DNA of 41,696 nucleotides from Candidatus Arcticimaribacter sp. (lineage in GTDB: Bacteria; Bacteroidota; Bacteroidia; Flavobacteriales; Flavobacteriaceae). This document shows, piece after piece, positions 1 through 41,696 of this stretch. Position numbers and translations under genes: made by a program. The notes beneath the pieces are model-generated. The model saw nothing but the letters and a program-made list of their open reading frames with translations. It did no database searches and was not told the DNA's origin. Numbering within the stretch: position 1 is the first letter of the stretch; each line of letters starts with the position of its first letter. The stretch lies in assembly GCA_011526285.1 (NCBI GenBank), contig WTJU01000078.1, positions 1 through 41,696 of the forward strand. The letters are read 5' to 3'.

Positions 1-3000
1 ATTTCATCGGCAATACAAAAGGTATCATTATCAAATCTAACGATATGCTCGTTCCTTTTTCCTCCAGTAGCCGAAGTAAAACCAATGTAAGCAATGTTAG
101 AGTTTAGAATTGCCCCAGTAAGGTCAACTGTTTTTGTATCACTATAAGTATTTACTCCATTATTATGTGTAAAAACATAACTTAAAACTTGTGTAGAGGG
201 TTGCCATGAAATTCTCATGTTGTGCCAATTTCCATCTTCAAGGTTAACCGTTTGGACAACATCAGCTGAATTAGGGGCAGTCCCTGTTGCACCATCTTCA
301 ACAAATGCAATGTGGTCACTATTGGGGTCTGGACCAGAGTTGTAATAAGTATCCATCTCAATAGCATATGAAGGATTAATACCTTGATAACCCATTCCTC
401 CCCCACTAGAGCCTTGAGAGGTGTTAATATTTTGAATAACAAAGGCAATCCCGTCTGCTCCATCACTATCTCTGTTCCCAAAATTTAAATCTAAATCAAT
501 GGTAAACTCTACCCTTAAATCTACCCTGTTCTGATACCAAACCATCCCTCTTTTACTATTTTGATTTGGAGTAAGTGTATAAACAGAAGTTCCCGCTGTG
601 TGGGTAGCATCGCGGATAAATATTATATCTGCCTCGTCAAAATTCCTAGCAAAACAATTTTCTGGATCATCATCTTGATTTCTCACTTGTCTGATTTGGT
701 CGCTTAAAGGATCAAATAAATCATCTGAATTAGCATCATCAATTGAAAAAGTGATATCTACCATTTTATCTCCGTCACGAACAGCTTCATCTACCCCAGA
801 TACCACAATGGTCTGGGTAGTATTCCAGTTAGCAGGGGTGAAAACAAGGGTAGTAGTCGATAAACTTACCTCAGCTGCATCTGCGCTAGCAATAATAATA
901 GTCACATTGGTGCTGGGTTTTCGGTCAAGCGTTACTAAGACAGAAGCAGTAACAGAGCCAGATTCGTTTACGGTAATCAAACTATTAGGATTAACATTAT
1001 AGCCAGCATCTCTTGGATCAATATAATCTACAATTCCGTCACTATCACTGTCATTTATGTTTCCTTCTACACTATCACTATATCCATCTTCGTCAGAGTC
1101 AAGGTCTAGGTAGTTAGGCGTTCCATCACCATCTGTATCTACTATACCTTCAATGGTATCAGAAATGGTGTCACTGTCCGAGTCTAAATCAAGATAATTG
1201 GGTAAACCATCGCCGTCTGTATCTACAATACCTTCAGTTTGATCAGGAATCCCATCTCCATCTGAGTCAAGGTCTAAAAAGTCAAAAATACCGTCTGCAT
1301 CAGTGTCAGTAGCGGTTTCTGTGGCATCTGGAATAGTGTCGCCATCACTATCTAAATCATAGCTGTTTTGTATCCCATCACCATCTGTATCAAGGGTACA
1401 GGCATTTGCTGGACGATCAAAAGAAATACGATCTAACAAATTCCCTGCACCTCCTCCAGCGGTGGCTTCAAAAAGAAATACAGTAGAGACCTGTCCAGAA
1501 GGCACAAGATAAACCCCAGAATAATCTCGCCATGCTGTTCGAGTGGCGGTTTGTGTTTCTAAAACAACATTTGTAGTAGTGGAAATACCTGCTTGTATTT
1601 CAATTTGTTCTAGGCCTGTTCCTCTAGCAAGGTGGCTTACCGACCAAATCATATAGGTGCCTGGGGTGGTAGAAATGGTTTGGAAAAGTCCAGCCGTTTG
1701 ATTCGCATTTATCTCTGCAAAACGATTTCCTTCTCTAGCGTTATAGGTAATCCCAGAAAGAACTCGTCCATCGCACCAAATTTCCATCATATCGTCTGTT
1801 GCAGTGGTTTCCCAGCCATCAATCAAACTTTCATTAAAGATGCCGTCACAACCATTATCACCATCTTCAAAACCTCCGTTAACTAAACCACCATTGATAA
1901 ATCCACATTCGATACTATCTAAAATACCATCATTATCATCATCTGGATCAAAGTGATCTGCAATGCCGTCTCCATCGTTATCTTCAAAAACATAAGGGTC
2001 TGTCCCTACAGTGACTTCGTCTGCATCGTCTAGGCCATCGTTATCAGAATCAATATCTAAGTGATCTGGAATTCCATCGTTATCGGTGTCACGTGCTTCT
2101 TCTACCCTAATGTTATCCATGTATTCGTCAACCGAAAATCCAAACGCCGCAGTGTTTAACCAAGGGTAATCAGCTACAGGACCGAGGTCAATGTCTTCAG
2201 CATCCACTTGACCAGTTAGGGTTCCGCTACTGTATTTTGCCACGCTATTATGAGCCATTAAGCTCCAAACATTGGAACCGTTGTTTGCTTTAAAAAAACT
2301 TGTTCGCTGTCTAAACCAGCCAGCTGTTCGCGCAATAGCGGGAAAAGTAAAGTTAGTTGTAGGGTGCCGTTTTGCACCATTATTTGGACCAGAAAAATAA
2401 TAGAGATAAATCCCATCAACACTTCCCATCACATCATCTTGCCAAACAGGGTCTTGACCCGCTGCACCAATATAGGAGGCAAATTCATTACAACAACTAT
2501 CCACACTAGGACTCCCAGAAGCTTTAAAATCAGCGCTGATAGTAATGTAGGTATTTGTCGTTGAGCTGATGTCTGATAAAACTGTCGCATAGGAACCTAT
2601 CGCTTCATCTTCTGCTACGGCTGTATTGGCGTCTTGGAATAGCATTTGACTCACATCTCCATTGTCTAAAGTGCTTGTTACAACTCTTGATATGGGGTCT
2701 TCCTTTTGTGTATTCACATTGTAAGACCAATGCGCTTCCTTGATACCGTTTAAACCTGCCACACTTGTAGTACCACTAGAGATACCAGAATTAAATGCAA
2801 CCCCTTCAAAATCCTCTACATAAAAAGAATAACCTTCATTAATATCTAAAATTCCATCGCCGTCATCATCTGTGTCACACACATCTCCTATCCCATCTCC
2901 ATCAGTATCCAATTGAAATGGATTAAAGGTTGAACTACAGTTATCAGAACCATTAGAAATCCCATCTCGATCACAATCAGCAGCGAGCCATTGTGCGCTT

Positions 3001-4331
3001 AACACAGGATCACTAGGCTGTGGTGAACAAGGGCTAAGCACTGTTAAAGTCGCACTATTCTGACTTGAAAAACAAACATAATCTTGGTGTAAGATTAATA
3101 AGCGATATACTTTTCCATCTAAACCAGTCACATCAGATAAGGTGAGTGTACTGGTATTTGCCCCGGCATAAATTCCACCATTAGAAATATTGACCCCATC
3201 TTCTTGCCATTGGTATAAAAATCCTGTTCTTGCGTCAAAGCCTGAAGTATAGTTGGGTGTTCCATCTGGATTGTAATTCACCGTACTTGTCGCTGCTAAA
3301 GAAGAAATGCTAAAGGTAGCGCTAGTTCCAGCGAAAACTGTTTGATCGATCAAAGCACTTGGATCTACCGCTGCTGTAGTCGCCATTTGATGATTTGACC
3401 AAACCGAGCTAACCACAGAGGAAGCGGGGGTGGTTGTATAAGCATTCGCAGTAACTCCAGCTGCAATGACTAGCCCATTGGCATTCACGCCTCCGTTAGT
3501 TCGTGTGGGGGTGTCAGGGCCATAAATACCGCTGTCTCCTCCATCAGCATTTCTGTCTCCATAGGCTTCATTGGCGTCTGAACAACCATCATTATCTGAA
3601 TCAAAATCTTCTTCGTCAACAACTCCGTCTAAATCAGAATCACGACACATGGAAAAAACAAATTGTCCCGAGTTAACACTTTCATTAGTCAAATTGAGAT
3701 AATTTATTCGTATCTGCGATACCGGAAGATTACTGTAAACATCAAATTCTGCGAAAGTAGATCCCGTTCCTGTTCCAGACACTGTAAATGAATTTCCAGA
3801 AGAGGCCACATTTGCATTTGAAGAAGAGAGAACGATCCACTCAAACTCTGCGGGCACTCCTAATGCAATAAATTGAAATTGATCAGCTCGTGTTATATTA
3901 GAAACTCCAATACTACTATCTGCTCCAAAACGGATTTTTATAGCTGATCCAAAAGTCATGGTAGAGGTAAATGCATGTCCTAATTCGGCTGGATTAGAAT
4001 CTTGAAATCGAATTAAACTCCCCGCATTTCTTGAAGAGATGGAAACTAAACCATCTGTCCCTACTACTTGTGCTGGTGCATCTATAGTAATCGAAGATGT
4101 TAAATTATCTCCGCTCAAAAATTTATCAAATACAACAGCGGAATCTCCGGGGGCTAAACCCGCTGCAATAGCAGAGAAATCAATGAAAGTAATGGGGCAT
4201 TCTTCGGTATCTAAAATCCCATTATTATTGTCATCAAGATCAAGGTGGTCTAAAACTTCATCGCCGTCACAGTCTCCCACAGGACCAGGACATTGCGCAC
4301 TTGCAATGAATCCAAATAATAAAAATACCAA
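1..4331 (-). CDS. Giant secreted multidomain adhesin-like protein, partial (C-terminus beyond left edge): signal peptide, TSP3-type Asp-rich repeats, jelly-roll-like region, Calx-beta-like region, L-type-lectin-like domain
   Basis: Continuous minus-strand frame (codon left edges at multiples of 3, checked at about 15, 762, 1926, 3648 and 4329) with no stop noticed when read through: ...VFLLFGFIASAQCPGPVGDCDGDEVLDHLDLDDNNNGILD...DTDGDGLPNYLDLDSDSD...GADGIAFVIQN...GGGMGYQGINPSYAIEMDTYYNSG...DHIAF... . No stop in the window, so the ORF track omitted it. Start codon uncertain (TTG at 4331 or ATT at 4352). Confidence 0.9.
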   Translation of the reverse strand, partial: MVFLLFGFIASAQCPGPVGDCDGDEVLDHLDLDDNNNGILDTEECPITFIDFSAIAAGLAPGDSAVVFDKFLSGDNLTSSITIDAPAQVVGTDGLVSISSRNAGSLIRFQDSNPAELGHAFTSTMTFGSAIKIRFGADSSIGVSNITRADQFQFIALGVPAEFEWIVLSSSNANVASSGNSFTVSGTGTGSTFAEFDVYSNLPVSQIRINYLNLTNESVNSGQFVFSMCRDSDLDGVVDEEDFDSDNDGCSDANEAYGDRNADGGDSGIYGPDTPTRTNGGVNANGLVIAAGVTANAYTTTPASSVVSSVWSNHQMATTAAVDPSALIDQTVFAGTSATFSISSLAATSTVNYNPDGTPNYTSGFDARTGFLYQWQEDGVNISNGGIYAGANTSTLTLSDVTGLDGKVYRLLILHQDYVCFSSQNSATLTVLSPCSPQPSDPVLSAQWLAADCDRDGISNGSDNCSSTFNPFQLDTDGDGIGDVCDTDDDGDGILDINEGYSFYVEDFEGVAFNSGISSGTTSVAGLNGIKEAHWSYNVNTQKEDPISRVVTSTLDNGDVSQMLFQDANTAVAEDEAIGSYATVLSDISSTTNTYITISADFKASGSPSVDSCCNEFASYIGAAGQDPVWQDDVMGSVDGIYLYYFSGPNNGAKRHPTTNFTFPAIARTAGWFRQRTSFFKANNGSNVWSLMAHNSVAKYSSGTLTGQVDAEDIDLGPVADYPWLNTAAFGFSVDEYMDNIRVEEARDTDNDGIPDHLDIDSDNDGLDDADEVTVGTDPYVFEDNDGDGIADHFDPDDDNDGILDSIECGFINGGLVNGGFEDGDNGCDGIFNESLIDGWETTATDDMMEIWCDGRVLSGITYNAREGNRFAEINANQTAGLFQTISTTPGTYMIWSVSHLARGTGLEQIEIQAGISTTTNVVLETQTATRTAWRDYSGVYLVPSGQVSTVFLFEATAGGGAGNLLDRISFDRPANACTLDTDGDGIQNSYDLDSDGDTIPDATETATDTDADGIFDFLDLDSDGDGIPDQTEGIVDTDGDGLPNYLDLDSDSDTISDTIEGIVDTDGDGTPNYLDLDSDEDGYSDSVEGNINDSDSDGIVDYIDPRDAGYNVNPNSLITVNESGSVTASVLVTLDRKPSTNVTIIIASADAAEVSLSTTTLVFTPANWNTTQTIVVSGVDEAVRDGDKMVDITFSIDDANSDDLFDPLSDQIRQVRNQDDDPENCFARNFDEADIIFIRDATHTAGTSVYTLTPNQNSKRGMVWYQNRVDLRVEFTIDLDLNFGNRDSDGADGIAFVIQNINTSQGSSGGGMGYQGINPSYAIEMDTYYNSGPDPNSDHIAFVEDGATGTAPNSADVVQTVNLEDGNWHNMRISWQPSTQVLSYVFTHNNGVNTYSDTKTVDLTGAILNSNIAYIGFTSATGGKRNEHIVRFDNDTFCIADE
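1014..1395 (-). repeat. Tandem TSP3-like DxDxDG repeat coding region (D-[TS]-D-x-D-G-x-x-[DN]-x-x-D-x-D-S-D)
   Basis: Translation DTDGDGIQNSYDLDSDGDTIPDATETATDTDADGIFDFLDLDSDGDGIPDQTEGIVDTDGDGLPNYLDLDSDSDTISDTIEGIVDTDGDGTPNYLDLDSDEDGYSD; the DNA has near-identical units around 1117-1250. Confidence 0.85.
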
Positions 4332-4362
4332 AAAATAAACTCCTCTATTAATGATAATTATT

Positions 4363-4390
4363 GTTATTAATTTGTCTACAAATTAATAAC
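4363..4390. repeat. 28-bp near-perfect palindrome: GTTATTAATTTGT-CT-ACAAATTAATAAC
   Basis: Read directly: 13-bp perfect arms with a 2-nt centre, between the adhesin start and the 4424-4867 gene. Confidence 0.85.
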
Positions 4391-4423
4391 GAAATCGGCT
4401 TAGACTTATTGTCTTCACAAGAC

Positions 4424-4867
4424 TTAAGAAGAAGAGGAATGATCGCTTACTATTTTCCAAACGGAATCAATTTTTCTAAAGAGCAATGTAAAAAAACCCG
4501 TGGGTTGATCATTTTCCCTTGTTAGAGTGAATTTTCCAATAACTTGTATGGTTTTTTCATCCCATTGCTCAATGAATAAAAGATCAAAGTTTAGTGTTCC
4601 CATGGCTTCTTTGTTAGGGTAACTAGCCTTGTATCGCTCAAGGGTATTTAAAAACCCATACGTAGGGCCATTACTTCCCACAAACACAAGCTTTTCGCTT
4701 TGCCAATACCCTTCCATAAAGGTATTTATATCGGCATTGTTCCATGCAGTTTCTTGGCTTTTTAGTATTGCTCTAACTGCATTTATATCATCATTTTCAA
4801 GCCTTTGCTGTGAATAAGCGTTGCACCCAATAAGTACTAACAAAATAAAAATTGGCACTCTTTTCAT
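4424..4867 (-). CDS. Secreted SnoaL/DUF4440-like (NTF2-fold) protein
   Basis: 147 aa; signal peptide MKRVPIFILLVLIGCNAYSQ; AWNNADINTFMEGYWQS...F..GKFTLTR...GFFTLLFRKIDSVWKIVSDHSSS is typical of the DUF4440/SnoaL fold. Confidence 0.75.
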   Translation of the reverse strand: MKRVPIFILLVLIGCNAYSQQRLENDDINAVRAILKSQETAWNNADINTFMEGYWQSEKLVFVGSNGPTYGFLNTLERYKASYPNKEAMGTLNFDLLFIEQWDEKTIQVIGKFTLTRENDQPTGFFTLLFRKIDSVWKIVSDHSSSS

Positions 4868-5012
4868 TTCAAATATTTCGCTAATTATAGTTCAAATTGA
4901 GGAAAACCGCAATGATTGAAGTACTTAGCCTTATTTTTTCTAAGATTTTAGACTAAAATTTTTGTTAAAATACGTTATATTTAAGAACTATTTTTAGAAA
5001 AAACCAAACGAG

Positions 5013-6071
5013 ATGAGACAACACAACCTAACAAAAAAAATACTTGGTGCGCTAGTTTTTTGTGGCTTTATTGGCTGCCAAGATGCTCCTAAAGAGGATA
5101 CTATTTTGGTTGTTCAAGGAGAAATCCAAGCAGACACCACTTGGTCTGCTGACAAAAGCTATATTTTAGATCAACAAGTTACTGTTCCCGCAGGTGTAAC
5201 GCTAACCATTGAGCCTGGAACGGTTATTAAGGCTAACGCTGGTGAAGCACCAACAGTATCTATGCTTGTGATTGCACGCGGTGGGAAATTAATGGCAAAA
5301 GGAACTGCAGAACAGCCCATTATTTTCACTTCAATTAATGATAATCTTGATAAAGAAAATGACATAGCATCTGCACTTAGTCAAGAAGATGTTGGCTTGT
5401 GGGGAGGAATCATTATTTTAGGAAATGCACCTGTTTCTTTAGCCAACGGTGATGAAGAAACCTTTTATGTAGGTTTAGACCCGAATGATAAGTCAAGCTA
5501 CTACGGAGGAAATAAAACAGATGATGGTTCTGGAGAACTTGAATATGTTTCAATACGCCATGGTGGAATCTTTATTGGCACAGGAAGCGAATCGAATGGT
5601 CTCACACTTTGTGGAGTGGGCTCAGGAACAACAATTAATCACATCGAAATTTTTGCTAACCAAGATGATGGAGTTGAACTTTTTGGTGGAAGTGTTAATG
5701 TAGACAACCTGATTGTTCACGCAAGTGGAGACGATGCCATTGATATTGATGAAGGATATACCGGAACTATTTCTAATTTCTTGGTTGAATTGACTGATCG
5801 CTCTGACAACGCTGTTGAGATAAGTGGAGGTCAAGGTGACAGCGCTGGTGCTTTTACACTTTCAAATGGTACAATTGACGGTAAGGGCGCTGAAAATTCT
5901 AATATTTATTCTATTGACGAGAAGGCGGAAGGAACTCTAACCAATATTGTCGCTACAAATCTAGAAGATGCCTCAGGTTCACTTGCATCTAATGACAAGG
6001 TTAAGGTTGAAACTAACGATAATAAAAAAGCTAGTCTAGATTTTAACTGGACAAGAGCAAAGCAACAATAG
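5013..6071 (+). CDS. Lipoprotein with right-handed parallel beta-helix-like fold
   Basis: 352 aa; lipobox-like CGFIGCQD; VTVPAGVTLTIEPGTVIKA... and repeated short beta-strand turns (GVELFGGSVNVDNLIVHASGDDAIDIDEG). Confidence 0.75.
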   Translation: MRQHNLTKKILGALVFCGFIGCQDAPKEDTILVVQGEIQADTTWSADKSYILDQQVTVPAGVTLTIEPGTVIKANAGEAPTVSMLVIARGGKLMAKGTAEQPIIFTSINDNLDKENDIASALSQEDVGLWGGIIILGNAPVSLANGDEETFYVGLDPNDKSSYYGGNKTDDGSGELEYVSIRHGGIFIGTGSESNGLTLCGVGSGTTINHIEIFANQDDGVELFGGSVNVDNLIVHASGDDAIDIDEGYTGTISNFLVELTDRSDNAVEISGGQGDSAGAFTLSNGTIDGKGAENSNIYSIDEKAEGTLTNIVATNLEDASGSLASNDKVKVETNDNKKASLDFNWTRAKQQ

Positions 6072-6089
6072 GTTAGACATTACAACATT

Positions 6090-6120
6090 AAAAAAAGAGA
6101 GCAAATGCTCTCTTTTTTTA
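6090..6120. terminator. Bidirectional Rho-independent terminator
   Basis: AAAAAAGAGAGC-AAAT-GCTCTCTTTTTTT between convergent genes; the stop of the 6118-6297 gene lies inside the T run. Confidence 0.85.
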
Positions 6121-6297
6121 TTCCTCTAAATGAGCTGCTTCAAAGTAGCGCAATTCGGTGTCATAGAAATATGTCAATTGAATAGGTCTACAGCAAACCT
6201 CACAATCTTCAATATAGTGTTGTTCATCATTCACCGATTCAAGTAGCATTGAAATATTTTCCCAGCAATACGGGCATTGAAAAAAATGTTCGTACAT
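6118..6297 (-). CDS. CPxCG-type cysteine-rich small protein (59 aa)
   Basis: Manual translation: MYEHFFQCPYCWENISMLLESVNDEQHYIEDCEVCCRPIQLTYFYDTELRYFEAAHLEE*. CPYC and CEVCC zinc-ribbon-like pairs. Start ATG overlaps the TGA of the upstream ABC-F gene (TGATG). Not in the ORF track, apparently because of length. Confidence 0.85.
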   Translation of the reverse strand: MYEHFFQCPYCWENISMLLESVNDEQHYIEDCEVCCRPIQLTYFYDTELRYFEAAHLEE

Positions 6298-8207
6298 CAG
6301 CTTTCCATTTCCATCAATTCCTCAGTTGTTTTTTCCCAATCTTCCATTACAACAGTTAGGTTATCTTTTTTTTGGGTATAGTGATCGAAGAAGTTGGGTT
6401 GTGCAATGGTTGCATCATAGTTAATCTCCAATTCAAAATCAATGGCTTTAATTTCTTTTTCTAAAGCTGCAATCTTCGATTCAAGTTTTGATTGTTTGTT
6501 TTTTAACGCCTTCAAACGTTTTTGCTGTTGGTAGTCTTGCTCTCCCCTCCCCGTTTTCTTCTTTTCTACTTTTTCAACACGTTCAAGATCAACTAGAGAA
6601 TCTAGTTTTTTCTGTTCTAAATAAAACTGCACGTCACCTAAATATTCTTTTAATCGGTGATTTTTAAATTCTACCACACGATCACTTAACCCTTGAAGAA
6701 AGTCACGATCGTGGGAAATTAATATTAAGGTACCTTGGAATTTTCTTAGTGCTTCTTTCAAGACATTTTTAGAACGAATGTCTAGGTGATTGGTTGGCTC
6801 ATCCATCACCAACACATTAAAAGGAGACAATAAAAGTTTACATAAAGCCAAGCGGTTTCGTTCTCCCCCAGACAGGACCTTCACTTTCTTTTCTACATCT
6901 TCTCCTCTAAACATAAATGCACCTAGCATGTCTCGTACACGTGAACGGTTGTCATCTGTTGCAGCCTCCTCCATGGTTTCCAGCAGCGTCAAACTTCCGT
7001 CGAGATACTCGGCTTGGTTTTGAGCAAAATACCCCAACAATACATTATGCCCTAATTCGCATTTTCCCGTGTAATCAATTTCATTGACAATGATTTTTGC
7101 CAAGGTAGATTTTCCTTGTCCGTTTTGACCTACAAAAGCTGTTTTTGTTCCGCGCTCCACCTCAAGTCCAACTTCTTGTAAAACTTCTTTTGCACCATAA
7201 CGCTTAGATACTTTTTCTACGTGTAGAACAACTTTTCCTGGTTGTTGTGCAACGGGGAAATTAAGTTTCATTGCGGCAGTGTCTTCAACATCAACCTCAA
7301 TTCGTTCTATTTTATCAAGCTTTTTTATGAGTGATTGTGCCATGGCTGCTTTTGACGCCTTTGCACGAAAACGCTCTATGAGTTTTTCGGTTTGTTCGAT
7401 TTCTTTTGCTTGATTTTTTTGGGCTGCGCGTTGCTGGGTCATTATTTCCTGTCGGAGCAACATATAGTCTGAGTAGGCTTTTTTGTAATCATAAATTCTT
7501 CCACCAACAATTTCTATCGTACGGTTAGACGTATGGTCAAGAAACATTTTGTCGTGTGAAACCAAAACCACAGCCCCGCGGTATTTGGTTAAGAAATCTT
7601 CTAACCAAATGATAGACTCAATGTCAAGGTGGTTAGTAGGCTCATCAAGCAATAGTACATCGTGATCTTGTAATAGAAGTTTTGCCAACTCTATACGCAT
7701 GCGCCAACCTCCAGAAAAGGTGTCGGTTTTTTTATTGAAATCATCTGTTTTAAACCCAAGTCCCTGAAGAATTCGTTCGGTTGTTCCTTGGTAGTTGTAG
7801 CCTCCAATTAATGCATAGCGTTCTGTCAAATCATTTAATGATATAATTAATTGATTGTAGCTATCAGACTCGTAATCTTCTCGGCTAGCAAGCGCAAGGT
7901 TTATCTGTTCCATTTCCGCTTCAAGCTTTTTGATTTCTTCAAAGGCTTGATAGGCTTCTTCTACTACTGTTCTCCCTTTTTCAAAATCGATGTCTTGCCT
8001 AAGGAAACCAATGCTTAAGTTCTTTTCTGTTGCTATTGCTCCAGAGGTAGGTTCGTTATCGCGAGCGATTAAATGCAGTAAGGTAGATTTTCCAGCACCA
8101 TTTTTTCCCACCAGTCCAACACGATCTCCTGCCCCCAAACGAAATGAAATTTTGTTGAACAGGGTTTCACCACCAAAAGAAACTGTCACATTTTGAACAC
8201 TAAGCAT
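6297..8207 (-). CDS. ABC-F family ATP-binding cassette protein
   Basis: 636 aa; two Walker A motifs (GKNGAGKST, GQNGQGKST), two signature motifs (FSGGWRMR, LSGGERNR), no TM segments, C-terminal coiled coil. Confidence 0.93.
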   Translation of the reverse strand: MLSVQNVTVSFGGETLFNKISFRLGAGDRVGLVGKNGAGKSTLLHLIARDNEPTSGAIATEKNLSIGFLRQDIDFEKGRTVVEEAYQAFEEIKKLEAEMEQINLALASREDYESDSYNQLIISLNDLTERYALIGGYNYQGTTERILQGLGFKTDDFNKKTDTFSGGWRMRIELAKLLLQDHDVLLLDEPTNHLDIESIIWLEDFLTKYRGAVVLVSHDKMFLDHTSNRTIEIVGGRIYDYKKAYSDYMLLRQEIMTQQRAAQKNQAKEIEQTEKLIERFRAKASKAAMAQSLIKKLDKIERIEVDVEDTAAMKLNFPVAQQPGKVVLHVEKVSKRYGAKEVLQEVGLEVERGTKTAFVGQNGQGKSTLAKIIVNEIDYTGKCELGHNVLLGYFAQNQAEYLDGSLTLLETMEEAATDDNRSRVRDMLGAFMFRGEDVEKKVKVLSGGERNRLALCKLLLSPFNVLVMDEPTNHLDIRSKNVLKEALRKFQGTLILISHDRDFLQGLSDRVVEFKNHRLKEYLGDVQFYLEQKKLDSLVDLERVEKVEKKKTGRGEQDYQQQKRLKALKNKQSKLESKIAALEKEIKAIDFELEINYDATIAQPNFFDHYTQKKDNLTVVMEDWEKTTEELMEMES

Positions 8208-8245
8208 AGGTTTATTTTGCTACAAAATTGAGGAAAAAAAGGGAA

Positions 8246-9301
8246 TTAATTTATTTTTTGAAAACGATCTATATCAACTGCCGCTGGCAGGGATTTTCCT
8301 TCTTCGATAAATGCATATAACCAGTTGGAAGCTAGTGGTGCTGTTAAGACACCACGAGAACCAAGACCATTAAATAAATAAAGCTGTTTGTGCTGTGGGT
8401 GTGCACCAAGTAAAGGTCTTCTGTCTTTTACTGTGGGGCGTATATGGCTTATGTGTTTTTCTATAGTATAGGGTACGTCAATCATTTTAGCTATTTTATC
8501 GCATATCCATTGTTTTCCCTTTGCTGTGGTTTCTAAAGATTTGTCGTGCTGCTCAAAAGACGCTCCTGCCCAATACAGATCATCTCCTAAAGGGGCAATA
8601 AAGATTGGTCCTTTTAAAATAGCGGTTGAGTTTAATTTTGGGGAACGAATTATTAAAATCTGACCTTTTGATCCCACCAAGGGTAAATGATTAAAGAAAG
8701 GGTTATTTACCATGGCATAGCCTTCACAAAAAACAATGTGTTTCGCTTTTATGTTTTTGTAGCGAATTCCTTCTGGTAAAATTTCCAAGGCTGAAAAATC
8801 AAAACAAGCCTCTGTTATGTTTGTTTCTATTGTGGTTTTATACGCTTCTATTAAGCGGGTAGTGTTGATTCTTCCACAAGATTGAAGTTCTCCATACCCA
8901 AAGAGTGCTTTAACGCCTTCAATTGTATCCTTATTGATTGTTGGCAATAAGAAATTAGATAATCCTGATCGATCAGCAGCCACCATCCATTGATTGTGCT
9001 CCGAACTGTCATTAAACAACTTATAAATGGGTGCTGGATAATCAATGGAAACTTTTAAACGCTGGGCAATTTTTGTGTAAAAAGGTAGGGCAGTTTGGTG
9101 AAATTCTTCTCCATTCCATGTCATGTTAAAGCGTTTCAAGACTGTTGGATTATAAATTCCTGCCGCAATAACAGAAGATCCTGCACCGCTTTGATCAATT
9201 ACATGAAAGGATTTCTGATTTTCTCGAAGTGTTTCAACATAGGCCAAACCAGCAAGGCCGAGACCAACCACTAAAACATTTACTTCTTTCATTGCACCCA
9301 A
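8246..9301 (-). CDS. FAD-dependent oxidoreductase (DAO superfamily)
   Basis: 351 aa; N-terminal VLVVGLGLAGLAYVETL dinucleotide-binding motif; C-terminal RPTVKDRRPLLGAHP...YLFNGLGSRGVLTAPL typical of DAO/glycine-oxidase-like proteins. Confidence 0.85.
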   Translation of the reverse strand: MGAMKEVNVLVVGLGLAGLAYVETLRENQKSFHVIDQSGAGSSVIAAGIYNPTVLKRFNMTWNGEEFHQTALPFYTKIAQRLKVSIDYPAPIYKLFNDSSEHNQWMVAADRSGLSNFLLPTINKDTIEGVKALFGYGELQSCGRINTTRLIEAYKTTIETNITEACFDFSALEILPEGIRYKNIKAKHIVFCEGYAMVNNPFFNHLPLVGSKGQILIIRSPKLNSTAILKGPIFIAPLGDDLYWAGASFEQHDKSLETTAKGKQWICDKIAKMIDVPYTIEKHISHIRPTVKDRRPLLGAHPQHKQLYLFNGLGSRGVLTAPLASNWLYAFIEEGKSLPAAVDIDRFQKIN

Positions 9302-9307
9302 AAATAC

Positions 9308-9333
9308 AAAACGCTGCCCTAGAGCAGCGTTTT
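9308..9333 (-). terminator. Hairpin terminator downstream of gldN
   Basis: AAAACGCTGC-CCTAGA-GCAGCGTTTT, 10-bp stem, just downstream (minus strand) of the gldN stop. Confidence 0.7.
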
Positions 9334-9356
9334 ATAAAGTATTAATCTAATTTCTG

Positions 9357-10289
9357 TTAATTATTCCACATGTCTTGCTCAAAATCACGAATAACTGATT
9401 TGATTCGCTCAGATTCGAGCAATTGTTGCAATGCATCTTCGAAAATATAATTTTGCACTTCGCGATCTTCATACACGTTTTCTTCTTTGTAGATAACGGC
9501 ATTAAATCGACGTGAGTTTAGCATATGATCAAACGTAATGGGTTGTGAAGAGTTTCTGGTGTTAAACACAAAGGCTTCATTAAGTACTTCGCGTGCATCT
9601 GGAAACCACACCCAAAACAAGGGATATGTTTCATTAGGATCGCCAGGAGGAGCAGCATCTGGATCAGGATTTTTAAACTGTAAATCCGTAGCACAAGGCG
9701 CTATTCCTAAAAGTCGGTACTTCATTTCACCTTGACGTTTGTCAAAGTACCAAGTTCCCTTAATTCTATATTCTAAAACATCTGCAGAGGTAGTTTTAAC
9801 AGGCACTTGCAAATCTGCTAAGATTTCAGGATCTGTAACCCCAGCATTTATCGCTTCTGTGTATTGCTCTGTTTCAAAAACATAACTTAGTTTATCTAGC
9901 ACTTGCTGATAGGTAAGTTTTGTTCTAAAATAACCACCGTCGTCAAAATATACTTCTTTGATTCTACCATCTTCTATTCCCTTAATCATTACATCGAAAA
10001 GTGAACGTCTTTCATCTCCAAGGTTCCCAGGTTCAGAAGGGAAATAGAAAGGGAAGTTAATTCGCTCGTCTAGATCAATACGTTCCCAAATGGTTTTAGA
10101 CCATAGAACGTCGCGATCATCAATGTAGCCATAAGGCAATGGATCTTCATCATTTGCGGCAATTTGTTGTTCATTTAGTTTACCTACTTCTTGTGGTACT
10201 CTTGCATTAAGCAAGTTTGCTTGAGCCATAACATTGTTCATGGACAAGGTGAAGACAAACAGAAAAACGACAAATGATGAATTTCTCAT
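9357..10289 (-). CDS. gldN: Gliding motility / type IX secretion protein GldN
   Basis: 310 aa; signal peptide; DDRDVLWSKTIWERIDLDERINFPFYFP; last gene of the gldKLMN order. Confidence 0.93.
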   Translation of the reverse strand: MRNSSFVVFLFVFTLSMNNVMAQANLLNARVPQEVGKLNEQQIAANDEDPLPYGYIDDRDVLWSKTIWERIDLDERINFPFYFPSEPGNLGDERRSLFDVMIKGIEDGRIKEVYFDDGGYFRTKLTYQQVLDKLSYVFETEQYTEAINAGVTDPEILADLQVPVKTTSADVLEYRIKGTWYFDKRQGEMKYRLLGIAPCATDLQFKNPDPDAAPPGDPNETYPLFWVWFPDAREVLNEAFVFNTRNSSQPITFDHMLNSRRFNAVIYKEENVYEDREVQNYIFEDALQQLLESERIKSVIRDFEQDMWNN

Positions 10290-10292
10290 GGT

Positions 10293-11873
10293 TTATAATA
10301 TTTCGATTAGGACAGGTGCTACCCGCTTAAATCTATAGTTAGGTTTAGCTGGGTTTTGAACTTTCAAATCAAAAATACTTATCTCTTGTCCTTTACGTGC
10401 TTTGCTAAGCGCTTGTTTGGCTTGACCATTCAAACGAGTTCCTTTGCACGTAATGGTTGGAGAACCAGGTATTTTGATTTTAAACTCTAAAGTGTTTAAG
10501 GTTAAATCAAAGTCAAAGTCTTCCATAATCGCTCCTACTTGAGCACGTTCTACACTCGCTTTTGGTAAACGTATTTTACCAGACTGGTTAAAGAATGTTG
10601 CGCTTGGGCGTGGTAGATCTTTAATTCTGAATTTTGTTCTTGTAGATATGCTTTGACCATCAGGTAATTTTCCTGTGGCAGAGATAGTTACTTCTTTTCC
10701 TTTTCCTGGACTCATGTTGAACTTGCTTCCTCGTGAACGACGTAAACCTGGCGCAGATGCGTTGATTTTATCGTCTGGAATTCCAGGGATAGAAATTGTC
10801 ATTGGGTTATCTACACCGCGATAAACTACGTTCATCTTATCGGCAGAAATAACCGCAGCATTTGGTTTAGAGATAACTGCAAACGACTGTGATACAGGTA
10901 TTCTTGACTCAACTCCCGCGTTACGGAATATTAAATCACCCTCGATAACGTGATCACCAGGACGTCCTGCGTTGACGTTTAATTTAATTCCTCCAGGAAT
11001 TTTCTCATATTCGCTAGGGTCTAGTTTACGACCGTCAAGCGTAACATCAACATCATTTGGGTTTTGTGCACCACTTTTACGACCAAGAATTACACTCCCA
11101 TCAAAAGTTTCGCCTTGATAGTAAGCTCCTTTATCGGCTTTCAATAATGTGATGTAGTTATCTGTAGTTACCTTGCTACTTGCTTCTAACTCTTTCCCAA
11201 GTAATGCATTCAATACATCGCTTTCTGTTAAACGAATATCGTTTTGCATCATGGTAAGTTTCGCTAAGGATGAAATTAATGGAAATCCTTCATAGTTGTA
11301 AGATAACCAAGGCTGTGGTTGTCCGTCACTATTTTCAACATTTCCTTCAAAATCTCCTGTAAAGAAGCGCTCTTCTACCAATTCTGTATACTGTGGGAAT
11401 TGCGATGCGAATACTTGAATGACACGCATTTTGTAGTTATTTATCATATCGATAAATTCCTGTCCCTCAGGAGATACACCATTGGCATCAAAGAAGATAA
11501 GGTCTAATGATTCACCCTTATCCATCTGCCCATATTCATTTAATTCAGGGTCAGCTTCTCTTTGCTTTTCGGTTATTGCATCTTTAATTTCTTGAATACG
11601 CGTATAGAAGGCATCAGATTCTTTGCGAATTTCTTTAGCAGTTCGGTCGTGACCAATCCACTTACCTTCTTTTTCTTTGGCGTTTACCTCTATTTTGTCA
11701 TAGTAAATGACATTTCCTTGGTTAACGCGCTCATTTGCACTTTGGATTTTTTTGAACATTTGTCCAAACCCATCCAAAACTTCTTTACTTACATTCAATG
11801 CTAACATGGTAATAAATACCAAGTACATCAACGCAATAAGTTTATTACGTGGGGTTTCATTTGCTCCTGCCAT
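10293..11873 (-). CDS. gldM: Gliding motility / type IX secretion motor protein GldM
   Basis: 526 aa; MAGANETPRNKLIALMYLVFITMLALNVSKEVLDGF is the characteristic GldM N-terminal TM helix. Confidence 0.96.
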   Translation of the reverse strand: MAGANETPRNKLIALMYLVFITMLALNVSKEVLDGFGQMFKKIQSANERVNQGNVIYYDKIEVNAKEKEGKWIGHDRTAKEIRKESDAFYTRIQEIKDAITEKQREADPELNEYGQMDKGESLDLIFFDANGVSPEGQEFIDMINNYKMRVIQVFASQFPQYTELVEERFFTGDFEGNVENSDGQPQPWLSYNYEGFPLISSLAKLTMMQNDIRLTESDVLNALLGKELEASSKVTTDNYITLLKADKGAYYQGETFDGSVILGRKSGAQNPNDVDVTLDGRKLDPSEYEKIPGGIKLNVNAGRPGDHVIEGDLIFRNAGVESRIPVSQSFAVISKPNAAVISADKMNVVYRGVDNPMTISIPGIPDDKINASAPGLRRSRGSKFNMSPGKGKEVTISATGKLPDGQSISTRTKFRIKDLPRPSATFFNQSGKIRLPKASVERAQVGAIMEDFDFDLTLNTLEFKIKIPGSPTITCKGTRLNGQAKQALSKARKGQEISIFDLKVQNPAKPNYRFKRVAPVLIEIL

Positions 11874-11880
11874 GGCTTAC

Positions 11881-12525
11881 TTAGTTTTTGTTCATAGCAG
11901 AAAGCATTCCACCATATACTTGATTTAAGGAAGCTAGGTTATCAGACAACGACTCCATTTGAGCTTTTAATCGCTCAGCATTTTGAGCAACTTGGTCGTT
12001 GTATGAGCCGTGTGCACCAGCGCTTTGTACTTGTGCAGCGTATAATTCGTTTAAGGCCTCAAGTTGAACTGCAGCTTTGTTAAGCTGATCAGCATAGCTT
12101 TGAGAAGATGAAGCTGCTTCAGCAGCAGGGGTCAATGCTTTTGCAGATGCTTCAAGGTTTTGGATGCTTCGTGTTAAACCTCCAATGAGTGCAACATCCA
12201 TCTTAGCCTCTTGCAATAATTCATCAATTTTTGAAGACAATCCTTCTTCTTTTGCACCTCCAGCAGAATGACCTTCTCCAGAATGGTGTTCGATATATGC
12301 ATCGTGTTCTTCACGTACATCGTCTAGCATTAATCCCCCAACAAGGAAGATAATTGCCTCTGTTCCTAGACCAAGTCCAAGTACTACCCCACCAGTAATG
12401 GGTCCAATCTCTAAGTGAAGAATTTTAAATAATGCTCCAACAATTACAACAGCTCCACCAATTTGGAAAAGCATGTGCATGATAATCTTTCTTCTTAAGC
12501 GTCCTTTAAGTTTTTGTGCGTCCAT
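11881..12525 (-). CDS. gldL: Gliding motility / type IX secretion motor protein GldL
   Basis: 214 aa; two N-terminal TM helices (IIMHMLFQIGGAVVIVGALFKILHL; GVVLGLGLGTEAIIFLVGGL); position in gldKLMN. Confidence 0.95.
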   Translation of the reverse strand: MDAQKLKGRLRRKIIMHMLFQIGGAVVIVGALFKILHLEIGPITGGVVLGLGLGTEAIIFLVGGLMLDDVREEHDAYIEHHSGEGHSAGGAKEEGLSSKIDELLQEAKMDVALIGGLTRSIQNLEASAKALTPAAEAASSSQSYADQLNKAAVQLEALNELYAAQVQSAGAHGSYNDQVAQNAERLKAQMESLSDNLASLNQVYGGMLSAMNKN

Positions 12526-12567
12526 TTTTCTAGAAATAAATTAGTATGGTCTAAAGATAAAATTTTC

Positions 12568-13944
12568 CTATTTAATTTTGACTTTTTCTGAGCCTAAATA
12601 GTCTTGTACTGTTCGAAAGCCAATATAGCTTCTAGCCGTATCTTGGTATTCATAATCACGTGAGCTTACGCGTAAAAAATAAGCCACATCTTTCCAGGAT
12701 CCACCACGAACAACTTTTCGCTTTTCTTTCTCCAAAGACATGTTTGGATTAAGCGATGATACATATTCGTATGCTCCTGGATCGTAAGAAGACTCCGTCC
12801 ATTCTGAAACGTTTCCAGCCATGTTGTAAAGGTTGAAATCGTTCGGTAGATAGGACTTTGCTTCCACAGCATACATTGCTTGGTCAGCAGAATAGTCTCC
12901 ACGTATCGGTTTAAAGTTAGCCAAGAAGCATCCGCGGTCATTTAGCAAGTATGGAGATCCCCAAGGATAAGTTCCAGAAGGAATACCTCCACGAGCGGCA
13001 TATTCCCACTCTGCTTCTGTTGGTAACCTAAAGTTGTTTACTAAAGGTTTATTTTTTTCTTTTTGGTAAGAGTTTTTATAGTGTGTTCTCCAACTACAGA
13101 ATGCAACTGCTTGTTTCCACGAAACGCCAACCACAGGATAATCTTGATACGCCGGATGCCAAAAATAATCGTTGTGCATAGGCTCGTTGTACGAGTAATT
13201 AAAATCTTTAATCCACACAGTAGTATCAGGGTAGATTTCTAATTCCTCTTTTTTGATAAAAGGTAAACGATCGCGCATGGTAGGATCTTTCTCACGCGCA
13301 AGGGAAGCTGCTTCAGCATCAAACCACGCATATTTATATCGCAACTTGTTTACGTCGATTTTCATTTCACCGTTGTACCATACTTCTGGTGGTAAGTAAA
13401 GACTATCCATCACCTCAACGTAAGCCAAATCTACATAGCTGTTCGGATCCCATTCTATGTCTTGATCCCAATTTAATGGACGTCCTAATAAAGGCTCTCC
13501 AGTTTCAGGGTCAATGTAGTTTTCACGCATGTATTTTTGGAAAGGCGACATGTCGGCAGTATCGGCATCCTTAAATGCGAATTCACCAATACCTTCACCT
13601 CCACCCTCTTCACCAAGGTTCATTTCTTCGGCTTTACGCGCTAGCATTGATAGGGCTACAGAATCGCGTACCCAATATACAAATTGACGGTATTCACTAT
13701 TAGTAATCTCAGTTTCATCCATGTAGAATGAACGAACGGTAACTGTTTTTGCAGGGGCATTTCTGAGTTGGGCAACGTCGTCATCTTGTTTTCCCATTAT
13801 GAATGCACCACCCTCAACAAGGGTCATTCCATAAGGCTTTTCGGGAAACCATTTCTTTTGCTTTACACCAACCAGTTCACCACGTTTGTTTCCACATGCA
13901 TAAAGCAGTAGGCAGGCAAAAATGAAAACAACTATTTTCTTCAT
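12568..13944 (-). CDS. gldK: Gliding motility / type IX secretion lipoprotein GldK (SUMF1/FGE-like domain)
   Basis: 458 aa; lipobox LLYACGNK; GGAFIMGKQDDD...RSFYMDETEITNSEYRQFVYWVRDS...FRLPTEAEWEYAARGG...YNMAGNVSEWTES...VVRGGSWKD. Confidence 0.95.
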   Translation of the reverse strand: MKKIVVFIFACLLLYACGNKRGELVGVKQKKWFPEKPYGMTLVEGGAFIMGKQDDDVAQLRNAPAKTVTVRSFYMDETEITNSEYRQFVYWVRDSVALSMLARKAEEMNLGEEGGGEGIGEFAFKDADTADMSPFQKYMRENYIDPETGEPLLGRPLNWDQDIEWDPNSYVDLAYVEVMDSLYLPPEVWYNGEMKIDVNKLRYKYAWFDAEAASLAREKDPTMRDRLPFIKKEELEIYPDTTVWIKDFNYSYNEPMHNDYFWHPAYQDYPVVGVSWKQAVAFCSWRTHYKNSYQKEKNKPLVNNFRLPTEAEWEYAARGGIPSGTYPWGSPYLLNDRGCFLANFKPIRGDYSADQAMYAVEAKSYLPNDFNLYNMAGNVSEWTESSYDPGAYEYVSSLNPNMSLEKEKRKVVRGGSWKDVAYFLRVSSRDYEYQDTARSYIGFRTVQDYLGSEKVKIK

Positions 13945-14024
13945 GTAGTTTTAACGCAGGGCGCTTAATTATATTTTACAATAAACAATATTTCTTAAAA
14001 AAAGTTAAAATTAAACGATTTAAA

Positions 14025-15173
14025 TCAACTTCTTTTGGATGCCTTCCACCATCGGTCGGGCAAAATATCGTTACACGCATCTTGATAATCTTGATGTGTG
14101 CATGATATTAACGCATTTGTTTTTCTTTTATTATACAAATAACTCTCTTTGGTTAATTCCATCCACCAGCGTTGGCTCTTATTACTCTTAAAAAAAACCA
14201 ATTCTCGATCAGACATTTGAACCGTGTAGCGTGTAAAACCTTGGCTTGTCGCAACAGGATACTCGTCAAAGCGACAATGCACTCCCTCAACAAAATACCA
14301 AACGATTTGCGCCAATAATTTATGGAATATTAAAGCATTACTTAAATCAAAACAGCCTAGCATGCTTACTTTATCACTAATTCCGGCATAGCGGGCAAGT
14401 GCACAAATTGTTCTGGAATCTATCCCGTTGGGCATTCCATTGGGATAATTACCACTGGCTACACCACTTAATACTTTCATGTCAAAACTCACTATATCTG
14501 CCTCTCTAAAAACAGGCTCTGTAGTTTGGGGTTGATCGAGAACATGTCCTAATCGATAGGCTTCAAAAAAGAGTTTGTCCATCAAATCAAGTTCTTCTTG
14601 CGCAATTAAGTAAGATTGGTAACCTATATTGGTGAAATTATACAGTTTACTGGGGGTTTCCATGATAATTTCACTCATGTATGACCTACCAGAGATTAAT
14701 TCCTCTTCTTGAGAAAAATCGAAACGATTATCAACAGAGACAATATTAACCCACTGGTTGTGCTCACTAAATGAACGATAGAGGGCAACGGTTAAGTCTT
14801 GGCTACCGCCCAACACAATGGGAATAACATTAATTTGTTTAAGGTAACTGCAAATGGCAGATAATGCGTGATAAGTATCTTCGGTTGTTTCACCAGAAGG
14901 CAAATCCCCCAAGTCTGCAATATTCACAGACCAATTGCCTGGGTAAAGCTGATAAAATTCTCTTCGAAAAGCGTCCATGTCATATTCCATAACGGGATAG
15001 TAACTGTTTCTGCTTTCTTGAACTCCTATAATGGCTAAACGCACTTCTTTTAGCTCAGGAAACCCTTGCTTTTCTGTATGGACTTGAATTGATTTCCCGA
15101 TGACCTGTTTGGGAAGCAAAGAGGCAACACCCAACACAGTATCATCAACAGGAGTAAGGAAATCTAAACTCAT
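14025..15173 (-). CDS. Arginase/formimidoylglutamase-family protein with degenerate metal site
   Basis: 382 aa; arginase-fold landmarks VLGGSQD, SVDNRFD, SFDMKVLSG at positions of GGDHS, DAHxD, SxDxDxxDP. Immediately follows the topA stop. Confidence 0.85.
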   Translation of the reverse strand: MSLDFLTPVDDTVLGVASLLPKQVIGKSIQVHTEKQGFPELKEVRLAIIGVQESRNSYYPVMEYDMDAFRREFYQLYPGNWSVNIADLGDLPSGETTEDTYHALSAICSYLKQINVIPIVLGGSQDLTVALYRSFSEHNQWVNIVSVDNRFDFSQEEELISGRSYMSEIIMETPSKLYNFTNIGYQSYLIAQEELDLMDKLFFEAYRLGHVLDQPQTTEPVFREADIVSFDMKVLSGVASGNYPNGMPNGIDSRTICALARYAGISDKVSMLGCFDLSNALIFHKLLAQIVWYFVEGVHCRFDEYPVATSQGFTRYTVQMSDRELVFFKSNKSQRWWMELTKESYLYNKRKTNALISCTHQDYQDACNDILPDRWWKASKRS

Positions 15174-17660
15174 TTATTTTTTTGTTTTTCGCTTCGTTGT
15201 AGCCTTTTTCTTTTTTGGCTGTTTGGCTTCTAAACGCTTTTTTGCTTCTTCTAGCGTGATTTTTGTAGGATCAATGTCTTTAGACAGTTCTACTTTAATT
15301 TTTCCTTGAATAATATTGGAACGTCCCCAGCGGGCTTTTTCAACACGAATCCCTTCTTCCTCCCAATTGTGAATTACCTTATCTTTCTCTTTTTGGATCT
15401 TTTCTTCGATCAACGTCACTATATCTTCATCAGAAAGGTTATCAAAATCATATTTCTTGTTCACATTGATAAACATACCACTCCACTTTATGAAAGGACC
15501 AAAACGCCCTACTCCTTTTGTGACAGGTAAATTATTATGCGTGTAAATAGGAGCATCTGCTTTTTTCTTTTCTTCAATTAGCTGTATGGCCAAGTCACGG
15601 TCTACTTCCATTGGGTTTTTCCCTTTTGGCAAGGAGACAAATGTGCTTCCAAACTTAACATAAGGCCCGTAGCGGCCATTGTTTACGCTAATGATTTCAC
15701 CATCATATTCACCGAAGTCTTTTGGTAGTTGAAACAACTCTAACGCCTCTTCAAACGTTATGGTGTCTAATTGCTGATCTTGGTTTAAACTGGCAAATAC
15801 CACTGCTTCTTCATCATCAGCATCGCCAATTTGAGCAATAGGGCCAAATTTCCCTAATCTCACCTTCACCGTACGACCATTGTCAGGATGTTTCCCTAAA
15901 ATACGCTCGCCAGATTCACGTTCTGCGTGTTCTTTAACGTGGTTTACAGTCGATTGAAAATCGCCATAAAAACCTTTTATCATTTTAACCCAATCCTCTT
16001 TTCCTTCGGCAATTTCATCAAAATTTTGTTCTACTTGCGCTGTGAAGTTGTAATCGAGAATATCTTCAAAATTATTGACCAAAAAGTCATTGACAATCAT
16101 GCCAATATCCGTTGGAACAAGTTTTCCCTTGTCAGAACCGACCATCTCTGTTAATCGACTCAATTCGACTGCTCCATTCTCAAGTGAAAACTGTTGGTAG
16201 GAACGTTGCGTGCCTTCAATTGTTCCTTTAGCTATATATCCTCGGTTCTGCACCGTAGAAATTGTAGGGGCATAGGTAGAAGGACGACCAATGCCCAATT
16301 CTTCTAATTTTTTAACTAGTGAAGCCTCAGTAAATCGATAGGGCGGTCGAGAGAAGCGCTGGGTAGACACCAAGCTTTTCAATTGCAAATCATCACCTTC
16401 ATTTACTGGTGGAAGGATTCCTTGTGCTTCTTCTTCATCATCGTCAACTCCTTCGAGATAAACCTTTAAAAATCCTTCAAAAGTGAGGATTTCACCACGT
16501 GCAGTAAAGGTTTCATTGTGTTGATCTGCATTAATCTTTAATACGGTGCGCTCGAGCTTAGCATCACTCATTTGTGAAGCGATGGTGCGCTTCCAAATTA
16601 ACTCATACAATCGCATTTGATCATAATCAACCGCTACTTTATCGCGTCGTAAATCGGTTGGTCGAATTGCTTCGTGTGCCTCTTGCGCTCCTTTACTTTT
16701 GTTTCTAAAGTTCCGTGCTTGTGCATAATCTGCTCCGTAACGTGCTTCAATTTCACTTAAAGCTGCATTCTGTGCTTCTTTTGAAAGGTTTACACTATCA
16801 GTTCGCATGTAAGTAATGAGTCCAGACTCATACAGACGTTGCGCCAAGGTCATGGTTTTACTAACTGAGAAAAATAATTTTCGCGCTGCCTCTTGTTGTA
16901 AGGTAGACGTTGTAAAAGGTGCTGTTGGGCTTTTTTTAGCAGGTTTGGTCTCTTTTAAGGAAACACTAAAATTAGCCGCCTTGTTTTTTTGTAAAAATGC
17001 TTCTACTGCTTCAGAATCGTCAAATGTTGTGTTGAGATTCGCCTTAATTGGCTTTTTGTCATTCGTTAAAAACTCAGCTTGGGTTTTAAACATAGACACA
17101 GGAACAAATGCTTTTATTTCTCTTTCGCGCTCTACAATTAATCGTACCGAAACAGACTGAACCCGTCCAGCAGAAAGACCTCCTTTAACTTTTCGCCATA
17201 GCACAGGTGATAATTCATACCCCACTAAACGGTCTAGAACACGACGCGCTTGTTGGGCATTCACCAAATTGTAATCAATATCACGTGGCGTCTCAATGGC
17301 TTTGAGAATTGCATTTTTGGTAATTTCATGGAAAACAATACGCTTGGTATTTTCTCCTTTTAGTTTAAGGGTGTTGGCCAAATGCCATGCAATGGCTTCT
17401 CCTTCTCGGTCTTCATCACTCGCAAGCCAAACCGTATCGGCTTTCTTTGCCAACGATTTTAATTCGCTAACCACTTTTTTCTTGTCGGAAGAGACGATGT
17501 ACTTGGGTAAAAAATCTCCATCTACATTTACACCTAACTCTTTTGAAGGTAAATCGGCGATGTGACCAAAACTAGAAGCTACCTTGTAATCTTTACCTAA
17601 AAATTTCTCAATTGTTTTCGCCTTTGCTGGGGACTCAACAATAACTAAATTCTTTGCCAT
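15174..17660 (-). CDS. topA: DNA topoisomerase I (type IA)
   Basis: 828 aa; MAKNLVIVESPAKAKTIEKFLGKDYKVASSFGHIADLP; catalytic RLYESGLITYMRTDS; C-terminal GRYGPYVKFG repeats. Confidence 0.97.
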   Translation of the reverse strand: MAKNLVIVESPAKAKTIEKFLGKDYKVASSFGHIADLPSKELGVNVDGDFLPKYIVSSDKKKVVSELKSLAKKADTVWLASDEDREGEAIAWHLANTLKLKGENTKRIVFHEITKNAILKAIETPRDIDYNLVNAQQARRVLDRLVGYELSPVLWRKVKGGLSAGRVQSVSVRLIVEREREIKAFVPVSMFKTQAEFLTNDKKPIKANLNTTFDDSEAVEAFLQKNKAANFSVSLKETKPAKKSPTAPFTTSTLQQEAARKLFFSVSKTMTLAQRLYESGLITYMRTDSVNLSKEAQNAALSEIEARYGADYAQARNFRNKSKGAQEAHEAIRPTDLRRDKVAVDYDQMRLYELIWKRTIASQMSDAKLERTVLKINADQHNETFTARGEILTFEGFLKVYLEGVDDDEEEAQGILPPVNEGDDLQLKSLVSTQRFSRPPYRFTEASLVKKLEELGIGRPSTYAPTISTVQNRGYIAKGTIEGTQRSYQQFSLENGAVELSRLTEMVGSDKGKLVPTDIGMIVNDFLVNNFEDILDYNFTAQVEQNFDEIAEGKEDWVKMIKGFYGDFQSTVNHVKEHAERESGERILGKHPDNGRTVKVRLGKFGPIAQIGDADDEEAVVFASLNQDQQLDTITFEEALELFQLPKDFGEYDGEIISVNNGRYGPYVKFGSTFVSLPKGKNPMEVDRDLAIQLIEEKKKADAPIYTHNNLPVTKGVGRFGPFIKWSGMFINVNKKYDFDNLSDEDIVTLIEEKIQKEKDKVIHNWEEEGIRVEKARWGRSNIIQGKIKVELSKDIDPTKITLEEAKKRLEAKQPKKKKATTKRKTKK

Positions 17661-17678
17661 AGAAGGTTTTTATTAAGG

Positions 17679-17709
17679 CAAAAGTAGGTGAATTTTTCTT
17701 CGACTCAAA
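17679..17709 (-). promoter_or_regulatory. Bacteroidetes-type promoter for topA (and possibly the downstream gld genes): TTTG-N19-TACTTTTG
   Basis: On the minus strand TTTG (17709-17706), 19-nt spacer, TACTTTTG (17686-17679), matching the Bacteroidetes consensus TTTG/TTG-N19-21-TAnnTTTG; 18 bp upstream of the topA ATG. Confidence 0.7.
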
Positions 17710-17832
17710 TTTTAAATGTAAATCGAGTTCGATACTTCCATGCGAAAAGCACAGTATACTGCCTAAAATTTAGAAAGAAACAAGAGAAAAAAGGACCTGC
17801 CTAGAAAACATGACAAAATGACGGTAATTGAT

Positions 17833-17840
17833 TACTTTTG
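17833..17840 (+). promoter_or_regulatory. Candidate -7 element (TACTTTTG) upstream of miaB
   Basis: Exact TAnnTTTG match 52 bp upstream of the miaB ATG; no clear -33 TTG seen. Confidence 0.4.
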
Positions 17841-17892
17841 TATTGTTTTTGCAGCGCAATTCTAACCAAAGCAAAAAATTATTTAAAATTCA

Positions 17893-19353
17893 ATGGAAGA
17901 AAGCCTTTCGAAAAAAATTACTCCTGAGACCGATGGTGTTGTCATTGAAAACGGTCATACGACTAAAAACAGTGACAAATCGGTTTATATTGAATCCTAC
18001 GGTTGTCAGATGAATTTTTCTGACAGCGAGGTGGTGGCCTCAATTCTTGCAAAAGAAGGGTATGAAACCACCTCAAAAATGGATACTGCGGACCTCATAT
18101 TAGTCAACACCTGCTCCATTCGTGAAAAGGCTGAACTTACCGTTCGAAAACGCTTAGAAAAATTCAATGCAGTAAAAAAGATCAATCCCAACATGAAAGT
18201 AGGGGTTCTGGGGTGTATGGCCGAGCGTTTAAAACACAAATTCTTGGAAGAAGAAAAGATTGTTGACATGGTGGTTGGTCCTGATGCTTACAAAGACCTT
18301 CCCAATCTTTTAAATGAAGTAGATGAAGGACGCGATGCAGTGAATGTTATCCTCTCTAAGGAAGAAACCTATGGAGATATTGCTCCAATTCGAATTGATA
18401 GTAATGGGGTAAGTGCATTTGTTTCCATTACACGTGGTTGCGACAATATGTGTACCTTTTGCGTTGTTCCCTTCACCAGAGGTCGTGAAAGAAGTCGCGA
18501 TCCAAAAAGTATTCTACAAGAAATCAATGACCTTGCCGAGCGTGGCTTTAAAGAAGTTACCCTCTTAGGGCAAAATGTCGATAGCTACCTTTGGTATGGT
18601 GGTGGACTAAAAAAAGATTTTTCAAAAGCCACTCCCCTACAACAAAAAACAGCGGTAGATTTTTCGCAACTTTTGGCGATGGCAGCAGAAGCACATCCTC
18701 GCATGCGTTTCCGTTTTTCCACCTCTAACCCACAAGACATGACAGTAGATGTTCTCCATACCATGGCGAAATATCCAAATATTTGCAACTACATTCATCT
18801 TCCTGTGCAATCGGGTAGTGACCGAATTTTAAAGAAAATGAATCGCTTGCACACCCGTCAAGAATATTTTGATTTAATCGATAATATTCGAAAAATTATC
18901 CCTGATTGTGCAATCTCTCAAGACATGATTGCAGGATTTCCAACTGAAACCGAAGAAGATCATCAAGACACCCTAAGCTTGATGGACTATGTTAAATATG
19001 ATTTTGGTTTCATGTTTGCATACTCAGAGCGCCCAGGAACACTAGCAGAACGTAAAATGGAAGACGATGTTACTGCCGATGTAAAGAAAAGGCGATTGAA
19101 CGAAATAATTGCCAAACAACAAGAGCACAGTCGTTACCGCACCGAAGCGTTTTTAGGGAAAACGGTATGCGTACTTATAGAGAAAGCGTCTAAACGTTCA
19201 GATGACTTTTGGAGTGGTCGCACAACACAAAATACCGTTGTGGTATTCCCTAAAGAAGATTATAAGGTAGGTGATTATGTGGATGTAAAAATAGAAGATT
19301 GTACCTCTGCCACCCTTTTGGGTACTGCAGTAGGCAGCTCAGAATCAATATAA
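17893..19353 (+). CDS. miaB: tRNA-2-methylthio-N6-dimethylallyladenosine synthase
   Basis: 486 aa; [13 protein letters not shown]; radical-SAM [21 protein letters not shown]-terminal TRAM. Confidence 0.96.
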
Positions 19354-19360
19354 CTATACT

Positions 19361-20614
19361 ATGGAAAACCTACAAAGTATAAAGCAACGTTTTGGAATCA
19401 TTGGCACCAGCCAAGGGCTCAATCGTGCTTTAGAAAAAGCCTTGCGTGTTGCAGGAACAGACATTTCTGTATTGGTTACTGGAGAGAGTGGTGTAGGGAA
19501 AGAAAACATTCCAAAAATCATCCATCAAAACTCTCACCGAAAACATGCCAAATACATTGCGGTTAACTGTGGTGCTATTCCAGAGGGTACCATAGATAGC
19601 GAACTATTTGGTCATGAAAAAGGGGCTTTTACAGGTGCTACCTCCACTCGTAGTGGTTACTTTGAAGTAGCCGATGGCGGAACCATTTTTTTGGATGAAG
19701 TTGGGGAACTTCCACTAGCTACCCAAGTTCGCCTTTTACGTGTACTGGAGACAGGGGAGTTTATTAAAGTTGGTTCTTCTAAAGTTCAAACCACAAATGT
19801 GCGAATTGTAGCGGCTACCAATGTCAATATGCGCGAAGCCATACAAAAAAATAAATTTCGTGAAGATCTCTATTATCGCCTAAGTACCGTTGAAATCCAT
19901 TTACCAGCACTACGAAATCGGAAAGAAGACATTCCGTTATTATTCCGAAAGTTTGCTGCCGATTTTGCCCAGAAATACCGCATGCCAACTTTGCGCCTTA
20001 ACGATGAAGCCCAAGCGCTTTTGGTACAATACAACTGGAATGGTAATATTCGCCAACTGCGAAATGTAGCAGAGCAAATGTCGGTACTTGAGCAAGACCG
20101 TTTGCTTTCGGGTACTACCCTTCGTCCTTACCTTCCTAATATGGGGTCACAACTCCCCGCCTTGGTAGACAACAAAAAAGACCAAAGTGACTTTGCATCA
20201 GAACGCGAGATCCTTTACAAGGTCCTTTTTGACATGAAAAACGACCTCAACGATTTAAAAAAACTCACCCTTGAACTGATGAACCAAGACATCAGCTCGG
20301 AGGAACGCGATGGCCTGATTCAAAAAATTTATGGCAATGAATCGTTTGAAGACAACAAAGAGAATCCTACCTTAACGGTAATGAACCCAGAAGTTGACGT
20401 TCCACAGCAGCGAAACGAAGATCAATACAGCTATGTAGAAACCATTGAAGCAGAAGAACCTTTGTCCCTACTCGACAAAGAAATTGAAATGATTAAAAAA
20501 GCATTGGAACGAAGTAATGGTAAACGAAAAATGGCAGCTGATGAGTTGGGCATTTCAGAGCGAACCTTGTATCGAAAAATAAAACAATACGACTTAAATG
20601 ACGATGATGAATAG
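19361..20614 (+). CDS. Sigma-54-dependent AAA+ activator without receiver domain, Fis-type HTH
   Basis: 417 aa; Walker A GESGVGKE, ELFGHEKGAFTGA loop, GGTIFLDEVGELP, R-finger region, C-terminal KRKMAADELGISERTLYRKIKQY. Confidence 0.93.
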   Translation: MENLQSIKQRFGIIGTSQGLNRALEKALRVAGTDISVLVTGESGVGKENIPKIIHQNSHRKHAKYIAVNCGAIPEGTIDSELFGHEKGAFTGATSTRSGYFEVADGGTIFLDEVGELPLATQVRLLRVLETGEFIKVGSSKVQTTNVRIVAATNVNMREAIQKNKFREDLYYRLSTVEIHLPALRNRKEDIPLLFRKFAADFAQKYRMPTLRLNDEAQALLVQYNWNGNIRQLRNVAEQMSVLEQDRLLSGTTLRPYLPNMGSQLPALVDNKKDQSDFASEREILYKVLFDMKNDLNDLKKLTLELMNQDISSEERDGLIQKIYGNESFEDNKENPTLTVMNPEVDVPQQRNEDQYSYVETIEAEEPLSLLDKEIEMIKKALERSNGKRKMAADELGISERTLYRKIKQYDLNDDDE

Positions 20615-21128
20615 ATCCATTCTTTTTCTAAGTGTTATCATTGTTTGTGGCCTATTTGCCCAATGCGGCATCTACTCGTTTACTGGCGCTTCAATTCCAG
20701 CAGGAACAGAGACCTTTCAGGTAAACTACTTTATCAATGAAGCAGGGAATAGACCGGGATCTACAGTAGAACCTGGCTTAGACCAAGAATTCACCATCGC
20801 ACTTCAAGATTTGATTCTCAATCAAACCAACCTCAACCTGGTCAAAATTAACGGTGACTTGGTGTATGAAGGAGAAATTACTAAATACAGTATAACACCA
20901 ACCACTTCTACCGCCAACAATACCGCAGCACAAAACCGTTTAACCATGGAAGTCAATCTTCGATACACCAACACCAAGAATGAAGACGACTCTTTTGAAA
21001 AACGTTTTTCGTTTTTCTTCGATTTTGATGCCAACAAACAATTATTTGATATAAAAAACGAAGCGAATAAAGAGATTTTTGAACGTATAACCCAAGACAT
21101 CTTCAATGCATCGCTAGCAAAATGGTAG
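20598..21128 (+). CDS. lptE: LptE-like LPS assembly lipoprotein
   Basis: 176 aa; lipobox LFAQCGIYSFTGASIP, typical Bacteroidetes LptE start; overlaps the end of the sigma54 activator. Confidence 0.8.
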   Translation: MTMMNRSILFLSVIIVCGLFAQCGIYSFTGASIPAGTETFQVNYFINEAGNRPGSTVEPGLDQEFTIALQDLILNQTNLNLVKINGDLVYEGEITKYSITPTTSTANNTAAQNRLTMEVNLRYTNTKNEDDSFEKRFSFFFDFDANKQLFDIKNEANKEIFERITQDIFNASLAKW

Positions 21129-21132
21129 GCAA

Positions 21133-21909
21133 ATGAACGCACAAGAATACACCAATTTATTGCTTAATTACGATCCCAAAAGCGAAGAACAGCGCAAAGC
21201 TTTTGAAAAGATCACCTACAGATATCCTTATTTCCAATCGGCCTATGCCCACTATCTCAAAAGCTTAAAGGCACAAGAGCAATACAACTTCAATTTAATT
21301 TTAAAAAAAACCGCCATTCTCTCACCAGAGAGGAACAAGCTCCATTTTTGGTTGGAAGAAAATAAAACGGAGGATAATAAAAAGGAAAACTTACGTATTG
21401 TCACCAAAAAAGTTCAACCAACTGTTTCCTTAGTTGATGAAAAAAAACAATCTGTAGAAAACACTACACCAAAAGAAAGTACAAAAACCGCAGAAACGGT
21501 TGAACAAGTAAAACCCAATCCCCCAGAAAAAAAGAAAAAAGCGAAGAAACAGGAGCCAAAGACCATGAGTTTTTCTGAGTGGGTAATCTATTCCTCGAAA
21601 GGAAAGATTGAAGCCAAACCTGCAAAAAGTTCTTTAGAAGATAAAATCAAACTCATTGATACTTTCTTGGAAAATCAACCCAAGATTCCACCAGTTAGAC
21701 AGGACCAGCCCAAAGTTGATCTGTCAGAAAATAACGAATTCAATAAAGAGGAGTTAATGACCGAGACACTTGCAAAAGTGTATTTGCAACAAAAAAAATA
21801 CAAGAAAGCCCTCTATGCCTACAAAATATTAAGTTTGAAATATCCAGAAAAAAATACTTTCTTTGCAGACCAAATTAAGCGCATAAAACAATTACAGCAA
21901 AACAGTTAA
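21133..21909 (+). CDS. Conserved hypothetical protein, TPR-like C-terminus
   Basis: 258 aa; TETLAKVYLQQKKYKKALYAYKILSLKYPEKNTFFADQIKRIKQL; Lys-rich linker. Confidence 0.75.
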   Translation: MNAQEYTNLLLNYDPKSEEQRKAFEKITYRYPYFQSAYAHYLKSLKAQEQYNFNLILKKTAILSPERNKLHFWLEENKTEDNKKENLRIVTKKVQPTVSLVDEKKQSVENTTPKESTKTAETVEQVKPNPPEKKKKAKKQEPKTMSFSEWVIYSSKGKIEAKPAKSSLEDKIKLIDTFLENQPKIPPVRQDQPKVDLSENNEFNKEELMTETLAKVYLQQKKYKKALYAYKILSLKYPEKNTFFADQIKRIKQLQQNS

Positions 21910-21912
21910 GTC

Positions 21913-22272
21913 ATGAGTACTTTTTCAATATTTATCACCCTCATTCTAATCGTTTGTTTCCTTCTCATATTGGTTGTCATGGTTCAAAACCCAAAAGGTG
22001 GAGGACTTTCATCTTCTTTTGGCGGCGGTGGGCAGCAACTAGGTGGTGTTCAAAAAACTACAGATTTCCTCGATCGCAGTACTTGGATCTTGGCAACATT
22101 ATTACTTGTACTCATTCTTTTATCGAACTTCGGTCTTGATACAGGCAATACACCCGTAGCTGGTGAATCAAAACTAATTGATGCAGCAACAGAACAAACA
22201 ATCCCTGAAACAATTCCTGAAGTTATTCCAGAAGAAATTCCTGAAAGCCCAGCAGATAGCCCACTGGAATAA
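21913..22272 (+). CDS. secG: Preprotein translocase subunit SecG
   Basis: 119 aa; LLILVVMVQNPKGGGLSSSFGGGGQQLGGVQKTTDFLDRSTWILA. Confidence 0.95.
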   Translation: MSTFSIFITLILIVCFLLILVVMVQNPKGGGLSSSFGGGGQQLGGVQKTTDFLDRSTWILATLLLVLILLSNFGLDTGNTPVAGESKLIDAATEQTIPETIPEVIPEEIPESPADSPLE

Positions 22273-22292
22273 CAAAGAAAAAAAATTAGAGA

Positions 22293-22327
22293 AATGCCAG
22301 TTTCATGACAAGCTGGCATTTTTTTTT
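22293..22327 (+). terminator. Rho-independent terminator after secG
   Basis: AATGCCAG-TTTCATGACAAG-CTGGCATT followed by a T run. Confidence 0.85.
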
Positions 22328-22394
22328 ACCCATTACTGACAGCTATCCGGTTGGCATAGTTTCTGAAAACAACAATCCGTAAAACTTAAATAAT

Positions 22395-22673
22395 ATGAGT
22401 AAATTAAACATTAAACCCTTAGCAGATCGCGTTCTCGTAGAACCCGCTGCTGCAGAAACAACGACTTCTTCGGGTATAATTATTCCCGATACTGCAAAAG
22501 AGAAACCCCAACGAGGAACAGTAGTTGCAGTTGGTCCAGGAACTAAAGACAATCCCATTACTGTTCAAGTGGGCGACACAGTTCTTTACGGAAAATATGC
22601 AGGAACAGAATTAAGTCATGAAGGAGGCGATTACCTGATCATGAAAGAAGCTGATATTCTTGCTATTGTTTAA
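22395..22673 (+). CDS. groES: Co-chaperonin GroES
   Basis: 92 aa; [16 protein letters not shown]...[24 protein letters not shown]...YGKYAGTE. Confidence 0.98.
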
Positions 22674-22696
22674 TTCATTAAAAAGATAAAATCATC

Positions 22697-24334
22697 ATGG
22701 CAAAAAAAATTGAATTTGATATTGCTGCAAGAGACGGCATAAAACGCGGTGTAGATGCATTGGCAAATGCAGTAAAAGTCACCCTTGGTCCCAAAGGAAG
22801 AAATGTTATCATTAGCAAAGCTTTTGGTGCGCCACATGTAACCAAAGATGGTGTAACTGTAGCCAAAGAAATTGAATTGGAAGACACCTTAGAAAATATG
22901 GGTGCACAAATGGTGAAAGAAGTAGCTTCTAAAACCAACGACCTAGCAGGTGACGGTACCACTACAGCTACCATTCTCGCCCAAGCAATCGTAAAAGAAG
23001 GATTGAAAAACGTTGCCGCTGGCGCAAACCCACTTGACTTAAAACGAGGTATCGACAAAGCAGTAGATGCCATTGTGAGTGAATTGGGAAGCCAGTCGGT
23101 TGAAGTAGGAGACTCTTCTGAAAAAATAAAACAAGTGGCCAGTATCTCAGCCAATAATGATGAGACCATTGGAAGCCTGATCACAGAAGCCTTTGAAAAA
23201 GTAGGAAAAGAAGGTGTAATTACTGTAGAAGAAGCTAAAGGAACCGATACTTATGTTGATGTTGTAGAAGGAATGCAGTTTGACCGCGGTTACCTATCGC
23301 CCTACTTTGTTACGGACTCAGAAAAAATGGAGGCTGATTTAGAAACGCCTTACATTTTACTCTACGACAAGAAGATTTCTTCAATGAAAGATCTTCTACC
23401 AGTATTAGAGCCAGTAGCACAAACTGGCAAACCTTTGCTTATTATTGCTGAAGATGTTGACGGAGAAGCGCTGGCAACCCTAGTGGTTAACAAATTACGT
23501 GGCGCCTTAAAAATTGCTGCTGTAAAAGCACCAGGTTTTGGTGATCGTCGTAAAGCAATGCTCGAAGATATTGCAATTCTAACCGGTGGAACTGTAGTTT
23601 CTGAAGAACGTGGATTCACCCTTGAAAACACTACACTCGAGATGCTAGGAACTGCCGAGAAAGTGACCATTGACAAAGACAACACAACTGTTGTTAATGG
23701 TGCCGGTGCAGCCGAAAATATTGAGGCTCGTGTAGGGCAAATTAAAGCTCAAATAGAAAATTCAACCTCAGACTACGACAAGGAAAAATTGCAAGAGCGA
23801 TTGGCTAAATTGTCTGGTGGTGTTGCTGTTCTTTATGTTGGAGCGCCATCTGAAGTAGAGATGAAAGAAAAGAAAGATCGCGTAGATGATGCATTGCACG
23901 CCACACGCGCTGCAGTAGAAGAGGGTATTGTTGCTGGTGGTGGAGTTGCTTTGCTAAATGCCAAGAAGAGTCTTGAAGGCCTATCCACAGCTAATGCTGA
24001 TGAAGGAACAGGTGTTCAAATCATCAACTCTGCAGTTGAAGCACCTTTACGAACTATTGTGTCTAACTCTGGTGGAGAAGGTTCTGTAGTTGTCGCTAAA
24101 GTGATAGAAGGCGATCAAAACTTTGGATACAATGCCAAAGAGGGAACTTATGTAGACATGTTAAAAGAAGGAATCATAGACCCTAAGAAAGTAACACGTG
24201 TTGCTTTAGAAAATGCTGCTTCAGTAGCAGGAATGATTCTCACCACAGAATGTGCTTTAATGGATATTAAAGAAGATGCACCAGCCGCTGCAGGTATGCC
24301 ACCAATGGGTGGAGGAATGCCCGGTATGATGTAA
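22697..24334 (+). CDS. groL: Chaperonin GroEL
   Basis: 545 aa; [42 protein letters not shown]-terminal GGGMPGMM. Confidence 0.99.
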
Positions 24335-24357
24335 TATCTTATCCCTTTAAAATAGAT

Positions 24358-24385
24358 AAACCGCTCATAATGAGCGGTTTTTTTT
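24358..24385 (+). terminator. Rho-independent terminator after groEL
   Basis: AAACCGCTCA-TAA-TGAGCGGTTTTTTTT. Confidence 0.9.
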
Positions 24386-24434
24386 ATGCAAAAAATTTAT
24401 TTGTACATTTATATAAACCTTAATCTTATTCATT

Positions 24435-24804
24435 ATGAACAAAAATGTACTTATTTCAGGTATTGCAGGCACCATTGTCTACTACCTACTGGGCTGGTTA
24501 GTTTACGGATATTTATTTCCGGAAATGACCACGGGAGAAGAATCACCTCTTGGTATTTTTCTTGGTTGTTTATTCTACATGTTTATTTACGCAGTAATTT
24601 TTCCGCTGGGCACATGTAACCAACTTTAAAGCAGGCTTTAGAGGTGGTTTAACGCTAGGGCTACTCTATGCGCTAAGTTGGCATTCTTTCGCTTATAACG
24701 GAGATATTGCCTACGTTGATCTGTTAAAAGACGTTCTTGTGGGAGCACTAATGACCGCGATTGGTGCAGGTGCAATAGGATTTGTACACGGGAAAATTTC
24801 TTAG
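24435..24804 (+). pseudogene. Small multi-TM membrane protein gene interrupted by a frameshift (apparent 1-nt deletion in a T tract)
   Basis: Frame 1: MNKNVLISGIAGTIVYYLLGWLVYGYLFPEMTTGEESPLGIFLGCLFYMFIYAVIF|PLGTCNQL*. Adding one T to the TTTTT tract at about 24598-24602 gives ...FIYAVIFFRWAHVTNFKAGFRGGLTLGLLYALSWHSFAYNGDIAYVDLLKDVLVGALMTAIGAGAIGFVHGKIS*. Confidence 0.8.
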
Positions 24805-24814
24805 CAGTAAAACG

Positions 24815-24843
24815 AAAAAGCGACCCTAGGGTCGCTTTTTTTA
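24815..24843. terminator. Rho-independent terminator, possibly bidirectional
   Basis: AAAAAGCGACC-CTAG-GGTCGCTTTTTTT between convergent genes. Confidence 0.88.
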
Positions 24844-25185
24844 TTCTTCTTTTTTCTTGCGGTCATAAAGGCAGCACATCGGAAGGTTTTCATACACTTC
24901 GTCTGGTGCAGTTGCAAGGGGTGTATCGTGTCCTGCAGCTGCAATCGCTTGATGAACATTTTCTAAACTTACTTTATTGGCATCATACAGAATGGTGAAT
25001 TGATGGGTAGGAATATCCCATGATGCGATCTTAACTCCCTTAATCCCAAAGGCAGTTTTTTCAATACGTGCTTTACACATTCCACAAACGCCATTAACCT
25101 CAAAACTTGTCTTTTTAATGTCTTTCTTTTGGGCAAATAATGCCAACGGTGCTAGGGCAAAAAGCAAAAAAATAATCTTTCTCAT
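24841..25185 (-). CDS. Heavy-metal-associated (HMA) domain secreted protein
   Basis: 114 aa; signal peptide; VNGVCGMCKARIEKTAFGIKGVKIASWDIPTHQFTILYDANKVSLENVHQAIAAAGHDT; extra C-terminal MCC. Confidence 0.9.
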   Translation of the reverse strand: MRKIIFLLFALAPLALFAQKKDIKKTSFEVNGVCGMCKARIEKTAFGIKGVKIASWDIPTHQFTILYDANKVSLENVHQAIAAAGHDTPLATAPDEVYENLPMCCLYDRKKKEE

Positions 25186-25191
25186 ATTTAT

Positions 25192-27420
25192 TTATTTTAA
25201 TTTTAAACGTAATCCAGCATAAATCATACGACCAAAGACTGGAGCATATACCAAGCTTGCATCAAAATCTCGACCAAAAGGTCGATCAACCCCAATAATA
25301 GGATTGTTTTGCTGAACTTTTGTTAAGTTTTCTCCCCCTAAATATACTTCAAAACGCGGAGAAAACACCCGACTAATTTGTGCGTTCCAAAGGCCATAGG
25401 CTCCTGCCATTGCAGCAAGGCCATCTCTTGGGTTTTCTGGTAGTCGTTGACTGCCAACAAAGTGATAGGTAGCATCAAAACGCCAACCCTTTCCTTCTTC
25501 AGTAACGTTATTGTATTCTGCATTTGCAAAAAATCGATTTTCAGGCTGAAGGGGTCGTTGTTGCAATCCGTTGGTAAACGTAGTTTTCACCTGATAGTTT
25601 TTATAGGCAAAGCGGAAGGCTGTGTTTTCAAAAGGAGCATAATCTAGAGACAGTTGGAAACTGTTGGCAAAACTTTCCCCCTCTAAATTATAAAAGCGAA
25701 TAAAACGCGCTGTTTCCCAATCCACAACCACTTGGTCTTGAAACTGTGTCCGGTAATAATCTACCGTAAGGTCACCTTGTTTATTAAACAAGCTAAAGCC
25801 TTGCTGAAAACTCCCTCCGTAGTTCCATGCTTTTTCAGGTCGAAGACCATAAATGCTTCCCCCATTGGTTTGTAAATCTATGCTTCTATTCGTAGCAAAG
25901 AGGGATTGATTTTCAGCAAAGATATTTGCTGCTTTTCGCCCTTGCCCAACAGAAAAACGCAACGCGGCTCTTTCCCAGGGTGTATAACGCACGTGCAAAC
26001 GAGGCGTCACAAAAGTTCCTAGGTTATTGTGGTTGTCAATTCGAAGCCCTGCAACAATATTCCACTGTGCTAAACTGTCAAAAGTATATTCAAAAAAAGC
26101 GCCAAGAACACGATCTGTCCGTTCAAAGTAGGTATTGTCTACTAACTCTTGGTAGTGATCCCACCCTAAATTAATCCCCGTTTTGAATTTATGGCGTGTG
26201 TTTCCCAAGATTGAATTAAACAACAGGTTTCCAAAAAAGCTATCGTGTACTATATTATACTGGCGTAACCCAAAATAAGCTTCTTGATCGTGACGGCTAT
26301 AGGCGGCTTGAAAACCGAAACTTTGATAGGTTAACAGAGGAAAAACATAGCCTGCTTTTACCGATGCATCTAAACGCTTCGTATTTATTTCGCTGCCCCA
26401 TAGCGAGGAACTACCCCGATCTGTTGCAGGGTTAAAGTCTGTTGAGCCGCTTTGCTTCTGATCATCTAAATAGCGAAGACTTGCAAAACTAACCCATCCT
26501 TTTTCTGCGTCAGTATATTGCCAACGGTTCAATAAATTCACTTGTTTTGACAATGGCAGGTCTAAGAAATTATCTTGGTTTTGGTCGGTAATCAAGTTGC
26601 GCTGGTTTCCGTGAACATAAATACCAGTGCTCCATTTTGGGCTTACCTTTTTATTCCAGTGAAAATTTGCTTCTTGTCTTCCGTTAATAGATGCAAAGAG
26701 ATTAACAAACAAAGGATCGTCTGAAAACGGTTTTTTTAACTCTGTATTTATTTGCCCAGCTATACTCTCAAAGCCATTGGTTACGCTACCCGCACCTTTG
26801 GTAATTTGAATACTTTCAATCCAAGTCCCCGGGGTATAGGTTAACCCATAAATTTGCGATGCTCCACGCACAGAGGGAATGTTTTCTTCTGTAATAAGGA
26901 GATACGGACTTGAGAGGCCAAGCATTTTAATTTGCTTTGTTCCTGTTAAGGCATCAGAAAAATTAACATCAATTGAAGGATTGGTCTCAAAACTCTCAGA
27001 CAAATTACAGCAAGCGGCCTTGAGGAGTTCCTCGCTGTTTACCTTTATCATGTTCTGAGCCTCAAAATAGGATTTTTGCATTGCCTTTCGGCGTTGCGTC
27101 AACTCAACTTCATTCAAGCGTTCACCCATATCTTCATTCATAAAATGGAAGATTTTTTTATCAGAACTTACTGTTAAAGTATCTGTTTTAAATCCTAGGT
27201 ACTTCAAAACCAATTGGTCTGTATTTGGAACACGGTCTAAGGTAAATGCTCCCTCTGCGTTTGAAACGGTTCCTTCTTGGGTGTCAAGCCAAAAAATAGC
27301 TACCCCTTCTAAAGGATAGGTCTCGTTGTTTTCTTGGACAAGAACTTGCCCATTAATAGCTGTTTGGGCTACCAAAGTGGTCGCCGAAATTAGGTTGAAT
27401 AATAAGAATAATTTTTTCAT
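25192..27420 (-). CDS. TonB-dependent receptor with N-terminal carboxypeptidase-like domain, probably metal related
   Basis: 742 aa; AINGQVLVQENNETYPLEGVAIFWLDTQEGTVSNAEGAFTL; plug region (ACCNLSESFETNPSIDV...KQIKMLGLSSPYLLITEENIPS); aromatic C-terminal strand. Confidence 0.92.
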   Translation of the reverse strand: MKKLFLLFNLISATTLVAQTAINGQVLVQENNETYPLEGVAIFWLDTQEGTVSNAEGAFTLDRVPNTDQLVLKYLGFKTDTLTVSSDKKIFHFMNEDMGERLNEVELTQRRKAMQKSYFEAQNMIKVNSEELLKAACCNLSESFETNPSIDVNFSDALTGTKQIKMLGLSSPYLLITEENIPSVRGASQIYGLTYTPGTWIESIQITKGAGSVTNGFESIAGQINTELKKPFSDDPLFVNLFASINGRQEANFHWNKKVSPKWSTGIYVHGNQRNLITDQNQDNFLDLPLSKQVNLLNRWQYTDAEKGWVSFASLRYLDDQKQSGSTDFNPATDRGSSSLWGSEINTKRLDASVKAGYVFPLLTYQSFGFQAAYSRHDQEAYFGLRQYNIVHDSFFGNLLFNSILGNTRHKFKTGINLGWDHYQELVDNTYFERTDRVLGAFFEYTFDSLAQWNIVAGLRIDNHNNLGTFVTPRLHVRYTPWERAALRFSVGQGRKAANIFAENQSLFATNRSIDLQTNGGSIYGLRPEKAWNYGGSFQQGFSLFNKQGDLTVDYYRTQFQDQVVVDWETARFIRFYNLEGESFANSFQLSLDYAPFENTAFRFAYKNYQVKTTFTNGLQQRPLQPENRFFANAEYNNVTEEGKGWRFDATYHFVGSQRLPENPRDGLAAMAGAYGLWNAQISRVFSPRFEVYLGGENLTKVQQNNPIIGVDRPFGRDFDASLVYAPVFGRMIYAGLRLKLK

Positions 27421-27437
27421 TGTTTACGGTAAATAGA

Positions 27438-27478
27438 TGAATACTAGTGTGGGGCTAACTTTAGTATTCACATTAGCC
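27438..27478 (-). repeat. Two interleaved inverted repeats (H-type pseudoknot topology) spanning the stop codon of the HYC_CC_PP-like gene
   Basis: Minus strand: GGCTAA-TG-TGAATACTA-AAG-TTAGCC-CCACAC-TAGTATTCA. Arms GGCTAA/TTAGCC (6 bp) and TGAATACTA/TAGTATTCA (9 bp) interleave. Confidence 0.6.
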
Positions 27479-27871
27479 GTAAAAAATAAAGGAACAGTTG
27501 AGTTTGTACTGTTTTAATTTGGGAGGGGGGTTGTAAACAGAAAATACAAGCTGTTGGTTGGTATAAGACCACGAATTCGTGTCTTGAAACACAGGTTGTG
27601 TCAAGTTGGCTACTATGTGCCTATCTTCTTGATCAGGTTGCTTTTGATCTTCTGAGTTTTGTTCAACAACAAGGTCATCATCACAACAATGTTTAGCGGA
27701 AAAGCGAGGAAGTTCACTTGAACTTTTTTTCATTTCCATGCCACAATTCTCAGGCGAATAGGCCCAAGAAATAACAGCAACATGGCCTCCGCAGTAGTGT
27801 ACATTTAATGCTACACCAATCTTGCTATGCAAGAAAAGTAAAAGCAATAGAATGCTGCGAAGTTGTTTCAT
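27473..27871 (-). CDS. HYC_CC_PP-family-like small secreted protein
   Basis: MKQLRSILLLLLFLHSKIGVALNVHYCGGHVAVISW...SAKHCCDDDLV...YNPPPK: HYC, CC and PP signatures. ORF track start is 27886 (MKINIMKQ...); the 27871 ATG gives a cleaner signal peptide. Confidence 0.82.
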   Translation of the reverse strand: MKQLRSILLLLLFLHSKIGVALNVHYCGGHVAVISWAYSPENCGMEMKKSSSELPRFSAKHCCDDDLVVEQNSEDQKQPDQEDRHIVANLTQPVFQDTNSWSYTNQQLVFSVYNPPPKLKQYKLNCSFIFYG

Positions 27872-27888
27872 TATGTTGATTTTCAATG

Positions 27889-27896
27889 CAAAAATA
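27889..27896 (-). promoter_or_regulatory. Candidate -7 element (TATTTTTG) upstream of the HYC_CC_PP-like gene
   Basis: Exact TAnnTTTG on the minus strand; TTTG at 27916-27913 but only a 16-nt spacer, shorter than usual. Confidence 0.35.
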
Positions 27897-27907
27897 CGAA
27901 TAAATCT

Positions 27908-28606
27908 TTACCCAAATAGCATGCCAAGTGCCATTAGCAACATTATGGTGTTCTCCACAAGAGTTGCCTCTGTCATGGGTAAATTTAATACGGTGCCCAA
28001 ACATGCGCACTGAATTGTATTTTTTTTCCTAAGCTGTTGTATTACCCCAAAAGTTGTGCTGCCCAAAATGAATAAGGTAACCCAAAGGGCAATTTCTAAC
28101 TGGAAAGACAACAAAAAGGCTAGACCAAGGGCAGTCTCAATGAAAGGATACAACCAGCCATAGAATGGAAAAACTTTAGTTATAGGATCGTATTGTCTAA
28201 ATGAACTTGGGAAACTGGTGTAATCTAAAAATTTAAAAAAACTGAAAACAATGTAAAACAGTCCCATAAAATATTGCATGAAAACTGCTAGCCCTTGAGA
28301 TTGAGCAAGGAGCAAGCTCCCAGCAATTACATAACCAAAAATGAGAAATAAAGGTTTTAATTGTTTCCACTTTGAGGGTTCATCAGCCCCTGCATTCTGT
28401 TCATCAAAAATGTTAACGGTATATTTTGACCCCAATACCTCCTCTAGAGCGACTGTGCTAAGAAGGTTCTCAGTTTCAAAATTCGCTGCAGCATCTTCTA
28501 AACTTACCGATACATTAGACACGCCCTGAATAGCTGCTAGCTTTTTTTCCACTCCTGCGCGGCAGTTTTGGCATGTCATGCCAAGAATTTGTACCCTTTG
28601 TTTCAT
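27908..28606 (-). CDS. HMA domain fused to a MauE/DoxX-like multi-TM membrane domain
   Basis: 232 aa; QILGMTCQNCRAGVEKKLAAIQGVSNVSVSLEDAAANFE then several TM segments (FLIFGYVIAGSLLLAQSQGLAVFMQYFMGLFYIVFSFFKFLDY...). Confidence 0.85.
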   Translation of the reverse strand: MKQRVQILGMTCQNCRAGVEKKLAAIQGVSNVSVSLEDAAANFETENLLSTVALEEVLGSKYTVNIFDEQNAGADEPSKWKQLKPLFLIFGYVIAGSLLLAQSQGLAVFMQYFMGLFYIVFSFFKFLDYTSFPSSFRQYDPITKVFPFYGWLYPFIETALGLAFLLSFQLEIALWVTLFILGSTTFGVIQQLRKKNTIQCACLGTVLNLPMTEATLVENTIMLLMALGMLFG

Positions 28607-28708
28607 ACTGTAAAAATAGAATCTTTTTTGTTAGGAAGTAGTGCATAAATAAATGGCATTCTAGCTTAATTAATAGCAGCTTAATTCATTATTTTTGAAA
28701 AAAAATTC

Positions 28709-29170
28709 GTGGTTAATTACACAAGCCTTTTAACGCATTGCCAAAACATTTTGGCTGAGCCATCAGAAGATCGTTACAACACTATGGAACGCATTTGCAG
28801 TTATTTGCAAAATGAGGTAAATCATTACGATTGGGTGGGGTTTTACATGGCAAATCACGAAAAGCAAACCCTACACCTCAAAGCGTTTGCGGGTATCCCT
28901 ACAGACCATGACGTAATTCCCTTTGGAAAAGGAATTTGTGGTCAGGTTGCAGTATCCCATGAAAATTTCTTGGTAGATGATGTTACAGCCCAAGACAACT
29001 ATATTGCTTGTGACATTCACGTAAAGTCTGAAATCGTTATTCCTCTTTTTGTCAATGGAGACAATGTTGGCCAAATAGATATCGATTCAAATAGCATAAA
29101 CGCTTTTTCTCAGGAAGACGCACAATTTCTTGAACAACTCAATGCGGCAATTGCCGAAAAACTATTTTAA
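28709..29170 (+). CDS. GAF-domain protein, free methionine-(R)-sulfoxide reductase-like (GTG start)
   Basis: 153 aa; DWVGFYMAN...LHLKAFAGIP...FGKGICGQVAVSHENFLVDDVTAQDNYIACD...SEIVIPLFVNGDNVGQIDIDS. Confidence 0.85.
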   Translation: MVNYTSLLTHCQNILAEPSEDRYNTMERICSYLQNEVNHYDWVGFYMANHEKQTLHLKAFAGIPTDHDVIPFGKGICGQVAVSHENFLVDDVTAQDNYIACDIHVKSEIVIPLFVNGDNVGQIDIDSNSINAFSQEDAQFLEQLNAAIAEKLF

Positions 29171-29181
29171 TTACAGCTTAA

Positions 29182-30717
29182 ATGAACACTTCATTAAAAA
29201 TCACTTCTGCACTTATTTCTGTTTTTGATAAAGAAGGCCTCGCCCCAATAGTTGAAGAACTCAACCGACAAGGAGTAACTATTTACTCAACAGGGGGAAC
29301 TGAAAAATTCATTCGCGATTTAGGCATTGAGGTAGTCGCAGTTGAAGACATCACCTCATACCCTTCTATTCTTGGAGGACGCGTTAAAACCCTGCACCCA
29401 AAAGTATTTGGAGGAATCCTTAACCGCCAAAACACAGCAGCTGACCAAGAAGAGTTAGCACAATATGAAATCCCTCAGATAGACTTGGTTATTGTTGACC
29501 TATATCCTTTTGAAAAAACTGTTGCCTCTGGTGCAAGCGAGCAAGATATCATCGAAAAAATTGATATCGGTGGGATTTCACTAATTCGAGCTGCTGCAAA
29601 AAACTTTGCTGATGTTTTGTGTGTGTCAGACAAAAACGACTATCAAGAAGTGTTGGACTTATTGGTTTCAACCCAAGGAGCCCCTTCGCGAGAAGACCGC
29701 AAACGCTTTGCTACCAAAGCCTTTCAAATTTCATCACATTATGACAGTGCTATTTTCAATTATTTTAATGCCGATACAAAAGCGTCTACTGCATTAAAAC
29801 TTAGCCAGCAAGAAGCAAAAACATTGCGTTATGGTGAAAATCCACACCAAGAGGGAACATTTTATGGGACGCTAAACGAGCTACTTGAACAAGTACACGG
29901 GAAAGAAGTTTCGTATAATAATCTCTTGGATATTGATGCTGCTGTGAATTTGATGTTAGAGTTTTATGAAGGCGCACCAACCTTTGCAATCTTAAAACAC
30001 AACAACGCTTGTGGCTTTGCCACAAGAGAAAAATTAGTAGATGCTTATGAAGCCGCTTTGGCGGGTGATCCTGTTTCTGCTTTTGGTGGGGTATTAATTG
30101 CCAACAAAACCATCGATTTTGCTACTGCAGAGAAGATCAATGATCTCTTTTGCGAAGTGGTTATCGCCCCTTCTTTTGATGCACAGGCCCTTGAACTACT
30201 AAAAAGCAAGAAAAACCGCATTTTACTCATTCAAAAAGAAGCAAAACTCGAAGATAAAACCATCCGTACATGTTTAAACGGTTACCTAGTTCAAGACCGA
30301 GACAATGTTACCGATAGTGAAGAACATTTATCAATCGCAACTGATATAGCGCCATCAAAAGAAGAAATTCAGGACCTGCTTTTTGCATCAAAGATTTGTA
30401 AACACACCAAATCCAATACCATTGTTTTAGTAAAAAACGGTCAACTACTTGCTTCTGGTACAGGACAAACCTCTCGTGTAGACGCCCTAAGACAAGCCAT
30501 TGAAAAAGCGAGTAGCTTTGGCTTTGACCTTAATGGAGCGGTCATGGCGAGTGATGCCTTCTTCCCATTCCCAGATTGTGTAGAAATAGCCTACACTGCA
30601 GGAGTCCGTTCTGTAATTCAACCCGGAGGGTCTATTAAAGATCAATTATCGATTGATTATTGCAATGCCCAAAAGATGTCAATGGTATTCACTGGAATCC
30701 GCCATTTTAAACATTAA
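29182..30717 (+). CDS. purH: Bifunctional AICAR formyltransferase/IMP cyclohydrolase
   Basis: 511 aa; ALISVFDKEGL...IYSTGGTEKFI...GGRVKTLHPKVFGGIL...LRYGENPHQ...KHNNACGFA. Confidence 0.97.
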   Translation: MNTSLKITSALISVFDKEGLAPIVEELNRQGVTIYSTGGTEKFIRDLGIEVVAVEDITSYPSILGGRVKTLHPKVFGGILNRQNTAADQEELAQYEIPQIDLVIVDLYPFEKTVASGASEQDIIEKIDIGGISLIRAAAKNFADVLCVSDKNDYQEVLDLLVSTQGAPSREDRKRFATKAFQISSHYDSAIFNYFNADTKASTALKLSQQEAKTLRYGENPHQEGTFYGTLNELLEQVHGKEVSYNNLLDIDAAVNLMLEFYEGAPTFAILKHNNACGFATREKLVDAYEAALAGDPVSAFGGVLIANKTIDFATAEKINDLFCEVVIAPSFDAQALELLKSKKNRILLIQKEAKLEDKTIRTCLNGYLVQDRDNVTDSEEHLSIATDIAPSKEEIQDLLFASKICKHTKSNTIVLVKNGQLLASGTGQTSRVDALRQAIEKASSFGFDLNGAVMASDAFFPFPDCVEIAYTAGVRSVIQPGGSIKDQLSIDYCNAQKMSMVFTGIRHFKH

Positions 30718-30724
30718 TTTTTAT

Positions 30725-30732
30725 TAACTTTG
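30725..30732 (+). promoter_or_regulatory. Candidate -7 element (TAACTTTG) upstream of mreB
   Basis: Exact TAnnTTTG, 28 bp upstream of the mreB ATG; no clear -33. Confidence 0.4.
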
Positions 30733-30760
30733 AGAAACGGCATTAATTACAGGGAATTAC

Positions 30761-31789
30761 ATGGGATTTTTTGATTTTCTAACTGAAGAAATCGCTATTG
30801 ATTTAGGCACAGCGAACACACTAATTATCCATAAAGATAAGGTAGTGGTAGACAGTCCTTCAATTGTGGCAATGGACCGATCAAGCAATAAAGTAATTGC
30901 GATTGGTCAAGAAGCCAGCATGATGCAAGGAAAAACCCATGAAAACATTAAAACCATTCGCCCGCTAAAAGACGGGGTAATTGCTGATTTTAATGCCTCG
31001 GAGCAAATGATTAGCATGCTCATTAAAAGTGTTCCTACGCTTAAACGACGTTTGGTAACCCCTTCACTTAAAATGGTGATTTGTATCCCATCTGGTATTA
31101 CTGAAGTAGAGATGCGCGCGGTTCGTGAATCGGCAGAACGAGTCAACGGGAAAGAGGTGTATTTGATTCATGAGCCCATGGCTGCTGCCATTGGAATAGG
31201 CATTGACATCAAACAACCCAAAGGAAACATGATTGTTGATATAGGTGGTGGAACCACAGAAATTGCTGTAATTGCTCTCTCGGGTATTGTTTGCGATAAG
31301 TCGGTTAAAATTGCAGGTGATGTTTTCACTAATGATATAGTGTATTACATGCGTCGTCAGCACAACCTCTATGTGGGTGAACGAACAGCAGAAAAAATAA
31401 AAATCAATATTGGCGCAGCACTTGAAGATTTAGAAAATCCACCAGAAGAAATGTCTGTTCAAGGGCGAGACTTACTAACGGGAAAACCCAAACAAGCTAT
31501 GGTTTCTCACCGAGAGGTGGCGCGTGCGTTAGACAAATCTATTTTGCGTATTGAAGATGCAATCATGGAAGCCCTCTCACAAACACCACCTGAATTAGCT
31601 GCTGATATTTACAACACAGGGATTTATCTTGCGGGTGGTGGTTCTATGCTGCGTGGCTTAGACAAACGTATATCACTAAAAACCGATTTGCCGGTTTATA
31701 TTGCAGAAGATCCTCTACAAGCTGTTGTGCGTGGTACAGGAATTGCCTTGAAAAATATTGATCGCTTTAGAACGATTTTGCTTAAATAG
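30761..31789 (+). CDS. mreB: Rod shape-determining protein MreB
   Basis: 342 aa; IAIDLGTANTLIIHKDKVVVDSPSIVA; IVDIGGGTTEIAVIALSGIV. Confidence 0.98.
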   Translation: MGFFDFLTEEIAIDLGTANTLIIHKDKVVVDSPSIVAMDRSSNKVIAIGQEASMMQGKTHENIKTIRPLKDGVIADFNASEQMISMLIKSVPTLKRRLVTPSLKMVICIPSGITEVEMRAVRESAERVNGKEVYLIHEPMAAAIGIGIDIKQPKGNMIVDIGGGTTEIAVIALSGIVCDKSVKIAGDVFTNDIVYYMRRQHNLYVGERTAEKIKINIGAALEDLENPPEEMSVQGRDLLTGKPKQAMVSHREVARALDKSILRIEDAIMEALSQTPPELAADIYNTGIYLAGGGSMLRGLDKRISLKTDLPVYIAEDPLQAVVRGTGIALKNIDRFRTILLK

Positions 31790-31796
31790 ATAGCTT

Positions 31797-32618
31797 ATGC
31801 AATGGGTTTTAAATGCCATCATTCGCTATAAGAACTTTTTGCTCTTCCTCTTTCTTTTTGCCCTAGGCCTTGCTTTTTCAAGTAGTCAAAGTGCCTATCA
31901 TAAAAGTAGACTTTCCAAAAGCAGTTTGTTTATTTCTGGTATAATTCATCAACCTTTTGATAATTTAAAAAATTACATGGATTTGGTGAATCAAAATGCG
32001 CTACTCTCCAAAGAAAACAATACACTCAAAAACCTTGTGCTAGAGAAATTTAATAAAGCTGAGATTTTGGCTTTGGAAGAAGAGAATCTAGCAGGGCCAA
32101 ACTATTGGTCGATTCCCGCTAAAATTATTAGAAATAGTTTCACCCAAGCGCGAAATATAATTCTCATTGATAAAGGTGAAAAAGATGGGATTATTCAAGA
32201 AATGGGAGTCATTGGCCCGCAGGGAATTGTTGGAATTGTGAATCAAACCAGTAATGGATATGCCAGTGTTTTGTCAATCTTAAATCAAGACATAAAAATA
32301 AATGCAAAGTTCAAAGGTTCTAATGTCTTTGGTTCAATGTACTGGACAGGGAAAGCACCTGATGAAATGGAATTGGCTGATGTGTCTGTTATCAATTCTG
32401 TTCAAGTTGGCGATACCTTGGTCACAGGCGGTATGTCTTCCTATTTCCCAGAGGGTATCGTTATTGGAACGGTAAAAACTGTTGAACGCCCTAATAACGG
32501 AGGGTATTATTCAATCAATGTAGGTTTGATTAATAACATGACAGACTTAAACTATGTCTATGTAATTGGCAATAAGAATAGAGAAGAAATTATTGAACTG
32601 TTAGAACGCACTCCATGA
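31797..32618 (+). CDS. mreC: Rod shape-determining protein MreC
   Basis: 273 aa; N-terminal TM, coiled coil, IDKGEKDGIIQEMGVIGPQGIVGIV; operon position. Confidence 0.95.
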   Translation: MQWVLNAIIRYKNFLLFLFLFALGLAFSSSQSAYHKSRLSKSSLFISGIIHQPFDNLKNYMDLVNQNALLSKENNTLKNLVLEKFNKAEILALEEENLAGPNYWSIPAKIIRNSFTQARNIILIDKGEKDGIIQEMGVIGPQGIVGIVNQTSNGYASVLSILNQDIKINAKFKGSNVFGSMYWTGKAPDEMELADVSVINSVQVGDTLVTGGMSSYFPEGIVIGTVKTVERPNNGGYYSINVGLINNMTDLNYVYVIGNKNREEIIELLERTP

Positions 32619-33118
32619 TTCAATACTATAGTCGCTTTTTTACCCTTGCTTTTCTACTAATACTTTTCCAAGTACTGGTCTTCGATAATGTTGACTTGTT
32701 TGGGTTTAGCGACCCTGCAATCTATTTAGTCATTTTAATTACCTACCGTCTTACACTAGATCAGTTTGGTTTCATCTTTTTGGGTTTTGCCACAGGGTTT
32801 TTGTTAGATTTACTCACCCATACTGCCGGTGCACACACCATTGCTTGCCTGAGTATTGCTTTTATGCGCCCACTTATTTCACGCTTTGCTTTGGGAGCTA
32901 ATTATGATCAACCCAATGCTATGTTTACAGGTACTTTATGGACCAACAGGATGTTATACCTCTTCATCATGATTATTATCCACCAATTCATCTTTACACT
33001 GGTGGCCTATTTTAGCTTAGCACATTTTGGTGTAATTTTTAAGCAAACTTTAACCAATACATTCATTAGTTTTATTTTAATTGCTGCTATTCTTAACCTA
33101 TTGCAACCTAGAAGATGA
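32615..33118 (+). CDS. mreD: Rod shape-determining protein MreD
   Basis: 167 aa multi-TM protein between mreC and the PBP2 gene with 4-nt overlaps. Confidence 0.88.
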   Translation: MIQYYSRFFTLAFLLILFQVLVFDNVDLFGFSDPAIYLVILITYRLTLDQFGFIFLGFATGFLLDLLTHTAGAHTIACLSIAFMRPLISRFALGANYDQPNAMFTGTLWTNRMLYLFIMIIIHQFIFTLVAYFSLAHFGVIFKQTLTNTFISFILIAAILNLLQPRR

Positions 33119-34977
33119 TTCGGATTTATTTGCTTAGAGGAATTACAGTAATAATGGCAAGTATCTTTTTGTACAAGCTACTTGACCTCCAAGTCATCAA
33201 TACAAGCTATCAAACTTTATCTGAGAACAATGCGGTGCTTGAAATCGCTGAATATCCTGAACGTGGTTTTATTTACGACCGAAATGGGAAATTACTCGTT
33301 GCCAATCAACCCGCTTATGATGTGATGATTATTCCCGAAAATGTTTCGCCATTTGACACCATGGCGTTTTGCGATCTTACGGGTGTAACCAAAAAAAGGC
33401 TCATCTATAACCTAAAAAAAGCACGACGCTACTCCAAACGATTACCCTCGGTAGTGGTTAACCAAATCTCTAAAGAAACCTATGCAAAGCTTCAGGAACA
33501 GATGTGGAAGTTCAAAGGTTTTTTCATTCAAAAGAAGTCTTTACGCGAGTACCGAATTAATCATTCTGCTAACGTCTTAGGCTATGTAAGCGAAGTGAAC
33601 AACAATGATTTAAAACGAGACGAATACTATCGTTTGGGAGAAATCATTGGGCGACAGGGAGTAGAGAAATCGTATGAGCAACAGCTTCGCGGGGTAAAAG
33701 GAAAACGGTTTTTACAAAAAGATCGCTTTAATCGTATTATTGGACCCTACAAAGAAGGGAGTTATGATGTAGCTCCCATTCCAGCTAAAAACATACAACT
33801 AACACTTGATGCCGATTTACAGGCATACGGTGAACTATTGATGCAAAACAAACGTGGTGGAATTGTGGCCATTGAACCAGCTACAGGAGAAGTACTCGCA
33901 TTGGTGAACGCACCATCTTATGATCCTAGTATACTTGTTGGAAGACAGCGCACAAGAAACTACCGTAAATTGGCTAACGACACCTTGGCAAAGCCGCTTT
34001 TTGACCGTGGTTTACTCGCGCAATACCCCCCAGGATCACCTTTTAAAACACTCAACGCACTAATTGCACTTCAAGAAGAAGTCATTACACCAAAAACAAA
34101 ATTTCGCTGCAACAAGGGGCATTATTACGCACGTGGAGCATTTATGGAGTGTCATTGCAGAATAGGTACTAAAAATGACTTGTCAAGAGCCATATATCAA
34201 TCGTGTAACACCTATTTTTCGAACACCTATAAAGGCATCATTGAGAAGTACCCTACCCCAGAAGAAGGCGTAGATCAATGGAAAGAACACCTTAAAAGTT
34301 TCGGACTTGGAAATTATTTAGGCTACGACCTATCAATTGGTCGACCCGGTCATGTGCCCGGAGCTTCCTACTATAATCGTGCTTATTCTGAAGGTCAATG
34401 GAAAGCGCCTACAATTATATCCAATGCCATTGGTCAGGGGGAATTACTAACCACACCCATACAATTGGCAAATTTTACAGCAGCCATTGCCAATCGTGGA
34501 TTTTATTACACTCCCCACTTTGTTAAAACTATTGAAGGGGATACCCTACAAAAACAATTCACAAAAAAAATTACCAGTATTGCACCAGAGCATTTTGAAG
34601 TGGTTATAGACGGTATGCAGAAAGTAGTGGAACGTGGTACTGCACGAATTGCTAGAATTAGAGGAATAGAGGTGTGTGGAAAAACAGGTACTGCAGAAAA
34701 CTTTACGCGTATTGATGGTAACCGAACCCAACTTACCGACCACTCCATTTTTGTCGCTTTTGCCCCCAAAGAAAACCCGCAAATTGCGCTTGCTGTATTT
34801 ATTGAGAATGGTTATTGGGGGGCGCGTTGGGCTGCTCCTATTGCCAGTCTCATGATTGAAGATTATTTGACAGGAGGGGTGAAGAGAAAAAGGCTTGAAA
34901 AACGTATGTTAGAAGGCAGTTTAGAAGAAGAATACCTGAAACCTGTTTCAGGAAAACCGTTCAAAATCAATGAATAA
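33115..34977 (+). CDS. mrdA: Penicillin-binding protein 2
   Basis: 620 aa; GFIYDRNGKLLVANQPAYDV; YPPGSPFKTLNALIALQE; ICGKTGTAENF-like KTG box (EVCGKTGTAENFTR). Confidence 0.96.
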   Translation: MIRIYLLRGITVIMASIFLYKLLDLQVINTSYQTLSENNAVLEIAEYPERGFIYDRNGKLLVANQPAYDVMIIPENVSPFDTMAFCDLTGVTKKRLIYNLKKARRYSKRLPSVVVNQISKETYAKLQEQMWKFKGFFIQKKSLREYRINHSANVLGYVSEVNNNDLKRDEYYRLGEIIGRQGVEKSYEQQLRGVKGKRFLQKDRFNRIIGPYKEGSYDVAPIPAKNIQLTLDADLQAYGELLMQNKRGGIVAIEPATGEVLALVNAPSYDPSILVGRQRTRNYRKLANDTLAKPLFDRGLLAQYPPGSPFKTLNALIALQEEVITPKTKFRCNKGHYYARGAFMECHCRIGTKNDLSRAIYQSCNTYFSNTYKGIIEKYPTPEEGVDQWKEHLKSFGLGNYLGYDLSIGRPGHVPGASYYNRAYSEGQWKAPTIISNAIGQGELLTTPIQLANFTAAIANRGFYYTPHFVKTIEGDTLQKQFTKKITSIAPEHFEVVIDGMQKVVERGTARIARIRGIEVCGKTGTAENFTRIDGNRTQLTDHSIFVAFAPKENPQIALAVFIENGYWGARWAAPIASLMIEDYLTGGVKRKRLEKRMLEGSLEEEYLKPVSGKPFKINE

Positions 34978-36229
34978 TAACTTTCGTCTTGACTGGGTTT
35001 CGCTACTGATTTATTTTGCCTTGGTTTGCTTTGGTATAACCAACATCTATTCTTCTACATTTGATGTCAATCAACCTGAACTTTTCAACTTGAGTCGTTC
35101 CATTGGAAAACAACTTGTTTTTTTCGGTGTTAGTATAGGTGCATTACTGTTTATTCTTGTTGCTCCCTCAAAAGTTTTTGAACGTTTTGCCAGTATTATT
35201 TATCTGGTTGTTATTCTATTACTGATAGGGTTATTACCTTTTGGCAGCACCATTTCTGGTGCCCGTTCGTGGTATGCTTTCGGAGGGGTTAGTCTACAAC
35301 CGGCAGAATTTGCAAAAGTGGCTGTTGCACTCGCTACTGCGAAACTAATCAGCGAAATTCAAATTGATCTCCGACGATTCAATTCACTTTTACAAGTCGT
35401 CTTGATTATTGCCCTCCCTATGGGGCTTATCTTATTACAACCCGATGCAGGGTCTGCCTTAGTTTTTGGCGCATTTTTATTTGTGTTATTTCGTGAGGGC
35501 TTGCCCTCGTTTTATATTTTAATTGTTGGCGGACTAATTTTCTTTTTCATTTTAACCTTAGTCGCTCCCCTACCCTTTGTTTATGTGAGTATCATCTTTG
35601 TGGTATTGTCTCTCTATTTTTTCTCAAAAAAAGTAAACAAGAAGGTGGTCTTTTCCCCCTACTTACTTTCCATCTTACTCAGTAGTGGCTATGTCTACTC
35701 TGTAGACTATATTTTCAATGAAATCTTTGAGCAACGCCACCGTGATCGCTTCAATATTGTTTTGGGAAAAGAAGTCGATACCCAAGGTATTGGCTACAAC
35801 CTAAATCAATCTAAAATTGCCATAGGCTCTGGTGGTTGGGAGGGCAAAGGCTTTTTACAGGGAACACAAACCAAAGGAGGATTTGTACCTGAACAACACA
35901 CCGACTATATTTTTAGTACCATTGGAGAAGAATGGGGCTTTATGGGTTCAGCTGGTGTGGTACTATTGTTTAGTGCTTTAATCCTGCGAATTTTGAGTCG
36001 AGCAGAAGCACAAAAAAACAACTTCGCACGCACCTATGCTTACAGTGTTGCGAGTATTTTATTTGTACACTTTTTTGTAAATATTGGCATGTCAATTGGT
36101 GTTGTTCCTACCATTGGTATACCCTTACCCTTCATAAGTTACGGCGGGTCAAGTCTTTTAGCGTTCACTATACTCGTGGCTATTTACCTAAACTTAGATG
36201 GGAATCGCTTAAACGAAACTAGCTTTTAA
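34970..36229 (+). CDS. rodA: Rod shape-determining protein RodA (SEDS)
   Basis: 419 aa; GARSWYAFGGVSLQPAEFAKVAVALATAK; IGSGGWEGKGFLQGTQTKGGFVPEQHTDYIFSTIGEEWGF; PTIGIPLPFISYGGSS. Confidence 0.97.
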   Translation: MNNNFRLDWVSLLIYFALVCFGITNIYSSTFDVNQPELFNLSRSIGKQLVFFGVSIGALLFILVAPSKVFERFASIIYLVVILLLIGLLPFGSTISGARSWYAFGGVSLQPAEFAKVAVALATAKLISEIQIDLRRFNSLLQVVLIIALPMGLILLQPDAGSALVFGAFLFVLFREGLPSFYILIVGGLIFFFILTLVAPLPFVYVSIIFVVLSLYFFSKKVNKKVVFSPYLLSILLSSGYVYSVDYIFNEIFEQRHRDRFNIVLGKEVDTQGIGYNLNQSKIAIGSGGWEGKGFLQGTQTKGGFVPEQHTDYIFSTIGEEWGFMGSAGVVLLFSALILRILSRAEAQKNNFARTYAYSVASILFVHFFVNIGMSIGVVPTIGIPLPFISYGGSSLLAFTILVAIYLNLDGNRLNETSF

Positions 36230-37262
36230 CATCCAAAGCATCACGCAAAACATTACCTAATACCATAAATGCCAACACAAGACTCATAATGGCTAAACCA
36301 GGAATAATGGCCAAATAGGCTTTCCCTAAAAGAATATAGCGAAAGTGGTCTTTAATCATTCCACCCCAACTTGGTGTTGGGGGTTGCGCACCAATTCCTA
36401 GAAAACTCAAACCGCTTTCAATTAAAATTGCACTCGCAAAGTTTGCTGTGGAGATAACAATCAATGCGGGAATTATTAGAGGGAAAATATGATAGGTGAA
36501 AATGCGTATGGGTGAATATGCTAGTCCTTTTGCCGCCTGAATAAAGGTTTGTTCTTTTATAGAAATAACCTGTCCACGAACTAAGCGAGCAACCTCAACC
36601 CACATGGTTAAACCAACCGCTATAAATACTTGCCAAAACCCTTTGCCCAAAGCGAGTGTTATTGCAATAACCATTAATAAACTTGGGATACTCCACACCA
36701 CGTTGATTAGCCATAAAATGAAGGCATCAACCCTACCCCCAAAAAATCCGCCAAGACCTCCAATTATAATCCCAACCAAAAGTGAAATAAGTACTGCCAC
36801 AAAACCGATACTTAAAGAAATACGCGCACCCAGCATCATCCTACTGAGCAGGTCACGACCAAACTTATCTGTACCCAAATAGAACGTTCGTTGTTGAATG
36901 AACTTTTGCGTTATTACTTCTTTCGACTCGTTTGAAGGGAAATTACTAAGATCAAGTGTTTTGTAATTGGGAGTATATATACCTAGACTTTTATAATACA
37001 ATTTGTCTTTTTCCCAGTAGTAATCTGAAATTGGAATCTCTTCTATGATTTCTCCAATCTGATTGGGCACGAGCAACAAAACAGTAGAAAATCCGGGAGG
37101 TTTTGAGTGAATGGAGACATGCATTTGATTGGCGTTCTCAGTACCATCTGGCGCTAAAAGAAAAGCAAATACAGCACAAAAAGTAACGAGAATGATGTAG
37201 CCTAAGCTAATTTTACCGAGCGGGTGTTGCAGAATCTTAAACAGGATGCCTTGTTGCTCCAA
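36219..37262 (-). CDS. OppC/DppC-like ABC transporter permease
   Basis: 347 aa; YLGTDKFGRDLLSRMMLGARISLSIGF; VARLVRGQVISIKEQTFIQAAKGLA; GLSFLGIGAQPPTPSWGGMI. Confidence 0.93.
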   Translation of the reverse strand: MEQQGILFKILQHPLGKISLGYIILVTFCAVFAFLLAPDGTENANQMHVSIHSKPPGFSTVLLLVPNQIGEIIEEIPISDYYWEKDKLYYKSLGIYTPNYKTLDLSNFPSNESKEVITQKFIQQRTFYLGTDKFGRDLLSRMMLGARISLSIGFVAVLISLLVGIIIGGLGGFFGGRVDAFILWLINVVWSIPSLLMVIAITLALGKGFWQVFIAVGLTMWVEVARLVRGQVISIKEQTFIQAAKGLAYSPIRIFTYHIFPLIIPALIVISTANFASAILIESGLSFLGIGAQPPTPSWGGMIKDHFRYILLGKAYLAIIPGLAIMSLVLAFMVLGNVLRDALDVKS

Positions 37263-37263
37263 A

Positions 37264-39387
37264 CTATTGTTTTAGCTGTGCAATTGACCGTTTGTTCATT
37301 TTGAATTTAGTCAAGTCACTCAATACATTAATGGCTTCATCAACATAAATATCTTTCCCAAGGCTTTCTTCCCAGCGGACACGTTTTTCCTTAGACACCT
37401 CATCTTTTTGAATCAAGGGTAAATCTTCTGGTAAGGGCTTGAAGGATAAGATACTTTCGAAATCTTTTAATTTTTCAAACTTCTCTGCTTTTTGGTCTCG
37501 CTCTTCATTTCGCTTAAGATAGTCGGCATAGTTAAGTGTAAAATCATAGTCATCTTGGCGTGACTTTACCCATTTAGCTTGCTCATCTATCAATTGAACA
37601 AAAGGATTGTCTGATAAACGATTTTTACTGCGTTCTATGGCATATTCATACTGTTCGCCAGAAGACCACTTTTTGTAAAGTGCTGGGGTTATTCTATCCC
37701 AATCCAGCGGATTGTCTTGATCTTTTTCACCGGTATCTATATAGGCATAGCGATTGGGGAAAACTATATCGCTTTTCACACCTTCTAGCTGTGTAGACCC
37801 TCCATTAATTCGATAAAACTTATCGGTGGTTACTTTCATTGCGCCTAAATCTCCGTAGGTGTTGTTGGTAATCATCCGATTTAAATCAATGACGTTTTGT
37901 ACGGTACCCTTGCCATAGGTTTGTTTGCTTCCTAAAACAATGGCTCGCTTATAGTCTTGTAGGGCTGCTGCGAGTATTTCTGATGCAGAAGCTGAGAATT
38001 CATTGACCATAACCACCAAGGGGCCATCCCACTCAACGTTACTATCTTCATCAGAAAGGATTTGTTTTTGCCCGCCTGTAGACTTCACCTGAACTATTGG
38101 CCCTTCTTCTATAAAGTAACCTGCCATATCTACTACCGTTTGCAGTGAACCTCCGCCATTGTTCCGTAAATCAAATACGATTCCCTCAATTCCTTGTGCT
38201 TTGAGCTTTCTTATTTCTTTCCGCACATCAGTGGCTGCATTTCGGTTGCCATAATCGCTAAAGTCTACATAAAAACGGGGCAGGTGAATTAAACCAAAAC
38301 GTTGGTTGTTTTTTTCTATGATTGTAGATTTTGCAAATGCTTCTTCTAATTCAATCACATCACGGGTAATAGGAACGACTGTGGTAGAACCATCAACCTT
38401 TTTGATGGTAAGAAAAACTTGGGTCCCTTTTGGTCCTTTTATCAGTTTAATTACATCATCCAATCGCATTCCAACCACATCAACTGGCGTTTCATCTACT
38501 TGGGCTACTTTCAAAATTTTATCTCCAGGTTCAATTAGTTTTCCGCGCCAAACAGGCCCCCCAGAAATTACTTCTACAATTTCTATTTCTTGGTTGCGTT
38601 TAGTGAGTCGAGCGCCAATCCCTTCAAACTTACCCGATATATTTTGGTCAAAACGATCTTTTGCGCTTGGTGCAAGGTAATTGGTATGAGGGTCAAATTG
38701 CAATGCAATTGCGTTAACATAAAGCGAGAAGTAATCGGTACGGTTTAAATCGTCACGTGCTTCAAAGAAGTACTTCATGTCGTCTTTTAGAACATCACGT
38801 GTTTCGATTTCAAGTTCGCTGTCTGTTTTTACAACATAGGTCGAATCTTCAACAGCTTTATCTTGTTCGCGTTCTTTCAATCCAGCGTAAATTCCAAGTG
38901 CGTTGAACTTTAAAAAAGAACGCCAAACATTTTTTAGTTCTGTCAGGGAACCGGCATAGGGTGCATTTTCATAGTCCACATTGATTTTTTGGTCATTTGA
39001 AAAATCAAAGGGCTTTTCTAATAAGGCAGGATAAAATGCTTTAACCTGTGCCATGCGCTGTTTTAGCTTCTCATGGGTTTGGTTGAAAAAATCAATTTTA
39101 GACGCCTTAATCTGATCGTCTATTTTTTTTCTATAGGTATTAAAATTATTGATGTCTGCTTGAATAAAAAACTGATGACGGCCATCTAAACCGTTCAAGT
39201 AATTAGTGTACACATTTTCAGAAAAGGCATCATCAATTTGTGTGGGAGAGAAATGGCCTCTACTCAAAACATACGAAACGATCTCAATGAGTAATTTATC
39301 TTTGGATGGGTTTCTTGTTGATTTTTTAAACGCAACGAGCCCCAAACCAATCGTCAACAACGCACCAAGTAGTACAATCTTTTTCAT
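37264..39387 (-). CDS. prc: Tail-specific (C-terminal processing) S41 protease with PDZ domain
   Basis: 707 aa; ISGKFEGIGARL PDZ; VFDLRNNGGGSLQTVVDMAGYF; MVNEFSASASEILAAALQDYKRAIVLGSKQTYGKGTVQ catalytic Ser/Lys. Confidence 0.94.
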   Translation of the reverse strand: MKKIVLLGALLTIGLGLVAFKKSTRNPSKDKLLIEIVSYVLSRGHFSPTQIDDAFSENVYTNYLNGLDGRHQFFIQADINNFNTYRKKIDDQIKASKIDFFNQTHEKLKQRMAQVKAFYPALLEKPFDFSNDQKINVDYENAPYAGSLTELKNVWRSFLKFNALGIYAGLKEREQDKAVEDSTYVVKTDSELEIETRDVLKDDMKYFFEARDDLNRTDYFSLYVNAIALQFDPHTNYLAPSAKDRFDQNISGKFEGIGARLTKRNQEIEIVEVISGGPVWRGKLIEPGDKILKVAQVDETPVDVVGMRLDDVIKLIKGPKGTQVFLTIKKVDGSTTVVPITRDVIELEEAFAKSTIIEKNNQRFGLIHLPRFYVDFSDYGNRNAATDVRKEIRKLKAQGIEGIVFDLRNNGGGSLQTVVDMAGYFIEEGPIVQVKSTGGQKQILSDEDSNVEWDGPLVVMVNEFSASASEILAAALQDYKRAIVLGSKQTYGKGTVQNVIDLNRMITNNTYGDLGAMKVTTDKFYRINGGSTQLEGVKSDIVFPNRYAYIDTGEKDQDNPLDWDRITPALYKKWSSGEQYEYAIERSKNRLSDNPFVQLIDEQAKWVKSRQDDYDFTLNYADYLKRNEERDQKAEKFEKLKDFESILSFKPLPEDLPLIQKDEVSKEKRVRWEESLGKDIYVDEAINVLSDLTKFKMNKRSIAQLKQ

Positions 39388-39508
39388 AGAAGCAAAATTA
39401 AAAACTAATATATTGAATTAGCCACTTCTTCACAAGCTAGGATTTCCTTTTTATATTGATTTTAACAGGCTCGGGAACTATTTTCTTACCTTAGCTAAAA
39501 AACAAATT

Positions 39509-40285
39509 ATGGCCAAAAGACCCTTAATTCTGGTGACCAATGACGACGGAATCACTGCTCCTGGAATTCGCATGCTAATTGAAGTTATGAATACTATTGG
39601 AGATGTCGTGGTAGTTGCACCCGACAGTCCACAATCTGGAATGGGTCATGCTATAACCATTAATTCAACCCTTTATTGCACTGAAATTACCGTTGATGAC
39701 GGGCCGCAAAAAGAATATCAGTGTTCTGGCACCCCTGCTGATTGTGTAAAACTAGCCATACGTGAGTTACTAGACCGCAAACCTGATCTTTGCGTTTCTG
39801 GAATCAATCACGGGTCAAATTCTTCAATCAATGTAATTTATTCTGGTACGATGAGTGCCGCTATTGAAGCTGGAATTGAAGGCGTTCCCGCGATTGGTTT
39901 TTCTCTTTTAGATTTTCGCTGGTCTGCCGATTTTTCTCCGCTTAAACCATTCATTAAAAAAATAGTAAACAATGCGTTAGCACACAAAATCCCATCAGAC
40001 GTTGTGCTTAATGTAAACTTCCCGCTATTGCCCCAAGAAGAAATCAAAGGGATTAAGATTTGTCGACAAGCCAAAGCCCACTGGGTCGAAAAATTTGATA
40101 AACGCCAAAGTCCTATGGGGAGAGATTATTACTGGCTCACGGGTGAATTTATAAACGAAGACCGCGGAGATGACACTGATGAAGCAGCACTAGGAAAAGG
40201 CTACATTTCTATTGTCCCAACACAGTTTGATCTTACTGCGCACCACGCCATTCAACAACTAAACACTTGGAATTTTGATGAATAA
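39509..40285 (+). CDS. surE: 5'/3'-nucleotidase SurE
   Basis: 258 aa; ILVTNDDGITAPGIRML; VVAPDSPQSGMGHAIT; SGINHGSNSSINVIYSGTMSAAIEG-like. Confidence 0.97.
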   Translation: MAKRPLILVTNDDGITAPGIRMLIEVMNTIGDVVVVAPDSPQSGMGHAITINSTLYCTEITVDDGPQKEYQCSGTPADCVKLAIRELLDRKPDLCVSGINHGSNSSINVIYSGTMSAAIEAGIEGVPAIGFSLLDFRWSADFSPLKPFIKKIVNNALAHKIPSDVVLNVNFPLLPQEEIKGIKICRQAKAHWVEKFDKRQSPMGRDYYWLTGEFINEDRGDDTDEAALGKGYISIVPTQFDLTAHHAIQQLNTWNFDE

Positions 40286-40556
40286 GGAAATGATGCTTGG
40301 CGGATTGAGCGCCTTTGTGCTTACTTTTTTAGGAATGACACTCTTTACCCTCTACTTTTCGCAAGGAGGCATCGTGGAGAGTTTTGAAGTGCTTTATGCC
40401 GAAAAAAAACTAGGGGCTTTAATGAGTCTTGGCGCTTTACTTAATTTACCTGTTTTCTTCTATTTCTTACGCTTCAGACGTTATGAAATGGCCTATGGTA
40501 TGGTTGGAATTTTAATGCTACTCGCCGGTGTTGTAGCCTTTCTTAAGTTTCTATAA
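40275..40556 (+). CDS. Small membrane protein, three predicted hydrophobic segments
   Basis: 93 aa; overlaps the end of surE and is 2 nt from lpxB; hydrophobic segments LSAFVLTFLGMTLFTLYF, LGALLNLPVFFYFL, MVGILMLLAGVVAFLKFL. Confidence 0.75.
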   Translation: MMNKEMMLGGLSAFVLTFLGMTLFTLYFSQGGIVESFEVLYAEKKLGALMSLGALLNLPVFFYFLRFRRYEMAYGMVGILMLLAGVVAFLKFL

Positions 40557-40558
40557 CA

Positions 40559-41665
40559 ATGAAATATTATATCATTGCAGGAGAAGCCTCTGGCGATTTA
40601 CACGGTTCTAACCTCATTAAAGCACTAGTTAAAGAAGACCCAAAAGCTGATATTCGTTGTTGGGGTGGTGACTTAATGGAAGCTGCAGGCGGTCATTTGG
40701 TAAAGCACTATCGCGATTTAGCCTTTATGGGATTCTGGGAGGTGTTGCTACATCTTAGAACCATATTGGGAAATATTTCTTTCTGCAAAAAAGATATTTT
40801 AAAATTCCAGCCCGATGTCATTGTTTATATTGATTATCCCGGGTTCAACATGCGAATAGCAAAATGGGCTAAAACACAAGGGTTTAAAAACCACTATTAT
40901 ATTAGTCCACAAATTTGGGCATGGAAAGAGAGTAGAATTAAAGCCATTAAGCGGGATTTAGATGCACTTTATGTCATCTTACCTTTTGAGGAAAATTACT
41001 TTAAAGCCAAACACAATTTCCCTGTAGAATTTGTTGGGAATCCGCTGGTAGAAGTTATTAAGCAAGAAAGGGAGAGTAAAACTGTTAGTCCTCTAGCTAT
41101 ACCCCAAGAAAAACCCATTATTGCACTTCTTCCCGGAAGTAGAAAACAGGAAATCGACAAGATGATGCCAATATTTCTTGCGGTCATAGCACACTTTCCA
41201 AAGTATCACTTTGTGATAGCGGGTGCCCCAGGAATAGCCCCAGAATGGTACAGTAAATTTACCATACACCCCAGTGTTTCTTTATTGCACAACCAAACGT
41301 ACAGCTTACTGAAAAGCGCATTTGCAGCCATAGTAACGAGTGGAACAGCTACCTTAGAAACCGCGCTATTTAAAGTTCCACAAATGGTATGCTACAAAAG
41401 TAGTGCATTGAGCTATGCCATTGCGAAACGAATCGTTAAACTTGATTTTATTTCTCTAGTAAATTTAATTATGGGAGAGGAAGTCGTTAAAGAACTAATT
41501 CAAAACGACTGTACAGTAGCAGAGATAAGCACTGAACTTAAACGTATTTGTGAGAAGGAAACGCGAACAGCGCTATTAGAACGCTATGAAGCACTAGAAG
41601 AAAAATTGGGGAAAACAGATGCAAGCCAAAAGGTTGCCCAACGCCTTTTTAAAGCCATCAGCTAA
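40559..41665 (+). CDS. lpxB: Lipid-A-disaccharide synthase
   Basis: 368 aa; YYIIAGEASGDLHGSNLIKAL; PDVIVYIDYPGFNMRIAKWAK; YYISPQIWAWKESRIKAIKRDLD; LLPGSRKQEI. Confidence 0.97.
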   Translation: MKYYIIAGEASGDLHGSNLIKALVKEDPKADIRCWGGDLMEAAGGHLVKHYRDLAFMGFWEVLLHLRTILGNISFCKKDILKFQPDVIVYIDYPGFNMRIAKWAKTQGFKNHYYISPQIWAWKESRIKAIKRDLDALYVILPFEENYFKAKHNFPVEFVGNPLVEVIKQERESKTVSPLAIPQEKPIIALLPGSRKQEIDKMMPIFLAVIAHFPKYHFVIAGAPGIAPEWYSKFTIHPSVSLLHNQTYSLLKSAFAAIVTSGTATLETALFKVPQMVCYKSSALSYAIAKRIVKLDFISLVNLIMGEEVVKELIQNDCTVAEISTELKRICEKETRTALLERYEALEEKLGKTDASQKVAQRLFKAIS

Positions 41666-41696
41666 AGCTTATTATCTTTAGGGAATGAACCCCACT

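Follow-up and report, generated by a model that had tools for sequence, protein, structure and literature searches.

The 41,696-nucleotide stretch analysed here (contig WTJU01000078.1 of Candidatus Arcticimaribacter sp.; hereafter the window) carries, between topA and gldKLMN, a gene for an arginase-fold pseudoenzyme, or pseudoarginase, which has lost its di-metal site and is kept across nearly the whole bacterial class Bacteroidia in a very conserved T9SS gene neighbourhood. To our knowledge, arginase-fold pseudoenzymes are known from only a few cases. A preliminary description of the window had read this protein as a probable pseudoenzyme and, as a hypothesis, linked it to the T9SS or gliding. 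The observation as a whole is confirmed with a corrected ligand count; of the interpretation, the fold, the di-metal loss, the C-terminal domain, the misleading HutG label and the gld neighbourhood stand, whereas an obligate T9SS/gliding role does not. We see about an even chance that pseudoarginase is a cytosolic, non-hydrolytic regulator or adaptor derived from a retired ureohydrolase, with the T9SS genes as its ancestral neighbours. A gene can be strongly syntenic with gld genes without having a gld function, and what makes pseudoarginase an attractive knock-out target is a metal site that is half gone, an additional C-terminal domain and persistence after T9SS loss. No mention of it was found in the T9SS papers searched.

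Fold, metal site and C-terminal domain

The pseudoarginase gene (14025..15173, minus strand; ATG at 15173, stop at 14025-14027) encodes 382 amino acids, and the previously quoted motifs and C-terminal extension are all present in this open reading frame. The arginase fold proposed for the product was borne out by a PF00491 match (33.5 bits, cut-off 22), by an AlphaFold model (pLDDT 88.6, pTM 0.91) and by Foldseek, in which metformin hydrolases and formiminoglutamases were the top matches, the latter with TM values of 0.73-0.79 by target length. Fold and a PF00491 score above gathering thus place the protein in the ureohydrolase (arginase) superfamily. The first match of the pseudoarginase family profile was the formimidoylglutamase 3m1r (E 6.5e-16), and in a tree with canonical relatives the pseudoarginases group in a single clade with a long stem, a monophyletic family with modest support (0.62). 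Annotation as formimidoylglutamase would nevertheless be wrong, as had been cautioned, because the HutG equivalog model TIGR01227 scores 28.3 bits against a cut-off of 229 bits. That the protein is an ordinary formimidoylglutamase or arginase, safe to name so in annotation, is therefore exceedingly improbable: family-level matches to PF00491 and TIGR01227 speak for it, but the low TIGR01227 score and the loss of H126 and D234, both of which canonical relatives retain, refute it at the sequence level.

Arginases coordinate manganese through H101, D124, H126, D128, D232 and D234 (rat numbering), with H101, D124, D128 and D232 binding Mn A and H126, D124, D232 and D234 binding Mn B. We judged the corresponding positions by alignment to a canonical arginase encoded on another contig of the window's own genome (L001:1426-2403), which has all six ligands and is devoid of the C-terminal domain. 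The equivalents in the window are Q125, D148, R150, D152, D231 and K233, so that, contrary to the expectation for a superfamily member with a binuclear manganese site and six ligands, the series reads Q, D, R, D, D, K. The motif GGSQD (residues 122-126; 14796..14810, minus strand) carries Q125 at the H101 position of Mn A; in DNRFD (residues 148-152; 14718..14732, minus strand), D148 and D152 correspond to the kept D124 and D128, and R150 replaces H126, a ligand of Mn B only; in SFDMKVLSG (residues 229-237; 14463..14489, minus strand), D231 corresponds to the kept D232, and K233 replaces D234, again a ligand of Mn B only. The alignment thus bears out the loss of the di-metal site, but the earlier count, according to which most ligands were gone, has to be amended to three replaced and three kept.

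The same pattern extends through 146 aligned homologues. D124 is kept in 136, D128 in 130 and D232 in 139 of them; the H101 position is occupied by Q in 114, by H in 16 and otherwise by residues including N; H126 is kept in four and D234 in five, never both together (0/146). As judged from these residues, the Mn A half-site is mostly kept and the Mn B half is gone, the lost ligands private to the second manganese being H126 and D234. Since this degeneration is common to the 146 homologues and dN/dS against the nearest relative is about 0.02, it reflects neither chance nor a sequencing fault; pseudoarginase is under strong purifying selection. The three retained aspartates are nearly as conserved as the glycines of the fold, which could reflect some residual metal chemistry. 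Five of the six ligands are missing in one family (L086-L088, L117), and in two members (L096, L115) the arginase core has shed its N-terminal half but the C-terminal domain is still there, so selection is not acting on the ancestral chemistry. Canonical relatives from other classes (L106-L114) have nearly the full ligand set, in some cases with Asn in place of H101, and no such C-terminal domain.

The arginase core of pseudoarginase ends near residue 300. The C-terminal extension, described beforehand as not expected for arginases, proved to be a separate small domain absent from other ureohydrolases (residues 303-382; 14028..14267, minus strand), composed of four strands and two helices, with F327, W336 and C358 invariant. 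Searched alone, the domain gave no significant sequence match in Pfam or PDB and no significant structural match (best E 0.48, with a query model of moderate pLDDT, 72). In the alignment of 146 homologues, the invariant residues specific to the family fall within this domain and within a few stretches of the core; F203, R207, E219, P220, R223 and W292 are family-specific core residues. No signal peptide is apparent on direct reading of the N terminus.

Distribution and gene neighbourhood

In the window, the pseudoarginase ATG abuts the stop of topA (15174..17660) with zero gap (15173/15174), and gldK (12568..13944) follows after 80 bp, succeeded by gldL (11881..12525), gldM (10293..11873) and gldN (9357..10289), all on the minus strand, in line with the earlier placement of the gene between topA and gldK. 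The closest relatives are 'Candidatus Arcticimaribacter' metagenome-assembled genomes with 91% identity, which assigns the window to a marine member of the Flavobacteriaceae. Downstream of gldN lies a gene for an FAD-dependent oxidoreductase (8246-9301, minus strand; DAO/MnmC-like, below equivalog cut-offs), and such a gene is found after gldN in almost every Flavobacteriaceae locus long enough to cover the position. Two tandem gldN-like ORFs were observed at the operon end in several families (L118, L129, L131, L152, L153, L156).

Pseudoarginase was found in 279 out of 296 sampled Bacteroidia genomes and GldM in 289; pseudoarginase is absent from 12 of these 289 GldM-positive genomes. In a first scan of Flavobacteriales loci, topA preceded the gene and gldK followed it whenever the contig extended far enough, and the loci read display the order topA-pseudoarginase-porP-gldK-L-M-N in some 30 families. 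Of the 77 genomes in which both positions are listed, 47 encode GldM on the same strand within 5.1 kb downstream. A survey of gene neighbourhoods, proposed in the preliminary description as a check, thus finds the place beside gldKLMN conserved across the class, and in this respect pseudoarginase has the conserved linkage to gldKLMN/porKLMN that characterises T9SS components. In two families, the gene is located beside murF-gldJ instead; the N-terminally halved members (L096:3674-4510 and L115:3962-4795) adjoin murF-gldJ-porP.

The tight partner of pseudoarginase is topA rather than gldK, because the median gap to topA is 6 bp (115 loci), against 125 bp to gldK (78 loci) and 142 bp to porP (34 loci), which further weakens the proposed tie to T9SS and gliding. 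Pseudoarginase is probably co-translated with TopA in most families; the link to topA is broken in several.

Retention in genomes without T9SS

The better evidence against the T9SS or gliding as the reason for the existence of pseudoarginase comes from genus g22, in which the gene is intact in 61 out of 61 genomes. Ten of these genomes are without GldM, or have only a remnant of it, lack SprA (one model, E 1e-10) and show no GldK above the cut-off. Seven of the ten (G347, G646, G667, G674, G679, G683, G687) show low contamination and a completeness of 95% or more, and three of the seven are single contigs. The ten genomes occupy several separate places in the pseudoarginase tree, and their genes are full-length. 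Where divergence is low enough for dN/dS to be estimated, selection does not look relaxed: the value is 0.03 for G646 or G635, each compared with G656, which has GldM; most other pairs are too diverged. Retention without T9SS in this genus implies that T9SS cannot be the only function of pseudoarginase, which, with 10 T9SS-less carriers and the 12 GldM-positive non-carriers, does not show the restriction to T9SS genomes expected of a T9SS component. An effect on T9SS may still exist where the two adjoin. It should be noted that four further g22 genomes (G002, G650, G678, G668) encode GldK (about 380 bits) and GldM with no SprA found, which we read as a motor module of the GldK/GldM kind lacking its translocon; the G668 GldM gene is broken into two frames.

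Losses of pseudoarginase coincide with those of GldM and GldJ beyond the expectation for independent genomes, although most of the losses may represent one clade. The possibility that its presence tracks gliding (GldJ, GldD) rather than T9SS was considered and rejected: GldD does not track, and genus g22 contradicts strict dependence. Mirror-tree comparison with GldK/L/M/N and TopA was likewise not used as proof of interaction, because residual correlations exist but those of non-interacting controls reach 0.66. In the literature searched, we found no pseudoarginase mutant that would speak to secretion or gliding, and nothing relevant on arginase, formimidoylglutamase or formiminoglutamase together with gld genes, or on Fjoh_1852, which we take to be the Flavobacterium johnsoniae pseudoarginase gene.

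Candidate roles and comparison with known systems

We favour a vertically inherited Bacteroidia family that would have arisen once from a formiminoglutamase-like ureohydrolase, giving up the second-metal ligands, and thereby di-metal hydrolysis, and acquiring the C-terminal domain. The retained Asp half-site might hold a small ligand or a single divalent cation; a binding face for a partner protein could be formed by the C-terminal domain together with F203, R207, E219, P220, R223 and W292. We infer a cytosolic protein that does not hydrolyse guanidino or formimino substrates, possibly a sensor, adaptor or allosteric subunit; candidate partners would be the putatively co-translated TopA and the canonical ureohydrolase of the same cell, whereas the T9SS genes would be ancestral neighbours and not obligate clients. 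Because two carriers are without a ureohydrolase, adjacency to one is not seen at the inspected loci and the topA link is broken elsewhere, we go no further than a non-hydrolytic regulator or adaptor in the cytosol. A passenger role may not suffice to explain why the gene is almost always next to gldK or porP, should gene order be lost quickly. A tentative, rather doubtful extension would be a cytosolic regulator, made from a retired ureohydrolase and shared by the whole class, through which a metal or metabolite signal reaches functions coupled to TopA and, in genomes that have a T9SS, the neighbouring secretion/gliding motor.

It is unlikely that pseudoarginase is, as initially supposed, a cytosolic accessory of the T9SS/gliding motor, with a second role explaining its survival in T9SS-less genomes; it might, for example, bind to GldL through the latter's cytoplasmic portion, much as PorX does to PorL (PMC5005315), a precedent for a cytosolic regulator. 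The gene order conserved in some 30 families, the proximity of GldM and the murF-gldJ location in the two other families are all consistent with such a role, as are residual distances correlating with those of GldL (0.35-0.56), but this correlation is unspecific, given that GldL against miaB, conditioned on topA, yields 0.66. Pseudoarginase presence is also associated with GldM and with GldJ (47/51 carriers versus 6/17 non-carriers) in tests that ignore shared ancestry. The intact genes of T9SS-less genomes at several places of the g22 tree, the 12 GldM-positive genomes without pseudoarginase and a gap to gldK or porP wide enough for a separate promoter weigh on the other side.

The two remaining alternatives concern the ureohydrolase heritage itself. 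It is unlikely that pseudoarginase pairs, as a subunit without metal, with an active ureohydrolase in the manner of MetCb and MetCa in metformin hydrolase; that precedent (PMC11271267) and the metformin hydrolases among the top Foldseek matches speak for it. The high co-occurrence with a canonical ureohydrolase (47/49 carriers versus 4/9 non-carriers), of which the arginase in the window's genome is an instance, keeps an enzyme-pseudoenzyme pair alive as a rival, but this count ignores shared ancestry, carriers G178 and G561 show no canonical ureohydrolase, none adjoins pseudoarginase at the loci inspected, and in one lineage the fold is missing its N-terminal half. Distinctly unlikely is a protein that is not dead but uses the remaining Mn A ligands to coordinate one metal and catalyses a different reaction in an altered active site. 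D124, D128 and D232 are retained in 89-95% of homologues, with Q, H or N at the H101 position, and Trypanosoma cruzi formiminoglutamase has Asn (N114) there in Mn2 structures (4mxr); the Foldseek match list also includes its N114H variant (4myn). However, metal ligands are dispensable in two pseudoarginase lineages, and no more than 77 of the 146 homologues have Glu at the guanidinium-binding position E277.

Compared with known systems, pseudoarginase is nearest, by profile and structure, to the formimidoylglutamase/HutG-type ureohydrolases (3m1r, 4mxr, TIGR01227), with which it shares the fold; unlike them, it has neither H126 nor D234, carries an added C-terminal domain and falls far below the family cut-off. 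MetCb/MfmB, the arginase-fold pseudoenzyme subunit of the Ni-dependent metformin hydrolase (PMC11271267), is a structural neighbour and likewise a pseudoenzyme, but the neighbouring active and inactive genes typical of that system were not seen at the loci inspected, the arginase gene of the window's genome being on another contig. Pseudoarginase further differs from MetCb/MfmB in being pan-Bacteroidia, in keeping three Asp ligands and in its extra domain. PorX, a cytosolic regulator that binds PorL of the T9SS (PMC5005315), would be the model if pseudoarginase acted on the motor from the cytosol; the two have no sequence relation, and an obligate T9SS role is contradicted for pseudoarginase. 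Finally, the Trypanosoma brucei arginase-like protein (4rhm, in the Foldseek list as the S149D/R151H/S153D/S226D mutant) also combines an arginase fold with several replaced metal ligands, and one pseudoarginase family shows a similar S/I/S/N pattern; that protein is eukaryotic, however, whereas most pseudoarginases keep the A half-site and carry the extra C-terminal domain.
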